Assembly (NCBI RefSeq): GCF_018389385.1
Contig: NZ_CP062698.1
Coordinates: forward strand, 4,062,667 to 4,126,666
Length of the DNA: 64,000 nucleotides
From: Anthocerotibacter panamensis C109
GTDB lineage: Bacteria > Cyanobacteriota > Cyanobacteriia > Gloeobacterales > Anthocerotibacteraceae
Direction of reading: 5' to 3'
The notes below the pieces were generated by a model. The model did not search any database, was not told the DNA's origin, and saw nothing but the letters and a program-made list of their open reading frames with translations. Positions 1 to 64,000 of the stretch are shown in pieces. Position 1 is the stretch's first letter. The number at the start of each line of letters is the position of its first letter. A program made the translations under genes and the position numbers.

Positions 1-1683
1 TTCGAGCACGACGATGTGGTCGGCGGTGATGACCGTGGAGAAGCGGTGGGAGATCAACAGGGCGATCCGTCCCTGGCGCAGGTCGCGAAAACGGCTAAAG
101 ACTTCATGTTCAGCGCGCGCATCAAGGGCTGAGGTCGGTTCATCGAGGACTAAAATGGGGGCGTCGCGCATATAGGCACGGGCAAGGGCAATCTTCTGCC
201 ACTGCCCCCCAGAGAGGTCTTGCCCTTCGCGGAACCACTTGCCCAGCATAGTGTCATAGCCGCGTTCCAGCCCGTCAATCAGACCTTGGGCACCACTGCG
301 TTGGGCTGCCTCAGCAATGCGCTCGCGGTCCTCTAGTTCTGGAATGCGTCCATAGCCGATGTTGTCGCGGGCGGTCGCATGATAGCGCACAAAGTCCTGG
401 AAGACCACCCCAATCAGCGAACGGACTGCACGGGGATCATATTCTGCCAAGTCCCGACCCTCCAAAAGGATTCGCCCCCCAGTAGGTTCGTAGAGACGAG
501 CGAGCAATTTCACCAAGGTCGTCTTGCCCGAGCCATTCTCTCCGACGAGCGCCACGGTCTGCCCCGGCTTGAGGGTAAAGCTCACCCCCTCCAGGACGTT
601 GCGTTGGGAGCCCGGATAGCGGAAGCTGACCTGCTCGAAGCGGATGCCTTCTATGAGGACGGTGGGTAGGGGCTGCGGTTCGTGGGGTGGCTTGAGGTTG
701 GGCTTGAGGTCGAGGTACGTGAAGAGGTCATCGATAAAAAGATAGTCCCGGTAGAGGCTCGCCCCGTTCTGTAAAATTTGCTGGAGCTGATTGTTGAGTT
801 GCAGAACCGCTCCGGCGTAGAGCGTGAGGTCACCAATGGTAAGGAGCCGCCTCAGTGCAAGCCAAACCAAATAGCCGTAAAGTCCAGCATAGGCGGTCGA
901 ACTCGCCATACTGCCCAACACCCGAGCAAGCCCTTTTTTAAGGGCTAGGGCGCGCGTCTCGCGGTAGACCGTCTGAAAGAGTTCCTGGAACGTCTGGATA
1001 AGATAGGGGCCGAGGTCAAAGAGCTTGACTTCTTTAGCCGCTTGGTCGGTGCCCAACAAGTTTTTGATATAGCTCATCTGGCGGGCTTCGGGGGTGCGGG
1101 CGCGGACGAGTAGGTAGCCGGTGCGGGCAAAGCGGATGGTCGAAATCAACAGGGGCACTGAGGCTATAAGCAGCACCGGCACTATAAAGGCTCCCATCCG
1201 GGTCAGCAGGACCGCAAGGGAAATTCCGCCCAACAACGCCTGAACGATAGACAGACTCTGGACCAACAGACTGAGGGGACGATAGCCCGCTTCGCGCTGC
1301 GCCCGCTGTAGGGCGTCATAAAATTGCGGGTCCTCAAAAAAGGCGAGGTCCAGAGCATCTGCCTTCAGCAGAATGCGCTCGTTGATGCCGAAGGTCAGCC
1401 GCTCTCCATAGATTTCCTGGACCAACGAGCCCGCAGTCTGGGCTCCCGCCGAAAATACTAGCAACCCCAGTTCTACGGCGACGAGGCTCAACGCCCGTTG
1501 GGTCAGAGCTTCTGACGTGTTGCCTGCCACCGCCTGCACCACCGTATCGATGATGAGCTTGCCCACCCAGAGCTGAACCGCCGGGAGTACCCCCGCTAGG
1601 ACCGTCAATAGCAGTAGCGCTACACAAAAAGTGGGTCCACTCTCCCACAAAAGTTCGGCAATTCGTCGCAGGCGTTGGCGCAT
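1..1683 (-). CDS. ABC transporter, fused permease and ATPase (3' end cut by window)
   Basis: This is an ABC exporter half-transporter with its membrane domain first and its ATPase last, as in the MsbA/HlyB class. About the first 320 residues contain several hydrophobic helices. The ATPase follows with Walker A 'GENGSGKTT', signature 'LSGGQWQK', Walker B 'ILVLDEPTSALD' and an H-loop 'LLISHRFST'. The start is the ATG at 1683, preceded by GGAGAAACT. The frame is still open at base 1, so the last residues are missing. It is divergent from an oxidoreductase gene across about 80 bases. The substrate cannot be told from the sequence: lipid, peptide or glycan are all possible. Family assignment is sure; role is not. 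Confidence 0.93.
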   Translation of the reverse strand, partial: MRQRLRRIAELLWESGPTFCVALLLLTVLAGVLPAVQLWVGKLIIDTVVQAVAGNTSEALTQRALSLVAVELGLLVFSAGAQTAGSLVQEIYGERLTFGINERILLKADALDLAFFEDPQFYDALQRAQREAGYRPLSLLVQSLSIVQALLGGISLAVLLTRMGAFIVPVLLIASVPLLISTIRFARTGYLLVRARTPEARQMSYIKNLLGTDQAAKEVKLFDLGPYLIQTFQELFQTVYRETRALALKKGLARVLGSMASSTAYAGLYGYLVWLALRRLLTIGDLTLYAGAVLQLNNQLQQILQNGASLYRDYLFIDDLFTYLDLKPNLKPPHEPQPLPTVLIEGIRFEQVSFRYPGSQRNVLEGVSFTLKPGQTVALVGENGSGKTTLVKLLARLYEPTGGRILLEGRDLAEYDPRAVRSLIGVVFQDFVRYHATARDNIGYGRIPELEDRERIAEAAQRSGAQGLIDGLERGYDTMLGKWFREGQDLSGGQWQKIALARAYMRDAPILVLDEPTSALDARAEHEVFSRFRDLRQGRIALLISHRFSTVITADHIVVLE

Positions 1684-1765
1684 AGTTTCTCCTTATCTCA
1701 ACAGTGACACAGCTTCCGGGTTCCTGTCCGTGCGGTACTGTGAGAGGAGCAATTTGGATAGCAGC

Positions 1766-2743
1766 ATGGCGGGTCGTCTGCGGGTCATCGTGGTTGGGTG
1801 TGGGCTGATGGGCCTCTGGCACACCCACGCCGCACGTCAGGCTGGCGCTGAGGTCGTAGGTTTTGTCGATAGTGAACCGGGGCGGGCACAAAAACTTGCG
1901 GGGCACAAAGAACTCACTTTCCCCAACCTGGAAACAGCCCTACAGAAGCGTCCTGCTGAAGTCGTTCATATCTGCACCCCACTCCATAGTCATGTCTCAT
2001 TGGTAGAACTAGCCCTCAAAGCAGGGTGCCATGTCCTCGCGGAGAAACCCCTCGCCCCGACCTTGACCGAGACTACCGCGCTCATCACCCTGGCCCAAAC
2101 ACGGGGGCTGAAGCTCAATCCTGTGCATCAATTCGCATTCCAGCGTGGATTTCAGCAGATGCTCACCGAGAGAAAACGTCTGGGATCTCTGGTGCGGCTC
2201 CATTTCAGTACGGGGACTGCCGGGGGGGACGGGCGGGACCGGCCAGGACGTAGAGCAGTTCTGCTCGAAATTTTACCCCATCCCGTGGCCCTCTTCTGTC
2301 AGTTACTCGGTCAGGAGCCTGCACTCTTGGAGGTCCACTGCTTCACCGACAACGATCTAGCCTTGGGCGGGCAGTGCAACGAGACCTTGCTCAGCGCCCA
2401 CCTCAGTCTGCGCTCACGCCCTACCCACAACACACTCACGGTAGCGGGAACCCTGGCTACCGCCCATCTCGACCTCTACCATGGCTACGCTCTATTTGAG
2501 GAAGCCCCCATTTCTCAGACGTCAAAGCTCCTACGGCCTCTGAAGCTTGGCGCGGGACACTTTTTTCAGGCGACCGGCAATCTCCTACTCCGGGCAGCCG
2601 CCTCCGAACCCGCCTATCCCGGCCTCAACGAACTCGTCCGTCGCTTTTACCTAGCGGTGCAACACAATACCCCGGCTCCGGTCCCCGACCAAGAGATTCT
2701 AGCTGCTGCCCAATGGCTGGAGCAGGTGCGTTTAGCAGGATGA
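1766..2743 (+). CDS. Gfo/Idh/MocA family NAD(P)-dependent oxidoreductase
   Basis: The predicted soluble protein of 325 residues opens with a Rossmann fold ('VVGCGLMGLWHTHAA') and carries the family's 'EKP' motif in 'LAEKPLAPT' near residue 100. Such enzymes oxidise or reduce sugars, inositols or related polyols with NAD(P). The frame is open from 1631, but that region lies inside the divergent ABC gene. The ATG at 1766, right before the Rossmann strand, is the sensible start, with GAGGAG some 16 bases upstream. It may share a regulatory region with the divergent exporter. The substrate is unknown. A glycine/arginine-rich patch around residues 150-165 may be a loop. Confidence 0.85.
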   Translation: MAGRLRVIVVGCGLMGLWHTHAARQAGAEVVGFVDSEPGRAQKLAGHKELTFPNLETALQKRPAEVVHICTPLHSHVSLVELALKAGCHVLAEKPLAPTLTETTALITLAQTRGLKLNPVHQFAFQRGFQQMLTERKRLGSLVRLHFSTGTAGGDGRDRPGRRAVLLEILPHPVALFCQLLGQEPALLEVHCFTDNDLALGGQCNETLLSAHLSLRSRPTHNTLTVAGTLATAHLDLYHGYALFEEAPISQTSKLLRPLKLGAGHFFQATGNLLLRAAASEPAYPGLNELVRRFYLAVQHNTPAPVPDQEILAAAQWLEQVRLAG

Positions 2744-2800
2744 GGACCCTACAGCAGGGGGGCCATGCTAGCTTAAAGCTAGTTAGCATCGTACTCAACC

Positions 2801-3541
2801 ATGCTTCAATACGATCCTCGCGCCTGTCTTCCTTCTTCAGAAGAACTCCCCGACTCCGACGAAACCCCCGTGGATAACGAGCTTCAGAAAAAGTTGTCCG
2901 GTTTGCTTGAAGATATCCTTACGCAATATTGGGCCAAGCGCACGGATTGGTTTTTCGGGGCAGACATGGGCGTTTATTTCGCCCCCAAAGAACCACCCCT
3001 CGTCCCCGACGGCTTCTTGAGCCTTGGCGTAGACCGTTTTGGCGGGCATGAGGACGGCAGACTCAGCTATGTACTTTGGGAAGAAAATGGTATTGTCCCC
3101 ACGGTGGTCTTCGAGTTTGTCTCCCAGAGCTATCGCGGGGAATATGACACCAAAATGGATGCCTATGCCAACCTTGGGGTGCTCTACTACGCCATCTATG
3201 CCCCACGTCGTCAGCGCAAACGCTCGCCTTTGGAAGTTTATCGCCTCGAAAACGGTCAATATATAAGACTGTTAGGGCCAGAACCCTACAGGCTACCGGA
3301 AATTGGTCTTGGGGTCGGGCGGGGGCGCGGTACATTTCGGGGACGGACCCGCGAATGGTTGTATTGGTATGACCATCAGGGCCAACGGCTGCTCCATTCC
3401 GAGGAGCAGGCCCAACAGGCATTAGCACAGGCTCAACAAGAAGCTCAGGCGCGACGGGAGGCTGAAGCCAGAGCGGCGTCCTTGGCCCAAAATCTAGAAG
3501 CACTACAAGCACGATTGAAGGCATTGGGCCTTGACCCATAG
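2801..3541 (+). CDS. Uma2 family endonuclease (DUF820)
   Basis: A 246-residue protein of the Uma2/DUF820 restriction-endonuclease-like family, expanded in cyanobacteria and of uncertain cellular role. Recognisable family features are 'VPDGFLSLGV' near residue 70, 'VFEFVSQSYRGEYDTK' near residues 104-120, and the following 'YANLGVLYYAIY' segment. This is the usual PD-(D/E)XK layout with Asp, Glu and Lys. The last 50 residues are an Ala/Gln/Glu-rich coiled coil typical of long Uma2 members. The gene stands alone and ends immediately before the convergent M56 protease gene with no gap. It starts at ATG 2801. Confidence 0.88.
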   Translation: MLQYDPRACLPSSEELPDSDETPVDNELQKKLSGLLEDILTQYWAKRTDWFFGADMGVYFAPKEPPLVPDGFLSLGVDRFGGHEDGRLSYVLWEENGIVPTVVFEFVSQSYRGEYDTKMDAYANLGVLYYAIYAPRRQRKRSPLEVYRLENGQYIRLLGPEPYRLPEIGLGVGRGRGTFRGRTREWLYWYDHQGQRLLHSEEQAQQALAQAQQEAQARREAEARAASLAQNLEALQARLKALGLDP

Positions 3542-4384
3542 CTAATCCAGACAACCCAAATGTAATGGGACTGCCAGCAGCGGGAACATCCCCAACAATA
3601 GACCCAACCAGAACCAAACCGCCAACGGGACCAGGGGTTGGGTGGGCCGTAAGAGCGCGTCGATCCGCTCCGTCAAGCGGTGGGGACCATCGGCGATAGA
3701 GGCACTACAAACCCCCAGATTCACCGCGTTGGGCTGCACGACCAAGACCAGGGATTCAGCCAAGAGCAGTGGGTCCACCCGTTGCGCGGTCCATTGGTCC
3801 GCCCGCAATTCACGCAGGGCCAACAGTTCCTCCCAGAGCAACTTCGTATTGGGGAGCCAGTCAGTCGCTCGCCTGAGACAGCCCAACCAGAAAAACCAAA
3901 ACGTGTCCCGATAGTAGTAATGCGCTTCTTCATGACACAGAACGGCCTTCAGATGGTCTTGCGGCAGGGTGACCATGAGCCCGCTACTTACCACCAACTG
4001 CGGACGCCAAAAACCCACCTGCGCGACAAAAGGCTCCGGGGTATCGATGACCCGCACGGAGCGGCCCGCTACATCTATTAAGGGATAGCGCGCTATCTGC
4101 CGAATAAAAGCGTAGCCCTCCGCTGCCAGCCGGAGGCAAACCATGGTCAAACTCCCCAGAAAGAGTAGCGACAGCAGATGCATCGCACCATCATCCCAGT
4201 GCACCAGCGTGAAGTGGTCGGGGCACATCCAGAGCGTAGATAGTGCTGTCGTCAACAACAGACAGGGCGGCCATAGAAAAAGAAGCAGGGCTATCGGCCA
4301 ACGCCGCACCCAACCAGTAGAAACCACACTACGACGCAGTCCCCAGCACAGTGCCAGGACCAAAACCGTCAGCATTACGTGCAT
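3542..4384 (-). CDS. M56 family membrane metallopeptidase (BlaR1/PetP-like)
   Basis: A 280-residue membrane protease. Hydrophobic segments lie near residues 1-18, 30-52, 68-88 and 250-275. The zinc site is 'HEEAH' at 151-155, and a downstream 'ELRAD' at 192-196 gives the third ligand, as in BlaR1. It lacks the C-terminal penicillin-sensor domain of BlaR1/MecR1, so the signal is probably not a beta-lactam. The gene overlaps the BlaI-type repressor by 10 bases. A second ATG at 4375 would give a TAATG junction and is an alternative start. In Synechocystis a similar pair, PetR/PetP, controls the copper-dependent switch of electron carriers by repressor proteolysis. The same role here is inference. 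Confidence 0.85.
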   Translation of the reverse strand: MHVMLTVLVLALCWGLRRSVVSTGWVRRWPIALLLFLWPPCLLLTTALSTLWMCPDHFTLVHWDDGAMHLLSLLFLGSLTMVCLRLAAEGYAFIRQIARYPLIDVAGRSVRVIDTPEPFVAQVGFWRPQLVVSSGLMVTLPQDHLKAVLCHEEAHYYYRDTFWFFWLGCLRRATDWLPNTKLLWEELLALRELRADQWTAQRVDPLLLAESLVLVVQPNAVNLGVCSASIADGPHRLTERIDALLRPTQPLVPLAVWFWLGLLLGMFPLLAVPLHLGCLD

Positions 4385-4809
4385 GGCGGCTCCTCTGCAC
4401 AGCGCTCCGCCCGCGCCTGTTGAATCCGGGCGGTAATGGCCTGCAATTGCTCCAAGCTCGCTTCATCCAGACAATCTGCCAGCGCCGCCATCACTTCGGG
4501 GGTACCCACCGAGAGAAACGACTGTAGACGGTTATGGGCCTCCAGCGCGCGCGCGCCTTCACAGGAGACCAACGCCCGCCAACGAAATGCCCGCCCTGCT
4601 TCATCACAGCCCACCCAGCCTTTTTGAGCCAACCGTCCCAAAATCGTCGTCACGGAGGAATAGCTCAATTCCCGGTCCGGGTCCTTCAGCACATACTCGT
4701 GGATTTCTCGGGCAGTAGCCTCCTGCAATAGCCAGAGCACCTCCAGGATCTCCTTCTCCAGAGGGCCAAGCGAGAGGCGGGCGGGTTGGTGGTCCGGTAG
4801 GCGAGACAT
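4375..4809 (-). CDS. BlaI/MecI/CopY family transcriptional repressor (PetR-like)
   Basis: A 144-residue winged-helix repressor. The segment 'LGPLEKEILEVLWLL' followed by 'LSYSSVTTILGRLAQKGWV' is the typical BlaI N-terminal DNA-binding domain, and the C-terminal third is a helical dimerisation region. The frame is open further up to 4890, but ATG 4809 has GAGGA just upstream and gives the usual family length. It is co-transcribed with the M56 protease that presumably cleaves it when a signal is sensed. It is divergent from a TonB-dependent receptor gene, and a perfect inverted repeat lies between them, so this repressor probably controls both its own operon and the receptor. That regulatory link is inference. 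Confidence 0.88.
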   Translation of the reverse strand: MSRLPDHQPARLSLGPLEKEILEVLWLLQEATAREIHEYVLKDPDRELSYSSVTTILGRLAQKGWVGCDEAGRAFRWRALVSCEGARALEAHNRLQSFLSVGTPEVMAALADCLDEASLEQLQAITARIQQARAERCAEEPPCT

Positions 4810-4836
4810 CACATCCTCAGGGTTGCGTGGCAAGAA

Positions 4837-4853
4837 TAGCACAGCAAGTGCTA
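4837..4853. promoter_or_regulatory. Candidate BlaI-type operator dyad
   Basis: TAGCAC and GTGCTA form a perfect 6-base inverted repeat separated by AGCAA. It lies in the 107-base divergent region between the BlaI-like repressor (start 4809) and the TonB receptor (start 4917). BlaI/CopY operators are short dyads of this size, often with TACA/TGTA arms; this one is TAGCAC/GTGCTA, so the match is in architecture rather than exact sequence. Confidence 0.4.
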
Positions 4854-4916
4854 CAGACCGTCGTTTGACACTATTCAAGAACCAGCCCAAGCTAGGGATA
4901 CTGCACAGGTCTACAT

Positions 4917-7214
4917 ATGAACCGCAACCCCCGTCTTATTCTTCTCATCTTAGGGCTGACTCTGGCTACCGCAGGCAGAGGACAAGCCCAGAGCATTCCC
5001 ACCAAGCAAGACATGATGGCACAACAGGGTCAGGCAAGCAGCCAGCTTTTGGCCCAAGCAGACAAGGCCGACGATAGCAGCAGTGACGAGGTCGTAGACC
5101 TGCTCGATGAATTCACCGTCACCTCTTCGCGCCGTCAGGTGCGCCTAAAAGATACCCCCAGCAGCGTCTATATCGTGGACCGCGCCGAATTGGAGCGCAA
5201 AGGCGCGAACAACGTCGGAGAGGCGATCCGGGGCGTGGCGGGAGTACAGAGCAACCTCTTCGGGGCGGGGGCGGATGTCCATGGTAATTTCTTTATTCGC
5301 GGGCAGCCCAATATCGGGATTGGCATTCTGGTCGATGGTCGCCTCATTACCAACCTCAATCAGGAACATTTTGACCTCGCGGACCTGCCCGTATACAACG
5401 TAGACCGGGTCGAAATCCTGACTGGGAGCGGGTCTACCCTCTACGGCTCCAATGCCATTGGGGGCGTGGTCAACGTGATCACCCACCAACCCACCGGCCC
5501 TTTAGAGGGAAATGTCAAAGCGGAATTCGGCAGCTTCGGCTACAGCAACTATATTGCTAGCTACGGCGGCAAGGTTGACCGTCTCGGCTATAATTTCGCC
5601 TATCGCCAGTTTGATACCAATAACGATTACGAGTACGAGATCCAGCGCCCGACCGGGACTTTCAGGGGCATCCGGCCCAACGGCTATTCCAACCTGCGCG
5701 ACTATCAAGTCAATCTCTCTTATGATCTGAGCGACCGTAGCCATCTGCGGCTAAACAGCTACATCCGCAACGTCAATAAGGGTATTGCCCCTTTCTCGAT
5801 CCTTGATCCGACCCGACCTCTGGTGGACCCGAAGAATGGGGATCAACAGTTTGAGGTCACACGGCTGACCGACAAGGGCTATGGTGTCGCGCTGACCTAT
5901 GACCAGGAACTGGGCTCGGGCAAGGATTCCCAACTCCAGTTCCTCCTCGCCCTTGACAACAACCGGGTTACCGAAGCCTCAGCTACCAATCCTGCAGACC
6001 TGGGGACCTTCACCGACATTTCCGCTTTTAACCTACAGATCCGCCACAACTGGCAACTCGACCCGACCAACAACATCACCTACGGCTTCGATTACATCCG
6101 CGAATTCGGCTCCTCCGGCGACAGCAATCCTGGGGGGACGTTTAGTTTTGACGCAGCGGCGGGGCGTCCCGGCCTCTTTGCCCTCTACACGTGGCAGCCG
6201 ACGGACCGTTTGGTTCTCACTGCCGGAGTCCGCGAGACCATCCCCGACCCCATTACTGCCCGAGGATTGACGCGGGCGCTAGCCGGTTCGCTGGACCCGA
6301 GCATCGGCGTACGCTGGCAGATCACCCCGACTTTGGCCCTCAGGACCAACTACCAAAGCGTCTACCGCGCCCCTAATTTCAATGACCTCTTTGGTCGTAC
6401 CACCCACATCGGCAATCCGTTCTTGGAACCGCAGCGGGGAACTTCGTTCGATCTCGGGCTGGATTGGCAGACCGGCAATACCAGCTTGCTCCGGCTGACC
6501 TACTTTCTCACCAAGACCACGAATCTGGTGGACTATCTGCTGGTGCGTAACTCCTGCGCAGCCAACGGCATCGCTGTGGACAGCCCCCAGTGCACGGAGG
6601 CATACGACAATGACCCACGCACCAATGCTCAACGCTTCCGGGTCGGCTACCCTGACGTGCACACTTCCGGGATCGAGGCCGCATTCAACTGGCAAGTCAC
6701 CCCGGAGTGGAACGTTTTCGCCAACGCGACCCTGGTCGATGCTCGAATTATCCAAGCCCCCGACGCCGGTGTTGTGAACGGTCAATTGGCGTCCATTGAC
6801 GCACTCAATGGCTCCGGGGGCTTAGGCGAAGGGCTCTTTAAGGTAGATGTGAACGAGCGCAATGCCCTAATCCAGACCCAGTACCCGCTCGTCCCCTACG
6901 CCACCGCTCGGCTGGGGGTGAGCTATCAGCAACCCAGCGGGTTTGGGGTGAGTCTCTTCGCTAACCTCTCCGGCCAGCGTTCCGTCGATGTCAACCACGT
7001 CGGCCCTTTCGACACCCTCCAAGCGGCTCGCCTCGCACCGGGATCTCTGCTACCGGGATATACTACTCTGGACCTCTCGACGCGCATTCCTTTGACCCCA
7101 AGCGTGACCTTCAATGGCTACATCGACAACCTTTTGGGGACTTTCTACGAGCGCTCCTACGGCAATGCCGCACCGGGCTTCAACTTCCGGGGGGGGCTCA
7201 GCTACTCGTTCTGA
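4917..7214 (+). CDS. TonB-dependent outer-membrane receptor
   Basis: A 765-residue receptor for energised uptake through the outer membrane. The signal peptide is about residues 1-25 ('LILLILGLTLATAGRG'). A TonB-box-like 'DEFTVTSSR' lies near residue 64. It is followed by a plug domain with 'DTPSSVYIVDRAEL', 'NFFIRGQPN' and 'GSTLYGSNAIGGVVNV'. The rest is beta-barrel, ending in the C-terminal aromatic 'GLSYSF' expected for barrel assembly. A two-cysteine extracellular loop occurs in 'NSCAANG...SPQC' near residue 545. The ligand is not evident: iron chelate, cobalamin or another metal complex are possible. Divergence from a PetRP-like pair hints at metal control. Confidence 0.93.
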   Translation: MNRNPRLILLILGLTLATAGRGQAQSIPTKQDMMAQQGQASSQLLAQADKADDSSSDEVVDLLDEFTVTSSRRQVRLKDTPSSVYIVDRAELERKGANNVGEAIRGVAGVQSNLFGAGADVHGNFFIRGQPNIGIGILVDGRLITNLNQEHFDLADLPVYNVDRVEILTGSGSTLYGSNAIGGVVNVITHQPTGPLEGNVKAEFGSFGYSNYIASYGGKVDRLGYNFAYRQFDTNNDYEYEIQRPTGTFRGIRPNGYSNLRDYQVNLSYDLSDRSHLRLNSYIRNVNKGIAPFSILDPTRPLVDPKNGDQQFEVTRLTDKGYGVALTYDQELGSGKDSQLQFLLALDNNRVTEASATNPADLGTFTDISAFNLQIRHNWQLDPTNNITYGFDYIREFGSSGDSNPGGTFSFDAAAGRPGLFALYTWQPTDRLVLTAGVRETIPDPITARGLTRALAGSLDPSIGVRWQITPTLALRTNYQSVYRAPNFNDLFGRTTHIGNPFLEPQRGTSFDLGLDWQTGNTSLLRLTYFLTKTTNLVDYLLVRNSCAANGIAVDSPQCTEAYDNDPRTNAQRFRVGYPDVHTSGIEAAFNWQVTPEWNVFANATLVDARIIQAPDAGVVNGQLASIDALNGSGGLGEGLFKVDVNERNALIQTQYPLVPYATARLGVSYQQPSGFGVSLFANLSGQRSVDVNHVGPFDTLQAARLAPGSLLPGYTTLDLSTRIPLTPSVTFNGYIDNLLGTFYERSYGNAAPGFNFRGGLSYSF

Positions 7215-7282
7215 GGGGTCCGGTCTAGCGCGGACTCCGTGCTGGGTAATCTATAGTGCATAAAGGATTTTTAGGCACCCGC

Positions 7283-7963
7283 ATGGCGGAGTATTTCAGT
7301 GATGTGATGGCTCGTTTAGCTCAACTCAATCAGGTACTCCCCCGCAGCACCGACCTTCCTCCCGACCAGATCCGGTTGCGCTTAGGAAAAATGGGTTTCG
7401 CCCCCGACCTCTTAGGGAGCTATCCCGAGCAGGTTCAGGCCGTCTGTACGGGCCTCGAATACGTGCGCAAAAACAATAAACAGCAGGGAGCCAGACTCTA
7501 CGTCTGTTTTGTGGTCTTCGAGAAGGTGCAGCAGGCTATCGCCCAACGCCGCAGTGTGATCCAAGGAGACATCCAGAAAGCCCAGCAGTTGCTCCATGAG
7601 ATGCAGGCGAGTAGCCTGTTTCAGGCTCAAAGCGGCCCGGTCGAACAACGCCTCACAAGCAATCACAACACGCTGCGGATGCTGGAAATTTTTGAGGAGC
7701 AGGTGAACAAAGCCCAGGCTTTTGCCCAGGAGCACGAAGCCACCGCCAACCAACTCATCCTGCTTAGTGAACAGGCGAGCGTAGTCATTTTTAAGGCCAT
7801 GACCATAGAGATGCCCACGCTGGCTGTAGACGGGATGCTCCGAGAACTCGATCAGGTCTGTACGCGATCTGACACCCTCAAAACCCAAGTCGATAGACTC
7901 GAAGCCCAGGTCCAGCAGGCATTGGCCGAATCCTCCCGTCTCAATCTGTCCCTGTCGCTTTGA
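7283..7963 (+). CDS. Hypothetical protein with C-terminal coiled coil
   Basis: I do not recognise a family. The 226-residue protein has no signal peptide or membrane segment. It has long amphipathic helices: Gln-rich stretches near residues 85-115 and 'DTLKTQVDRLEAQVQQALAE' near the C terminus suggest a coiled coil. ATG 7283 is chosen; an upstream in-frame GTG at 7256 would add nine residues. The stop TGA (7961-7963) lies inside the terminal bases of an IS605-type remnant. Removing that element restores CTG-TAA, giving the same final leucine and a stop, so the protein is probably intact. It is convergent with lipA. Confidence 0.7.
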   Translation: MAEYFSDVMARLAQLNQVLPRSTDLPPDQIRLRLGKMGFAPDLLGSYPEQVQAVCTGLEYVRKNNKQQGARLYVCFVVFEKVQQAIAQRRSVIQGDIQKAQQLLHEMQASSLFQAQSGPVEQRLTSNHNTLRMLEIFEEQVNKAQAFAQEHEATANQLILLSEQASVVIFKAMTIEMPTLAVDGMLRELDQVCTRSDTLKTQVDRLEAQVQQALAESSRLNLSLSL

Positions 7964-8275
7964 CATCCTCCCCAGCCGACTATGCCTCCAGGCGGGCTAT
8001 GGGGTTCCCTAGATTGCTCTAGAGCGTTTCTGCTTCACAGGGAGTACCCTCAGCAGACTCTTGACCGAGTGCCTAAGAACACGCCGTTAGCGGCGTGGCT
8101 TAAGCTGCAAAGAAAGCAAATTCAATGGTCTTTCTTTTCCCACAGTATGTCGCACGAAGCTGAGCATGGTGGTTGGCGAGGTGCCAATAGTGGCTTTCGT
8201 GGCGTTTGCGCATGGCCAGCCGAAGTATATCAAAAAGCTGCCCTAGAAGGGCAGGGCTTTAGACCCATTACCTCG
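7960..8275 (-). mobile_element. Non-autonomous IS200/IS605-type element (MITE-like remnant)
   Basis: A 316-base segment read on the minus strand. Its left end follows TTAC (8276-8279) and contains a TAAAGCCC...hairpin...GGGCAG structure (about 8240-8260). Its right end closes with GGGGAGGATGTCAA (7960-7973) after a hairpin (about 7973-8010). The TTAC target and TCAA end are the layout of IS200/IS605 single-strand transposons, and the second copy at 26211-26628 shares it. An internal hairpin ACGCCG-TTAG-CGGCGT lies at 8081-8096. No transposase is left; only a 37-codon minus-strand frame (8100-8213) of unknown meaning. The element fills the whole gap between two convergent genes. Confidence 0.7.
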
Positions 8276-8282
8276 GTAAAAC

Positions 8283-9137
8283 TCAGGGCACAGCCCCCAT
8301 TTGCCCTGCATGGTAGGAACTGCGCACCAAAGGCCCCGAGCGCACATCCTTGAAGCCCATCCCCCGTGCCATCTCCCCCAGTTCGTCAAACTCTTGGGGC
8401 GTCCAGTATTTCTGGACTGACAGGTGTTCTTGAGAAGGCTGGAGGTACTGCCCAAGCGTCAGGCGGTCACAGTCTACCTGACGTAAGTCCTCCAAAGTCG
8501 CCCGGATCTCAGGAACAGTCTCCCCGTGCCCCAGCATCAGCCCCGACTTAGTGGGGATCGCGGGGTCTAGGTCTTTGACGGTGCGCAGGACTTTGAGCGT
8601 GTTGGCATAGGTCGCTCCTCGACGCACCGTGCGCTGGAGGCGTTCAACCGTCTCAATGTTGTGGTTATAGCAAGCAGGCTGGGCTGCCACCACCGTCTGA
8701 ATACAGGACACAACTCCTCTGAAATCGGGGGTCAGCACCTCAATCTGGGTCCCCGGACGGGCTGTGCGGATAGCCTCCATGGTCTGGGCGAACCAACCCG
8801 CACCTTGGTCCGGCAGGTCGTCGCGGGCCACGGAAGTCAGGACTACATAGTCAAGCCCGAGCAGGACCACCGACTGGGCCACCTTAGCTGGTTCCTCCGG
8901 GTCGAGCGCACGTCCTTTGCCGCTTGTCACCTGACAAAATCCGCAAGCTCGGGTGCAAACCGGCCCCATCAACAGAAAAGTCGCCGTCTTTTGGGCATAG
9001 CACTCAGCCCGGTTGGGGCAGCGGCCCTCTTCACAGATCGTGTGAATCTGGCGCTCGCGGATGATCTTCTGGACCGTAGAGATATCACTAGCCCGTCCGA
9101 TAGAGCGGCGGACCCACAGCGGGAGTCGTTGAGACAT
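8283..9137 (-). CDS. lipA: Lipoyl synthase
   Basis: A radical-SAM enzyme that inserts two sulfurs into octanoyl groups on the E2/H subunits of 2-oxoacid dehydrogenases and the glycine cleavage system. Numbered from ATG 9137, the auxiliary cluster cysteines are C35, C40 and C46 ('[12 protein letters not shown]'), and the radical-SAM triad is C61, C65 and C68 ('CTRACGFC'). The C-terminal 'RSSYHA' supplies the serine ligand. A GTG at 9152 could add five residues. The length of 284 residues is normal. The gene lies divergent from tRNA-Leu and ends three bases beyond the reconstructed IS605 target. Confidence 0.96.
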
Positions 9138-9145
9138 ACACGTGT

Positions 9146-9174
9146 TTGACACCGTTACCAGGATAAATGATAAT
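9146..9174 (+). promoter_or_regulatory. Promoter of tRNA-Leu
   Basis: TTGACA (9146-9151), a 17-base spacer, then GATAAT (9169-9174) form a near-consensus vegetative promoter. Transcription would begin near 9181, about 23 bases ahead of the mature tRNA 5' end. Confidence 0.75.
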
Positions 9175-9183
9175 AAAAGACTT

Positions 9184-9201
9184 AACCACAGATCTGTGGT
9201 T
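9184..9201. repeat. 18-base perfect palindrome in the tRNA-Leu leader
   Basis: AACCACAGATCTGTGGTT is a perfect palindrome. In RNA it can form a 7-base-pair stem with a GATC loop ending two bases before the tRNA 5' end. It lies downstream of the predicted start site, so it should be transcribed. It could aid 5' processing or act as a DNA operator for the divergent lipA and tRNA genes. Confidence 0.6.
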
Positions 9202-9203
9202 GA

Positions 9204-9286
9204 GCGGAACTGGCGGAATGGTAGACGCGCTAGATTCAGGTTCTAGTGTCCGCAAGGACTTCGGGGTTCAAGTCCCCGGTTCCGCA
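9204..9286 (+). tRNA. trnL-CAG: tRNA-Leu (anticodon CAG)
   Basis: An 83-base class II tRNA. The acceptor stem is GCGGAAC pairing with GTTCCGC, with discriminator A. The anticodon arm is CTAGA-TTCAGGT-TCTAG, giving anticodon CAG for CUG codons. A long variable arm (TGTCCGCAAGGACTT) and the T arm with GGTTCAAGT are present. No CCA is encoded. Confidence 0.97.
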
Positions 9287-9466
9287 AATTTCTACACAGT
9301 ATTAAGCTTGAGTTTTGATGCTCCGGGCAGTCGATGAAACTCCCCCGCTGCGCCAAACCTGGAGGCATTATGGGAGCTGAGGCTCAGGCTGCGTTAAGCC
9401 AAGTGGAGTTTATTGGAGTAAGCGCGTTAAAATAGAACTTATATCTATTTCCCTTCAGGAATTCCC

Positions 9467-10633
9467 GTGGATATTCAAATTGGCCGCAATCGTACTGCCC
9501 GTCGTGCCTATGGCATAGATGAAATCGCACTGGTGCCTGGGCGCAGTACCCTCGACCCGCAACTGACCGATACCTATTGGGAATTGGGTGGGATTACACG
9601 GGAGGTCCCCATCCTCGCTAGCGCCATGGACAGTGTAATGGATGTCCAGACAGCGGTGAGCCTGACTGCCCTGGGGGCGATTGGCGTCCTCAATCTCCAA
9701 GGGGTCCAGACCCGCTACAGCGACCCCGATGCCATCTTGGAACATATCGCATCGGTCAGCCGCGACGAGTACGTCTCCTTGATGCAGAAACTCTATCAGG
9801 CTCCAATCCAGCCAGAACTCGTCCAAGAGCGCATCCGCAGCATCAAGCAACAAGGTGGGATCGCCGCAGTGAGTAGCACGCCTCAAGATGCGGTCTACCT
9901 AGGCAAACTCGCCGCTGCAAGCGGTGCGGACCTATTTTTTGTCCAGGCGACGGTCATCTCTACAGCCCACCTCGCGCCCCAAGGGATGACATCTTTAGAC
10001 TTAGCCCGCTTCATCGAAGAGCTACCCATCCCGGTGATTGTCGGCAACTGCGTGACCTACGATGTCGCCCTCGACTTGATGAAGGCGGGTGCTAAGGGGC
10101 TACTGGTCGGCATTGGTCCTGGGGCCGCCTGCACCTCGCGGGGGGTGTTGGGCATCGGGATTCCCCAGGTGACGGCGGTGGCGGACTGCGCCGCTGCCCG
10201 TGACGACTATCAGGACCAGACAGGGCGCTATGTACCTGTAGTCGCAGACGGGGGCATCGTCACGGGTGGAGACCTCTGTAAAAGTATCGCTTCGGGAGCG
10301 GACGCCGTGATGATTGGCTCGCCGCTAGCGCGGGCTGAAGGAGCCCCAGGACGGGGATTTCACTGGGGGATGGCGACCCCGAGTCCACTCCTACCCCGAG
10401 GAACCCGCATCAAAGTCGGAACCACAGGCACCCTCGAAGAAATTGTGCGCGGACCTGCCCGCCTGGATGACGGTACCCACAACCTCCTCGGAGCGCTCAA
10501 GACCGCTATGAGTACGCTCGGGGCAAAAGACCTCAAGCAGATGCAACAGGTAGAAATCGTCATTGCCCCCTCCCTGCTTACCGAGGGCAAAGTCTACCAA
10601 AAAGCCCAGCAGTTGGGCATGGGCAAATCCTGA
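9467..10633 (+). CDS. guaB3: GuaB3 family IMP dehydrogenase-related protein
   Basis: A 388-residue TIM-barrel enzyme of the IMP dehydrogenase/GMP reductase superfamily. It opens with 'RRAYGIDEIALVPGR', which is diagnostic of the GuaB3 subgroup found in cyanobacteria and actinobacteria. The catalytic-cysteine loop is 'GIGPGAACTSR' and the phosphate-binding region is 'VVADGGI...GDLCKSIASGA'. It lacks the CBS domains of classical GuaB, consistent with its short length. Cyanobacterial GuaB3 has been characterised as a GMP reductase rather than an IMP dehydrogenase. The start is GTG 9467 with CAGGA six bases upstream. ndhM follows after 18 bases. Confidence 0.93.
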   Translation: MDIQIGRNRTARRAYGIDEIALVPGRSTLDPQLTDTYWELGGITREVPILASAMDSVMDVQTAVSLTALGAIGVLNLQGVQTRYSDPDAILEHIASVSRDEYVSLMQKLYQAPIQPELVQERIRSIKQQGGIAAVSSTPQDAVYLGKLAAASGADLFFVQATVISTAHLAPQGMTSLDLARFIEELPIPVIVGNCVTYDVALDLMKAGAKGLLVGIGPGAACTSRGVLGIGIPQVTAVADCAAARDDYQDQTGRYVPVVADGGIVTGGDLCKSIASGADAVMIGSPLARAEGAPGRGFHWGMATPSPLLPRGTRIKVGTTGTLEEIVRGPARLDDGTHNLLGALKTAMSTLGAKDLKQMQQVEIVIAPSLLTEGKVYQKAQQLGMGKS

Positions 10634-10651
10634 GTACTAAGGAGACCGCTG

Positions 10652-10984
10652 ATGTTGATGTCAACCACCCGCCACATTCATATCTTTGCTGGGGAAGTGG
10701 TCGGGGAAGACCGTATCCCCAATGACGGTATCCTCACCCTGGATATCGACCCAGACAACGAATTCGTCTGGAACGAAAGCGCCCTACAAAAAGTACATGG
10801 GGCCTTCCGGCAATTGGTAGAACAAGCCCAAGGGGAAGACCTGACCGAGTACAATCTGCGCCGCATCGGCTCGGACCTCGAACACCTCGTCCGTGCCATG
10901 CTCCAGGCGGGCGAAATTGCCTATAACCTTGAGCATCGAGTCCTCAACTACAGCATGGGCCGCCCGCAAGTCGCCCCCAAGTGA
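10652..10984 (+). CDS. ndhM: NAD(P)H-quinone oxidoreductase subunit M
   Basis: NdhM is a small peripheral subunit of the cyanobacterial and chloroplast NDH-1 complex, on the cytoplasmic side of the hydrophilic arm, needed for respiratory and cyclic electron flow. The 110-residue protein shows the family signatures 'TTRHIHIFAGEV', 'LDIDPDNEFVWNE' and 'EYNLRRIGSDLEH', and ends with 'RVLNYSMGRP'. AAGGAG lies about ten bases before ATG 10652; ATG 10658 is an alternative. It follows guaB3 closely and may be co-transcribed. This gene is one of the firmest markers of a cyanobacterial source. Confidence 0.96.
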   Translation: MLMSTTRHIHIFAGEVVGEDRIPNDGILTLDIDPDNEFVWNESALQKVHGAFRQLVEQAQGEDLTEYNLRRIGSDLEHLVRAMLQAGEIAYNLEHRVLNYSMGRPQVAPK

Positions 10985-11154
10985 CGACAACCGCTTGCGA
11001 TCTGTAGCCCTGGTGTTTGGACTGACATCGGGGCTTTTACTTTCCCCAAGGTCAGAAACTTTAGCCGCAGTGTGATGGAGCGTGGTCCTTTGCTCGGACA
11101 AGCTCATATTTTGAGCCATTGCTAAGCAAATCTTGAATATTTTGCTGCATATTC

Positions 11155-11183
11155 TTGACAGTAAACATACAATTCTTTAATGT
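11155..11183 (+). promoter_or_regulatory. Promoter of the rsmH-ftsL-ftsI operon
   Basis: TTGACA (11155-11160), 17 bases, then TAATGT (11178-11183). The predicted start near 11190 gives a leader of about 30 bases to the GTG at 11221. The rsmH reading frame is open through this promoter, so a start codon upstream of it would be misassigned. Confidence 0.6.
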
Positions 11184-11220
11184 GAATGAAATTTGTAGCC
11201 TTGTGCAGGAGCCACTACCG

Positions 11221-12114
11221 GTGGCGTTAACTCACGAACCCGTACTATTGGAAGAGTGCCTCGTAGCCCTGGCCCCCCAGGATGGAGGTCTGTACCTAGA
11301 TGCCACCGTGGGCTTTGGCGGTCACAGTCGCGCAATCCTTGAAGCGGCTCAGACGCAAATCGTTGCCTTAGACCAGGACCCAGTTGCCCTGGCAGCCAGT
11401 GCTCAAAACCTTGCCGAATTCGCGGGACGGGTTAAGTTCGTGCCGGTGAACTTTGCTGATTTTAACCCCGAGGAAGTTTTGGCAGCCGACTTTGGTGGAT
11501 TCCAGGGAGTTTTGGCAGACCTGGGGGTCAGCTCACTCCAGATCGATAGCCCTGAGCGGGGCTTTAGCTGGCGCTTTGAGGGGCCGCTGGATATGCGCAT
11601 GGGGCGTGGAGAGACCACCGCTGCCGATCTGGTCAACACGGCCCCTGAGGCGGAACTGGCCCGTATTTTTCACGAATATGGGGAGGAGCGCTACTCTCGT
11701 CGGATTGCCCGCGCCTTGGTTGAACAACGCCGCAAAGCTCCTTTCACCACCACCACACAACTGGCTGAAGCGGTAGCCCAACTCATCGGTCACCGACAAG
11801 CCATCCATCCGGCTACTCGGGTCTTTCAGGCCCTGCGCATTGCCGTCAACGATGAGTTGGGAGCCCTGACGCGGTTTCTAGAACGGGCTCCAGACTGGCT
11901 TGCGACTGGTGGGGTTTTGGCTGTGATCAGTTTTCACTCGCTAGAAGACCGCTTGGTCAAATGGGCTTTGCGCCGCAACCCGGAGCTAGAGATTTTGACG
12001 CGCAAACCACTCCTTCCGACCGAAGCCGAACAACGCCGCAATCCCCGTTCCCGCTCTGCCAAGTTACGCTACGCTCGTAAACCTTTGAGGAATGACCATG
12101 ACCATGCTTCTTAA
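11221..12114 (+). CDS. rsmH: 16S rRNA (cytosine1402-N4)-methyltransferase
   Basis: RsmH (MraW) methylates N4 of C1402 in the ribosomal P site. The 297-residue protein has the SAM-binding 'YLDATVGFGGHS', 'ALDQDP', 'GVLADLGVSSLQID' and the C-terminal 'AVISFHSLEDR' blocks, all conserved in the family. The frame is open from 11155. GTG 11221 is chosen because GGAG sits about ten bases upstream, the protein then begins 'ALTHEPVLLEECL' like its homologues, and a promoter occupies the upstream part. The gene overlaps ftsL and heads a division/cell-wall operon, the standard dcw order. Confidence 0.95.
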   Translation: MALTHEPVLLEECLVALAPQDGGLYLDATVGFGGHSRAILEAAQTQIVALDQDPVALAASAQNLAEFAGRVKFVPVNFADFNPEEVLAADFGGFQGVLADLGVSSLQIDSPERGFSWRFEGPLDMRMGRGETTAADLVNTAPEAELARIFHEYGEERYSRRIARALVEQRRKAPFTTTTQLAEAVAQLIGHRQAIHPATRVFQALRIAVNDELGALTRFLERAPDWLATGGVLAVISFHSLEDRLVKWALRRNPELEILTRKPLLPTEAEQRRNPRSRSAKLRYARKPLRNDHDHAS

Positions 12115-12496
12115 CCCGCCCACCCCCACTCGGGCGGCAACCCGCTCCGAGGTCCCTTGGCTCATTACGGTGCTGGTGACCGCACGCAAACTCCTGATTC
12201 TGGCCTTGGGGATGGGTCTGTTGATCCTGGCGGCTGGCTACTGGTGGACGGTCAAAGCCCAAGACCAGTGGTCCGAGGACTATCGCCAGATCGAGAAATT
12301 ATCCCAGGCTGCTCAGGAACTGGAGTGGGCCACGGGAGTTTTGGATGGTCGGCTTACCCCCAATGACCCCAGCCTCCTAGCTCCGCCGCGCCCCGACCAA
12401 CTACTCTTGATCAAACCCGCAGCGGCGCGTCCACTTCGAGCTGAACAGGGCGTAGCTGTACCGGTGACAGCCCCCCAGCCACCCCTTGCTTACTAA
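12098..12496 (+). CDS. ftsL: Cell division protein FtsL-like
   Basis: A 132-residue bitopic protein. A short cytoplasmic N terminus is followed by one hydrophobic segment (about residues 30-48, 'LLILALGMGLLILAAGYWW') and a periplasmic helix 'DQWSEDYRQIEKLSQAAQEL', then a proline-rich tail. This is the FtsL plan, and the position between rsmH and ftsI is the usual place of ftsL, whose sequence is poorly conserved. Of three in-frame ATGs (12092, 12098, 12104), 12098 has the best spacing from GAGGA at 12087-12091. It overlaps rsmH by 17 bases. The call rests mainly on topology and context. Confidence 0.75.
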   Translation: MTMLLNPPTPTRAATRSEVPWLITVLVTARKLLILALGMGLLILAAGYWWTVKAQDQWSEDYRQIEKLSQAAQELEWATGVLDGRLTPNDPSLLAPPRPDQLLLIKPAAARPLRAEQGVAVPVTAPQPPLAY

Positions 12497-12507
12497 AAGG
12501 AGCACCC

Positions 12508-14403
12508 ATGCGGGCAAAGGACCGACGGGGGATTTGGCGTTATTGGGCTGTAGGGCTGCTCTTGATTTTGGCTCCAGGCTGCTTGGGGTACCGCTTTTGG
12601 CTCCTTACCCAAGACCCCCGGCTCCAGGAGCGGGCCACCAGACAGCAGACGCGCACCGTGAATACCTTTATTCCCCGCCTGACTGTGGTGGACCGCCAAG
12701 ACAATATCCTCGCCACCGATCAGCCCCTTTTTACGCTCTATGTCCACCCCCAGGTGCTGTTGCGGGAGCTGACTAAAGACCGTACGGACCCCGAAGCCCT
12801 CCAACAGCAGATCCAACTGATCAGCCGCCTCTTGGCCCCCCTCGTTGATCAATCTCCCGAAGGGCTGGCGACTCGTCTGAGGGACGCCACGGTCTCGACG
12901 GTTGTGCTCTCCCGACGCGTAGATGCAGGAACTTTTCGACGGGTCCGGTCTCTGGTCATCCCCCGTAGCCGAGTAGATGACACCCTCTTGCAGCAATTTG
13001 AAGCTCAGCACCTTGCGCCGGGGCAACGACCCGAAGCGGTAGCTACTCAGTTGATTCCTGGACTGGAATTTGAGATGCGCCGCCAGCGCACGTATCCACT
13101 AGGTGAGCCCTTCAGCGATGTCCTCGGCTTTGTCGATTACGATGGCAAGGGTCGAGCCGGGATCGAACAGTTTTACGAACGGCTCTTACTTCATCCCGCG
13201 CCCCCCCGGCAGGTGAGCGTCAATGGCCTCGGGCAAATGCTCGCTGTCGAGGCTCCAGCGGCTCTTTTTAGCCAGGGGCTCAACTTCAGCCAGCGCCTCC
13301 GGTTGACGCTAGATACGCGCCTTCAGGACAGTGCCACCCGTGCTCTCAACCAGGGCATGGCGCTCCACAAGGCCAAACGGGGCGCAGCTATGGTCATGGA
13401 CCCTCAGACCGGAGCGATCCTGGCTCTGGCAGTCGCTCCCACCTACGATAACAACCGTTTCGGAGCCTGGGGCAGTACCCCCAAGGTCTACCAGCCCTGG
13501 CCGGTGACCGAACTCTATGAGCCCGGATCTACTTTTAAGCCCATCAATATTGCTATCGGCCTCGACAGCGGAAAAGTCAAAGCCAGCGATGTGGTCTATG
13601 ATCCAGGCTCGATCACCCTCTCTGGGTACACCATCCGCAACTTTGATGGCAAAGGACGCGGGGCACTCACGGTCACCGATGTCCTCAAATACTCCAACAA
13701 CATCGGCATGATCAAGCTGATGTCCAAACTCCGAGCAGCAGACTACTACGACCGTCTACGCAAGATTGGCATCGGGCGCAAAAGTGGGGTGGATTTACCC
13801 AATGAGGCTGCTGGGGTCTTTAAGGACCGGCAACAGTTCATCCGCTACCCTGTCGAGGCCGCGACTCCAGCTTTCGGCCAAGGCATTACCATGACCCCGC
13901 TCCAGCTCTTGCGCTTCCACTGTGCCCTGGCTAATGGCGGCTATTTGGTCACCCCCCATGTAGTCGATGCCCTGGTAGACCAGGAAGGTCACGTCCTCCG
14001 GCAGGTTCCTCAGCCCCCACCCAAGCGCATTTTCTCGGAAGAGGCGACCCGTCAGGTCCGCCAGATGCTCGTCCAGGTTGTGGAGTCCGGCTCAGGCAAA
14101 AATGCGCAAGTCCCCGGTTATGTGATCGCAGGCAAGACGGGCACAGCCCAAAAAGTCGCTCCCGGCGGGCGGGGCTACGTTCCAGGCAAACGGGTCACCA
14201 GTTTTGTGGGTCACTTTCCCGGTGATGCCCCCCGCTATGTCATTCTAGTCGTCTTCGATGAGCCTGAAGGCCGGGTCTTCGGGGGCGGAACTGCTGCTCC
14301 AGTTGTCCAACAGATCCTCAAAGAACTAATTGGCTATGAGGGAATTCCTCCTACGCACACCTTCGATCCCCGAAAGAATACAACTTCGGATGCACTGAAC
14401 TAG
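12508..14403 (+). CDS. ftsI: Peptidoglycan transpeptidase FtsI (class B PBP, PBP3-like)
   Basis: The septal D,D-transpeptidase, 631 residues. It has an N-terminal signal-anchor (about residues 14-32), a pedestal domain, and a transpeptidase domain with 'GSTFKP' (catalytic Ser of SxxK, near 346), 'YSNN' (SxN, near 396) and 'AGKTGTAQK' (KTG, near 546). It forms a complex with FtsL and FtsW. AAGGAG lies just before ATG 12508. It closes the rsmH-ftsL-ftsI operon and is followed within 25 bases by a hairpin with a T run. There is no PASTA domain. Confidence 0.95.
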   Translation: MRAKDRRGIWRYWAVGLLLILAPGCLGYRFWLLTQDPRLQERATRQQTRTVNTFIPRLTVVDRQDNILATDQPLFTLYVHPQVLLRELTKDRTDPEALQQQIQLISRLLAPLVDQSPEGLATRLRDATVSTVVLSRRVDAGTFRRVRSLVIPRSRVDDTLLQQFEAQHLAPGQRPEAVATQLIPGLEFEMRRQRTYPLGEPFSDVLGFVDYDGKGRAGIEQFYERLLLHPAPPRQVSVNGLGQMLAVEAPAALFSQGLNFSQRLRLTLDTRLQDSATRALNQGMALHKAKRGAAMVMDPQTGAILALAVAPTYDNNRFGAWGSTPKVYQPWPVTELYEPGSTFKPINIAIGLDSGKVKASDVVYDPGSITLSGYTIRNFDGKGRGALTVTDVLKYSNNIGMIKLMSKLRAADYYDRLRKIGIGRKSGVDLPNEAAGVFKDRQQFIRYPVEAATPAFGQGITMTPLQLLRFHCALANGGYLVTPHVVDALVDQEGHVLRQVPQPPPKRIFSEEATRQVRQMLVQVVESGSGKNAQVPGYVIAGKTGTAQKVAPGGRGYVPGKRVTSFVGHFPGDAPRYVILVVFDEPEGRVFGGGTAAPVVQQILKELIGYEGIPPTHTFDPRKNTTSDALN

Positions 14404-14426
14404 AGCAAAAGAATATTGTATGTAGC

Positions 14427-14448
14427 GATCACTACGCAGTGATCTTTT
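14427..14448 (+). terminator. Rho-independent terminator after ftsI
   Basis: GATCACT-ACGC-AGTGATC forms a perfect 7-base-pair stem with a 4-base loop, followed by TTTT. It lies 24 bases after the ftsI stop. Confidence 0.55.
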
Positions 14449-14588
14449 GCGTGGAAATACGTAGGTGCTTGCCGGAGTACTTTAGCGCACTCCGGTTCCT
14501 AAACGGAGAGGCTCTTGGCCTCGCAGAAGATTTCCTTGCGTGGGTGTAGTTTATTACAGGCGTTCTTTACCGTTTTTATAGTGCCATG

Positions 14589-14645
14589 GGCTACCGAGCC
14601 ATCAGGTCAGCGCTATCCACGGACTCGGTGCAGGTCCGTGTTTTA
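14589..14645 (+). ncRNA. Candidate small RNA with its own promoter and terminator
   Basis: In the 388-base gap between ftsI and the next gene, ATTACA (14553-14558), an 18-base spacer and TATAGT (14577-14582) suggest a start near 14589. The transcript would end at the hairpin CACGGAC...GTCCGTG (14618-14640) with TTTT (14641-14644), giving about 57 bases. ACCGAG (14592-14597) can pair with CTCGGT (14624-14629) in the terminator loop, an alternative fold or pseudoknot. It does not show the Yfr1 core motif. The rest of the gap holds another hairpin (about 14477-14500, CCGGAGT/ACTCCGG) and the promoter below. Confidence 0.35.
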
Positions 14646-14659
14646 TCTGAATGCATGGC

Positions 14660-14688
14660 TTGACAAGTAAGTAAAAACACTGTAGTCT
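14660..14688 (+). promoter_or_regulatory. Promoter of the CTERM-type secreted protein gene
   Basis: TTGACA (14660-14665), 17 bases, then TAGTCT (14683-14688). The leader to ATG 14792 would be about 97 bases. Confidence 0.55.
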
Positions 14689-14791
14689 CTCTGTAAAAGC
14701 GAGTTACAACGCAGTTAAGTTCTTAAGGCTTAATTGTGAAACTCTTTTTCTTCTGTTGCCCCCCAACGAAACTCTCAACGGAGCCTTTGTG

Positions 14792-15496
14792 ATGAAGTCC
14801 ACCATTGTTAATTTACTCGGTGCTACAGCCATAGCCGGGTCTATCGCAGCTGCTCACCCTGCTGAGGCAGCAGAACTCGTAGGTACTTTTAACATTAGTA
14901 GTAGTTCAAGCCAAGCCGTTATCAGTAGCACAAGTATCGATTTCTTTGTACCGACTAGCGTCGGTGGACCAGGACCGGGCTCGGGTCCGGGGGCTTTTGC
15001 TATCACCGACGGGCAGGGCAGCTTTACTCAATTTGATCCCCCACCGACCCAAGCGGGCTTGATCAGAGACCTCAACTACAGTGCCTATACCAGCCCTGGG
15101 GTCAATCCTCCCCTTACCAACTTCCTGCAATTCTCCAACGCCCTTCCTGGCAATAGCTTTACGCTTACCGGACTGCTCCAACCCTTCACTTTTGCTTCTG
15201 GTCTTGGCTCAGCCTCTATTACCGTGTTCCTTGGTGGTCAGTTCATCAGTAGTGACGGCGACATTACTAACGGTACAGGTTCTCTCGTCTTCTCTTACGC
15301 AGGCCAAAGCGCAGATTCACTCCAAGCTATCCTGGCTAGTGGCGGTTCCTTGCAAGCGACCGGTTATACGGGGCAGTTCGCCGCGACAGCGGTACCCTTT
15401 CCTGCACTCGCACCGGGTTTACTCGTCTTAGGTAGCCTGGGTTTTGCCAACAATGTCCTGAGCCGTCGGCGTAACAAGCAAACCACCAAAGTCTAG
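14792..15496 (+). CDS. Secreted protein with PEP-CTERM-like (PxPA) C-terminal sorting signal
   Basis: A 234-residue exported protein of unknown function. From ATG 14792 it has a signal peptide ('MKSTIVNLLGATAIAGSIAA' up to 'AEAAE'), then a Ser/Gly/Pro-rich beta-type body containing only small and hydrophilic residues. The C terminus reads 'VPFPALAPG', a hydrophobic stretch 'LLVLGSLGFANNVL', then 'SRRRNK'. This is the tripartite motif-helix-basic layout of PEP-CTERM and PTPA-CTERM sorting signals, here in a PFPA form. Such proteins are thought to be processed by an exosortase and tied to exopolysaccharide production. No exosortase is in the window. The gene has its own promoter and stands alone. 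Confidence 0.75.
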   Translation: MKSTIVNLLGATAIAGSIAAAHPAEAAELVGTFNISSSSSQAVISSTSIDFFVPTSVGGPGPGSGPGAFAITDGQGSFTQFDPPPTQAGLIRDLNYSAYTSPGVNPPLTNFLQFSNALPGNSFTLTGLLQPFTFASGLGSASITVFLGGQFISSDGDITNGTGSLVFSYAGQSADSLQAILASGGSLQATGYTGQFAATAVPFPALAPGLLVLGSLGFANNVLSRRRNKQTTKV

Positions 15497-15624
15497 TTCG
15501 TTTCCCTAGAGACCGTTTCTAGCCTTTGCTTATCGGTTGCATACACTCTTTTAGTCAGCAGGTTTTCTCAGTACCTGCTGATTATTTTTATGGGACCGGG
15601 CCGCTGGAGCTTTTGCTCGCTACG

Positions 15625-16008
15625 ATGAGAGGCATGAACCGCACCTTTTTTAGTTTTGGCTCGGCTTTTGCGCTCATGGCTGTGGCGGCGGGAGCCTTTG
15701 GCGCACATCTGCTAGCAAACCAACTCTCGAGCACATCCCTTGAGATCTTTCAAACCGCCGCTCGCTATCAGATGTACCATGCGCTGGTTCTATTGGGTGT
15801 GGCGTGGCTCTGCGGGCAACGGATGGGGCGATGGATAGACGCGGCAGGATGGTGCTTCGTGGCGGGCACCATCCTCTTCTCAGGCAGTCTCTACGCGCTG
15901 AGTTTGGGAGGGGTCAAGGTTCTAGGCGTGATAACACCCCTGGGCGGGGTAGGATTTATGGCAGGTTGGGCGCTGTTGTTGTGGTTCGGTTTGACCGTCA
16001 AAAAATGA
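15625..16008 (+). CDS. DUF423 family small membrane protein
   Basis: A 127-residue integral membrane protein with four hydrophobic segments. It has the DUF423 signatures 'AAGAFGAHLL', 'TAARYQMYHALVLL' and 'AGTILFSGSLYALSL', and ends in 'GGVGFMAGWALLL'. The biochemical function of the family is unknown. The frame is open from 15526; ATG 15625 and ATG 15634 are both plausible and neither has an ideal ribosome-binding site. It is convergent with desA, with a shared hairpin between them. Confidence 0.85.
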   Translation: MRGMNRTFFSFGSAFALMAVAAGAFGAHLLANQLSSTSLEIFQTAARYQMYHALVLLGVAWLCGQRMGRWIDAAGWCFVAGTILFSGSLYALSLGGVKVLGVITPLGGVGFMAGWALLLWFGLTVKK

Positions 16009-16035
16009 AAAGCCCCAAGCTTGCGCGATAGGGCT
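16008..16035 (-). terminator. Terminator hairpin between the DUF423 gene and desA
   Basis: AGCCC (16011-16015) pairs with GGGCT (16031-16035). Read on the minus strand, the hairpin closes just after desA and is followed by TTT. It may serve both convergent genes. Confidence 0.4.
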
Positions 16036-16037
16036 CG

Positions 16038-17093
16038 TTAGCGTGCAGTGTAGGTATCAGGAAACGTAACGTAGGCTCCCTGCTCGTCATGGAGGTGGCA
16101 GCGTGCAGCAATACGCTGCATCAAAGACCAAGAGAATTCAGTCTCGTGCATGTACTCCGCCCACGAAGCCTTGAGTGCGGCGTGGGCTGCCCGCAGGTTG
16201 TAGTAGGGGATGCCAGTACTGACGTGGTGTGGGATATGGACATTGATGTCGTGGCACAAAAATTCGACCCAAGCCGGATAGCGACAGTGGACGGTAGAGA
16301 ACAACTGACCCACCGCCGGATTCCAGTCTTCCTCTTGATAAAAAGGAATCTCCTCAAGCGTGTGGTGAACAATGGTAAAAGTACTCATCCAGAAGTGATA
16401 GACGAAAAAGGGCATCAGCCACAGATTCACCACTGCCCATAACCCCCCATAGAGCCAGAGCGCCGGGAAGAGGACAAGAGCAAAAGCCAGGACTACCGCC
16501 ACCGAGAATTGCATATCCCGACGGTCACGCCCTTCTTTATAGAGGCTGGGCTTGAAGTGCAAAAGTGCCCAGTGCCCAATCGAGGCGAGCCACCAGCCCC
16601 AAGTCCGCGCCATCCGGTACAAGCCCTGAAGAAACCCCGAAAGAACCGGAAACTGTTCTTGAGCCATGGGGGTCCAGGCGTTGTCCCAAGCCAGATTATT
16701 GGTGTAGCGGTGGTGTTGGTCGTGTTTGATCCGCCAACTATGAAAGGGATAGAGCAACGGCAACAGCAGTAGATGACCCACCAAGTCATTGATGAGGCGA
16801 CTGTTGGCGAAGGAGCGGTGGGCACAGTCATGTGCAAGGACAAAAAAGCCAGTCAGTGCCGTCCCGGTGAAAATCCAGAGGAGCGGCTGCAACCACAACC
16901 AGGGATTAACAGCCAGCGCCCAATACCCAAGGGCGACAAACAGCACATTTCCCACTAAACCTAACCCTGCTTTGAGGGCATCCTTACGAAAACAATGCTT
17001 CGGAATCGTTTGTAAAATCTGTTGGAGGGTCGCCGTTTGTCGTAACTGGGCAATTAGGGGGTCCGGCTGGACCGTTTTTGGCACAAAAACCAT
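16038..17093 (-). CDS. desA: Acyl-lipid delta-12 fatty acid desaturase
   Basis: A membrane desaturase that introduces the delta-12 double bond into lipid-bound oleate using ferredoxin. At 351 residues it equals the usual cyanobacterial DesA length. The three histidine boxes are present: 'HDCAH' near residue 85, 'HDQHHRY' near 121, and 'HIPHH' near 286, preceded by the conserved 'VEFLCHDINVH'. Hydrophobic hairpins flank the boxes. ATG 17093 is chosen because GAGG lies nine bases upstream; the open frame continues to a TTG at 17108. crtQ lies upstream on the same strand. The 211-base gap between them holds two small hairpins (CAGGGT/ACCCTG and GGGGTT/AACCCC, about 17210-17252). Confidence 0.93.
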   Translation of the reverse strand: MVFVPKTVQPDPLIAQLRQTATLQQILQTIPKHCFRKDALKAGLGLVGNVLFVALGYWALAVNPWLWLQPLLWIFTGTALTGFFVLAHDCAHRSFANSRLINDLVGHLLLLPLLYPFHSWRIKHDQHHRYTNNLAWDNAWTPMAQEQFPVLSGFLQGLYRMARTWGWWLASIGHWALLHFKPSLYKEGRDRRDMQFSVAVVLAFALVLFPALWLYGGLWAVVNLWLMPFFVYHFWMSTFTIVHHTLEEIPFYQEEDWNPAVGQLFSTVHCRYPAWVEFLCHDINVHIPHHVSTGIPYYNLRAAHAALKASWAEYMHETEFSWSLMQRIAARCHLHDEQGAYVTFPDTYTAR

Positions 17094-17304
17094 GCAGCAA
17101 CACCTCAAACAGAAATCCTGGCGGGCTTTGGATCGCTCCCAGGTAACCCAAATACCACGATATCAGTCCAAAGTGGTAAGGGCAATCGCTGAGTACGGGG
17201 TAACCCAGACAGGGTAAACACCCTGGAGGAAATACCGGGGTTTGCAACCCCCTTTGCTTATGATCTCAGCGGAGTATGTATTTCGATTGGAATAATGCAC
17301 CCAA

Positions 17305-18666
17305 TCATGTAGCCTCCAATACCGCCTGCGCACATAACTTCCCGGACAACACCGCGCCCTCCATCGAGTCAATATAATCCTGCTTGGTGTAGGAGCCTGC
17401 TAGGAAAAAGTTGGGGATCGGCGTCTGTTGGGTCGGGCGGTTGCGCTCCATGCCCGGAGCTTCCTCGTAGAGCGAACGGGCGAGTTTAACTACGTTCCAG
17501 CGCAGGAGTTTTTGCTTGCGGGTCGAGGGGAGCAGTTCTTGGACCTGTTGGAGCGTATGTTGGGCGATTTGGCTGTTTTCCATGGGCATGAAGGGGTCGC
17601 CGGGGGTCAGGACTAGCTGTAAGAGCGAGCCTTCGCCCTTGGCAAAATAATCCTTGGGGCTTGTGAGCGCTAGGTCTGCAAAGCAGGAGAAATCAGCATC
17701 GGCAGTGTACATTAGGTTGTCGATGTCTGTCACCCAACCATCAAAGCGCAACTGTACCGTCGCTACCGGGACCGATTTGAGGTTATAGATACGGTCAAAC
17801 AGGTCATGTTTGCGCCATTGTGCTGGTAGAATCCGCTTCACCCCGTCCGCTGCCGCCGCGCACACATAGGCATCCGCCTGAATTTTCTCCCCTGACTTGA
17901 GCACAATTCCACAGACTTTTGCTCCGTCTGTCACAACCTCGCGCACACTGGCTTGGGTCTTGATGGCTCCGCCTCGGGCCAAAATATAGTCCACAAGCGG
18001 TTGATGCAGGCGCGTTGCTGGAGCCCCGTCCAAAAAGTTGAGCTTGGAGGCTTCGGTCTTGACGGCGAAGATCTGGAAGATGGTCAACATACAACGAGCC
18101 GAGATATGCTCGGTATCAATGAAGCCCAGCGCATAGGCGATGGGGTTCCATAGGCGGTTGAGGGCATTCTGAGAGCCGCCATAGCGCCGGAACCAATGGG
18201 CAAAAGTCATATCGTCCCGAGTACGGATTGCCGCCATAGCCCCCTCATAGTCCACTAGCCCTCGTACTAAGGGCACCAGCGCCAATCCATTGCGGACTTT
18301 ATCTGCTGCTGTGATCTGCCCTGTGGTGACAAATGCCTTCAGCCCATGAAAGGGTGCCTTGCCAAAATTGCGAAAGTCGAGGCTCGCCAAAGCCCCGCCC
18401 CGATTGACAAAGACATGGGTATGCTCCTTGGGCAAGAAATGGTCACGGATGCCCAGCTTCTCCACCAGAGCAAAGAGATTTTCATAGCACCCAAAAAAGA
18501 CGTGTAAACCCATTTCCAGGTGATCGCCCTGACGGTTCTGCCAGCTTGCCACCTTGCCGCCCACAAAGGGCCGCTCTTCGAGGACGGTCACCTGATGACC
18601 CGCCTCGGCCAACTCGACTGCTGTACTCAGTCCAGCCAGCCCCGCGCCGATAACTGCAACCTTCAC
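17305..18666 (-). CDS. crtQ: Zeta-carotene desaturase (plant-type)
   Basis: An FAD-dependent desaturase converting zeta-carotene to lycopene precursors in the phytoene desaturase/CrtQ/CrtH route of cyanobacteria and plastids. The 453-residue protein has the dinucleotide-binding '[19 protein letters not shown]' at residues 5-23. CrtQ-specific blocks follow: '[15 protein letters not shown]', 'LVDYEGAM', '[20 protein letters not shown]' and '[13 protein letters not shown]', then the C-terminal '[18 protein letters not shown]'. The start is GTG 18666 with GGGAGG six bases upstream. An SDR-family gene precedes it on the same strand. This differs from the CrtI enzyme used by Gloeobacter. Confidence 0.94.
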
Positions 18667-18715
18667 CTAAACCTCCCAGGACGCGGGCTACCTCCTTGTC
18701 CCTTGTAACATTAGT

Positions 18716-19654
18716 TTACGGTTGGGAGCCATACATTCCCAGGACTTCTTCCACGGTCCCCGCCACCACAGGAAGTCCAAAAGTCGCCGCATTGACCGCG
18801 TTATAGCGAAAATGTCGGTATCCCATACAAAAGTCGTCCCAAGGAGCCATCGAGATCGGGAGCCATTTCACCAACTGACGGGCACGAGCCAGGGTCAGTT
18901 CGTAGGTCCAAGGTACCTTGCGACCCAGATATTCGGTGGCCTGCTCGATACACTCGTTAATCGTAATACTGGGATTGCCGAGGACCAGCAGGGGCTCCAC
19001 CGTGGAGGTCTTGAGCAATTGATGGACAATGGTGGCGATGTCGTGGGCATGGATAAAGTGGAAGCTGCCATCTACGCGTACCCACTGAATCAGATTAAAC
19101 CACTTGATCAAGGCAGGGAGCCCCGAGCAGACATGGGAATAGGGCTTGTCCTTGCCCCCGCCCAAGATCAACGTTGGGAAGACGGTGGTAACCCGGTCGG
19201 CAAGCCGCACCTGTGCAAGCTGCTGATAGCACTGATACTTGGTGCGAATGTAGTCGGTGCCAATGGTGTTGGCCTCAGGCAATAGCTGATTGTTGCGGTC
19301 CAGGATGCTTGCAGTCGAGAAATGGATGATGCGGCGGCAGCGTTCGGGATTGAGCCGGTCATAGAGGGCGAGGGGGTACGCGACATTGACCTGATGGGTC
19401 ATTTTAGGATCGCCCCAGGCTGCGGCTAGATTGACCACAAAATCCAGCTCGGGCAGTAAATGCTCGTAGCGGGCAAAGTCTCCCAGGTCAGCTTGGATAA
19501 TGTTGACCTGCTTGAGCAGGGCGGGGTCCAGCTTGAGCTTGGCGGGGGAGCGCACCAACAGGTGCACCTGGTACTCAGGACGTCCCGCTAGCTCTTCCGC
19601 CACGTAGTGACCGACACAGCCGCTGGCTCCCGTGATCAGAACATGTTCAGTCAT
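18716..19654 (-). CDS. NAD-dependent epimerase/dehydratase (extended SDR)
   Basis: A 312-residue Rossmann-fold protein with 'ITGASGCVGHYVAEEL' at the N terminus, 'HFSTASILD' for the catalytic Ser/Thr strand, and 'YIRTKYQCY' carrying the YxxxK catalytic pair. The C-terminal part contains 'AHDIATIVHQLL' typical of extended SDRs. The reaction is unknown; homologues in cyanobacteria are often generically annotated. It lies 49 bases upstream of crtQ on the same strand and could share its transcript, though no functional link is evident. Confidence 0.85.
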   Translation of the reverse strand: MTEHVLITGASGCVGHYVAEELAGRPEYQVHLLVRSPAKLKLDPALLKQVNIIQADLGDFARYEHLLPELDFVVNLAAAWGDPKMTHQVNVAYPLALYDRLNPERCRRIIHFSTASILDRNNQLLPEANTIGTDYIRTKYQCYQQLAQVRLADRVTTVFPTLILGGGKDKPYSHVCSGLPALIKWFNLIQWVRVDGSFHFIHAHDIATIVHQLLKTSTVEPLLVLGNPSITINECIEQATEYLGRKVPWTYELTLARARQLVKWLPISMAPWDDFCMGYRHFRYNAVNAATFGLPVVAGTVEEVLGMYGSQP

Positions 19655-19795
19655 GTTTGTAATCCTGCCATACTTTGCGCGTACCTGACCAAACGCTTCT
19701 GCTGACCACGATCCCGAAACCCGCTAGACTTCTAGGACCAGTTTACCGCCTGACATCCCTCCCCAGAGTGAGAATACTTGGGGAAAACGACGGTT

Positions 19796-20230
19796 TCACG
19801 CCTCAGTGAAGGTGATGAACTTATTGATGAGATAGGTAATGACCGAAGTCGCCAGAGCAGCTACGGCAAAAGCCAGATTGTTGTGAACCTCGGGAAGGAT
19901 GGGGACGAGCGCAAGGAAGCTGTGCAGACCCAGCGAAAACACAACGGTCAGCAGCATTCCTAAAAGTGCCGTGCCCACGTAGAGGACCCGCTCCAAGCCC
20001 GGAGTCCGCCCCCGCCTTTTCGTGAAGGTGAACCGCCGTTGGAAGATATAGCTCAGGATAATGCCCAGACTATAAGCCACGACCATCGAGAGGATATACC
20101 CCAACGCATGACTGTCCCCCAAGCACCAGCCCAAGACTTGGCGCACCCCAATCGTGAAGAGGGCAATAGAAGTCCCCACGACAAAATAAGTCGGATAGTT
20201 GGCAAAGGGGGCCAAGCGTTTGCGGGTCAT
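19796..20230 (-). CDS. GtrA family membrane protein
   Basis: A 144-residue protein with four transmembrane helices. The first half has 'FVVGTSIALFTIGVRQVL', and the conserved 'FQRRFTF' motif of the GtrA/DPMS1 family is near residue 65, with the mirrored 'INKFITF' at the C terminus. GtrA proteins are thought to move polyprenyl-linked sugars or to assist polyprenyl-glycosyltransferases. No partner glycosyltransferase is adjacent here. The downstream flank (19753-19795) carries a short TGACATCC...CCCC/GGGG motif resembling an IS605 right end. Confidence 0.85.
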   Translation of the reverse strand: MTRKRLAPFANYPTYFVVGTSIALFTIGVRQVLGWCLGDSHALGYILSMVVAYSLGIILSYIFQRRFTFTKRRGRTPGLERVLYVGTALLGMLLTVVFSLGLHSFLALVPILPEVHNNLAFAVAALATSVITYLINKFITFTEA

Positions 20231-20277
20231 CGCGCAATTATACGATGAGGCTACTGATCAAGTCAGCCATAGAGCCC

Positions 20278-21504
20278 TCAGTCGATATAACCGAACCAGC
20301 ATTTCAAATATTCGGCTTCTGTGAAGCGGACGGGATGGTCGAGAGCAGGCCCCGTATAGGCCAGCGTGCGGTATTCCCGGCCCTCAAGCGCTGTCCCAAT
20401 CAACTCCAGAAACTCGCTGCGATGAATGTGGGCCGAGCAGGAAGCCGCAACCAGTAAACCTCCCGAGTCCAGGACCGCCAACCCCAAATCCAACAAGTAT
20501 CGGTAAGCTTTGAGGGCAGCAGGGCGGTCACGCTCACGCGGGGCAAACGAGGGCGGATCGAGGATGACACACCCAAAGCGCTGGTCCTGGTCGGCCAATT
20601 CCTTGAGCAGGCGAAAAGCATCCCCTTGCAGCAAATGATGCGGCGTCTCAGCGCAATCCGGGTTGTGGGCGAAGTTGCGCTGGGCTGAGGCTAGGGCGTG
20701 CTCGCTCAGGTCCAAGCTCGTCACTGCGCTACAGCCACCCCGCGCCGCCCAGACCGAGAAGCCCCCAGAGAAACTAAATACATTTAATACCTTACGCCCC
20801 TCGACCAGACTGCCCAAGAATTTGCGGTTCTCACGCTGGTCCAGGAAAAACCCTGTCTTCTGCCCGCGCAGGACGTCCGCCTCAAAAACCAACCCATACT
20901 CCCGAAAAAGCACGGGTGTTTCCGGCTCGCCCCAGAGTACTTGGCCGTCTTTAAGACCGTAAGGGGCACAGAGCGCTTGAATATTCCGACTGAGGCGCAG
21001 GACCAAGCCTCCTGGCGCAAAAACTTCCGCAATTAAGCTAAGGAGTAACTCCAGGTGCGGCAACCAGGCACAGGTATAGAGCTTGAGGACCAGCGTAGTG
21101 CCGTAGCGGTCCAGGACCAATCCCGGTAGGGAGTCGTTCTCGCCGTTGACCAGCCGATATCCTGTAGTATCTGCTGTTGCTAGGGGCAAACGAAGAGCCT
21201 GAGCCGTCAGCAAGCGTTTTCGAAACCAGTCCTGGTCAATAGGAGCGGGCCGTAGCGCCTGGAGGACCCGCAGACGAATAGGCGAGGTAGGGTCCCAAAG
21301 CCCAATAGCTAAAAAGCGCCCCCGTCGGTCAAAAACCACCCCCAAGTCCCCCGGCTGACCCGCCGCCGCTTCGGTCAAGCTCTGGTCGTAGACCCAGGGA
21401 TGGCCTTGGCGTAAAGCGGCTTCTGCTCGCGCGTTAACCTTCAGCGGCAGACGCTTCAGGTTGGGCGTGGGCAGGGATAAGCCACTGGTGAGCACCACCC
21501 TCAC
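20278..21504 (-). CDS. Class I rRNA methyltransferase (RlmI-like, PUA domain)
   Basis: A 408-residue SAM-dependent RNA methyltransferase like RlmI, which makes m5C in 23S rRNA. An N-terminal PUA-like domain (about residues 15-95, 'GHPWVYDQSL') is followed by a RlmI-type middle segment and a Rossmann methyltransferase domain. The latter has 'GQKTGFFLDQREN', 'VLNVFSFSGGFSVWAA', 'CVILDPPSFA' and a catalytic-type 'AASCSAHI' near residue 365. The start GTG 21504 overlaps the preceding gene's TGA as GTGA; GTG 21498 and 21495 are alternatives. It is the third gene of a tight three-gene operon. The exact target nucleotide is not provable here. Confidence 0.88.
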   Translation of the reverse strand: MRVVLTSGLSLPTPNLKRLPLKVNARAEAALRQGHPWVYDQSLTEAAAGQPGDLGVVFDRRGRFLAIGLWDPTSPIRLRVLQALRPAPIDQDWFRKRLLTAQALRLPLATADTTGYRLVNGENDSLPGLVLDRYGTTLVLKLYTCAWLPHLELLLSLIAEVFAPGGLVLRLSRNIQALCAPYGLKDGQVLWGEPETPVLFREYGLVFEADVLRGQKTGFFLDQRENRKFLGSLVEGRKVLNVFSFSGGFSVWAARGGCSAVTSLDLSEHALASAQRNFAHNPDCAETPHHLLQGDAFRLLKELADQDQRFGCVILDPPSFAPRERDRPAALKAYRYLLDLGLAVLDSGGLLVAASCSAHIHRSEFLELIGTALEGREYRTLAYTGPALDHPVRFTEAEYLKCWFGYID

Positions 21505-22310
21505 CGCCGCCGACGGAAAGTGCCAAAGCTCCTACTGCCGCCCCCAAAGAGACTACGACCACTGCCGAAGCGGGAAGAACCCTGGGAACTGCTCCCAAGA
21601 CGGCTGCTGCCCGCTCCGCTTCCGGTCGAGCGGAGGCTATCAGAAGGAGTGCTGCGGCGGCTGAAGATGGACCCACTGCTACTTAGGCGGCTGGGCTGGG
21701 GCAAGGTGCCGTAGCGTTGCTGGTAGGAGCGGTTGGCGCTAGCTGGGGTCGAGCCATAGCCGCCATAACCCAGGAGGCCCCCCGAACTGTAGACAGGCGG
21801 GACATAATAGCGCGGTGCAAACAGTACATTCCCTACCGCCGCCCCTGCTAAGGAGCCAAGGAAGGGCGACCAGAACGAAGATTCCTGGCGCACAATCACC
21901 GTCTGGGGTTGACCTGTCTCAGGGTTGACCCGCTCCTCCGTCACATGGTGGGTATAGGCAATTTGGAAATCCGGGGAAAGATAGAGTGCAGGCATCCCTC
22001 CTTTTACTTCCAAGTAGCTCTTTTTGCCTTCTTTGATGGCTTCATCCGTCAGGCGGGCGAGTTGTACTTGGTTGGACTCAAAGACTGGACGTGAGCCTGC
22101 GGGTGCATTCAGTAAAAAGATGCGGTAGGCTCCCTCGGCGTCTTCATAATTTACGCTCTGGACATCGTAGCTGCCATCGGGGAGCGAAGCCTGGGCTCTG
22201 GCCTCCTGACGTGGCACTGCGGATTGATTGGGGTCCGCCGCTGGAGTACAACCGGTCAGGGCTAGAGCAGCGATGAGGGTGAGACGGGGTACGTATTTGA
22301 TGGCGTTCAT
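21501..22310 (-). CDS. Putative lipoprotein with Ser/Gly/Arg-rich tail
   Basis: A 269-residue protein of unknown function. The N terminus is a lipoprotein signal with lipobox 'LTGC' at residues 18-21. The folded part (about 40-150) has no motif I can name. It is followed by 'AGAAVGNVLFAPRYYVPP' and a long low-complexity tail rich in Ser, Gly and Arg, ending in four arginines. The start is ATG 22310 with GAGGA seven bases upstream. It lies 11 bases after the DUF1517 gene and overlaps the methyltransferase by four bases, so the three form one transcript. Low-complexity basic tails often contact cell wall or polyanions; that is a guess. Confidence 0.75.
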   Translation of the reverse strand: MNAIKYVPRLTLIAALALTGCTPAADPNQSAVPRQEARAQASLPDGSYDVQSVNYEDAEGAYRIFLLNAPAGSRPVFESNQVQLARLTDEAIKEGKKSYLEVKGGMPALYLSPDFQIAYTHHVTEERVNPETGQPQTVIVRQESSFWSPFLGSLAGAAVGNVLFAPRYYVPPVYSSGGLLGYGGYGSTPASANRSYQQRYGTLPQPSRLSSSGSIFSRRSTPSDSLRSTGSGAGSSRLGSSSQGSSRFGSGRSLFGGGSRSFGTFRRRR

Positions 22311-22321
22311 GGTGGCGTCCT

Positions 22322-22903
22322 CTAGAGAGCGACAAGTTCGGGATAGTTGACCAGGAGTTGGTCGGTGTCGAGGTCATCCCCAAAATGGGCTGGGGCGTAG
22401 TGTAGGTGGGCCAGTTGCAATTGGTCTTTGTTGTGCAGGACAACGAGGGCGGCCAGGGCACGGCGGACCGCATCGACCGAAGTCAGCGCGGTTTCAAGCT
22501 CGGCTAGCTCTCCTTGATAGGCCACCGTCAGCATCACCACGATATTTTGTGGAGACCGGGCACGGGTGGGAACCGCGACCGGAGCTTCTTGTAACCCTTC
22601 CCCAGAGCTGAGGTAACGCTGGGAGTTTTGGGCAAAACACTCGGCTCCGTAATCTCCTGCCTCAACTTCTTTGGTGAAGACCTCACCCCAGTTGGCGGAG
22701 TGCGTCCAGGCTGACTCGTAGTCCAGCAGTCCTCCGGCGACTTTGGCAATTTCGGCGCTCGCCACCTCAAAATCGCCATCGGAAGCGATAATTTCACGGG
22801 TAGAACGATTGAGGGCACCCAGTAGAGGAGCAGCGGTCAGACCATTGAGGCCGACCATGATGGTGGTAACTACGTAACGCTTGCTTTTGATCCAATGGAA
22901 CAC
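22322..22903 (-). CDS. DUF1517 domain protein
   Basis: A 193-residue protein belonging to a conserved cyanobacterial/plant DUF1517 family of unknown function. Matching blocks are 'APLLGALNRSTREII' near residue 25, 'SPQNIVVMLTVAYQGEL' near 116, and the ending 'FGDDLDTDQLLVNYPEL'. There is no signal peptide. The start is GTG 22903, with AAGGAG nine bases upstream. It leads the operon with the lipoprotein and the rRNA methyltransferase. The upstream 124-base gap to the CorC-type gene contains its probable promoter, but no box is clear. Confidence 0.82.
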   Translation of the reverse strand: MFHWIKSKRYVVTTIMVGLNGLTAAPLLGALNRSTREIIASDGDFEVASAEIAKVAGGLLDYESAWTHSANWGEVFTKEVEAGDYGAECFAQNSQRYLSSGEGLQEAPVAVPTRARSPQNIVVMLTVAYQGELAELETALTSVDAVRRALAALVVLHNKDQLQLAHLHYAPAHFGDDLDTDQLLVNYPELVAL

Positions 22904-23027
22904 GGACGGAAACTCCTTAGGGTAACGCCTGTGTACCTCCCCATTTTAGCACGGATTTTTCGTGTAAAATAGCACTAGTTTTAGTTTCCAAGGGTCTATT
23001 TCAAGGCTCTGTTCCGGGACCAGCACA

Positions 23028-24440
23028 TCAGGCGATCGAGGAGCTTGCGGGGTCGCAGTTGCGCTGTAGGATTTCAATCTCCTCCAGACGTGGCCCGTTT
23101 GCAGCCAGAATCGTAAATTCAAGTTCCCCTTCGTGGATATACTTTTCGCCAGACTCGGGGATCTTTTGCATGTGGTAGATTACGAAGCCTGCCAGCGTCT
23201 GATAGTCCTCCGAGAGCGGCAATGTCAGCCCCAAGGCTGCATTGACCTCTTCCACATCCGCCTGAGCCTGGACGCTGGCCCGGTTTTCATCGCGGTGGAG
23301 GACAATAGACATCGTCTCCTCGGGCTCGTCGGTGATGTTGCCGACGATCTCCTCGACCAGATCTTCCAACGTGACCAGACCTGCTGTCCCACCAAACTCA
23401 TCTGCCACAATGACAATGCCCTGACGTTCTTTTTGCATTTGAGGCAGGAGTTCACCGATGGGCTTGTCCTCAGGGACGCATTTGATAGTTCGTAAAATTC
23501 CCCTGATGCCATCTTGGAAGCTGACGTGTTCTCGGGAGAGCGCCTTCACCACATCCTTGATATGGACTAAGCCAACGATGTTGTCCAGAGAGCCACTATA
23601 GATGGGATAGCGAGAATGACCGGAACGGGCGACTTCTGTCAAGACATCTTGGACTGTGGCCTCAAAGCTAAGCGCATCCATGCGTGTGCGCGGGATCATC
23701 ACTTCACTGGCGACTACATCTTTAAATTCAATGACATTAGTCAGCAGTTCGCGCTCCACTTCGCGTAAGGTGCCGGATTTAGAAGAAGCGGTAATCAGTA
23801 GTTGTAGTTCCTCTGGCCCCATGGCGGTGCCGTGACCGCCTTCGGCTCGTACAATGCCCAGCGAACTCAAGATAAAGCGAGCTGAGTGGTTGAGGACCCA
23901 CAGGAAAGGCGCAAAGACCCGAGCAAAGAGTTCGTTAGGGCCAGCCAGTGCCAAGGCAACCCGCTCAGGGTATTGAATAGCGAGGGATTTGGGGGCCAGT
24001 TCTCCGAGCACAATGTGCAAGAAGGAGACCAGGGTAAAAGAGACTACAATTGCCACAAGGTGGACTACTCCTGCACCCAACAAGGACATCGCGGGGAGTA
24101 GCACACCCAATGCCTGCAACAAAGGATCAAACAGAGCGACCAGCGTGCTCTCACCAATCCAACCCAGACCCAGAGAAGCCAGGGTGATCCCCAATTGTGT
24201 AGCTGAAAGGTAGGTATCAAGGTCTCTTTGCGAACGTTGTACCGCCCGAGCCGCCCGGTTCTGATGCTCAACCAGTTGATCAATGCGCGTTGGGCGCGCT
24301 GCTACGAGGGCAAATTCGACCGCGACAAAACATGCATTGAGCAAGACAAGGAGCGCGATAATCAGCAATCTTGTCGTGATTTCAGGCCATGTCAGAGGGA
24401 TCTCTACCGTAGCCATCAGTATCAAACTAGGGCCTTCCAT
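23028..24440 (-). CDS. CNNM/HlyC-CorC family transporter-like protein
   Basis: A membrane protein of the DUF21-CBS-CorC architecture, linked to magnesium or other divalent-cation homeostasis and once annotated as hemolysin. About 470 residues: four hydrophobic helices in the DUF21 part (near 10-35, 75-95, 105-130, 150-165), two CBS motifs including 'VMIPRTRMDAL' and 'IVGLVHIKDVV', then 'VIVADEFGGTAGLVTLEDLV' and a C-terminal CorC_HlyC domain. ATG 24440 is chosen; ATG 24416 is an alternative and the open frame reaches 24470. It is divergent from purF across about 250 bases. Confidence 0.92.
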   Translation of the reverse strand: MEGPSLILMATVEIPLTWPEITTRLLIIALLVLLNACFVAVEFALVAARPTRIDQLVEHQNRAARAVQRSQRDLDTYLSATQLGITLASLGLGWIGESTLVALFDPLLQALGVLLPAMSLLGAGVVHLVAIVVSFTLVSFLHIVLGELAPKSLAIQYPERVALALAGPNELFARVFAPFLWVLNHSARFILSSLGIVRAEGGHGTAMGPEELQLLITASSKSGTLREVERELLTNVIEFKDVVASEVMIPRTRMDALSFEATVQDVLTEVARSGHSRYPIYSGSLDNIVGLVHIKDVVKALSREHVSFQDGIRGILRTIKCVPEDKPIGELLPQMQKERQGIVIVADEFGGTAGLVTLEDLVEEIVGNITDEPEETMSIVLHRDENRASVQAQADVEEVNAALGLTLPLSEDYQTLAGFVIYHMQKIPESGEKYIHEGELEFTILAANGPRLEEIEILQRNCDPASSSIA

Positions 24441-24696
24441 GAAATCGCGTGGGCCAAATGACGCTTGCACTCAAATTTTAACCCAGGCCAGCAGGACAAA
24501 GGCGTAGCCCAGGTAGCGAAATTCCAACCGAAGAAACCGTTATATTCCCGAATACCAAAATCATGCCCCTTAAAAATGCTAGGGTATAGCTTCTAGACAA
24601 CCCGCTAGTGCAAAATGCAGGATGTCCGATAGGATCTAGGTACTGTTGCCAGTGTCCCCAGATACGTGGCAGTTGCTCATGTGGAGGTGAGAGTCC

Positions 24697-26157
24697 ATGG
24701 TCGAACTGCCCGAGAAACCCAGGGAAGCCTGCGGGGTATTTGGCGTTTTTAGTTACACGGCTAACGTTGCCCGCTTGACATATTTCGGCCTTTTTGCCCT
24801 CCAACATCGGGGACAGGAATCAGCAGGGATTGTCACCTACGAGAAGACGGATGCTGGGGTCAAGCTCCACGAACATCGGCGTTTGGGTTTGGTTGCCCAA
24901 GTCTTCTCTGAAGAGGCGATCCAGTCCCTGCATGGGCATTTGGCGGTGGGGCACAACCGCTATTCCACCACGGGATCTAATCGGGTCTGCAATACCCAAC
25001 CTTTTTTGGCTACCACCAGCCGGGGAACCCTCTCCTTAGCGCACAATGGCAATCTGGTCAATGCCGATACCCTGCGCAGTGAGTTACTCGCACAGAACCG
25101 CCCGCTTGTGGGAACCACGGATTCAGAAGAGATCGGACAAGCCATTGCCGAAGCCGTCGAAGCCATGCCCGCTGCCCTCCCCGCTCCCAAAGTCTGGGTC
25201 GGGAGCACTATGCAGGCGCTGCGGCGCTGTGAGGGAGCTTTTTCCCTGGTGATTGGGACACCAGACGGGCTCATCGGAGCTAGAGACCACTATGGAGTGC
25301 GTCCGCTGGTTATTGGTCGCCTGGAGGAGAGTTATGTCCTCGCTAGCGAGACCTGTGCTCTAGATATCATTGGGGCGCAATTTGAACGGGAAGTGAAGCC
25401 GGGAGAACTAGTCTGGATCGACGACACAGGACTCACCTCTTACACTTGGGCATTGGCTGAGCCTAAACTCTGTATTTTTGAAATGATCTATTTTGCCCGT
25501 CCTGATTCCGAGGTCCACGGCGAGAGCCTCTACAGCTATCGCGTGCGCCTGGGTAGAACTTTAGCTCAAGAATCCCCCGTAGAAGCCGATCTGGTGATTG
25601 GTGTCCCAGACTCGGGGATCCCTGCTGCTATCGGTTATGCGAATGCTATGGGGCTACCCTATAAGCAGGGGCTCATCAAGAATCATTACGTCGCCCGCAC
25701 CTTCATCCAGCCCACCCAAAAAATGCGCGAAGAGGGGCTAAAAATGAAGCTCAACCCCCTCAAGGATATCCTGAACGGACAACGGGTGGTGATGGTAGAT
25801 GACTCTATCGTGCGTGGTACGACCAGTCGCAAGATTGTAAAGGCGCTTCGGGATGCAGGGGCAGTCGAGGTCCATATGCGGGTCTGCTCTCCGCCTGTCA
25901 CCCATCCTTGTTTTTACGGCATCGACACGGACAACCAGGACCATCTCATCGCCGCTCGCCAGTCAGTGACTCAAATCGAAGCCCATCTGGGCGTAGACTC
26001 GTTGAAGTACCTGACTTGGGAGGGGATGCTGGCGGCGACGGGACGTCAGTCCGATAACTTCTGCTCCGCCTGCTTCACCGGCAACTACCCCATCCCTATC
26101 CCGGCAGGAATCCAGCGCTCAAAATTGATGCTTGAGAATGTCACCCCGACTAAGTAA
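24697..26157 (+). CDS. purF: Amidophosphoribosyltransferase
   Basis: PurF makes 5-phosphoribosylamine from PRPP and glutamine, the first step of purine synthesis. The 486-residue protein has a short propeptide before the N-terminal nucleophile Cys12 ('EACGVFGVF'), the glutaminase domain ('LFALQHRGQESAGI', 'HNRYSTTGS', 'LAHNGNLVN'), and the PRTase motif 'VVMVDDSIVRGTTSRKIV'. Cysteines in the C-terminal part ('CSPPVTHPCFYGID', 'NFCSACFTGNYP') match the iron-sulfur-type PurF. GGAGGTGA lies just before ATG 24697. It is followed by an IS605-type remnant. Confidence 0.97.
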   Translation: MVELPEKPREACGVFGVFSYTANVARLTYFGLFALQHRGQESAGIVTYEKTDAGVKLHEHRRLGLVAQVFSEEAIQSLHGHLAVGHNRYSTTGSNRVCNTQPFLATTSRGTLSLAHNGNLVNADTLRSELLAQNRPLVGTTDSEEIGQAIAEAVEAMPAALPAPKVWVGSTMQALRRCEGAFSLVIGTPDGLIGARDHYGVRPLVIGRLEESYVLASETCALDIIGAQFEREVKPGELVWIDDTGLTSYTWALAEPKLCIFEMIYFARPDSEVHGESLYSYRVRLGRTLAQESPVEADLVIGVPDSGIPAAIGYANAMGLPYKQGLIKNHYVARTFIQPTQKMREEGLKMKLNPLKDILNGQRVVMVDDSIVRGTTSRKIVKALRDAGAVEVHMRVCSPPVTHPCFYGIDTDNQDHLIAARQSVTQIEAHLGVDSLKYLTWEGMLAATGRQSDNFCSACFTGNYPIPIPAGIQRSKLMLENVTPTK

Positions 26158-26210
26158 GGGAATCCAAGGTATAACGTGCGGACTGACCGGAGTCAGTTGA
26201 CCCGCTTTAC

Positions 26211-26628
26211 CAAAAGCGGCGTAAAGCCCCTGCCTTTAGGCATGGGGATAAGCCGCCGCGATCAGAACACGCCGCTAGCGGCGGGGATTTGGTGTGGCTT
26301 GGGGAGCCTAAAGTTAGCAACAGCGGTCTGTTGTCAGACCGCTACAAGTAAAGTTTCATGGGTTATCATTAGCTTATGATTGTCCTAGAGTCCAAACTTG
26401 ACGAGAAAATAGAACAGTATGGGAGGCTCAATGAAGCTATCCGTACTGCTCAGTTTATGCGTAATAAAGCACTTTGTTATTGGATGGATAATCGGGGGAC
26501 TAATAAAAATGATGGGAGCATCCCAGTTTTGCAAACAAGCATTTATACTTAGTCAATCTTAGCTTTGGTAAAAAGTCCCAAGCGCCTTGACTCCCAAGAC
26601 GGCATCTATTAGCCGTGGGGAGTGTCAA
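26211..26628 (+). mobile_element. Internally deleted IS200/IS605-type element
   Basis: A 418-base remnant that follows target TTAC (26207-26210) and ends in TCAA (26625-26628). The left end has TAAAGCCCCTGCC...GGCATGGGG. An inner hairpin GCCGCTAGCGGC lies near 26271-26282. The right end is a CTCCC...CGGC / GCCG...GGGGAG hairpin. Between the ends lies only the first part of tnpB. Both boundary tetranucleotides and the end hairpins agree with the copy at 7960-8275. The element fills most of the gap between purF and the next gene. Confidence 0.75.
26376..26552 (+). pseudogene. tnpB: TnpB (IS605 OrfB) N-terminal fragment
   Basis: A 58-codon frame encoding the start of an RNA-guided TnpB nuclease/transposase accessory protein. 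'KIEQYGRLNEAIRTAQFMRN' and 'YWMDNRG' are typical of cyanobacterial TnpB N termini. After about residue 46 the similarity stops, and a TAG follows at 26550-26552. The RuvC and zinc-finger parts are absent, so the product cannot be active. Confidence 0.8.
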
Positions 26629-26655
26629 GCAAAGTTTTCTAGTGTAGCCAGAGTC

Positions 26656-27138
26656 TCAATTCTCAACTTTTTCTCCGAGTGTCGGTGTGAATACACTGGC
26701 TGCAATTTCCCTATCCAGAAAAGCCAAGACCTCTTTGGCTCTAGGGCTCTCGGATTCGGAGGCTAGGATCGTGTAAGAGAAAATCGCAAGCCGGACGTGT
26801 GCAGGAGGTACGGGATTACCGACTTCCCAATAGTAGATAAGTATTTCTTCTCCATCTCCGATTTCGGTTTCTTCATAGGCGACGAGAATATTTCCATTCG
26901 GGAGTGGTTTAGGGGTTCCTTTGGCTTGGCTGGAGGCGTTTAGCATGGTCTCTATAGTTTTACTGCTGACTTCCTCAGCCCCGTAGTTTTTAAAGGTCAA
27001 TACATTCAGGCGCAGGATACCCAAGTCGTCTGACTCATCGTAAAAGATCCCGCCGCCCTCTTCCTCGTATTCAGCCACCCAGTTTTCTGGTAACCGGAAG
27101 GTCACCAATCCCCCGCGATAAGCAATTTTTTGGGTCAT
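26656..27138 (-). CDS. Hypothetical protein, PsbP/DcrB-like small domain possible
   Basis: A 160-residue protein without signal peptide or membrane segment. The pattern 'GGLVTFRLPENWVAEYEEEG' at the start, alternating strands, and a late 'EVLAFLDREIAAS' helix recall the Mog1/PsbP/DcrB-like fold, but I cannot assign a family. It starts at ATG 27138. It lies downstream of the polysaccharide locus on the same strand, 45 bases from its last gene, and could be read through from it. The product is acidic and presumably cytoplasmic. Confidence 0.65.
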   Translation of the reverse strand: MTQKIAYRGGLVTFRLPENWVAEYEEEGGGIFYDESDDLGILRLNVLTFKNYGAEEVSSKTIETMLNASSQAKGTPKPLPNGNILVAYEETEIGDGEEILIYYWEVGNPVPPAHVRLAIFSYTILASESESPRAKEVLAFLDREIAASVFTPTLGEKVEN

Positions 27139-27183
27139 GGTTTTGCTCTCAATCCTCTGACAGAGCGTGAATCGCTTTCATGG

Positions 27184-28086
27184 TCAGGTCTTTAGCTCCT
27201 CTTGCATCTGGAGTTCCAGGATTTTGGCATCAATGAGGAAGCGAAACCAGAATGCCTGAAGGACATGATAAACCAGACCGACCCTCCCGTCCAAAAAGCC
27301 CAACCGAAAAAAATAGCTGTAGACAAAAAACACCAGTGCCCGCAGGAATAGAGGGGCGCGATACCAGAGATTGTTTTTGAGCCAGCGCTTCTGCATGCGT
27401 AGATCGCCGGTGAGCGAGGCGCTCAAGGTGCGCTCGGCGGGTCGGTGGGTTTGGGTGAGGACTTCGCGGGCTTCGGCACTCGACCATTGGTTATGCGCGG
27501 CGGTCCACTTCTCTAGAGTCGTCAGTTGCAGGTCAAGGAGTAGCCCCGCCAGCTTATGGGTTGAGCCAGGGACGATATAGTGCTGGTCGTAGAGCCGGTC
27601 TTCACAACAGCCTTTCCCCGCCCGAAAGAGTCGCAGATGCCAGCTCGGGTTGATCGAACCGTAGCGGATCGGGGAGCCCAAAAAATAGGAGAGGCGACGC
27701 ATCAAATAGCCGTCTATGCCCGCTGTCGGGGTAGTCAGGATCTTTTGGATGCTCTGAGCCAGTTCTGGAGAGAGGACTTCGTCGCTGTCGAGGTGCAAGA
27801 CCCAACTCTCTGGGTGCAGTTGGGCGTATTCCTGCGCCCAATTGCGCTGCCGGGAATAGTTCTCGAAGGGATGCTGAATGATCTCGCAACCCAGGTCGTG
27901 GGCTAGCTCCAGGGTCCGGTCGGAGCTGTAGGAGTCCACTACCAAGACCCGCGTGGAAATGGCTTGACAGGAGGCGACCACCTGAGCCAGGGAAGCCTCT
28001 GAGTTAAAGGTCAGGATGATCGTCGTCAAGGACGTGGCTTGACTGCGGAGGATGGGGGAATCTTGAGGGGAGGTTCCAGTAGTCAT
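27184..28086 (-). CDS. Glycosyltransferase family 2 (WaaE/KdtX-like)
   Basis: A 300-residue GT-A enzyme adding a sugar to a lipid-linked or polysaccharide acceptor. 'TTIILTFNSEASLAQVVAS' begins the nucleotide-sugar fold, 'DSYSSDRTLELA' follows, and 'WVLHLDSDEVLSPEL' contains the DxD metal site. The C-terminal region 'LEKWTAAHNQWSSAEA' and a hydrophobic tail resemble LPS-core beta-glucosyltransferases of the WaaE group. The open frame extends to 28272, but ATG 28086 gives the normal start and avoids overlap with the acetyltransferase gene. It is the last gene of the polysaccharide locus. Confidence 0.87.
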   Translation of the reverse strand: MTTGTSPQDSPILRSQATSLTTIILTFNSEASLAQVVASCQAISTRVLVVDSYSSDRTLELAHDLGCEIIQHPFENYSRQRNWAQEYAQLHPESWVLHLDSDEVLSPELAQSIQKILTTPTAGIDGYLMRRLSYFLGSPIRYGSINPSWHLRLFRAGKGCCEDRLYDQHYIVPGSTHKLAGLLLDLQLTTLEKWTAAHNQWSSAEAREVLTQTHRPAERTLSASLTGDLRMQKRWLKNNLWYRAPLFLRALVFFVYSYFFRLGFLDGRVGLVYHVLQAFWFRFLIDAKILELQMQEELKT

Positions 28087-28114
28087 GAGGGAGGTATACC
28101 CAGTAGAAGTGGTG

Positions 28115-28678
28115 CTATTCCAGGAGTCGGGGGCGGAGCGCACGGCAGGGGTTGCCCGCGCAGATGGTCCATGGGGGGAGGTCGCGCGTGACCACGGAAC
28201 AGGCTCCGACCACCGTTCCTTCGCCAATAGTGATTCCCATGAGCACAAAAGCCCTAGCTCCGATAAAGGCATCTGCCCCGATGGTGATGCGGCTGGTGAC
28301 CAGAGGAATATGGCGCTTGGTGAAGTCGTGGCTACCGTTGCAAAGATAGGCTTCTTGCGCGATCGTGGCGCGGGGTAGGATTTCGATAGGGCCTAGAGCA
28401 TAGACGTTCGTGCGGTCCCCCAGACAAGCTCGGTCATGGAGTGTCAGGTTCCAGGGAATCTGGATACGGGCGCGTTGGTGGACGAAGGGGCGACCATAGA
28501 CGGTGCCTCCAAAGCACTTGAGCCAGAATAAGCGCCAGGGATTCAGAGGCTTGGGCGTCCAGCTACAGAAGAGCGCCCAACACAAGCCCCACAGCAGTTG
28601 ACCTACCCGCTCGCGCGCCGACCATGGGGAATCGTAGGCTGTGCTCTGGGTATGGATTTTGGTCGGCAGGTCGGTCAT
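28115..28678 (-). CDS. WcaF-type sugar O-acetyltransferase (left-handed beta-helix)
   Basis: A 187-residue hexapeptide-repeat acyltransferase, probably O-acetylating a sugar of the exopolysaccharide with acetyl-CoA. Hexapeptide turns run from 'RACLGDRTNVYALGPIEI' to 'GADAFIGARAFVLMGITIG' and 'GTVVGACSVVTRDLPPWTI', ending in the usual 'AGNPCRALRPR'. The conserved WcaF segment 'YLCNGSHDFTKRHIPLV' holds the catalytic His. ATG 28678 overlaps the upstream glycosyltransferase stop as ATGA, which settles the start against the longer open frame to 29155. Confidence 0.88.
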   Translation of the reverse strand: MTDLPTKIHTQSTAYDSPWSARERVGQLLWGLCWALFCSWTPKPLNPWRLFWLKCFGGTVYGRPFVHQRARIQIPWNLTLHDRACLGDRTNVYALGPIEILPRATIAQEAYLCNGSHDFTKRHIPLVTSRITIGADAFIGARAFVLMGITIGEGTVVGACSVVTRDLPPWTICAGNPCRALRPRLLE

Positions 28679-29796
28679 GGGGCCAGCAGGTCCGCAAAAT
28701 CGGCGAGGTATTGCTCTGCCACCCGCTCCAGGGTGTAGTGCTGGGCTAGTTCGTAGCCCTGTTTTCCCACGCGAGCCAGTCGTTGTGGGTCCTGGAGCAA
28801 TTCCTGGAGTTTTTGCCCGAGGGCCGCCTCTTGCGAGGAAGGAAAGACGAAGCCGGTCACCCCGTCCTTGAGAAAATCCTTGAAGCAGTCCAGGTTGGAG
28901 ACCAAAGTCGGACAGCCGCAGGCCATCGCCTCCAGAGGAGCAAGGCCAAAGGTCTCTCCCTTCGCAGCCAGGGAGGGATAGACAAATAGGCGCGCTCGCT
29001 GATAGTAGGAGGCGAGTTTGCCTTGATCGAAGATCCCCCCGACCCAATCCACCTGCTTTTCGATCCGGCAGAACTGCTGCTTCAGGGCTTGATAATAGTC
29101 CTCGCCGCCCCCGCCGTACTCCGTTTCCCAGGGGCCGACCATCACAAGACGCCACCCGCGTACCCCGCTATCGAGCAACTGCTGAAAGGCTCCCAAGAGC
29201 AGGGCAAGGCCTTTCTCGGGATGGATACGCCCGACGTAGAGGAGCCATGGCTCTCGGTCTGAGAAGGGGCCGAGGATTTCGGTGGGGTTGACATTCTCAG
29301 GCAGGGGATTGGGGATGACCCGGACCCGTGGATGAGCCAAAGGTTCTTGGGTGACGATGGCTTGGGCGACGAAGCTAGAGACTGTCTGGAGGCGCGCAGC
29401 CCGACGGTAGAGCTTCATCTGGCCTTTGGGATAGCGCTGGACATTGACGTAGACCTGACCGGGGCGCGGACTCTGGACTAGCACCGGCAACCAGAATGTA
29501 TTCGTGACCAAGATATCCGCCTCTGGCAACACCCTGAGCGCCATCAGCGAGTAGAGCAGGTCCAGTCCTTTGAGCAGGGCTAAAGACTTTGGGGCCGCAA
29601 AGCCCGGAACGCGCCGATGGTGCACTCCCTGAATCACTTCCGCGGCAGGTAGGTCCTGGTAGCGGCGGGAGATATGGGTGACTTGGTGTCCGCGGCGGGC
29701 AAATTCCTTGCCCAGCCCGAACCAGACTTTTTCGACGGCTCCGCCCATCAAAGGCGGGATGGGCAAAAATGCGCCCTGGACAATGGTAATGCGCAT
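28675..29796 (-). CDS. Glycosyltransferase family 4
   Basis: A 373-residue GT-B retaining glycosyltransferase. The N-terminal glycine-rich loop is 'PPLMGGAVEKVWFGLGKEF'. The donor-binding half has 'LLYVGRIHPEKGLALLLGAF' and the EX7E motif 'GETFGLAPLEAMACGCPTLV' near residue 283. It starts at ATG 29796, three bases after the previous glycosyltransferase gene. Donor and acceptor sugars are not predictable from sequence alone. Confidence 0.9.
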   Translation of the reverse strand: MRITIVQGAFLPIPPLMGGAVEKVWFGLGKEFARRGHQVTHISRRYQDLPAAEVIQGVHHRRVPGFAAPKSLALLKGLDLLYSLMALRVLPEADILVTNTFWLPVLVQSPRPGQVYVNVQRYPKGQMKLYRRAARLQTVSSFVAQAIVTQEPLAHPRVRVIPNPLPENVNPTEILGPFSDREPWLLYVGRIHPEKGLALLLGAFQQLLDSGVRGWRLVMVGPWETEYGGGGEDYYQALKQQFCRIEKQVDWVGGIFDQGKLASYYQRARLFVYPSLAAKGETFGLAPLEAMACGCPTLVSNLDCFKDFLKDGVTGFVFPSSQEAALGQKLQELLQDPQRLARVGKQGYELAQHYTLERVAEQYLADFADLLAP

Positions 29797-29799
29797 GGT

Positions 29800-30957
29800 T
29801 CAGTGCTCTGGGGGGGGTCCGAGAACAGCGAGCAAGTTTTGGGCCGCTTGATGGACCTCAAAATGTTGGGCAAAGCACTGTTCAGCTTTTTGTTTCATCA
29901 TCTGACGGCTCGCAGCGGGTAGGGTCAGCCAGCGTTCGAGGGTCTCGACTGTGCCCATCACGGTGTCTGGGCCGACGAAGCCCGCGCCATCCTGAGCGAT
30001 CTCATACCAGACATTGACCTTGTCGGAGATCAGCACCGGCGTCCCGCAGGCCAGCGCTTCCACGACCGCAATCCCGAAATTTTCCTGGTGGGAGGGCAGG
30101 ACAAAGGCTTCTGCCGCCCGAAAAGCTCCCCATTTCACCTCCGCAGTGATCATACCTGTCCAAGTCACCCGCTCCGCAATGCCCAGACGTTGCGCCTGTA
30201 CTTGCAGTCGTGCTTGCCATCCCATCTGGTCCGGTCCCGCCATCACCAAATGCAGATGTTGATCTCGGGCAGCCACCCGCGCAAAGGCTTCAAGGAGCAA
30301 ATCACAGCCTTTTTTGACATGGATGCGGCTCAAGAAGAGCAAGAGGCGCTTGCCTCGAAGCTCAGGGAAGCGGGCGAAGAAGACCTGTTGTTGTTGTTGG
30401 GGATCGCCGGTTATGGGTGTGATCCCCGCGTTGACGACCGCTTCGTTACAGCGATAGAGCCAAAAAGATTTCCGGGCCAAAATTCGCTCCTGCTCACAGG
30501 TGAACAGAACCGCCCGTGCCTCGCGCACCAACCAATACTCCCCCGCCAGCCAGAACACCCATTTTTGCAAGTGTTTGAGTGGATAGGTGCGCTTAAACCA
30601 GGGGTCGAGCATCCCATGGGTAAAGACGAAATAGGGGGTAGATGTTCCTCTGAGCGCCCAGCGCGTGGCGAAGCCTGTGTACTGCCAGAGCCCATGGACG
30701 ATAACCGCATTGTATTGGGGGGCATGTTCTTTTAGCCAAGACCAAAAGAGCGGGGCGTAGTTATAGCGCGTCCGACCCGGTCCCAGCGCGTAAACCTTGA
30801 AGGGCAAGGCCGTGAGCCACTGCGCTTGTGGAGCATCGACGCAAGCCACCTCCGTACTACAGCCCTGTTGCGCTAGGACTCCTGCCAACTGCCGGATGAC
30901 TTCTATCGGGCCACCGCTTTGGGGATTGGTGGAGGAAATGATGTGCAGGATGCGCAT
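29800..30957 (-). CDS. Glycosyltransferase family 4
   Basis: A 385-residue GT-B enzyme. The N terminus 'HIISSTNPQSGGPIEVIRQL' is typical of WcaI/WbuB-like members that act on nascent lipid-linked glycans. The C-terminal domain has 'LLFLSRIHVKKGCDLLLEAF' and the EX7E site 'ENFGIAVVEALACGTPVLIS' near residue 300. The middle region 'FTHGMLDPWFKRTYPLKHLQ' is a recurring subfamily feature. Tightly spaced with its neighbour. The upstream gene on the same strand is a broken Rpn-type nuclease, so this may start a sub-transcript. Confidence 0.9.
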   Translation of the reverse strand: MRILHIISSTNPQSGGPIEVIRQLAGVLAQQGCSTEVACVDAPQAQWLTALPFKVYALGPGRTRYNYAPLFWSWLKEHAPQYNAVIVHGLWQYTGFATRWALRGTSTPYFVFTHGMLDPWFKRTYPLKHLQKWVFWLAGEYWLVREARAVLFTCEQERILARKSFWLYRCNEAVVNAGITPITGDPQQQQQVFFARFPELRGKRLLLFLSRIHVKKGCDLLLEAFARVAARDQHLHLVMAGPDQMGWQARLQVQAQRLGIAERVTWTGMITAEVKWGAFRAAEAFVLPSHQENFGIAVVEALACGTPVLISDKVNVWYEIAQDGAGFVGPDTVMGTVETLERWLTLPAASRQMMKQKAEQCFAQHFEVHQAAQNLLAVLGPPPEH

Positions 30958-30973
30958 GGAGGTAAATTGATGA

Positions 30974-31345
30974 TTAGCGCTTTGCTTCTATAACTGCGCC
31001 GTAAATTCCTCTAGAGCATCGGCATCTAGCGCGATATTGCAGAAACTCTTCTCTCAGGGCTTGATAAGTCGCTGACTCTTTCATGATGTCCTCCCGTAAA
31101 ATGCGCTTCGCCTGTACTTTGTCTAATTTTAGACCCGCCAACCCATAGACGTAGGTGCTCAAATTTGCTTTTACCGCCCTATCGAGAATGGTTTCCAACC
31201 GCTGCACCACTTGCTGTAAAACCTGCATGGGTTGCTCAGTTTGGGCCAAGACTGCAAAAGGCAACATGTGCAGAAACAGCTCCACAGACGCAACTAAATC
31301 CTGGGCGTAGGTTTCTGCTATTAACTTACAGACATTGTCGTACAT
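30974..31345 (-). pseudogene. Rpn/DUF4351-type PD-(D/E)XK nuclease with core deleted
   Basis: An intact 123-codon frame that joins the first about 18 residues of a cyanobacterial Rpn-family protein ('MYDNVCKLIAETYAQDL') directly to its C-terminal helical part ('LPFAVLAQTEQPMQVLQQVV', 'KRILREDIMKES'). The intervening nuclease core of roughly 100 residues is missing. Near the end the frame also seems shifted: another frame encodes 'ALDADALEEFTAQL' and stops at 30988-30990, which looks like the natural C terminus. The product cannot be catalytic. It sits inside the polysaccharide locus. Confidence 0.7.
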
Positions 31346-31397
31346 GGCTGACTTTATAAAAGGGTGGGTAGCATGGTGCCCCTACTAATTCACAAAA

Positions 31398-32063
31398 CTA
31401 ATTCACAAAACCAACCGGGCGCGAGAAATAGGCATATTCTCGGGGGATGGCCTTAACCGGGCGGGCGGGGACCCCAGCATAGAGATAGTAGGGCTCTGTG
31501 AAAGCTTTGTTGAGCAGGGATTTTGCACCCAAGACCGAAAAATTAGGGAGGGTACTCCCGCCCAAGAGCACACAGTTCGTCCCGATAAAGCAATAGTCCC
31601 CGATGACTACCGGGGCTGAAGATTGGCGGCAGGGCGCGAGGTCAATACTGTGGGTGAGGATCTGCGACTGAAATCCGGCAAAGGTGGTGAAACTGCCGAT
31701 GGTCACAGAACTCGTACAGTCGATGAGATGGCGATTGGTGATGGCGGAATGCGCCCCAAGAACCAACTGCGGGACACGCTCTGGCTGGTGGCTAAAATGG
31801 ACCGCTGGCCCTGAGGGAAAGCCGGTAATCCAATTGCCCCGACCGATCAGGGCATAGGGCATCAGGTGCAAGAGGTCCAAACCCTTACAGACCGTCAGGT
31901 GCCCGATCCGGCTGTGTTCCTCCAAAATCAAGTGCTGGGGCCAGATCCAACAGAGACCAATCCGGCTGGTGGGGTGAATTTTATAGCCAAAGACCGTCTG
32001 CAACAGCCAACGTCTAAGGGGCCAAGGCAACAAAACACTGACCAACTTCAGGATCTGTTTCAT
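31398..32063 (-). CDS. Hexapeptide-repeat acyltransferase
   Basis: A 221-residue left-handed beta-helix transferase. Irregular hexapeptide turns occur at 'ILEEHSRIGHLTVCKGLDLL', 'LVLGAHSAITNRHLID' and 'VVIGDYCFIGTNCVLLGGST'. The final 'AGVPARPVKAIP' is typical of sugar O-acyltransferases. An N-terminal hydrophobic stretch ('LVSVLLPWPLRRWLL') may associate with the membrane. ATG 32063 overlaps the upstream glycosyltransferase stop by four bases. Likely decorates a sugar of the exported polymer. Confidence 0.82.
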   Translation of the reverse strand: MKQILKLVSVLLPWPLRRWLLQTVFGYKIHPTSRIGLCWIWPQHLILEEHSRIGHLTVCKGLDLLHLMPYALIGRGNWITGFPSGPAVHFSHQPERVPQLVLGAHSAITNRHLIDCTSSVTIGSFTTFAGFQSQILTHSIDLAPCRQSSAPVVIGDYCFIGTNCVLLGGSTLPNFSVLGAKSLLNKAFTEPYYLYAGVPARPVKAIPREYAYFSRPVGFVN

Positions 32064-33172
32064 CGGCTGGCCCCGAGTTCGAGATAGATCTCGCTATAGT
32101 CGGCGAGCATCCGCTCCGGGGTGAACCGCTCTAGGTTGATGCGCCCCCGCTCGATCCAGCGCGCTCGTTCTTCAGGAACCGTCAGGCGGAGCAAGTCTTC
32201 AGCAAAACCTGCTTCATCTTCTATAGCCCGCATCAGAGCCGCCCCTCCAGCCACTTCCGGCAAGGAACAACGAGTGCTGACGAGGACCGGACAGCCACAG
32301 GCTTGCGCCTCGATGATCGGCCAGCCAAATCCCTCGAAGCGCGAGGGGAAAAGCAGGGCAAAAGCTTGGTTATAGAGTGCCTCTAGGACTTGATTATCCG
32401 GCGTCCCCAACTCGCTGACTCGCTCTTGTAGATCCAGAGACTTGACTAAAGCCAGCAGCTCCGGGGTCAAGGGTTCTCCGACAAAGACCAATTTCCCCGG
32501 CCACAGGTCTTTGATCCGCTGAAAGATGCGCAGCACGCCGTCCCGATTTTTGCGGCACAGACTGGAGCCGACATGCAGGATGAAGGGTTCGCTCGCAGGC
32601 CATAGACCGTCAAGACGTTGTCTGATTTCTGTAGGCGATAGCGGGCGATAGCGGTGGTTGAGCCCCAATAGCACCGGGCGCGCCTGCGCCGGGACTGTTT
32701 TGCCGGTCAGGCGCGTCAGATCGCCCAAGGTATACGTGGAGTCACAGACCACCATCCGGGCGCGTTGGAGACCCTTGAGGATCCACCGTTGCAGGATTTT
32801 CCCAGTTCTGGAGGCGGGGCAGTCGGTATCTTCGCCCAGCGCCCCCCGGACAGCCAACAAGTCGTGGCAGGTCACCAAATGGGGCTTGGCTTGGAGGTGT
32901 GCCGTATAAAACGCGTTGGAATGGTCGCAGATATGCACCACATCCGCCCAGGCGAGATGGGCACGCAAGGCATGCGGGAAGAAGAAAAATTTATCCCCAT
33001 AGCCCAGCCACTTGCTCGCCCCGGCGACTTTGATCCGCCCCAGGATGGGTTCGGGCTTGAGCACACGGATTTCATGCCCCAGAGCCGATAGCCCCTGCGC
33101 CAACATCTCAGCGAAGCGCTGCATACTCTGCTGAGCATCAGGCACATAGTTTCCCACCAGCAAAATTTTCAT
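32060..33172 (-). CDS. Glycosyltransferase family 4
   Basis: A 370-residue GT-B enzyme beginning 'MKILLVGNYVPDAQQSMQRF'. The second domain shows 'FILHVGSSLCRKNRDGVLRI' and the EX7E motif 'FEGFGWPIIEAQACGCPVLV' near residue 280, followed by 'SLPEVAGGAA', a mannosyltransferase-like loop. Its ATG overlaps the stop of the Wzy-like gene by four bases (33169-33172), showing translational coupling within the locus. Confidence 0.9.
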   Translation of the reverse strand: MKILLVGNYVPDAQQSMQRFAEMLAQGLSALGHEIRVLKPEPILGRIKVAGASKWLGYGDKFFFFPHALRAHLAWADVVHICDHSNAFYTAHLQAKPHLVTCHDLLAVRGALGEDTDCPASRTGKILQRWILKGLQRARMVVCDSTYTLGDLTRLTGKTVPAQARPVLLGLNHRYRPLSPTEIRQRLDGLWPASEPFILHVGSSLCRKNRDGVLRIFQRIKDLWPGKLVFVGEPLTPELLALVKSLDLQERVSELGTPDNQVLEALYNQAFALLFPSRFEGFGWPIIEAQACGCPVLVSTRCSLPEVAGGAALMRAIEDEAGFAEDLLRLTVPEERARWIERGRINLERFTPERMLADYSEIYLELGASR

Positions 33173-34473
33173 GTGGGGTCAGGTTGTAGCGCACTCAGGC
33201 AAAGCCCCGCACCCAGGACAACAAAGCCCAGAATGGTCGGTGGTCCGAGTTGTCCATTGAGCAGACTGAGGGCGCAAGCCCCAAACAAGAGCAACGGCAA
33301 AATATTCTCGCGATGGGCAGCACGAAAGCTCTGCCACGCCAACCAGACTGTGAGCGCAATCCTGAGCAAGATAAAAGACAGACCCAAAATCGGACCACTC
33401 TCGAACAGGATACGCCCCCACTCGCCCTCGGCTAGAAGAAAAGCAGCTTTACCGGTCAAGATAGCAGCCCCCGCATTGGTACCCATGCCCAGCCCTATGC
33501 CCAACGGCGGGATCTGCGTAATGGTGTTGAAAGGCCCGAGGTAGCCATCCAGGACGCGGCCCAAAGTCCCCCCCTCACCCACCGTCGCTTCTGCCGCTCC
33601 AGCGTTCTCCACCCGCTCAGTCAGGACACTGACCCCTTCACTAAAAAAGCCACTGAAGCTCAAGGCAACGCCAATGACCAGGATCAAGCCAAGCAATGGG
33701 TAGGAACGCGTCAAGATCTTGGGTTGTGCCAGATAGACCGCCACCAGCGCGACCAAGACCACGACCATCGACCCCAGCGCCCCCCGGCTCCCAGAGACCG
33801 CTAAAGCCGAGACCAACCCGAATCCTGAGACCGCCAGAAGCCAGTTCGGGTAGGTTTTGCGCTCGAGCGCCCCATAGAGAAAATAACCCCCAGCCAGCGC
33901 GAGAAAAGCTATCGGCCCCGTGCTAAAAGCAAAAGTACCCGAAGGCCGGATCCGGCCCTGAGCTGAATCTAGGAGTTTACCTTCCCCAAGACCGACGGTA
34001 CGGTTGATATAGGCATCTGCGGGAGCGTAGAACTGAAAAATCATCACGACAGCCATGAGCAGCGTCGCGAGCAGCGTCCAGTAGCCAAATTTCTTAATAT
34101 CGTCGCGGGTCAGGACTTTAGGCATCAAAAAAATGAGCGGCAGGTGCAAAAAATTGGTCCGCATCCCATAGAGGACCACCGGAAAACTGCCCGTATCCAT
34201 GAAGACAATCGCCAATAGACCTGCGGCCAACGACAGATACCCCAACCCTAGAAACAACGTCGTGAAGGTGTCTTTAGGAAACAGATTCCGTTGGTAGGCC
34301 AGATAGTAAATAACCAAAACCACCGGGTCGCGCACAATCAACAGCGGCGTGGCAAGCCCCGGAACCACCCATTTGCGCAGCGTGCCCTCGAAGATCAGCA
34401 GCCAGAAGTAGAGCCAGATGAGCTTGCGGATCTGGTCAATCGTCTGCTTTTGAAGTGGGTCGGCGGCAAGCAT
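33169..34473 (-). CDS. O-antigen polymerase/ligase-like membrane protein (Wzy-type)
   Basis: A 434-residue polytopic protein with about ten to twelve hydrophobic helices. A long extracytoplasmic loop near residues 270-330 ('LTERVENAGAAEATVGEGG') is as expected for Wzy/WaaL proteins. Wzy joins lipid-linked repeat units in the periplasm. Sequence conservation in this class is low, so the call rests on topology, the loop containing 'SGSRGALGSM' just before it, and the surrounding glycosyltransferases. WaaL-type ligation cannot be excluded. Confidence 0.8.
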   Translation of the reverse strand: MLAADPLQKQTIDQIRKLIWLYFWLLIFEGTLRKWVVPGLATPLLIVRDPVVLVIYYLAYQRNLFPKDTFTTLFLGLGYLSLAAGLLAIVFMDTGSFPVVLYGMRTNFLHLPLIFLMPKVLTRDDIKKFGYWTLLATLLMAVVMIFQFYAPADAYINRTVGLGEGKLLDSAQGRIRPSGTFAFSTGPIAFLALAGGYFLYGALERKTYPNWLLAVSGFGLVSALAVSGSRGALGSMVVVLVALVAVYLAQPKILTRSYPLLGLILVIGVALSFSGFFSEGVSVLTERVENAGAAEATVGEGGTLGRVLDGYLGPFNTITQIPPLGIGLGMGTNAGAAILTGKAAFLLAEGEWGRILFESGPILGLSFILLRIALTVWLAWQSFRAAHRENILPLLLFGACALSLLNGQLGPPTILGFVVLGAGLCLSALQPDPT

Positions 34474-34476
34474 AGC

Positions 34477-35697
34477 TCAGGCTCCGACACGGGCGTGGAT
34501 GGCATCCACAATCTTCTGACCATAAGTTGCCCAGGTGAGCTTGGCGGCTTGGTGCTGCGCCAAAGGACGCATGGCTTCGAGGGCATCGCGGTGGTCGGCG
34601 AACCAGGCGATTTTTTCGGCAATCGCCTCAGGAGAACGGATCGGGACTAAAAAACCCGTTTCGCCCTCAACGATTAAATCTTCTGCTCCGGCATGGGCGG
34701 TCACAATCAAGGGCAATCCACAACTGAGCGCTTCTTGTTGGACCAAAGCCCGCCCTTCGACCAGAGATGGCAGGATAAACACGTCGCAGGCTTGCATCAG
34801 TTCGAGCACCTGAGCATGGGGGCGGGTGGTCTCATAGGTGAACGTGGAACATTGACTACGGTAAAACTCCAAAGGCAGCACGGGCGAACCCATGACCACC
34901 AGTTCTATATCCCGACGCCGGAGGAGCCCCACCGCGCTAAAGACATCCGCCAGCCCCTTGCGCTGGGTCAGCGAACCGGCAAACAACAGGCGTAACGGCC
35001 CTTGAGGTCTTGCCGGACGCGACGTTACAGGCGGGGTGGGCGAACCAAACTCAGCCACTACGCCCTTGGCTTGTTGCGCTTGGGGGAGCGAACTATGGAC
35101 AAAGCCGCTGGGGGTGACCACCACATCCGCCAAAGCCAACTCCGCCGTTTTGCGCTCCAATTTGGCTTGAGAATCGCGGGTCCCCACCAGGGTCGGCTCC
35201 CAAAGAGGAAGCCTTTGGGCCTCTTCCTGTAACAGCCGTTGGCTGGTCTGCCAGTAGGCAATGGGCAGGTCATAGATACAGGCGACCCCCTGCTTTTTGG
35301 CCTGCTCAAAAGTCGCTAAAGCCGCGTCTTCGTAGCAGTAGACCGCCCGCACGTCTTGAGTCTTGAGGGCATGGGCTACGCTGCGGTCCAAACCTTGATA
35401 GACCCCATCCACTGAGGCCCAGCCCGTCTCATGGGTGGTCAGAAAGCGGGCTCCTAAACGAGGAGCGATGAGACGGACCAATTCTCGTAAGGGGTGAGGA
35501 TGGATGCGCGTGGGGGGGAGGTCGTAGGTGCGACGGAGCAATTCCTGACGCAAGTTGGCGGGGAGGAGGTTGAGATAAGGGCTATTTTTCTGGACTGCCA
35601 GGGTGGTGTGGTAAGCAGATAGGAGTTGAGCTTCCTCCAGGGTCGTGAGTAGCGCCCGGACAAAGGTATTCCCGCTCGGATGACTAAGGAGAATCAT
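34477..35697 (-). CDS. Glycosyltransferase family 4
   Basis: A 406-residue GT-B enzyme whose N terminus reads 'MILLSHPSGNTFVRALLTTL', a variant typical of cyanobacterial members. The donor half contains 'LLFAGSLTQRKGLADVFSAV' and the EX7E site in 'PSLVEGRALVQQEALSCGLP' near residue 315. It ends four bases upstream of the Wzy-like gene and its start overlaps the GT61 gene by four bases. Acceptor and donor are unknown. Confidence 0.88.
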   Translation of the reverse strand: MILLSHPSGNTFVRALLTTLEEAQLLSAYHTTLAVQKNSPYLNLLPANLRQELLRRTYDLPPTRIHPHPLRELVRLIAPRLGARFLTTHETGWASVDGVYQGLDRSVAHALKTQDVRAVYCYEDAALATFEQAKKQGVACIYDLPIAYWQTSQRLLQEEAQRLPLWEPTLVGTRDSQAKLERKTAELALADVVVTPSGFVHSSLPQAQQAKGVVAEFGSPTPPVTSRPARPQGPLRLLFAGSLTQRKGLADVFSAVGLLRRRDIELVVMGSPVLPLEFYRSQCSTFTYETTRPHAQVLELMQACDVFILPSLVEGRALVQQEALSCGLPLIVTAHAGAEDLIVEGETGFLVPIRSPEAIAEKIAWFADHRDALEAMRPLAQHQAAKLTWATYGQKIVDAIHARVGA

Positions 35698-36953
35698 CCT
35701 AAATTTTGTAACACGGATTGGATATATTCAAAGCATTTCACCACGTTAAGATTGAGTTGCACTGACTTTTGGAAGCTAAACCCTTTAACGCCTTGATAAG
35801 CATCTTCGTCACAATAACAAAAATAACGAAGCTTAAGTTCCTCACAAAGTATCCAAAAATAGGCATGAATGTAGTCAGGACTCATGATTTCAAGAACTAC
35901 CGTACCTGGGTCGCAAAAGATAATATTAGTCAAACCAGCACCATGGAAACTAACGACCATTTCTGCTGACTGGAACAGCGCTGCCTGCTCCTGAACGGTA
36001 AAGTCCTCAAGGAAAAACTTCTCAAAGCCAAAAGTCTGTAATTTATTAAATAGTTCCACTTCATTGACAATTCTTCTAGAGCTTTTATCTCGTGAAATGA
36101 AAAGCCTGCGAAAGGGTAATACTTTGGATTGATCCTTCAAAAACAGAGTGCGGACATATGCTAAGGCTTCTTTTGAGTGAGACTGTCCGTAGAAAGAACT
36201 TGCTTGTGCAGGAGCTATCAAAGTTTCTCCTTCAATATGTGTATATCTATTCGGGTTAATGATTCTGTCGGTTGAGATGCCAGCAGCTTGAAAGGTTTGC
36301 AACTGAAAAGGGAGATTTCTATGGTTAATAATATACCAACTATCTCGGCGGTCAACACCCGCTTTCTCTAAGAACCAAAGTCTTGTCACAAAGTCAATCA
36401 TCCAGTGATAATAATTATTCTGAATGCTCTCTGTCACCAAGCAGATAACGCGGTTATAACTCTTGACTGGAGGTAGCTTTATCCGGGAAAAAGCTTGGTG
36501 AAAGTTGAGCTTAAAAGTATAATTTGTCGGTGAGAGTAGCCAGATTATCTTGTCATCAGCAGTCGTGATGCAGGCACTATTCACTCCCCAATAACGACCA
36601 CTTTTTAGCAGGGCTACATAGCTTTCATCGATTTTAGCTTGTCTTAAACGATTAAAGTAATTAATTATTAAGGGGCTATTCGAAATGGGTGGCTTGCGTT
36701 CAAAGGTTTCTTGTTCACTTAAGAAAACGACCTGACCGAGTTCTCCCTCAGGGGCTGCTTTGGTCATATCGTGTACAGAAAAATAATATCCCTTCGGCGG
36801 GCCAAAAAACTTAGAACTGACGGGAATAAAACGTAGTGGATACATCAAATAACGGTATAGGATAATCAGCCATATCTTCAGATTGACGAGCCAGGGGAGC
36901 GATTGGATGAGACGACCTAGTAAGTTTCGTCTCATAACGGATGGATCTTTCAT
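35694..36953 (-). CDS. Glycosyltransferase family 61 (DUF563), AT-rich
   Basis: A 419-residue protein of the GT61 group, known for xylosyl-, N-acetylglucosaminyl- and related transferases. Signature parts are 'NYYHWMIDFVTRLWFLEKAG' near residue 180, 'RRLFISRDKSSRRIVNE' near 288, and 'VSFHGAGLTNIIFCDPGTVV' near 342. The DNA is clearly richer in A+T than the flanking glycosyltransferase genes and uses many AAA, ATT and AAT codons, which suggests a later arrival. Even so it overlaps the next gene by four bases. ATG 36935 is an alternative start. Confidence 0.87.
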   Translation of the reverse strand: MKDPSVMRRNLLGRLIQSLPWLVNLKIWLIILYRYLMYPLRFIPVSSKFFGPPKGYYFSVHDMTKAAPEGELGQVVFLSEQETFERKPPISNSPLIINYFNRLRQAKIDESYVALLKSGRYWGVNSACITTADDKIIWLLSPTNYTFKLNFHQAFSRIKLPPVKSYNRVICLVTESIQNNYYHWMIDFVTRLWFLEKAGVDRRDSWYIINHRNLPFQLQTFQAAGISTDRIINPNRYTHIEGETLIAPAQASSFYGQSHSKEALAYVRTLFLKDQSKVLPFRRLFISRDKSSRRIVNEVELFNKLQTFGFEKFFLEDFTVQEQAALFQSAEMVVSFHGAGLTNIIFCDPGTVVLEIMSPDYIHAYFWILCEELKLRYFCYCDEDAYQGVKGFSFQKSVQLNLNVVKCFEYIQSVLQNLG

Positions 36954-37015
36954 GAATCTGTGATCTGATTTTACTATGAAGCAAGAAACATGAGAGGCAT
37001 TAGCTATAGGGGTTT

Positions 37016-37984
37016 TTATGTGACTTTTGTTTCAGCTATCGTTCCTGTTTTTTCTAGCTGAAGAGATTGCACCCACCGAAAGTATTCTACAAGCCCCGAC
37101 TTAAGGGTGATCTGCGGCTCATAGCCCAAAGCCTGCAAGCAACGAACATCTGCCACCCAACGCGAGGGATCGCCCACGCGGGCCTGCCCCGTAAACTTTA
37201 CCTGGACCGGGAGGGTAGCAGACGCTAGCAGTGCAGCTACGGCTTCGGCAATCGTCACTTCGCAGCCATTGGCGACATTCACGATCTGCACCTGTCCCAA
37301 GCGGGGATGTTCTCCCACCAACAGGGCTGCTTGAGCCACATCCTGGCTGTGGATAAAATCCCGAGACTCCTGCCCCGTGCCGAATAGCTCGATTTGAGGC
37401 GTGCCGGTCGCTAAAGCGGCCCAATACTTATGGAGGATGTCCCAAAACAACTGACGGCGCAAACCCGCTCCATAAGCCGAGAAGATTCTGAGAATGGAGC
37501 CTGTGATCCCGTAGATCGCGCTGTAGCTTTGCAGGAGTTGTTCCGCTAAATATTTGTGGACCCCATAAGGCGAGAGAGGTTGAGCTTGGGCGGATTCCTC
37601 GACAGGGAGCATCTGGGGATTGCCATAGACCGCTGCACTAGAGAAGAGGACCAGATGACAAGCTTTCTGGCTGCGGATGATATAACTCAGAAGACTGGCA
37701 GTACCGGGCAGCAGACTTTGAAAGTCCGTGTAGGGGTTTTGCACAGAAAGGGGGACAGAGGCGGAAGCAGCCAGGTGAAAACACGTTTTGAGCACTTCAC
37801 CTTGCAGAAAGGAGCCCCAGTCCACCTCAATCACCGGCTGAACAGTGAATTTGCTCCATAGTTCGGGCTGAGCTGGCGGTCTGCGGTCAATCCCAATAAT
37901 TCGGTAGCCACTGGCAATGCAGCGCAACGCCAATTGACTGCCCAAAAACCCAGAGCCTCCGGTGATGAGTATTGTTTCGCGCAT
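37016..37984 (-). CDS. NAD-dependent sugar epimerase/dehydratase
   Basis: A 322-residue extended SDR acting on nucleotide sugars. It has 'ITGGSGFLGSQLALRC' at the N terminus, 'VLFSSAAVYGNPQMLPVEES' for the catalytic Ser, and 'SPYGVHKYLAEQLL' with the YxxxK pair. 'DFIHSQDVAQAALL' and 'VNVANGCEVTIAEAV' are typical of UDP-sugar 4-epimerases and reductases. It probably supplies a donor for this locus. The specific conversion is unresolved. Confidence 0.88.
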   Translation of the reverse strand: MRETILITGGSGFLGSQLALRCIASGYRIIGIDRRPPAQPELWSKFTVQPVIEVDWGSFLQGEVLKTCFHLAASASVPLSVQNPYTDFQSLLPGTASLLSYIIRSQKACHLVLFSSAAVYGNPQMLPVEESAQAQPLSPYGVHKYLAEQLLQSYSAIYGITGSILRIFSAYGAGLRRQLFWDILHKYWAALATGTPQIELFGTGQESRDFIHSQDVAQAALLVGEHPRLGQVQIVNVANGCEVTIAEAVAALLASATLPVQVKFTGQARVGDPSRWVADVRCLQALGYEPQITLKSGLVEYFRWVQSLQLEKTGTIAETKVT

Positions 37985-37997
37985 AGAGAGGTCTCAG

Positions 37998-39101
37998 TTA
38001 AGCTTGACGGGCAAAATAACCGGGCGGGTCCGCCAGCATCGTCCGCCATTCCTGGGCCATGACTTCAAAGCTGTAGTGTTCTTGGTAGTAAGTTTGCAGG
38101 CGAGCAGGATCGGTCTTTCCAGCACGCAGGCGCGTACAGAGGGTTACTACCCCAGCGGCTAGCTGTTCTTGCTCCGGCTCCACCACCAAGACATCAGGGT
38201 TGTCTCGGGCGCTATCGGAAATGGCTCCTATGGTCGTGGACAGATAGGGCAGACCATAGCTCATGGCCTCCAGGAGTACCAGAGGAAGCCCTTCTGCATC
38301 AATGCTCGGCAGCACCAAGGCGTGATAAGAACTGAGCAAACGGGCGTAATCCACTCCTCCAGGATAGGGACCACAGAGCTTGACTGCGGCTCCTAACTGG
38401 AGTTTTGCGATGGTCTGCTCGATAAGTTCGGACTCTGGTCCCCCGCCGTGAATATCAAAGGTGGCTTCCACTTGGCCCTGTACTTGGGCAAAAGCCCGCA
38501 AAAACTGAGGAAGACCCTTATTGGCTGCGAGGCGACCAAAGTAGGCTAGACGCAACAGACCACGCTCAGAAGGCGCGTTAGCTCGAAAACCGGGGGCCGG
38601 AGAAAAGGAGAAACAGGGCAGGCACCCCACCGGCTTGTCGGTAGGAATGTTGGCGACAAAGGCGGGCTTCATTCCCGGCGACTGCACAGCTACAGCGCCA
38701 AAAGCCTCGGTCAGGCGCATCCTGAGCGGGTCTTTGTAGGGTGGATTGGTGATTAATTCCTGATAGAAACTGAAGGTATTTTTACCCAAAAGCTGGGCAA
38801 GATACGCGTAAGAATTGCCGTAGCCGATCCCAATAAACAGATCCGGCTTGAAGGCTAAAACTTTATTGCGCACCTGCAACAGCAACCCGCCTTTGACGAC
38901 CTTTGACCAGAGCTTGGTGGCAGTTTGCGGGATACGCAGGACCTCGGCTGGAGGCTCCAATTGGGGCAGGTATTGGTCCGTATCCCCCACCCCGAGGGCA
39001 AAAACTCTATGTCCCTCTGCAACCAAAAACTTTGCCAGGAGCTGAAAGTGAGTCGGCCCTCCACCTGCACCTTGACAATTGCCAATGAGTAAAACACGCA
39101 T
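37998..39101 (-). CDS. Glycosyltransferase family 4
   Basis: A 367-residue GT-B enzyme beginning 'MRVLLIGNCQGAGGGPTHFQ'. The second domain has 'LAYFGRLAANKGLPQFLRAF' and the EX7E region 'PSIDAEGLPLVLLEAMSYGL' near residue 300. The frame is open to 39281, but ATG 39101 lies two bases after the stop of the preceding gene, with GGAG about 11 bases upstream, and gives a normal N terminus. Confidence 0.88.
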   Translation of the reverse strand: MRVLLIGNCQGAGGGPTHFQLLAKFLVAEGHRVFALGVGDTDQYLPQLEPPAEVLRIPQTATKLWSKVVKGGLLLQVRNKVLAFKPDLFIGIGYGNSYAYLAQLLGKNTFSFYQELITNPPYKDPLRMRLTEAFGAVAVQSPGMKPAFVANIPTDKPVGCLPCFSFSPAPGFRANAPSERGLLRLAYFGRLAANKGLPQFLRAFAQVQGQVEATFDIHGGGPESELIEQTIAKLQLGAAVKLCGPYPGGVDYARLLSSYHALVLPSIDAEGLPLVLLEAMSYGLPYLSTTIGAISDSARDNPDVLVVEPEQEQLAAGVVTLCTRLRAGKTDPARLQTYYQEHYSFEVMAQEWRTMLADPPGYFARQA

Positions 39102-39103
39102 CC

Positions 39104-40270
39104 TTAAGAGTTCTCCTTCTTCAAATCTTTCAGCAAACGGGCAGCCACAGACGGGAGGCGCAACCGGGGGGGTAAACGTTGCCCCAGCCCTTGCGGGAGC
39201 GTCGCTTCTACTCGATATAACAGAGGTTCCTCGACGGACGGGGGTATCTCGCAGGCAGTGGTAAGGGGCACACCCGCCCAATTGACGAGGATTGGCAAGC
39301 CATGTTCGACCATGGCGGCTACGGTTGCACTCTTGCCGAGGATGTTATAGGGCGTGGTGGCAATCCCACAATCAAGGGTGTTAAACAAAGCAGAAATCTG
39401 CTCTGTATCCTGCATCCCGAGTTTCAAAAAAGTGAAGCGGTCAGCGTAGTCCTGAGCCAAGGCGTTCCAGAGTCCTTCCCCATAGCCCAAGCGCCCAATC
39501 GAGACCAAGACGACCTTGCGTCCGCAGTGGAGGGCAGTCTGATAAAGTGCGGTGAACAAGGGTTCTGGAGGCCAACCCGGATGGAGGGTGCCGAACATGC
39601 CTACCAGCCAGAACTGCTGTCGGTTTTCTGCTCCTATGGTTAGTCCCTGCGCCTTCAAGAGCGAGAATAACCAGGAGTCTGCTCGTTTTTGCGTCAGGGG
39701 GACCGCCCCAAACATCGGCAACTGTCCACAAGAAACTCGATGATTCAGCAAGACAGCCTGATAAGCGTTGTTACTGGTGTGGACGACCGCAGGCTGGAGG
39801 CGCTTGAGTAGCCGGAGCACCAATGCTCTTTGCACCAGCCCGGTCAGACGTTCTTTGAGGGAGGCTCCGACCGCCTGACCGATCCACAATTCGTGAAACA
39901 TCAGGTGAAGGCGGCTCCCGGTGAGCAGTTGCGATAGACACGAACCCAATCCCACCACCAGCCCCCGGTCCTGAAAACCATAAGGGACAAAGTGGAGGCT
40001 GACCCACTGCGGCTGAAAGGGCGCTAAAAAGTTTTGAGCCAGGGTGGTCCGCTCGGCCCAGGACCGGTTCGTAGGTAGACGTAAGACAGGGATCTGCGTT
40101 GAACCTACGGTCAGCACTGTGTGTAATGGGTCGCTGAGGGGGCGATCATGGAGGCTGAGCAGCAGACATTGCTCTCCCTGCCGGGTGCACTCCTGGGCCA
40201 ACAGCCGCGTGTAGTCCCCAACACCATCGCGTCCCGCCTCCAGGCAACCTGTGATAAAAGCTATCCGCAC
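39104..40270 (-). CDS. Glycosyltransferase-like protein (GT-B, divergent)
   Basis: A 388-residue protein. The N terminus 'ITGCLEAGRDGVGDYTRLLA' is typical of GT4-like donors, and 'PQWVSLHFVPYGFQDRGLVV' follows near residue 90. The usual EX7E motif is not evident: the corresponding region reads 'GIATTPYNILGKSATVAAMV', so the enzyme may use a different catalytic arrangement or be a non-catalytic paralogue. It is tightly coupled to the next gene. The 78 bases upstream hold no obvious feature. Confidence 0.78.
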   Translation of the reverse strand: MRIAFITGCLEAGRDGVGDYTRLLAQECTRQGEQCLLLSLHDRPLSDPLHTVLTVGSTQIPVLRLPTNRSWAERTTLAQNFLAPFQPQWVSLHFVPYGFQDRGLVVGLGSCLSQLLTGSRLHLMFHELWIGQAVGASLKERLTGLVQRALVLRLLKRLQPAVVHTSNNAYQAVLLNHRVSCGQLPMFGAVPLTQKRADSWLFSLLKAQGLTIGAENRQQFWLVGMFGTLHPGWPPEPLFTALYQTALHCGRKVVLVSIGRLGYGEGLWNALAQDYADRFTFLKLGMQDTEQISALFNTLDCGIATTPYNILGKSATVAAMVEHGLPILVNWAGVPLTTACEIPPSVEEPLLYRVEATLPQGLGQRLPPRLRLPSVAARLLKDLKKENS

Positions 40271-40348
40271 CTAGCTACCCACGGCGCACTACCTGCTCAA
40301 GTCGGGAGCTTGGACGTCTGTTATCCATTGAGTCTGTGTTGCATCTTG

Positions 40349-41464
40349 TTAGTGGGTGAGCCACGTCTGGTAGACCGCTGCAAGTTTCTCGACATTGGCC
40401 TGCCACGTCATAGCGCGGACACGCTGCCGGCCCCCAGCCGCAATCTTCAGGCGCAGGGCATCATCGGTGAGCAGACGCGAGACCGCCCGCTCCATAGCCC
40501 CAACATCCAAGACATCGCACAGAAGCGCCTGAACTCCATCGTCCAGATCTGCGCCAAATCCAGTGCGGGTCGTCACCACCGCACAGCCACAGGCCATAGC
40601 CTCCGCCAGCGCTATACCAAAGCCTTCGTAGTGAGAAGGAAAGAAAAAAACTTTAGCCAGGGCCAACCCCTGAGCGATCTCCTGATTACTCAGGCAGGGA
40701 TGGACGGTAATCCGTGCCCGCACCGACTCCGGGAAACCACCCAGGACCGTCAGCGGCGTAGCTCCGGTCCCGTAGAGGTCCAGATGGAGCTTGGGCTGTT
40801 CGACGAGAAGCCTACTCATCACCGTACAGAGTTGGTCGATACCCTTGCGCGGAATCCAGGAACCCATGAACGCCAGCCGCTCTGCTCGCTGTGCCTGGAA
40901 GGGCACGGCCAAATATTCTTCATCCAATCCTGGTTCAACGACCGCTGTACGCTCTGGCAGATAGAGCCCTTGCTTGAGCACATATTGCCGGTCTGTCTCG
41001 CACAGCGCCACAAAGGCGTCGGCATAGCTGAAGGCCATACGCGAAAAGCGCTGGTGGGTTTGTTTCGAGAACCAGGCGTAGAGACACTCAGGAGGCGTCT
41101 GGGGCGGGAAGCTCCGCTGTTCTATCGCACAGGCCAAAAGCTCCAGACCATTGGTATGGGCAACCAGCAACGGTCGCTTGGGCCATTGCGACACCTGCCA
41201 AGTAGCCAGCCAAAACTCGTCCCCATAGCACTCCATCAGATCGTAGGGTTGCGCTTGGAGCTTGCGGCGAGCGAGGTCTAGAGCCCCCCAAGCCAACCGG
41301 AATTTTTTGGCCTTCCTCAGCCCAGGCCAAGTCTCAAAATCCCGAGGCTGGACCACTTCCACGGTATGGCCCAAGCGACTCAACCCCTGGGTATACATGA
41401 GGACTGTTTTGCCTGAGCCTAAGTTGGCTTGCACCGGACAGTTCGTCAAAGACAGAATCCGCAT
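40349..41464 (-). CDS. Glycosyltransferase family 4
   Basis: A 371-residue GT-B enzyme. The glycine-rich acceptor loop is 'CPVQANLGSGKTVLMYTQGL'. The donor domain shows 'LAFMGSWIPRKGIDQLCTVM' and the EX7E motif 'YEGFGIALAEAMACGCAVVT' near residue 280. It starts at ATG 41464, 54 bases after the acyltransferase gene. A long antisense open frame exists opposite it, but the protein family match decides the strand. Confidence 0.88.
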   Translation of the reverse strand: MRILSLTNCPVQANLGSGKTVLMYTQGLSRLGHTVEVVQPRDFETWPGLRKAKKFRLAWGALDLARRKLQAQPYDLMECYGDEFWLATWQVSQWPKRPLLVAHTNGLELLACAIEQRSFPPQTPPECLYAWFSKQTHQRFSRMAFSYADAFVALCETDRQYVLKQGLYLPERTAVVEPGLDEEYLAVPFQAQRAERLAFMGSWIPRKGIDQLCTVMSRLLVEQPKLHLDLYGTGATPLTVLGGFPESVRARITVHPCLSNQEIAQGLALAKVFFFPSHYEGFGIALAEAMACGCAVVTTRTGFGADLDDGVQALLCDVLDVGAMERAVSRLLTDDALRLKIAAGGRQRVRAMTWQANVEKLAAVYQTWLTH

Positions 41465-41518
41465 AGAAATTAAGTGGGTACGGAGAGGGGCAGGATTTTC
41501 AGTTTGAGGGCCATATTC

Positions 41519-42064
41519 CTAAAAAAACAGACGGGGATAATGGGCGTTGTATTCCAGGTCCGAACGCCGCTTACCGATGAGACGCGCCGGGACTCCGCCC
41601 ACAATGGTGTAGGGTGCGACATCCCGAGTGACCACCGCCCCTGCTGCCACGACGCAGCCCCGAGCCAGGGTCACCCCAGGCAAGATCGTCGCGCGACTAC
41701 CAACAAAAACATAATCTTCAATGTGTACAGGCCGAATCCGCCCGCCAAAGTTAGAAGCATTCAGGTCGTGGTCGGCGGTGATGATCCAGACTCCAGCAGC
41801 AATAGTGACGTTGTTCCCAATCTGGATCGCTCCGCGGTTATCCAACCGGCACTGTTGGTTGATAGTACTGTTGCGCCCGATCTTAAGATTGCCTGTGCCA
41901 TCGAACCAAGCACCCATGAAGATCAGGCTGCCTTTCTGAAGCTCTAACTTTAAAATCCCTCTATAGAAACCGAGGCGAACCGTGTGTGAGGGAATGTTGG
42001 CGATGACATGGTTGGTGAGGTAGAGGAGCCCATCTAAGTAAACCCGGTTGAGGAAATTACCCAT
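41519..42064 (-). CDS. WcaF/WbbJ-type acyltransferase (left-handed beta-helix)
   Basis: A 181-residue hexapeptide-repeat acetyltransferase. Turns are visible in 'GNLKIGRNSTINQQCRLDNR', 'IQIGNNVTIAAGVWIITADH', and 'DYVFVGSRATILPGVTLARG', ending with 'TIVGGVPARLIGKR'. The 'TADHDLNASNF' segment carries the catalytic His typical of maltose/galactoside acetyltransferase relatives. It probably O-acetylates a sugar of the exported polymer. Confidence 0.87.
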   Translation of the reverse strand: MGNFLNRVYLDGLLYLTNHVIANIPSHTVRLGFYRGILKLELQKGSLIFMGAWFDGTGNLKIGRNSTINQQCRLDNRGAIQIGNNVTIAAGVWIITADHDLNASNFGGRIRPVHIEDYVFVGSRATILPGVTLARGCVVAAGAVVTRDVAPYTIVGGVPARLIGKRRSDLEYNAHYPRLFF

Positions 42065-42104
42065 GCTGCTTGGAGCCCTTTTGGTCAGAGATTTACGGAA
42101 TAAG

Positions 42105-43007
42105 CTAGGCGGAGCGGCTGCGAGCTAACAGCAATTTGCGAAAACGCAGCTCCCAGACCAGCAGGTAGGGCATCAACACCGGGAACGTGATCCAGCGCCA
42201 GCCCTGATAAAAGAGGTTGGAGCGCCAGGAGGTGGGGTCGTGTTTGCTGATTAGATGCCAAGTGGTGCGCAGTAAGTAGATACTTTGGTCTAAGACCAAA
42301 CTGCCCATCGCTTGTAGCGGATTGGCTGAAAGTGGGACGGCTAGACCCGCCTTGTGTTTGTAGAGCAGAAACCAGCGCATGAGCGACGTGTTGCGGATCA
42401 CCCCACGCCAAGTCAGCAGCCGGGTGGGGTGTAAAACCAGCGCTTCTCGGCAAAATCGAACGCGCAGGTTCCGATGGGTAACCCGATAACCAAACTCCAT
42501 GTCCTCGGCAGCGGGCTCCAAAAAATCCTCGTCAAATGCCCCGATAGCAAAAAAAATTTCGCGGCGCACCGCTAAGTTGCAACTCCAGTAGCTCCCTCCT
42601 TGGGTGTTTTCTACACCTTGGCGAAAAGGATTGTCCACTTTGTCAGGCGTGATGGTCTGACCCTCGATCACATCCAGGTCCTCCCCTTGGAGCCGTTGGG
42701 CGATCCCCTGCAACCAGCCGGAGTCAGGGATACAGTCGTCGTCCACGAAAGCCAGCCACTCACCACAAGCGGATTTAGCGCCATTATTGCGGTTGGCTGC
42801 CGGTCCACGCTGCGGCCCCTGGACCCACTGCGCCCAGGGATAGGATTGGGCCAGCATGTCCTGTGCGGTACTTTTGCGCCCGTCGTCGGTGATGATTACT
42901 TCGTACTGGCTGGCATCCAGGGTTTGCTTACCAGGAGCCAGCGCATCCAGACAACGCGCCAGCAAGTCGTTGCGCTGGTAGGTAGGAACAATGACAGAGA
43001 TCAACAT
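42105..43007 (-). CDS. Glycosyltransferase family 2
   Basis: A 300-residue GT-A enzyme. 'ISVIVPTYQRNDLLARCLDA' opens the fold. 'EVIITDDGRKSTAQDMLAQS' and 'GEWLAFVDDDCIPDSGWLQG' carry the aspartates that bind the nucleotide and metal, and 'EPAAEDMEFGYRVTHRNLRV' holds the ED catalytic base motif. ATG 43007 is chosen over the long open frame to 43211 because the fold begins there; it overlaps the upstream GT2 stop by seven bases. Two C-terminal hydrophobic stretches may tether it to the membrane. Confidence 0.88.
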   Translation of the reverse strand: MLISVIVPTYQRNDLLARCLDALAPGKQTLDASQYEVIITDDGRKSTAQDMLAQSYPWAQWVQGPQRGPAANRNNGAKSACGEWLAFVDDDCIPDSGWLQGIAQRLQGEDLDVIEGQTITPDKVDNPFRQGVENTQGGSYWSCNLAVRREIFFAIGAFDEDFLEPAAEDMEFGYRVTHRNLRVRFCREALVLHPTRLLTWRGVIRNTSLMRWFLLYKHKAGLAVPLSANPLQAMGSLVLDQSIYLLRTTWHLISKHDPTSWRSNLFYQGWRWITFPVLMPYLLVWELRFRKLLLARSRSA

Positions 43008-43840
43008 GGGGGTTTCATGGGGGTTGGGCGGAGGAAGGAGCGCCACCAGGAGCGCCAGAATTGGTAATGAGGTGAGAAGAGGCTGATGGGAATACTTTGG
43101 GGATCGCCCGCTCTGAGGTCTTGGAGGGCCATGACTTTGGTCGCATAGGCCACCTGTTTTAGGTAACCGGACCAACTCACGGTTTCGTCCTTGCCACAGT
43201 ACCAGCGCCAATAGCGTTCTAGTACCTGTGCAAGGGTATTGTGGGCGATGGAGGACACTTCCAACTTGGGGTCGTGAATGACTTCGTAGCCCGCCTGAAG
43301 TAACCGTTCCCCGAGTTCCCGGTCCTCGCTGTGACGCAACGTTGGATCGTAGTTTCCCACGGCTAAAACGGCTGATTTACGGACTACGGCTCCATAGGTT
43401 GCCAAAAGAGCGTGCCGGTCCACCGGACCTCTGGGTTGTTCTAGCCGAAACAAATGTCTACCGCGCCAGCGCTCGACCACGGTGCGAGCAGGAGGCTGGA
43501 CTAAATAGCCAAAAACCGCTGCCACTTGGGGATTTTCAAACCAGGGCAGGGCTTTTTCCAGAAAATCAGCCGACAAAACATTGGTAGCATCACAGCACAA
43601 AACCAACTCGTAACGGGCTTGCTCCATAGCTTTAGCCCGCGCAGCTCCCCGGCCTAGATTCTGGGAGTGGACCAGGACTTGGACGCCTTGAGCCGCAGCA
43701 ACCTGCACTGAGTTATCCCTAGAGCCATCGTCCACCGCCAAAATCTCCGCAACCGCAGGGTTCAGCCGTCGGACTGAATCAAGGGTCTGGGCGAGGGTTT
43801 GGGCATTGTTATAGCAGGGGACGTAGGCGGTGACATCCAT
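43001..43840 (-). CDS. Glycosyltransferase family 2
   Basis: A 279-residue GT-A enzyme beginning 'MDVTAYVPCYNNAQTLAQTL'. 'EILAVDDGSRDNSVQVAAAQ' and 'YELVLCCDATNVLSADFLEK' carry the acidic motifs; the second reads CDAT, a small departure from the common DxD. 'LRHSEDRELGERLLQAGYEV' is the ED base region. ATG 43840 shares its A with the TGA of the upstream gene (TGATG), fixing the start. It is immediately followed by the second GT2. Confidence 0.88.
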   Translation of the reverse strand: MDVTAYVPCYNNAQTLAQTLDSVRRLNPAVAEILAVDDGSRDNSVQVAAAQGVQVLVHSQNLGRGAARAKAMEQARYELVLCCDATNVLSADFLEKALPWFENPQVAAVFGYLVQPPARTVVERWRGRHLFRLEQPRGPVDRHALLATYGAVVRKSAVLAVGNYDPTLRHSEDRELGERLLQAGYEVIHDPKLEVSSIAHNTLAQVLERYWRWYCGKDETVSWSGYLKQVAYATKVMALQDLRAGDPQSIPISLFSPHYQFWRSWWRSFLRPTPMKPPC

Positions 43841-44916
43841 CAGCGCTGCATCCGCCCTACAAGCAGGTGGGTCAGGCACTCCTGCCATTGACGCTTCAGC
43901 GTCTCGGGCGCAAAGGTCGCATCCGTCCAAGCGCGGTTGGCTTTGGATATCGCGGCTAGGTCATGGTCGGCGCACCAAGCAATCTTGCGGGCCAAGTCTT
44001 GCGTCTGGGGCAGCCGCAGATGGGCGTGTTTGATCCACTGGGTGGCAAAGGCTTTGCGCTTAAACCAGCGCGGTTTTACCCGCAATTCAGGCTGTTGGAC
44101 AAATTCGCTCATCGGTGGGTAGTCGGTGGTGATTACGGGCAAACCACTACAGACTGCCTCCAGGACCATAAAACCGATACCTTCCATCTTTGAAGGTTGG
44201 ATCGCCACATCCCCGTGGCGGTAGAGGTCCGTGGGGTCGTCCAAATTACCCACTTGGACTTCGATGCGCTCATCCAATGCCGGGAGCGGGACTTCTTTTT
44301 GGATGCGCACCAAAAGACGGATATCAGAACGGCGGACCTGCTTAAAGGCCAGGATCGTGTCACGGGTGCCTTTGCGGTCATCGTGGTCCACTAGCCCCGC
44401 ATTGTGGATGAAAAGACGGGCAGGACCAGCGATCTGACAGGCAGCAAAGCGGGTGATATCGAGCAACCAAGGCAGGTAGACAGCATTTTTCCAGCCATAG
44501 CCTTGGACTACTTGCACCGTGTAGCGCGTCGGGCAGATAAATAAGTCGCAGTACTGCCACTGCGCGTCGTTACCCCGGAACCATTCCCACATCGGCACAC
44601 AGACAGTCCGCACCCCCAGGCTCTGAGCAATGGGCAAAAGAGACTGATGCCAGCTATGGCGCTCGAAAAAGATAATTCCCTGTAGCCCCGTGAGGAGTTC
44701 CCGGACGCGGGTATCAGGGGCTTTGGGGTCAAGGAATTGTTCTGTAGGCTCAGTCAGCGGTCGGTCGTCGAGCCGTTCTGAAGGAATGACCAGATGATAG
44801 CCTAGGCCCAAAAGCCTGCGTATATCAGCCGCCATTCGCCCAAAACCCGTGTCGTCGTTATGGGCGACCACCGCCCAACGGCTGAGATCTAAGGCTGGAG
44901 GATTACTACGGTCCAT
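43840..44916 (-). CDS. Glycosyltransferase family 4
   Basis: A 358-residue GT-B enzyme. The N terminus 'WAVVAHNDDTGFGRMAADIR' resembles alpha-mannosyltransferase-like proteins with a glycine loop. The donor domain has 'RLFIHNAGLVDHDDRKGTRD' and the EX7E site 'PSKMEGIGFMVLEAVCSGLP' near residue 270. ATG 44916 is preferred over 44979 because it overlaps the upstream epimerase by only 11 bases and gives a normal start. Confidence 0.87.
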   Translation of the reverse strand: MDRSNPPALDLSRWAVVAHNDDTGFGRMAADIRRLLGLGYHLVIPSERLDDRPLTEPTEQFLDPKAPDTRVRELLTGLQGIIFFERHSWHQSLLPIAQSLGVRTVCVPMWEWFRGNDAQWQYCDLFICPTRYTVQVVQGYGWKNAVYLPWLLDITRFAACQIAGPARLFIHNAGLVDHDDRKGTRDTILAFKQVRRSDIRLLVRIQKEVPLPALDERIEVQVGNLDDPTDLYRHGDVAIQPSKMEGIGFMVLEAVCSGLPVITTDYPPMSEFVQQPELRVKPRWFKRKAFATQWIKHAHLRLPQTQDLARKIAWCADHDLAAISKANRAWTDATFAPETLKRQWQECLTHLLVGRMQR

Positions 44917-46003
44917 GGTGGACCACGGGATAACCGGCAAACTCCAACCAATCCACCGAGCGCTGACAGCCTTGTGCAAACGAAAGCGGCGGCTCGTAGC
45001 CCAGCATTTTTTCAGCCTTGCGGTGCGGCAATTTGAATCGGCACTGATGCAGTAAAGTCAATTCCTGCGTGGCTATTGGGCCTTGGGTAGTAGGCAAAAC
45101 CCAAGGGGAGGGGAGGGGATGCTCAGGCCACGCATTGAGCGCACCCTTAGCCAATCGTTTGAGCCGCGAGGAGAAAAACGGCATCACGGTCTGAAAGGTA
45201 TCCGAAGTGCGCACCGACTCGAAACGGTCCTTCACACTCAGGCGAAAAACGGGGGCAGGGAGGATGGGGACCGCTACTGGGTCCAAGCCCAGTGCCCGCA
45301 CAATCGGAGCATAGAAATCACCCCAAGTCACCGTCTCCCGGTCTCCTACTAGAAATGCCTGTCCAGCCACGCCTGACGCACTCAGGGCAAGGTGAATGGC
45401 ATGAATCAGATTATCGACATAGATGCTGTTACAAATACCCCCAGGACTATCGACGAAACAGGCCAGTCCGGCGAGCAGATCATCCGCCAAACCAGCAGTC
45501 CACCGTGAACGCGGGCCAAAGACAATTCCAGGCCGGAGCATGACCACCTCTACCCCACCGCGCTGCTGCAATCTCTGAAAAGCCCACTCCGCTTGAACTT
45601 TAGCATTGTTGTAGGCGATGGATTGTCGGTCGCTTAGGGGACTGGTTTCATCACTACCGGGCGCGGGTGCTTGTCCATGGACTGAGGCGGTACTGAGGTA
45701 GACGATCCGGCGCACGCCCGCGTCCGCTGCTGCGCGATAAACAGGTTCTACGGTTGCCAGGATCACCTTGGGATCGCCGACCACGCAATGTACCACGGTT
45801 TCACAGCCCGCAAAGGCCGTTTTGAGGGCAGCTTGATCGACGGCATTGGCGACCCGGCAATCCAGATCAAAGCGTGCAAGGCGAGCGAGGCTGCTGAAGG
45901 AGCGCACGACCGGGCGTACCTGCGCCACCCCAGTCAGGTGAAAGACCTCGACCAGACGACTGCCAACAAAACCATTGGCCCCTAAAACTGCACAGTGCAT
46001 CAT
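44906..46003 (-). CDS. NAD-dependent epimerase/dehydratase
   Basis: A 365-residue extended SDR. 'CAVLGANGFVGSRLVEVFHL' is the NAD-binding loop, 'VYLSTASVHGQAPAPGSDE' holds the catalytic Ser, and 'SIAYNNAKVQAEWAF' the YxxxK pair. The extra C-terminal 80 residues ('KAEKMLGYEPPLSFAQGCQR') are typical of sugar-dehydratase/epimerase members. It sits two bases after the oxidoreductase gene, and the two may form a nucleotide-sugar pathway. Confidence 0.86.
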   Translation of the reverse strand: MMHCAVLGANGFVGSRLVEVFHLTGVAQVRPVVRSFSSLARLARFDLDCRVANAVDQAALKTAFAGCETVVHCVVGDPKVILATVEPVYRAAADAGVRRIVYLSTASVHGQAPAPGSDETSPLSDRQSIAYNNAKVQAEWAFQRLQQRGGVEVVMLRPGIVFGPRSRWTAGLADDLLAGLACFVDSPGGICNSIYVDNLIHAIHLALSASGVAGQAFLVGDRETVTWGDFYAPIVRALGLDPVAVPILPAPVFRLSVKDRFESVRTSDTFQTVMPFFSSRLKRLAKGALNAWPEHPLPSPWVLPTTQGPIATQELTLLHQCRFKLPHRKAEKMLGYEPPLSFAQGCQRSVDWLEFAGYPVVHHGP

Positions 46004-46005
46004 CG

Positions 46006-47085
46006 TCAGGAGGCCGTACTGAGCGCGCGAGCCTGAAGAGCTTCAGCGTCTGAGAACCAGGGCATCGACAGGAGGGTGCGTTCTCGATAACACTGCTCGA
46101 TCAGCTTGAGGCTACGCAGCCCTTCTGCACCCGAGACAAAAATCGGCTCCTCCCCTCTGTACGCACACACCCAATTTTGGATCTGCCGAATAAAGCTCTG
46201 GCTATAGGTAGGAGCCGCAGGGCCGAGAGCCGGGAGCCCACCTTGGACGTGGGGATGTTGGATGTGCCCAGATAGCGCGTAAGTCTGGCCGTGATAGCCG
46301 ATTTCCACTTGGTCCGCCTCCCCGACGCGCCAGCCCAGCCAGCCTTTTTCACACTGGATTACATAGCGATTAGCCAGTCCCCAATCGCGGCTGAGGCGCA
46401 CCTGCCCCGTCACCCCGCCGGGATAAGTTAGATCTAGCCGACAGTTAGCCTCCAGCCCGCCCATCGCATCATCGGCATAGCGCACGCCCTGTGGGTCGCC
46501 AAACCACCAAAGCATCAGATCCAGCACATGCACGCCAATATCCAGGAAAACACCGCCCCCCGCGCTCTTCTTCTGAAAAAACGAGGCCGATTGAGCAGGC
46601 CAGCCAAAGCTCCCGCCTTCTCGGAAGTCAAAGGAACGCACCGGACCGAGCGCTTCGGTCTTGAGTAGGTCGTAGATAGTCTGTGCCGCTGGGAAAAAGC
46701 GGCGAAACAAGCCCACTGCTAGAATTTTTTGGGCTGCTTGGGCTACGTTAATCATCGCTTCACCTTCTTCGACGGTCGCCGCCATGGGTTTTTCGCACAG
46801 AACCCCTACCCCGTGCCGGAGTAATTGGATCGTCTGTTCGGCATGAAAGCGGGCTGGAGAAGCGACAATGGCGAGGTCGGTACCGGGGGGTTGAGCGAGA
46901 TTGAGGAGCTTTTGGGCACCGGGGAAGGCTTTTTGGAGAACTGCGACGCGCTCTGCGTTGGGGTCAAAGAGGGCGGTGACGCTCAACTGCTGCGCCTGCT
47001 CTAGGGTCTTGAGGGCCGGGGCGTAGTAGCGTTCGGAGATCGCCCCACAGCCGAGAAGGGCGATGGTAGGTGGATTGGGGTTCAT
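46006..47085 (-). CDS. Gfo/Idh/MocA family sugar oxidoreductase
   Basis: A 359-residue NAD(P)-dependent oxidoreductase. 'IALLGCGAISERYYAPALKT' opens the Rossmann fold. 'VGVLCEKPMAATVEEGEAMI' has the EKP motif near residue 97, and 'GGGVFLDIGVHVLDLMLWWF' carries the conserved Asp/His pair of the active site near 183. Enzymes of this kind in polysaccharide loci make 3-keto or amino sugar precursors. ATG 47085 is chosen; the longer frame to 47139 would overlap the FkbM gene. Confidence 0.88.
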   Translation of the reverse strand: MNPNPPTIALLGCGAISERYYAPALKTLEQAQQLSVTALFDPNAERVAVLQKAFPGAQKLLNLAQPPGTDLAIVASPARFHAEQTIQLLRHGVGVLCEKPMAATVEEGEAMINVAQAAQKILAVGLFRRFFPAAQTIYDLLKTEALGPVRSFDFREGGSFGWPAQSASFFQKKSAGGGVFLDIGVHVLDLMLWWFGDPQGVRYADDAMGGLEANCRLDLTYPGGVTGQVRLSRDWGLANRYVIQCEKGWLGWRVGEADQVEIGYHGQTYALSGHIQHPHVQGGLPALGPAAPTYSQSFIRQIQNWVCAYRGEEPIFVSGAEGLRSLKLIEQCYRERTLLSMPWFSDAEALQARALSTAS

Positions 47086-47108
47086 GGGGTGGGGATCGGG
47101 AAGAAGGT

Positions 47109-47939
47109 TTAGCCGCGCAGGTAGAGGGTGACCCCGCACTGTTGGGTTTTGCCGCCCACAGGCACGTCATGGGCCTCGACCACGTCGCCGATCAGGGTGA
47201 AGCCCTGCTCCTGAGCCAAATCATGAATCTGTTGGACACCGCCACCGCCTGCGTGCCAGGAGTGCCACTCCAGCAATAGGTAACGGGTCTGGGCTAGCAC
47301 CGGCTGGTAATCGAGCAAGAAGTCGTACTCACTGCCTTCCACATCAATTTTTACTAAGTCATAGGGCGGGGGCAAGGCAGCCATTAGATCAGCAGCACTC
47401 AGGGTTGAGACCGCCTTAACCTCCCCCGCCCCGCCCTCTAATTCGGATACCGATGAGGACATGACGCCGCGCTCGGTGAAGTAGTGGACACCCGGTTTGC
47501 GAGAAATAAGTCCCTGGCGAAAATGCATCTGCGTGTGGAGGCTGTTCACCGCGATCAAGCGCTCCACCGCTGGTCCGACCCGTGAGTCGCCATCGACGAG
47601 GAGGGCTTGGATTTCCGGGCTCAACCCCTGCCGCGCCCTGAGCCACGCCACCAACAGTGAAAAATATCCTGCATGGCAGCCTAGATCCAGCCAGCGTTGG
47701 GGAAGCGGCACACGCTGAAAGACTGGGGTATATTCATCGCCCAAAAAGATTTCGGTAAACGAGTACCAAGCCTCCGGGAAGTAGACCGGACAGGTAAAAC
47801 CCGCCCCTAGGGGCACAGTCACGTCTAGGTCAGCATGGTAGCGATGTTTGAGGTCAAAGATCATCCGGCGGCGGATCTCCGGTTGGTTCAACAGCGCATT
47901 GAGGGGGGATTTGGCGACACGACGCAGGAGGCTGGTCAT
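47109..47939 (-). CDS. FkbM family SAM-dependent methyltransferase
   Basis: A 276-residue methyltransferase, probably O-methylating a sugar of the polymer. The SAM site is 'RWLDLGCHAGYFSLLVAWLR' near residue 83, with 'ALLVDGDSRVGPAVERLI' following. The FkbM hallmark is 'YDLVKIDVEGSEYDFLLDYQ' near residue 192. It lies one base after the ABC ATPase gene. O-methylated sugars are common at the non-reducing end of ABC-exported glycans, which fits this neighbour. Confidence 0.88.
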   Translation of the reverse strand: MTSLLRRVAKSPLNALLNQPEIRRRMIFDLKHRYHADLDVTVPLGAGFTCPVYFPEAWYSFTEIFLGDEYTPVFQRVPLPQRWLDLGCHAGYFSLLVAWLRARQGLSPEIQALLVDGDSRVGPAVERLIAVNSLHTQMHFRQGLISRKPGVHYFTERGVMSSSVSELEGGAGEVKAVSTLSAADLMAALPPPYDLVKIDVEGSEYDFLLDYQPVLAQTRYLLLEWHSWHAGGGGVQQIHDLAQEQGFTLIGDVVEAHDVPVGGKTQQCGVTLYLRG

Positions 47940-47940
47940 C

Positions 47941-49221
47941 TTAGTTCACCACAGCTTGTTGGACATTCCATTCCAGTTTGGGCCTGAGGATGCCCGGAAG
48001 TTTATCGTTATTAGGCCCATGACCTTCAACATCTTCGATGCTGAAATTTAAGCAATAGGGTGTGGTCACGAAAAGGCCCCGGTAGGGGGGCATGTCCGCG
48101 CCGAAGTAGAGCGCGTAGGTCCCGGCATTGAGCATGTAGCCTGGAAATTGGCAGTGGGTGACGTAGTGACCGGGCTCGCGTAGGGCATGGATCCAGCCTT
48201 TGGGGTCATTGGAGCCACAGATTTGGATGCCCTCGTTATTTTGCATCCCAAACCCAATCCGAACCCCACTCGAGAGTGGTTTTAAAATTTCGTACTCCAC
48301 GCCAATCGTGAAATTACGGCGGCAGTCAATCGTCGCGCTGCGCTCCCCCTTGTCATTGAGGATATAGGCTTCGGTGAAGCGCAACTCCGGCGCTTGCGGG
48401 GCTTTTTGGGGATTCCAAACAACATAGGCTTCCGTGCTCTCGTCCTCGCCTAGATAACGATTCACGGCTGTCTCTACATCGGTGTCCAGAAAAATCTGGC
48501 CTTCTTTCATAAAGAGTGCCCGACTGCACAAAGCGCGGATCGCCGCCATGTTGTGACTGACAAAAAGTACCGTCCGTCCCTCGCGGGCTACCTCCCCCAT
48601 CCGCCCCAAGCACTTCTTTTGAAAGCCCATATCGCCCACAGCTAGCACTTCGTCCACGATCAAAATTTCAGGCTCTAGGTGGGCGGCGACGCCGAAAGCC
48701 AATCGCACATACATCCCCGAGGAGTAGCGCTTGACGGGCGTATCCAAAAACCGCTCGACCTCGGCAAAGGCGACAATCTCATCAAATTTTTTGCGGATCT
48801 CCACCCGGCTCATCCCCAAGATCGCGCCATTGAGATAAATATTCTCCCGGCCTGTCAACTCTGGATGAAAGCCCGTGCCCACTTCCAGCAAACTAGCAAC
48901 CCTTCCCTTGAGCGCCATACGGCCTGAGGTCGGTTCGGTGATACGGCTGAGGATCTTGAGGAGCGTGGATTTGCCGGCTCCGTTGCGTCCGATAATCCCC
49001 ACTCGGTCGCCTTGATTGATTTCAAAAGAGACATCCTGGAGTGCCCAAAACTCTTCCTCTGAGGAGCTTAAAATTTCTTGGCTAGGAGCCATTAGCCTAC
49101 GAGCCAAGTCTTTGGCCCCGCGCGTGATCACGTCGCGCAGGGCAGTGTAGCGCTCTTTGGGCTCATGGCTCAACAGATAGCGTTTTTTGAGGTGCTCAAC
49201 ACGAATCACTGCATCAGACAC
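47941..49221 (-). CDS. Polysaccharide ABC exporter ATPase (Wzt-like, with glycan-binding C domain)
   Basis: A 426-residue protein. The ATPase half has Walker A 'GRNGAGKSTLLKIL' near residue 77, signature 'YSSGMYVRLAFG', Walker B 'ILIVDEVLAVGD' and H-loop 'VLFVSHNM'. The N-terminal 'YTALRDVITR' region is typical of KpsT/Wzt/TagH exporters. After about residue 245 a beta-rich domain ('FTEAYILNDKGERSATIDCR') matches the Wzt C-terminal domain that recognises capped polysaccharide. The partner permease Wzm is absent from the window, though all neighbours within the locus are visible. It has GT-rich and copolymerase neighbours. Confidence 0.9.
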   Translation of the reverse strand: MSDAVIRVEHLKKRYLLSHEPKERYTALRDVITRGAKDLARRLMAPSQEILSSSEEEFWALQDVSFEINQGDRVGIIGRNGAGKSTLLKILSRITEPTSGRMALKGRVASLLEVGTGFHPELTGRENIYLNGAILGMSRVEIRKKFDEIVAFAEVERFLDTPVKRYSSGMYVRLAFGVAAHLEPEILIVDEVLAVGDMGFQKKCLGRMGEVAREGRTVLFVSHNMAAIRALCSRALFMKEGQIFLDTDVETAVNRYLGEDESTEAYVVWNPQKAPQAPELRFTEAYILNDKGERSATIDCRRNFTIGVEYEILKPLSSGVRIGFGMQNNEGIQICGSNDPKGWIHALREPGHYVTHCQFPGYMLNAGTYALYFGADMPPYRGLFVTTPYCLNFSIEDVEGHGPNNDKLPGILRPKLEWNVQQAVVN

Positions 49222-49267
49222 GGGGGACTCCTTGATCAGGGACAGAAAAGTTGGGAAAAGGGGTGGT

Positions 49268-51544
49268 TTAGCTCCGCCGGAAAAGGCTACCTAGTAGGCT
49301 GCGCCCGGAATTACGGGAGGCACGGTTCGCCCGACTTGCCAGTACTTTGTCCACATCCTCTCCCGGCAAGGACTCGCCGTAGTAGGAGTAGTAGTGCTGG
49401 TAGAAGTAGCGCCCACTGCCCTCGTCCAGGAAGTTAACCACAAGCCCAGAAGCACTGGCGCGTGCCGCCTGGAGCAGTTCCATGGCCCGAGCAACAAGGG
49501 AGCGCTTGGAGATCCCGACGCCCAGCACCAGAACACTGGCATCGACCCGGCTGACGATGCTTTGCGCATCAGGAATGCCGACGATGGGGGGCGTATCCAG
49601 CAGTACATAATCGTAGGCTTCCCGACATTCGCGGAGGATCTCGTTCATGCGTGCAGAATCCAGCAACGTGATCGGGTCTGGAGGGAGGGGACCAGAGGTC
49701 ATAAGGTCGAGGTTGGGCAGATGGTCCTTGACGACGCTCTCCTGCCAAGGGGAGCCCGTCGCAATAGCCGTACTGAGCCCCTGAGTATTGGGCAGATCCG
49801 TGAGTCGATGGAGGGTAGGCTTGCGCAGGTCACAGTCTAGGACGAGTACCCGGAAGTTTCGCTCTGCGAGAACCCGCGCTAGGTTAAAGACGATGGTGCT
49901 CTTGCCCTCAGCAGGGACAGGCGAAGTAAAGAGGATCATCTTGATGCTGTTGTCTGAGCCCAGATAGCGCAAGTTAAAAGCCAACGAGCGCAAAGATTCC
50001 ATAAAAGCGGAGCGGTTGAAGCGGAGCGTCGAGGCTGCTGTTCCCTCAGGAGTCAGTTCTTCCTGGAGGGAGCGGTTGAGCAGGGGCTGTTCTTTTTCTT
50101 CAGGAATGGCCCCCAACAGGGGGAGGCGGGTTATCTCACGGGCTTCTTCAAGCGTTTTGACGCGGTCATCCAAGCGCTCTAGTAATACCGCCAGCCCGAC
50201 CCCGAGTAACACGGCTGCTATCGCCCCGACAAACCAGTTCCGTGAGGTATTCGAGCTGGGCGATCCCGGAAAGTAAGCAGGATTTAGAATGCGCCAGGGG
50301 GAGGATTCCTGGGCTTCTAGAACTTTGAGTTCCTCTAGTTTTTTGAGTAAAAAGTTTACGCTCTCAGAATCAACGCCCACTTGCCGCTGTAGTTCGGCAT
50401 AGGTCAACTGCAAATTGGGAATTTGCTCAAAAACCCGCGTGAGATCGCCTTGGGCTTTGCGCACCCCCTCCATCTGGACCTGCTGGGTGACGAGGTTGGT
50501 TTGGGCTGTGAGCAACTGGTTGGCTAAGTCCTGCTGAATCCCTTGAAATATCTGATTGCTCGGCCCAGGACCAGCGGCATCCTCAGGCGTGGTTTTGCGG
50601 GTCGCTTTGTTCCCCAAGACTCTGCGGGCGCGGGCTTCTAGCAGACTGAGCAGGCGGTCGCGTTTGGCTTTGAGGTCTGTGACTTTTGGGAATTTATCCT
50701 TGAGACGGGTGCGCTCAAGAGCGTACTCTGTCTGAACTTTGTTGAATTGGGTCGTGAGGTCTAAATAATCCCGGTCCTGACTGAGGACTGTGGTGGCAAG
50801 AGCGGTATCAGGGTCCTGGCCCACCTGCCGCCGGAGGTCTTCATAGCGGCGGCGCGTCTGGTCCAGACTAATTTTTAAGGTCTGCTCCTCTTGGCGCATC
50901 GTCTGGAGCGCCCCTGTGATATTGGTTGCGTAGCTATCTGGGTCCACAATCTTGTTGCGCTCACGAAATTTCTTGAGTGCAATGGCAGACTCCATAAGCT
51001 GCCGTTGAGCGCGGGGTAGCCGTTCCTCCACGAACTTGATCGCGTTGCTGGCCTGAGAGCGCTTGTTCTCTAGGCTGTAGCGTACGTAGGTCTGCCCGAG
51101 GGCATTGAGGATGACGGGAATACGCTGGGGGTTGGTGTCACGGTAGCCGACCACCAGAATATCGGCTTGACCCAGTTTGTTGAAGGTGAGGCTTCCGGTG
51201 ACCGTGCCCGGATCAATCTGATTAAAAGGGGCGGGAAGTTCAGCGATAGCCTGGGCAATGAGTGGGGCACTTTTGAGGATCTCGATCTCCGTCGCCAAGT
51301 TTGTGGTCTGTTCCGCCGCTGGTGCACCCTCAGGGGCAATCGGCAGCGAGGTTTTATTGTCGATCAGGATGGACATTTCGGAGTAGTAAACCGGTACGAT
51401 CGAGGCCGTATAAAGAGCCACGACGACAAAGACCGCAGAAGTGACGCCCAAGGCGGGCAGCCAGCGCTTGCGCAGAGCCCGCCAGACCATAGCCAGGGTG
51501 ACGGCAAGATTAGAACCCGAGGTGGAATATTCGTTACTGAACAT
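49268..51544 (-). CDS. wzc: Polysaccharide copolymerase and tyrosine autokinase (Wzc-like)
   Basis: A 758-residue inner-membrane protein controlling chain length and export. An N-terminal Wzz domain follows a first membrane helix ('LGVTSAVFVVVALYT', about 30-50). A long periplasmic coiled coil covers about 180-420. The second helix is 'WFVGAIAAVLLGVGLAVLL'. The cytoplasmic BY-kinase has Walker A 'SPVPAEGKST', Walker A' 'VLVLDCDLRKP' and Walker B 'YVLLDTPP', with a tyrosine cluster 'RYFYQHYYSYYGE' near the C terminus for autophosphorylation. ATG 51544, with GGAGGAGGT upstream, is chosen over a TTG at 51562. It lies one base after the wza stop. Confidence 0.93.
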   Translation of the reverse strand: MFSNEYSTSGSNLAVTLAMVWRALRKRWLPALGVTSAVFVVVALYTASIVPVYYSEMSILIDNKTSLPIAPEGAPAAEQTTNLATEIEILKSAPLIAQAIAELPAPFNQIDPGTVTGSLTFNKLGQADILVVGYRDTNPQRIPVILNALGQTYVRYSLENKRSQASNAIKFVEERLPRAQRQLMESAIALKKFRERNKIVDPDSYATNITGALQTMRQEEQTLKISLDQTRRRYEDLRRQVGQDPDTALATTVLSQDRDYLDLTTQFNKVQTEYALERTRLKDKFPKVTDLKAKRDRLLSLLEARARRVLGNKATRKTTPEDAAGPGPSNQIFQGIQQDLANQLLTAQTNLVTQQVQMEGVRKAQGDLTRVFEQIPNLQLTYAELQRQVGVDSESVNFLLKKLEELKVLEAQESSPWRILNPAYFPGSPSSNTSRNWFVGAIAAVLLGVGLAVLLERLDDRVKTLEEAREITRLPLLGAIPEEKEQPLLNRSLQEELTPEGTAASTLRFNRSAFMESLRSLAFNLRYLGSDNSIKMILFTSPVPAEGKSTIVFNLARVLAERNFRVLVLDCDLRKPTLHRLTDLPNTQGLSTAIATGSPWQESVVKDHLPNLDLMTSGPLPPDPITLLDSARMNEILRECREAYDYVLLDTPPIVGIPDAQSIVSRVDASVLVLGVGISKRSLVARAMELLQAARASASGLVVNFLDEGSGRYFYQHYYSYYGESLPGEDVDKVLASRANRASRNSGRSLLGSLFRRS

Positions 51545-51545
51545 C

Positions 51546-52628
51546 CTATCGACCTCCTCCAAACAGATTATTTAAAAATAGAAACGGGGATAGATTGCTG
51601 ATCACTTGCTGGACCCCTTTGAGGAGGCTTGCCCCAAAAGAACGGGACACCACAATCAGGTCGCCTTTGTGCAGCGATGGATTCTTGGTCGGGTCGCGGC
51701 CCTGTTCCAGGTTGGCGGGGAGCACAAACCGGGCCACCGAACCGTCTGGGTTGAGCCTGAGCAACTGTACCGCCTGGGGATCTGCGTCATTAGTAAGCCC
51801 GCCTGCTGCTACTAGAGCATCGGTAAACGGAGCGCTAGGGGTGACGCTGACCAAGCCAGGTCGGTTTACCTCCCCCAAAACCTTGATCTCCACGCTGGAG
51901 GGCGCGAGCGTGGAGGATGCCACCACCAAGGGATTGTAGTTGGCTTTATCAGGTTGAGCTCGGGGGACTACCACCAAATCACCGTCTAAGAGGAAACGGT
52001 CTTGGGAGGTGTCTTCGCCTTGGAGCATGGCCCAAAGGTTGACGCTCAGGCGCTCTTTTTGTCCATCTGCTTGTTTGCGGATGAGGGTAATATTCTCGAT
52101 ATCCGCCCCCTCGGTCACCCCGCCTGCGATGCTGAGGGCTTGGCTTACGGTGAGCCGCCCCCCACCATTGCCCCCAGTCACGCCTTTGCCCGTCCCGAGG
52201 TTGGTATTGTTGAGACTGTTGGTCTGATTCAGGCTGTAGGGACCAGGGCGGTTGACTTCGCCTTGTAGGGTGACCGCAATGGGCCGAAGTCCAATCACCC
52301 CCACAGCGATGGTCGTAGGCTCAATGTAGGGGCTCCAGAGTTGCTGTAGTCGGTCAGCCAGTTCGTTTTGCGATAGGCCCGCTACGGGGATCGCGCCCAC
52401 AAGCGGGAGATTCACCGTTCCATCCGGCAAAATAAGGCGACCACTGACCGACAGTTCTGGGATATTGGCGACGGTGACCTCAAGGGTATCCCCAGGGCCA
52501 AGCAGGTAGGGAGAGCTGCTAGAAGTCCGCAAATTGAAGCTGGGGGGATGATCTACCGGGGGCTCGGCTCGGCTCGGGTTCATCGCCAGCAGGAGAATCC
52601 CAAAGACGGCGATACGGACCTTTAACAT
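51546..52628 (-). CDS. wza: Outer-membrane polysaccharide export protein (Wza-like, SLBB)
   Basis: A 360-residue exporter. The signal peptide is about 1-21 ('VRIAVFGILLLAMNPSRA'). No lipobox cysteine follows, so it is not a lipoprotein like E. coli Wza. The polysaccharide export domain begins 'YLLGPGDTLEVTVANIPELS', and SLBB repeats are seen at 'TLQGEVNRPGPYSL' and 'KVLGEVNRPGLVSV'. ATG 52628 with GGAGGCG nine bases upstream is chosen. It is the first gene of the locus, and direct repeats lie in its 5' region. Confidence 0.9.
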   Translation of the reverse strand: MLKVRIAVFGILLLAMNPSRAEPPVDHPPSFNLRTSSSSPYLLGPGDTLEVTVANIPELSVSGRLILPDGTVNLPLVGAIPVAGLSQNELADRLQQLWSPYIEPTTIAVGVIGLRPIAVTLQGEVNRPGPYSLNQTNSLNNTNLGTGKGVTGGNGGGRLTVSQALSIAGGVTEGADIENITLIRKQADGQKERLSVNLWAMLQGEDTSQDRFLLDGDLVVVPRAQPDKANYNPLVVASSTLAPSSVEIKVLGEVNRPGLVSVTPSAPFTDALVAAGGLTNDADPQAVQLLRLNPDGSVARFVLPANLEQGRDPTKNPSLHKGDLIVVSRSFGASLLKGVQQVISNLSPFLFLNNLFGGGR

Positions 52629-52676
52629 GACGTATCGCCTCCTGCTTTGGTAAACCAGAACACGCTTCGAGACCAA

Positions 52677-52744
52677 GGGGTAAATACAGCGTCTAAGAGA
52701 GTGATAGGAGACATAATCACCGCGTACAGCGTGGGGGTAAATAC
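52677..52744. repeat. Direct repeats upstream of wza
   Basis: GGGGTAAATAC occurs at 52677-52687 and 52734-52744. ACAGCGT occurs at 52686-52692 and 52726-52732. They lie 50-116 bases before the wza start (minus strand), within the 555-base gap between wza and trxA, and could be binding sites for a regulator of the locus. Apart from these and the hairpin near trxA, I see no gene in that gap. Confidence 0.4.
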
Positions 52745-53121
52745 GGAGAAGAAGTCCGCATGTACAGAATAACATCCGTATCTTCTCGCAGGGGCAAGAG
52801 CTGACGAAAGATGAAGTTTCATGAAGGTAGCATTAGTAATTACGCGCGCTGATTGCAACTTCTTGAAGCCTTTATTTTGCCATCTCTAAAAACTTTAAAT
52901 TGACTCTTTCAACGAGTGTAAAATATTGACACAAGTTTCCCTCAAACTCTCTCCAGCAAGGCATCACGGACTGCTCTTAAACCAGGGAGGGGGGAGTTTT
53001 TGGGCTATGGGGAGAAGATTTACCGTGTCAAGTATAGCCTGTTTCCTTGATGAGTCAATTGACGCAAGAGGCTGCTCACAGTCTCTTCACATTCGACAGG
53101 AGCATGACGCTGTCTAGGGCC

Positions 53122-53151
53122 GAGCGAAGCCAGGATTCCCTAGCTTCGCTC
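53122..53151. terminator. Hairpin downstream of trxA
   Basis: GAGCGAAGC (53122-53130) and GCTTCGCTC (53143-53151) form a perfect 9-base-pair stem with a 12-base loop, 33 bases after the trxA stop. There is no T run on either strand. CTAGGG (53115-53120) and CCCTAG (53138-53143) could pair alternatively. Confidence 0.4.
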
Positions 53152-53183
53152 CTGGGCTGGATCATTGGGCCACAACCTCGCGA

Positions 53184-53504
53184 CTAAAGATGCCGCTCCA
53201 GAGCACTGCTGAACTTTTCGTAGGGGACTGCGCCAATAATTCGCTCAACCAAAGCCCCATCTTTAAAGACCAACACGGCGGGGATACTCTTAATCTCGAA
53301 TTTCCGGGCGGTGTCGGGGCTCTCATCCACATCGAGCTTGGCTACTCGGGCGCGGCCTTCGTATTCCTGCGCCAGTTGATCGATCAGGGGGCTGATCATC
53401 CGACAAGGTCCGCACCAAGTTGCGGTAAAGTCCACCACTACCGGACCTTCATAGGCTAAAAATTCATCAAAATTGGGGCTTTGAACTTGAGGAACAGTGC
53501 TCAC
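53184..53504 (-). CDS. trxA: Thioredoxin
   Basis: A 106-residue thioredoxin that reduces protein disulfides using electrons from ferredoxin- or NADPH-thioredoxin reductase. The active site is 'ATWCGPCRMISPL' near residue 31, and the cis-proline loop is 'IKSIPAVLVFKDG' near 75. Length and motifs fit the m-type thioredoxins of cyanobacteria. The start is GTG 53504 with GGAG 10 bases upstream. It lies 64 bases downstream of ureE on the same strand and may have its own promoter. Confidence 0.96.
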   Translation of the reverse strand: MSTVPQVQSPNFDEFLAYEGPVVVDFTATWCGPCRMISPLIDQLAQEYEGRARVAKLDVDESPDTARKFEIKSIPAVLVFKDGALVERIIGAVPYEKFSSALERHL

Positions 53505-53568
53505 AAGCGGTCTCCAGGTTAGGTAAGGCCCAGGGCCTACGTTCAGAATAGTCCGATTCTGCCTGGAA

Positions 53569-54006
53569 TTAATCGTGTACTGTGCCCCGGAGGTTGGGAT
53601 GGTAGATGCACGCCTGCCGCTTGTAGGGAATGCCCATGTGCTCTAGCCAATGGGCCAGAGGATCGTCGGCTTGGGCCAAAAGCGTTTTATCGTCCAACAC
53701 TTGTAGCGAGCGGTGCCAGTTGCCGAGATGGTGGGCGACCAGACAGGCTTGGGTCGGGTCGCTGGGGTGGATCACCAGGACGGGCTCCGGCTGGGCCTGC
53801 ACGCGGATGGTCCGCTCGGGGCTGTTGTAGAGCAGCTCGCCATCTTTGAGGATCGTCCCTCGGGGCAAGGCCAAGGCGACATCGGTACCTCGGTCCGTCA
53901 TACGGCGCTGGCGCGGCTTGCAGCGCTCATCCCAGGGGAGGATGAGCACTTCTATGGGGCCTTGGGGTACCGGGTCGAGCGCGAGGCTATCTATGAGTAT
54001 GGTCAT
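53569..54006 (-). CDS. ureE: Urease accessory protein UreE
   Basis: A nickel metallochaperone delivering Ni to the urease active site. The 145-residue protein has the N-terminal UreE domain ('ALALPRGTILKDGELLY') and the conserved metal-binding 'HLGNWHR' near residue 94, followed by the 'LAHWLEHMGIPYKRQACIYH' segment. It lacks the His-rich C-terminal tail of some UreE proteins. It starts at ATG 54006, two bases after ureC, so the two genes are co-transcribed. Confidence 0.92.
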   Translation of the reverse strand: MTILIDSLALDPVPQGPIEVLILPWDERCKPRQRRMTDRGTDVALALPRGTILKDGELLYNSPERTIRVQAQPEPVLVIHPSDPTQACLVAHHLGNWHRSLQVLDDKTLLAQADDPLAHWLEHMGIPYKRQACIYHPNLRGTVHD

Positions 54007-54008
54007 GG

Positions 54009-55727
54009 CTAAAAGAGGAAGTAACGCTGGGCCATGGGCAGGACCGTGGCCGGTTCACAGGTGAGCACTTCGCCATTGACACTGACGGCGTAGGTCTCGG
54101 GGTTGACATGAATCTGGGGGGTCGCATCGTTGAGTTTGAGGTCTTGCTTGCCCATCGCGCGGCACCCCATGACGGCCATGACGGGTTTGGTGAGTCCAAG
54201 TTTTGCCGGGAGCCCGGATTCGACAGCTACCCGAGACATAAACAGCAGACTTGATTCGGTCAAAGCTCGCCCATAGCTCCCAAACATGGGCCGGGGGAAG
54301 ACGGGCTGGGGGGTGGGAATCGAAGCGTTGGGGTCGCCCATCTGTGCGTAGGCAATAAAACCGCCCTTGAGGACCAACTCCGGCTTGACCCCAAAAAACT
54401 GGGGACGCCACAGGCACAAGTCCGCCCATTTGCCCACTTCAACAGAACCGACGATAGGACTGATGCCATGGGTTAAGGCTGGGTTGATGGTGTACTTGGC
54501 GACGTAGCGTTTGGCGCGGAAGTTATCGTTGCGGGTGCTGTCCTCGGGCAAGGGGCCGCGCTGACGCTTCATCTTATCGGCGGTCTGCCAAGTACGTAGG
54601 ATCACCTCACCTATGCGGCCCATCGCCTGGGAGTCAGAGGAGAGCATGGAGAAGACCCCCAAATCGTGGAGGATGTCCTCGGCAGCAATGGTCTGGGGGC
54701 GGATACGCGACTCGGCAAAGGCAATGTCCTCCGGGACGGACCGGCTCAGGTGATGGCAGACCATGAGCATGTCTAGGTGCTCTTCGATGGTATTGATGGT
54801 GAAAGGCCGGGTCGGGTTGGTCGAACTCGGCAAGACATTGGGTTCGGCGGCCATGCGAATAATATCTGGAGCATGACCGCCTCCGGCGCCCTCGGTATGA
54901 AAAGTGTGGATGGTGCGACCGTTGATCGCGCCAATGGAGTCCTCGACAAACCCGGATTCGTTGAGGGTGTCGGTGTGGATCGTAGCCTGAATGTCGTATT
55001 CGTCGCAGACCCGCAGACAGGTGTCGATGACAGCGGGCGTCGTACCCCAGTCCTCGTGCATCTTAAGGCCGCAGGCTCCACCTTGGACCTGCTCATGGAG
55101 TGCAGCGGGTAGCGCACTGTTACCCTTACCAAAGAAGCCCAGATTGACGGGGAAAGCCTCGGCACTCTGGTACATCCGGGCTAGATTCCAGGCTCCAGGG
55201 GTACAGGTAGTAGCGTTGGTCCCCGTGGCAGGGCCGGTTCCGCCGCCCATAAGGGTGGTCACGCCTGAGGCGAGGGCATATTCGCAGAGTTGAGGACAGA
55301 TGAAGTGGACATGCGTATCGATGCCCCCAGCGGTGACAATCTGGTTCTCTCCTGCAATCACCTCAGTAGATGCGCCGATGACCATACCCGGTGTCACACC
55401 CGGTTGAATATTCGGATTCCCAGCCTTGCCAATCCCGGCGATGCGCCCGTCACGGATACCGATATCGGCCTTGACGATGCCCCACCAATCGAGGATCAAG
55501 GCGTTGGTGATGACCACATCCAAAGCCCCGGTGGCCCGAGTGGCGGTCGGGTCTTGGGCCATGCCGTCGCGGATCGTCTTGCCTCCGCCAAATTTGACTT
55601 CCTCACCGTAGGTGGTGTAGTCCCGCTCTACTTCGATGATGAGTTCGGTATCAGCCAGCCGGATGCGGTCTCCGGTAGTGGGTCCGTAGAGAGAAGCGTA
55701 CTTGCTGCGGGGGATGCGTAGGGTCAT
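54009..55727 (-). CDS. ureC: Urease alpha subunit
   Basis: The catalytic subunit of urease, hydrolysing urea to ammonia and carbamate. At 572 residues it is full length. Nickel ligands and active-site residues are visible in '[13 protein letters not shown]' near 135, the carbamylated lysine in '[12 protein letters not shown]' near 220, '[11 protein letters not shown]', and the flap histidine in '[16 protein letters not shown]'. ureE follows within two bases. The beta and gamma subunits and ureD, F and G are not in this window, so the system is dispersed in the genome. It is divergent from a small gene and rpiA. Confidence 0.97.
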
Positions 55728-55795
55728 GGGTAGTTCTCGTGTAGGCTTCGTCCCATGGTGCTACTCTACCAGCAAAGCTAGCTAAGGACAGAGCC

Positions 55796-55942
55796 ATGAG
55801 TAAACTCGGCAGTATTGATTTGGACCAGCAGATGGTTATGGTCTATCGCAGCGAACAGGGAGCCGTTGGCTGGTACTCATGGGACTGTAAATCCCCTGTG
55901 TGGTGGAATCGCTCAAGCATTCCTATTGATCCCGAAGTGTAG
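55796..55942 (+). CDS. Small protein of 48 residues, unknown
   Basis: A short frame with a good ribosome-binding site (AAGGA about eight bases before ATG 55796), ending 30 bases before rpiA on the same strand. The product is rich in Trp ('GWYSWDCKSPVWWNRSSIPI'), has no membrane segment, and matches no family I know. It is divergent from ureC across 68 bases. Its placement and ribosome-binding site suggest a real, co-transcribed gene. Homologues would be needed to confirm it. Confidence 0.5.
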   Translation: MSKLGSIDLDQQMVMVYRSEQGAVGWYSWDCKSPVWWNRSSIPIDPEV

Positions 55943-55972
55943 GAGGATGGGTCTGAGTAACTAGAGGAGCCC

Positions 55973-56677
55973 ATGGACCGCAAAGAATTGATCCGGCAGA
56001 TGAAACAGCAGGTGGGCATTGCTGCGGCCCAACGAGTACAGGATGGAATGATTGTGGGGCTCGGTACAGGTTCGACCGCAGCCTTTGCCATCAGTGAATT
56101 GGGCCGCCGCCAACGAGAAGAGGGCCTCAAGATTTTGGGTGTGCCGACTTCCTTCTCCGCCGCTGTTCAAGCCAAACAAGAGGGCTTGGAGCTTCGGACC
56201 TTTGACCAAATTGACCAAATTGACCTCGCTATTGATGGTGCAGACGAGGTAGACCCCCACAAAAACCTGATCAAAGGCGGCGGGGCGGCGCACACGCTGG
56301 AGAAGATCGTAGACGGGTGGGCGGATACGTTTCTTGTGGTTGTCGATGAGAGCAAGTTGGTGGAGCATTTGGGGGCATTTCCCCTCCCCGTAGAAGTGTT
56401 GCCCGTCGCAGTCTATGCCGTCATGGAGCAGCTGACCAAACTAGGGGGCATTCCTCAGATTCGCCTAGGCGTCAAAAAAGATGGCCCCGTCATCACCGAT
56501 CACGGGAACTTTGTCCTAGACGTACAATTCCCCAATATCCCCGATCCCCCAAAGCTAGAACAAACCATCAACAACCTACCCGGAGTCTTGGAGAACGGGC
56601 TTTTTGTAAACTTGGCTGACGAAATTTTGATTGGTCGCCTCCAGGGGGAGACCATCGAAATTATTTCTCAGGTGTAG
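55973..56677 (+). CDS. rpiA: Ribose-5-phosphate isomerase A
   Basis: Interconverts ribose 5-phosphate and ribulose 5-phosphate in the pentose phosphate and Calvin cycles. The 234-residue protein shows '[17 protein letters not shown]' near residue 28, '[20 protein letters not shown]' near 85 with the catalytic residues, and '[13 protein letters not shown]'. '[18 protein letters not shown]' closes it. GAGGAG lies just before ATG 55973. Length is normal. Confidence 0.97.
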
Positions 56678-56799
56678 CGCTTTACTCAACCGGTAGCCCA
56701 CCTAAGAGACACGCTCCCCATTTTTAGAAAGGGTTGGGATTCGCCCCCTAAGGTTAGGCTTTGGATTACCATAGACAGGGTAAACAGAGCAAACAAACC

Positions 56800-57273
56800 G
56801 TGGTTGCAGAACTTTCATCTATTGAGCGCACTGATTATGTGGTGGTGGGTATAGCCGCCTGCCAGCGCCGCAATGCCGAGGGCAAGGCTGAACCCATCTA
56901 CGTCCTAGAGCCCATCCCTGCCACAGCCCTAGAGGCGATGACTATTGGTTTGCGGACGAGCTTCCTCAAAGTTCTCGCCACTACCTACGGAGCATTATTG
57001 GTCGAGCATCAGCTTGTTGTCCCCCCCGAATTGAGCCGCGAAGACCTAGAAATCGGCCAAGACTTTGTGGAACGGATCAACGCAGCTACCCGCACCTATA
57101 AAGCCAAGCCTCATCTGCGGTCCCTGCCGATGGGTATAGTCTGCACGCCGGACACCCTAACTCCCTTGCAGCTCAATTATGCTGATGAGATCAAGCGGCT
57201 TTTTGGGATCAAGCATGTGGTGAGTGACAGCGACAATGTCAAGCAGCACGCCCACACGCATAAAGTACTCTAA
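56800..57273 (+). CDS. Conserved cyanobacterial protein of unknown function
   Basis: A 157-residue soluble protein starting 'MVAELSSIERTDYVVVGIAA' if GTG 56800 is used; the frame is open back to TTG 56761, which would add 13 residues. 'PIYVLEPIPATALEAM' and the late 'ARTYKAKPHLR'-like segment ('AATRTYKAKPHLRSLPMG') resemble a family I recall from cyanobacteria, without known function. It ends nine bases before the proteasome-like gene, suggesting a two-gene operon. Confidence 0.7.
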   Translation: MVAELSSIERTDYVVVGIAACQRRNAEGKAEPIYVLEPIPATALEAMTIGLRTSFLKVLATTYGALLVEHQLVVPPELSREDLEIGQDFVERINAATRTYKAKPHLRSLPMGIVCTPDTLTPLQLNYADEIKRLFGIKHVVSDSDNVKQHAHTHKVL

Positions 57274-57282
57274 AGCCCGCCT

Positions 57283-58011
57283 GTGACCATCATTCTGACC
57301 TTTAAGGTAGCAGAGGGAACGGTTCTGGCAACCGACAGCCGGCTTACCATCCTTGAAGACCAACGGGTGGTCTATACCTCCGACAGCCATACCAAGCTTT
57401 TTGCCTTGGGGAAGCGGATGGGGGTCATGACCTGTGGCTCGGGGTTTTTAGGGGGGCGGGCGGCGGGCACTTGGGTGCGGGAATTTCAGGCTGAGCACCA
57501 TGTCTGGGGGACAGTGAAAACGACGGCTCAGGCATTCCTAGACTTTTTGCCCCCAGCAGACGGCGGTTCGGCGACGTTTGTACTCACGGGGTTCGATGAC
57601 CACGCTCAGGATGGCTTCGCCGCCCATATCTACAAGCTCAATATTTTCCCAGATGGCGACAAGTTTTTCTTTGACCTCTGCGATTCGGTGAGCTTTTGGG
57701 ACGGCGAGTTTGAGGGGCTCACCCGCTTGTTGTTAGGGCGCTCTGCGGTCTACACCCAGCTCATTGCCCGCGACCTACAAGGCGAGCAACGGGTCCAGGA
57801 AGCAGACCAAATCGGGCGTGCTGCCATGCGTATCCCCTACTACGCCATGAGCCTCCAAGCAGGCGTCAACTTCGCCCGCTTCTTGATCAATCTCCAGATC
57901 CAATACCAGCAATACACCTCCGAGCCCCAAAGTTGTGGGGGTCCGGTGGATATCGCCGTGATTACCCCAGATGCAGGATTTCAGTGGATAGACTGCAAAA
58001 CTCTGTCCTGA
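57283..58011 (+). CDS. Proteasome-like Ntn hydrolase (HslV/Anbu-like fold)
   Basis: A 242-residue protein. After removal of the initiator Met, Thr1 would be N-terminal. The sequence then runs 'TIILTFKVAEGTVLATDSRL', placing Asp at position 17 and Arg at 19. That is the spacing of the proteasome, HslV and Anbu catalytic Thr1/Asp17. A lysine in 'SDSHTKLFALG' at position 37 can take the Lys33 role. A glycine-rich segment 'MTCGSGFLGGR' follows, as in the family. Its ATPase partner, if any, is not nearby. The start is GTG 57283, without a strong ribosome-binding site. Function, peptidase or not, is untested. Confidence 0.6.
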   Translation: MTIILTFKVAEGTVLATDSRLTILEDQRVVYTSDSHTKLFALGKRMGVMTCGSGFLGGRAAGTWVREFQAEHHVWGTVKTTAQAFLDFLPPADGGSATFVLTGFDDHAQDGFAAHIYKLNIFPDGDKFFFDLCDSVSFWDGEFEGLTRLLLGRSAVYTQLIARDLQGEQRVQEADQIGRAAMRIPYYAMSLQAGVNFARFLINLQIQYQQYTSEPQSCGGPVDIAVITPDAGFQWIDCKTLS

Positions 58012-58060
58012 AAGCTCTTCAGCCTTATTAGCACGGTGAACCAGTGGAAGTTTTTGCCTA

Positions 58061-58750
58061 TTACGGAACGTAATAGACGCCAGGGAAAGGGTTTAAGACC
58101 GGGGGAGCCGGGAAGGAGAAAACGCGGCTATTGAGGACCGAAGGAGTCGCGACTAAAGGGGACGAGAAGGGATAGACGCGGCGATAACGCGAGGAGGGCG
58201 TGTAGGAATAGCCCACGACGTAGCGGGAATTGCGCTGGGTTTCCTCCTCCTGGGCGCGCAGTTGGTCGCGCTGCTGTTGTTGTTGGACCTCGCGCTGCTG
58301 GGCTTCCTGGTCCTGCTGTTGTGTGAATTGATTGGCTTTGGCCTGATTGAGCGCAAGGGTGAGGGTCTGTTGATATTCCTGTAGTTTAGGTGCAGCGGCT
58401 TCGCGCAGGAGTGGAGCGGCTTCTTGGTTGATTTGACTGACCTCCTGAGGCGTCAAGCCCGGAGCCCGCAATTGGCTGATATATACATTGAGGACAGGAG
58501 CGACATTCTCCAACACAGGTAGGCTGGAGCGGTCATAGCGGTTTTGGTCCTTTACCCGGACGAAGGCGGGCGGGCGATTTTTGGCTGGAGTTCCGCGCCC
58601 TGACCGGATACCCTCGTCTAGAAGTTGCGCTTCTTGCCGCGTGAGATTACCACGATTTACCTGTTGGGCCAGCCATGGGGGCATAGCTAGGACCGGGGCC
58701 ACAGGCAAGAGTAGGTACACTGTCAGGAATGACCACCGCAAATAAGACAT
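58061..58750 (-). CDS. Secreted protein with Gln-rich coiled coil
   Basis: A 229-residue exported protein of unknown function. The signal peptide is about 1-22 ('LTVYLLLPVAPVLA'). The middle contains a Gln/Glu-rich helix (about 125-170, long runs of Gln) predicted to be coiled coil, and the C terminus is rich in Pro, Ser, Tyr and Arg ('SRYVVGYSYTPSSRYRRVYP'). No family is recognised. It starts at ATG 58750 and is divergent from nuiA. Such proteins are often envelope-associated. Confidence 0.7.
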   Translation of the reverse strand: MSYLRWSFLTVYLLLPVAPVLAMPPWLAQQVNRGNLTRQEAQLLDEGIRSGRGTPAKNRPPAFVRVKDQNRYDRSSLPVLENVAPVLNVYISQLRAPGLTPQEVSQINQEAAPLLREAAAPKLQEYQQTLTLALNQAKANQFTQQQDQEAQQREVQQQQQRDQLRAQEEETQRNSRYVVGYSYTPSSRYRRVYPFSSPLVATPSVLNSRVFSFPAPPVLNPFPGVYYVP

Positions 58751-58871
58751 CTTTAAAGCCTCCCTGGGAATATCCTAAACCAAACTCCTGTTTCCGATGA
58801 GCATTAAATTTTACAAACCTCGGTGCAGGGATAGGCACGCGGTAAATTGAGAAAGAATTCTTTATTTTGCC

Positions 58872-59276
58872 ATGACCCACCCTGAGCCTCCTTCTGTCGC
58901 GACGGTCCTCGAACAAGCTAGTGCTGGACTGTTGTGGATGAGCGAGTCGGAATATCCCTTTGAGGTCTTTGTCTGGGACACAGAGGAGCTGACGCCCGCG
59001 CAATTGCTTGCTCGCACCGACCATCCCGAGGGTACCGCGCTTCAGATCACCGATTTGGACACGTTCTTCGCTGAGGCAACCCGTGCTCAGGATTGGCATG
59101 GACCTGAAGAGGAGGCCACGGTGGGGCGCTACCGGCAATTGGTGCAGACTCTCCAGGCAAACCTCACAGACCTCCAGGTCTACCGTGTGGGCGAAGTTGA
59201 GTGTGCGGTCTATATCGTCGGCAAAACCCCTGAGGGCACCTTAGCAGGGCTGGCGACCAAGATGGTCGAGACGTGA
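58872..59276 (+). CDS. nuiA: NuiA family nuclease inhibitor
   Basis: NuiA of Anabaena binds and blocks the non-specific sugar nuclease NucA in the cytoplasm. The 134-residue protein here matches that family through 'ASAGLLWMSESEYPFEVFVW' near residue 16, 'FFAEATRAQDW', 'LTDLQVYRVGEVECAVYIVG' and the C-terminal 'LAGLATKMVET'. There is no signal peptide, as expected for a cytoplasmic inhibitor. It abuts, tail to tail with no gap, a NucA-type nuclease gene on the other strand. That makes the pair functionally credible. Confidence 0.9.
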   Translation: MTHPEPPSVATVLEQASAGLLWMSESEYPFEVFVWDTEELTPAQLLARTDHPEGTALQITDLDTFFAEATRAQDWHGPEEEATVGRYRQLVQTLQANLTDLQVYRVGEVECAVYIVGKTPEGTLAGLATKMVET

Positions 59277-60254
59277 TTATGGGTCCACCTTGCGCTCTAG
59301 CCCCCGCTGAATATCTTTGGGTACCTTGGCGAGCAGATCGTAGCCAGTCGCCTTTTCAATCTGGTCCACAGCGACTCGGTATTGTGTCCAGTTATTGTTG
59401 CGGATGCCCAAGGTGTTGGGCATGTCCACGGCAATGATCCGGGTTTTGGCGGTGACGCCCTGGAGCCCTAATCCTGGACGGTCTAGGACTACGACTACTT
59501 TCCAGTTACGGGCAGGGACCGAGATTCTCCCCCCGTCTATCGTTTCTTTTTCGCCCGTCACCCCGGCGATGATGTAGAGTTCCTTGCCCTGAGCCGCCAG
59601 ATCTCGCGAATAGCTCTCCAGCTTCTCCCACGGTCCCCGGTTGAGGTCAGGGGTCTGAGGGATCATATTGGTCATAAAAAACGTGGCGGAATTGTCGGCT
59701 GGGCTGCGCGTCCGGTCGGCGGAAGGGCATTGATGGCCCCGGTCATAACCTGTGCCGGTGTAGTCGGAGGGCGTAACCGCATAAAATCCCTGGGGTAGCG
59801 TGTCGTCGGGTCGGAAGTCGTTTTGACGGTCAGCCTGCCCAATCCAGGATTGATTTAACTGCCACGCGACCCAGTTGGGGATGCCTTTGGTTCGGTTGTA
59901 GGACAGGGTGTACTGGGGCTTGACCATCAGGTAGTTGTCGGGGTTGTCGGGGGTAGCCCCACTGGGATTCCCCAAAGCCAAGACCTCTGCCGGAGTGGTG
60001 GGGACGATAGAGGCGGTAGTCGCGTCTGCCTTACGTCGGGGCTTTTTGCGAAGTACATAGACATTGAAAGTTTCCTTACAGGCATAGCCGTCCCCGTCAG
60101 CGTCTAGATAGGTTGCCCCGTCTTTATAGGCTTGGGCTACTTCTTTAGCGGATTTGAAATCGGTGCAGCGCAGCCGGGAAGACCTTGGGCTGGCACAGGC
60201 GGCGAGGGCGAGGGCGACAAAAAAAAGCAGGAGTGGGTGGCGGGCGGAGGGCAT
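59277..60254 (-). CDS. NucA-type DNA/RNA non-specific endonuclease with excalibur domain (lipoprotein)
   Basis: A 325-residue nuclease. From ATG 60254 it has a lipoprotein signal with 'ALAAC' at about residues 17-21. An excalibur calcium-binding motif ('TYLDADGDGYACKETF') lies near 45-60. The betabetaalpha-metal nuclease domain has the catalytic 'GYDRGHQCPSADRT' and the following metal-site 'TNMIPQTPDLNRGPWEKLE'. The open frame reaches 60428, but this start gives the signal peptide. NucA nucleases degrade extracellular DNA and RNA. The convergent neighbour encodes its likely inhibitor. The excalibur fusion is not the common NucA layout. Confidence 0.85.
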   Translation of the reverse strand: MPSARHPLLLFFVALALAACASPRSSRLRCTDFKSAKEVAQAYKDGATYLDADGDGYACKETFNVYVLRKKPRRKADATTASIVPTTPAEVLALGNPSGATPDNPDNYLMVKPQYTLSYNRTKGIPNWVAWQLNQSWIGQADRQNDFRPDDTLPQGFYAVTPSDYTGTGYDRGHQCPSADRTRSPADNSATFFMTNMIPQTPDLNRGPWEKLESYSRDLAAQGKELYIIAGVTGEKETIDGGRISVPARNWKVVVVLDRPGLGLQGVTAKTRIIAVDMPNTLGIRNNNWTQYRVAVDQIEKATGYDLLAKVPKDIQRGLERKVDP

Positions 60255-60465
60255 GGCACAAGAGAAGTCTGCGCTCTGACTATACGACAGCGAAGCGTGC
60301 TTAAGGTGGCTGGGGCATATTGCAGCTTTGAATTGGCGTTCGAGCGGGAGAATCGCAAGGTCGTGGTCTTTTTTGAGGCTGTGATGTGAGCGAGGACTTC
60401 TAGGGAGAACGACGCGTTCAATCGGCACCGCTCAAACCGGAACAGACTAAAAAACGTTGTAAGAG

Positions 60466-61470
60466 CTAGAGCGTGTCTTCATCTTTAATCTGTTCCCATA
60501 ATGTCTGACGGTCGGTGCGCCGGGAAGCCTGACGGTGGGCCGTAGATAGTTTGAGGACTTGAGGGCGGGTGTTGCGAGGACGGCTCTGCGCTTTGAGGGC
60601 TGCCCCTGAGAGCGGTTGCGCGTCAAGCACTTCACTCAGGAGCACTTGATAGAAGGGGAATCGCTCTAAGTCTGCCTCACGTAGTGCACAGTCTGGCTCA
60701 TCGCGATGGAGGCAATTACGAAACTGGCAGTGACCGAGCCATGGACGAAACTCAGGAAAACAGAAAGCAAGTTGCGCCGCAGTAGCCGTCAGCTCAATCT
60801 GGGAGAAGCCGGGAGTATCTGCAAGTCGGACCTCGCCTGGAAGGGTGAAGAGTTCCACATGGCGCGTGGTATGACGGCCTTGGCCCTGACGCTCGGACAC
60901 CGCGCCCACCCGCAGACTCAGCCCCGGTTGTAGGGCATTGAGCAAGCTGGATTTACCCGCTCCTGAGGGTCCGGCGAGGACAGCTGTACGCTGGCCTAGG
61001 TGCAAGGTCAGCGTATCCAACCCGTAGCCCGTCACTGTCGAGACCGCTACAGGGGGATAACCCCAACGCTTTAAGGTTTCTACTAAGGCAAGCAGCGCTT
61101 CGGGGACGAGCAGATCAATTTTGTTGAGCACCACCAGCGGTACCAGTCCACTCGCCTCAATCTGGACCAGGAAACGGCTGGCAGTCTCCCGCTCGAAATG
61201 GGGCGTTTGGGTGGACAGGACCAGAACGACTAAATCGATGTTGGCAATCGCTGGGCGCACAAGTAGACTTTTGCGGGGGAGGACTTCCTGGATCGCGCCT
61301 TGGTCGCCTTCCTCGGTGGATTCGGAGAGCACTACTTCGTCTCCGACCCAAACTTGCGCCCCGACTTTCTTGAGCCGCGAACGGATTTTGCACAGGCGTC
61401 CCTCAGGCTCGTCGGGAACCTGGACTTGATAGTAGTTGGCTTGGATAGCCGTGACGATCCCCCGAGTCAC
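60466..61470 (-). CDS. rsgA: Ribosome small subunit-dependent GTPase A
   Basis: A circularly permuted GTPase assisting 30S maturation. The 334-residue protein has an OB domain first, then G4 'VVLNKIDLL', G1 'LAGPSGAGKSSLLNAL', G3 'LADTPGFSQ', and a zinc knuckle 'CQFRNCLHRDEPDC' near residue 255. The order G4-G1-G3 is diagnostic. The start is GTG 61470, overlapping the plsY stop as GTGA, with GGAGAAGG just upstream. The long open frame up to 61677 is inside plsY and not used. Its 3' neighbour region is 211 bases long and holds no recognised gene. Confidence 0.95.
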   Translation of the reverse strand: MTRGIVTAIQANYYQVQVPDEPEGRLCKIRSRLKKVGAQVWVGDEVVLSESTEEGDQGAIQEVLPRKSLLVRPAIANIDLVVLVLSTQTPHFERETASRFLVQIEASGLVPLVVLNKIDLLVPEALLALVETLKRWGYPPVAVSTVTGYGLDTLTLHLGQRTAVLAGPSGAGKSSLLNALQPGLSLRVGAVSERQGQGRHTTRHVELFTLPGEVRLADTPGFSQIELTATAAQLAFCFPEFRPWLGHCQFRNCLHRDEPDCALREADLERFPFYQVLLSEVLDAQPLSGAALKAQSRPRNTRPQVLKLSTAHRQASRRTDRQTLWEQIKDEDTL

Positions 61471-62087
61471 GCCTTCTCTCCCAGACGCGGCTCTGTCCCC
61501 TGCACAAGGCGTCCCAGATTGGCCCGATGCCGCCAGACTACATAGAGCCCACCCGCTAAGGCCATGAGTTGGTAGGCCGGGGGTGCCCCAAAAAGGTACA
61601 TAAATACGTTCACACCCAAGCCCCCCAGCACCGAGCCCACCGACACAATCCGGGTCAGAGCAACAGCCAAGCCCCACAAGGCCAAAGTCGCGAGCCCCAC
61701 GCGGAGGTCCACCGCAAAGAGGAGCCCCAAACTCACAGCTACTGATTTGCCGCCCTTACCTTTTAACCAGATTGACCAGCTATGACCGAGGATAGCGAGG
61801 AGCCCTGCACCGACAGCCCACCAGGGACCATAGCCCGTGGATGCCATCCAAATCTGAGCAAGCTTAAGCGCGAGCAAGCCCTTGCCAATATCAAAGAGCA
61901 GGACCGCCAGGGCCGCCCCTTTTCCTACCGTCCTGAGCACATTGGTCGCTCCGCTCGAACCAGAGCCCACTTCAAGAATATTGACGCCCTTCATGTGGCG
62001 CACCAGCAGATACCCGGCGGGAATGGAGCCCAGCAGGTAGGCCACCCCCCATAAAATCAAGCCCAGCCCGATATCGGTCGCCGTCAT
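61467..62087 (-). CDS. plsY: Glycerol-3-phosphate acyltransferase PlsY
   Basis: An integral membrane enzyme that transfers acyl from acyl-phosphate to glycerol 3-phosphate, the first step of phospholipid synthesis. The 206-residue protein has five hydrophobic helices and the PlsY motifs 'LLGSIPAGYLLVR' near residue 20, 'GSGSSGATNVLRTVGK' near 42, and 'WLKGKGGKSVAVSLG' near 107. ATG 62087 starts it. It is translationally coupled to rsgA. The 206-base upstream gap holds a dyad shared with the divergent small gene. Confidence 0.95.
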   Translation of the reverse strand: MTATDIGLGLILWGVAYLLGSIPAGYLLVRHMKGVNILEVGSGSSGATNVLRTVGKGAALAVLLFDIGKGLLALKLAQIWMASTGYGPWWAVGAGLLAILGHSWSIWLKGKGGKSVAVSLGLLFAVDLRVGLATLALWGLAVALTRIVSVGSVLGGLGVNVFMYLFGAPPAYQLMALAGGLYVVWRHRANLGRLVQGTEPRLGEKA

Positions 62088-62208
62088 TGGTCCTCGTTGT
62101 ACGTGCTCTCAGGATAACCCGCCACGACCAGCTACTGCTGGCAAGGCATGGTCTAGCGCACTGTCAGGTTGCCAAGCTCCGGTAACTAACCAGCCTGGAA
62201 CAGTCACC

Positions 62209-62230
62209 TGTATCTTAAAAGAAAGATACA
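62209..62230. promoter_or_regulatory. Operator-like dyad before the 106-residue gene
   Basis: TGTATCTT (62209-62216), spacer AAAAGA, AAGATACA (62223-62230): a perfect 8-base inverted repeat. It lies 64 bases before the GTG at 62294 and 122 bases before plsY. Its size suits a dimeric helix-turn-helix repressor, but no such regulator is seen in the window. Confidence 0.45.
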
Positions 62231-62293
62231 ATGCTGTGCGAACCCTTTTTTATATATGTTTTGACCCCGTCGAAACCATAGGAGCAAACTATC

Positions 62294-62614
62294 GTGTCGA
62301 TATTGTCCGCCCCTCCCGCTCGTGCTTTTATCCATTCGCCTTCTGTGGGCCTTGCGGAGCCTGCCTTCGCCGCTATGGATCTAATAGATGACCATCTCGA
62401 TTCTCTATATCACCAGCAACGCATTCTCGGCTACAACATCGTCGTTATATTGGACGAACATCAGGAACGCGATGAATTGATCCCAGCTCACCTCGCTCGT
62501 GAAGTCACGCTCTCCGCGTTCCCTTACTTGTTCGCTCGCGTTCAGATGCCCGTTCATCCCGAAGTGGATATCGATGACCTTATGCTCCAGCTCTCCGCCG
62601 TTCGCATATCGTAG
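62294..62614 (+). CDS. Hypothetical protein of 106 residues
   Basis: No family is recognised. The product has a low-complexity N terminus ('SAPPARAFIHSPSVGLAEPA'), an acidic middle ('MDLIDDHLDSLYHQQRILGY') and ends 'VDIDDLMLQLSAVRIS'. There is no signal peptide or membrane segment. The start is GTG 62294 with GGAG about nine bases upstream. An 8-base inverted repeat lies just upstream, and the AT-rich partial gene follows convergently after 18 bases, so it may belong to accessory DNA. Confidence 0.6.
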   Translation: MSILSAPPARAFIHSPSVGLAEPAFAAMDLIDDHLDSLYHQQRILGYNIVVILDEHQERDELIPAHLAREVTLSAFPYLFARVQMPVHPEVDIDDLMLQLSAVRIS

Positions 62615-62632
62615 CTGGCTGGGCCTTTGTTG

Positions 62633-64000
62633 CTATTTCGGAAAATACTCCTCCATTACTTGGTCGTAAGCCCCTGCAACTAAATCCATTATGATGTCAC
62701 GTGCGGTGTCTCCACCACTGGGTGCCGGGGTGATTCTCATCGCGGTTAGTTGTCCATTGTCCTCGAACACAATCACCGGTCTGTTGGCATTTATCCCCCC
62801 ACTGTACTGAGCTTGGTAATCCACATCCTCCCCGATCAGATATCGCAACTCGGATATATATATCTCCACCTTTTTCGAGTCGTCCGTTTCCAAAATCGGT
62901 CCAGATTTAATGCCTGCTTTTTCCTTGCGTCCTTGCTCGGTTTCAGGCACTTCGTCCGTAAGCTTCACTATGCCTTGCCCCCGCCGACCATGATACTTAA
63001 TGGTTTCTCTCGCGACCAGAATACGAAACTTTACAGGCGTTTTTAAATCTTTTGTCATTTCACAGATATCCTTGACAAGCTCCACCAATTTGTTTACCGA
63101 ACCCCCGCCGACCGCTGTCTCCGCTATCGCTATCGTGATCTTTGTGTCTTGATTATGATCCTTGATATATTGCACTATAATATCCTTAAACTTTTCCTGT
63201 TGCACCCTCTTTTGCCGTCCTTCAAATTGTACTTCTTTAAGCTCTTTTTCAAGGTTCGTCCGCTTGTCTAGGTATTCTCCTACTTCTTGCTCGTTCGGTT
63301 TTGGAACTTTTATATTTTCACGTTCGATATTAGCTAGCTTTTCAATCAAATCAGCAATTATTGACCCGCCTCGCTCAAGGCTAAACACCGCTTTGGCACC
63401 TTTCGACGCCGCCACTAAACCCAGAATCGCTTTTCTTTCTTCTTCTATAAAACTACGGTGTATTGCACCCTGGTAAGAGGAATATTTCGAGTCGGTACCT
63501 CTTATGATTTCTACCGCCTTTTTTCTCTCTTTCTCATCGGGATTGAATAATTGATGATGCGTTTCTAACCGCTTCTTATTCATTGGATCGTCGATCTCAA
63601 AGGTTCCTATTTCTCCATGTCTGAATTTTGGTTCAGGCGGTTTGTCACCGGAGTTTACCAATGTATTGGCAATAGGCACATCTTTTGACAGTTCCTCCAA
63701 TTTTCCTTCATTGTTTCTGTTACTGATTACTTTTTGCTTCCATTTTATGTCTATTTCACTCGGTTCTTTCCGGTCATCTAGTATGATTAAATTATTGTAT
63801 AGCTTATAGAATAAGGGACATGCGTTGCCATAAAGTGGCGGCTTCGGTTGCACATCCTCCATATTTTCCCCCGTAAATCCTGTCACATCATTAAAGAATG
63901 TGCCCTCTTTTGCACCTTCTGGGCAGTTATATTCAGCTTTTTGATCGGGTGTCTTTACAATCTCTATCCACTTGCCTTTTATTTTCTTCCATATGGCTCG
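62633..64000 (-). CDS. AT-rich protein with phosphoribosyltransferase-like domain (5' end cut by window)
   Basis: The frame stays open without a stop from the window edge to TAG 62633, so at least 455 residues are present and the N terminus is missing. The C-terminal half has 'AVFSLERGGSIIADLIEKLA', then a Lys/Glu-rich coiled coil, then 'TKITIAIAETAVGGGSVNKL' and later 'RPVIVFEDNGQLTAMRI'. The second motif resembles the PRPP-binding site of phosphoribosyltransferases (acidic pair followed by a glycine-rich loop), here reading ETAVGGGS. The base composition is much more A+T-rich than the rest of the window, suggesting transfer. Neither the full gene nor its upstream partners are visible. PRTase-like domains are known in some bacterial conflict and stress systems; which applies is unknown. 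Confidence 0.7.
   Translation of the reverse strand, partial: RAIWKKIKGKWIEIVKTPDQKAEYNCPEGAKEGTFFNDVTGFTGENMEDVQPKPPLYGNACPLFYKLYNNLIILDDRKEPSEIDIKWKQKVISNRNNEGKLEELSKDVPIANTLVNSGDKPPEPKFRHGEIGTFEIDDPMNKKRLETHHQLFNPDEKERKKAVEIIRGTDSKYSSYQGAIHRSFIEEERKAILGLVAASKGAKAVFSLERGGSIIADLIEKLANIERENIKVPKPNEQEVGEYLDKRTNLEKELKEVQFEGRQKRVQQEKFKDIIVQYIKDHNQDTKITIAIAETAVGGGSVNKLVELVKDICEMTKDLKTPVKFRILVARETIKYHGRRGQGIVKLTDEVPETEQGRKEKAGIKSGPILETDDSKKVEIYISELRYLIGEDVDYQAQYSGGINANRPVIVFEDNGQLTAMRITPAPSGGDTARDIIMDLVAGAYDQVMEEYFPK

Follow-up and report, generated by a model that had tools for sequence, protein, structure and literature searches.

The convergent gene pair at positions 58,872 to 60,254 of the window (the whole 64,000-nucleotide stretch of Anthocerotibacter panamensis C109 DNA that was analysed) is very probably a NucA-NuiA module of the cyanobacterial type, encoded on the chromosome, in which an exported nuclease is accompanied by a cytoplasmic guard. 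The genome contains one NucA and one NuiA, and both lie on its only contig, which measures 4.19 Mb and is presumably the chromosome. The stop codon of nuiA (TGA, 59274-59276, plus strand) abuts that of nucA (TAA, 59277-59279, minus strand) with 0 nt between them, and the open reading frames thereby confirm the convergent, gapless inhibitor/nuclease pair proposed in the initial annotation (Table 1). No dedicated terminator was found at the nuiA/nucA junction; the single match, at 60028, was at chance level. An ORF at 57283-58011 (plus strand, 242 aa) has a weak, below-cut-off match to proteasome-type (Ntn hydrolase) proteins and neighbours an unassigned ORF of 170 aa at 56761-57273.

Table 1 Features of the NucA-NuiA gene pair (positions within the window)
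Feature	Position	Strand	Description and basis
NuiA-family nuclease inhibitor	58872..59276	+	134 aa, C-terminal end TKMVET; Pfam NuiA, phmmer, AlphaFold2
NucA-type DNA/RNA non-specific nuclease, predicted lipoprotein	59277..60254	-	325 aa; Pfam Endonuclease_NS, phmmer, AlphaFold2
Signal peptide and lipobox LAAC (predicted)	60195..60254	-	Putative lipidated Cys is residue 20; from the sequence
Excalibur domain	60075..60170	-	Residues 29-59, loop DADGDGYACK to residue 60; Pfam Excalibur
NucA catalytic domain	59277..59984	-	Residues 91-325; alignment to 1ZM8/2O3B and conserved columns of 36 homologues

The nuclease matches the Endonuclease_NS family (PF01223) with 198.6 bits against a Pfam cut-off of 23. 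Its residues 91-324 match the Anabaena NucA structures 1ZM8 (phmmer, E 6e-92) and 2O3B chain A, and its AlphaFold2 model (pLDDT 88.1, compared with 88.7 for the NuiA model) superimposes on 1ZM8 with a Z score of 39.7 and an rmsd of 0.9 over 236 residues, and on 2O3B_A with a Z score of 39.6. Alignment to these structures places the catalytic residues at R143, D171-R172-G173-H174, N205, E213 and R217, corresponding to R93, D121, R122, G123, H124, N155, E163 and R167 of NucA, whose numbering up to about residue 230 is that of the window protein minus 50. All eight are invariant or nearly so among 36 homologues. The NucA-type assignment made initially is upheld by the family score, by the beta-beta-alpha metal motif DRGH, which is present and conserved, and by the fold of Anabaena NucA; a sugar-non-specific nuclease activity is predicted. 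The Serratia nuclease, EndoG and EXOG, likewise of the Endonuclease_NS family, share the catalytic fold (Z 24-29) at 24-30% identity but have no NuiA partner.

The inhibitor was correctly placed in the NuiA family (PF07924), with 171.6 bits against a cut-off of 22.1. It matches 2O3B chain B and 1J57 (phmmer, E 6e-37), and its model has the NuiA fold, with a Z score of 22.2 and an rmsd of 1.2 over 129 residues relative to 2O3B_B. No signal peptide was seen in the window NuiA. Residues E25, W75 and T134 are invariant among 28 homologues, E25 aligning with Glu24 and T134 with Thr135 of NuiA. All 51 homologues end in Thr, with Glu before it in 50, and the majority of the Bacteroidota and Acidobacteriota NuiAs share this Glu-Thr ending. 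Glu24 and the C-terminal Thr135 of NuiA reportedly form a metal bridge in the nuclease active site, a finding ascribed to Ghosh et al. in 2007; we take them to be the 2O3B interface residues and pair them here with the conservation of E25 and T134. On these grounds, the window NuiA would inhibit the window nuclease.

Export of the nuclease is predicted from its N-terminus, MPSARHPLLLFFVALALAAC-A, which reads by eye as a signal peptide bearing the canonical lipobox L-A-A-C (criterion [LVI][ASTVI][GAS]C) at residues 17-20, and whose C20, the putative lipidation site, is invariant across the Gloeobacterales homologues. The prediction of a lipoprotein is in this respect upheld, as a motif judged by eye. 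The lipobox as a mark setting the window nuclease apart was rejected, a crude scan having detected one in at least 79 of 144 distinct cyanobacterial NucAs, including one from Nostoc. NucA of Anabaena is exported to the periplasm (PMC4890671), and the exoproteome of Anabaena contains a NucA homologue (PMC4390845).

Between the lipobox and the catalytic domain lies the Excalibur domain (PF05901), recognized with 27.2 bits against a Pfam cut-off of 22 and retaining its two conserved cysteines, C30 and C59. The initial annotation had named this region an excalibur calcium-binding motif; the family assignment stands, and the calcium binding is doubtful. The Excalibur domain of CbpL, whose structure is solved, requires calcium to fold; the ion is bound by three Asp residues and, in a bidentate manner, by the final Glu of DxDxDGxxCE, and a disulfide joins its two cysteines (PMC5137146). 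In the window loop DADGDGYACK this terminal Glu is replaced by Lys60, a departure from the calcium-loop pattern that makes calcium binding by this domain doubtful. Among 39 readable loops the final residue is Glu in 37, Gln in one and Lys in one, the latter being that of the window protein. The Excalibur-NucAs from other Gloeobacterales genomes (L008/L177, L017, L019, L023/L178) resemble it in lipobox, Excalibur, NucA domain and convergent NuiA, but their loops end in Glu.

The strict Excalibur motif was present in 38 of 144 distinct cyanobacterial NucAs, and under a relaxed motif, with further sequences included, the domain was counted in 40 of 150, although part of this count comes from the motif alone, since the Pfam scores of the relatives fall on both sides of the cut-off. 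These proteins fall into two separate, well-supported groups (SH-aLRT 98 and 99%), with two further rows standing singly, and a single origin was rejected, one clade having an AU test p of 0.011 on a quick tree. With this frequency and at least two clades, the initial view of the architecture as unusual for NucA is not supported. Nonetheless, Excalibur is the sole uncommon detail of the pair, recurring in two cyanobacterial lineages. It was found in every sampled NucA genome of one family (f15) and in all Gloeobacterales convergent pairs seen, and was absent from all ten non-convergent NucA-NuiA pairs. A literature search on Excalibur combined with a nuclease in cyanobacteria returned nothing relevant.

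Within the class, NuiA was detected in 124 and Endonuclease_NS in 171 of 390 genomes, and both occurred together in 92 genomes among the matches listed. Also among the matches listed, 42 NucA-NuiA pairs were neighbours within 3 kb, against about 0.1 expected by chance; the linkage is far from random. By ORFs, 43 linked pairs were identified in the 390 cyanobacterial genomes, of which 33 were convergent, eight divergent and two on the same strand (33 being distinct pairs, since one from G294 was listed twice and counted once). The pairing is thus conserved elsewhere, also tail to tail, as the initial annotation required. Gaps in convergent pairs ranged from a 4-nt overlap (eight pairs) through 0 (three pairs) up to 692. 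The zero gap as a special feature was rejected: stop-to-stop distances of -4 to +17 are common (21/33), and that of the window is therefore unremarkable. Annotated convergent pairs are found on Nostoc and Gloeothece plasmids. Outside cyanobacteria the module exists in an operon-like form, in which Pontibacter, Rufibacter and some Acidobacteriota carry NucA followed by NuiA on one strand; in five such loci (L226, L227, L230, L235 and L240) the two genes directly adjoin. Linkage outweighs orientation. Tight linkage is dispensable, many NucA genes of the class lacking a linked NuiA. Sampling of the phylum outside the class covered 58 genomes, none of which yielded a NuiA.

Within Gloeobacterales, the pair was the only matched element shared with the window in regions of 12-15 kb. 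The complete genome G047 (L260, L261) is an exception to the linkage in this order: NuiA and NucA lie more than 1 Mb apart, and its NucA has no Excalibur. Several further observations concern variants of the module. One divergent pair (L025, G114:C3:46460-46846) is apparently a decaying copy, with a stop in the NuiA match and the nuclease split over two frames. Several cyanobacteria encode two tandem NuiA-like stretches per ORF of 210-420 aa (G008:C6:218782-219222, G088:C5:590567-591370, G204:C33:252196-253035, G211:C5:253077-253934 and G251:C3:4583249-4584094), which may represent a relative of the inhibitor with a duplicated domain. Carriage of the pair by phages was rejected on the nuclease search: 16 phage records contained distant nucleases, and the 15 listed reached 35% identity at most.

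Self-protection from a secreted nuclease is already known for NucA-NuiA and best explains the window pair, because both proteins match the 2O3B chains, the nuclease keeping its catalytic residues and the inhibitor its conserved Glu, Trp and terminal Thr. The Anabaena sp. PCC 7120 pair (2O3B, 1ZM8, 1J57) has both folds, the catalytic residues and the NuiA Glu/C-terminal Thr in common with it, as well as an exported nuclease, export being predicted for the window protein. In the window nuclease the catalytic domain is preceded by an additional Excalibur domain, some 35 residues in length, and by a longer linker than in Anabaena NucA; the window pair also differs in its location on the single large contig. 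NuiA inhibits competitively, binding over the DNA/substrate site, according to PMC5758888, which also cites the 2007 paper of Ghosh et al. by title, and the affinity of the Anabaena pair was measured at a pKd of 11.49 (PMC5374557). Anabaena NucA that lacks the signal peptide is lethal when made in Synechocystis (PMC4890671), which makes a cytoplasmic guard useful. The window nuclease would be synthesized as a pre-lipoprotein and, once exported, probably be anchored in a membrane through a lipidated Cys20, from where it could degrade DNA and RNA outside the cytoplasm in nutrient recycling or clearing. NuiA would remain cytoplasmic and bind any nuclease folded before export, its C-terminal Thr and a Glu plugging the active site by way of the catalytic metal; the nucleic acids of the cell itself would thereby be protected. 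Excalibur, between lipid anchor and enzyme, may serve as an extracytoplasmic spacer or as a wall- or ion-binding module, its calcium binding perhaps weakened in the window species.

Of the functions first suggested, antagonism, unlike self-protection, gained no support from the analysis. A nuclease directed against other cells, with NuiA as immunity protein in the style of DNase bacteriocins or polymorphic toxins, would account for the adjoining cognate genes, for a linkage that persists while flanking genes change and for the often plasmid-borne pairs of Nostocales. Such a weapon should carry a receptor-binding, translocation or secretion-system domain; none was found joined to the window nuclease, in which only Excalibur and Endonuclease_NS scored above the Pfam cut-offs and which consists of signal peptide with lipobox, Excalibur and catalytic domain. 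A lipid anchor would moreover hold the enzyme on its producer, NuiA is highly conserved instead of diversified and many NucAs have no linked NuiA, all of which renders this role very improbable. The lethality of signal-less Anabaena NucA mentioned above would suit an intracellular toxin-antitoxin module with the nuclease as toxin, but the natural enzyme retains its signal peptide and lipobox, and the genes usually lie on opposite strands and not in a co-transcribed, antitoxin-first operon; we regard such a module as hardly credible.

A nuclease processing surface DNA for natural transformation would follow the same general logic of surface nuclease and cytoplasmic inhibitor as NucA and Nin of B. 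subtilis (PMC5758888). This is unlikely, as the B. subtilis proteins are unrelated to the families considered here (PMC5758888) and no competence genes were seen beside the NucA-NuiA pair. The self-protecting exported nuclease remains the preferred reading. Within it, Excalibur might be a functional addition, attaching the anchored nuclease to the cell wall or controlling it outside the cell through calcium and disulfide formation, with the calcium site lost in the window species; this suggestion builds on the fixation of the domain in the Gloeobacterales convergent pairs and in a second cyanobacterial family with a separate history, and we consider it unlikely. If it were true, the window species with its lost calcium site would provide a natural comparison.

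The pair in A. panamensis extends the textbook NucA-NuiA system to the deepest-branching photosynthetic cyanobacteria, and the two genes stay together in several orientations and across phyla, with a near-absolute constraint on the last residue of the inhibitor. The practical gain is modest: natural NucAs with and without Excalibur form a set in which the role of the domain may be probed.
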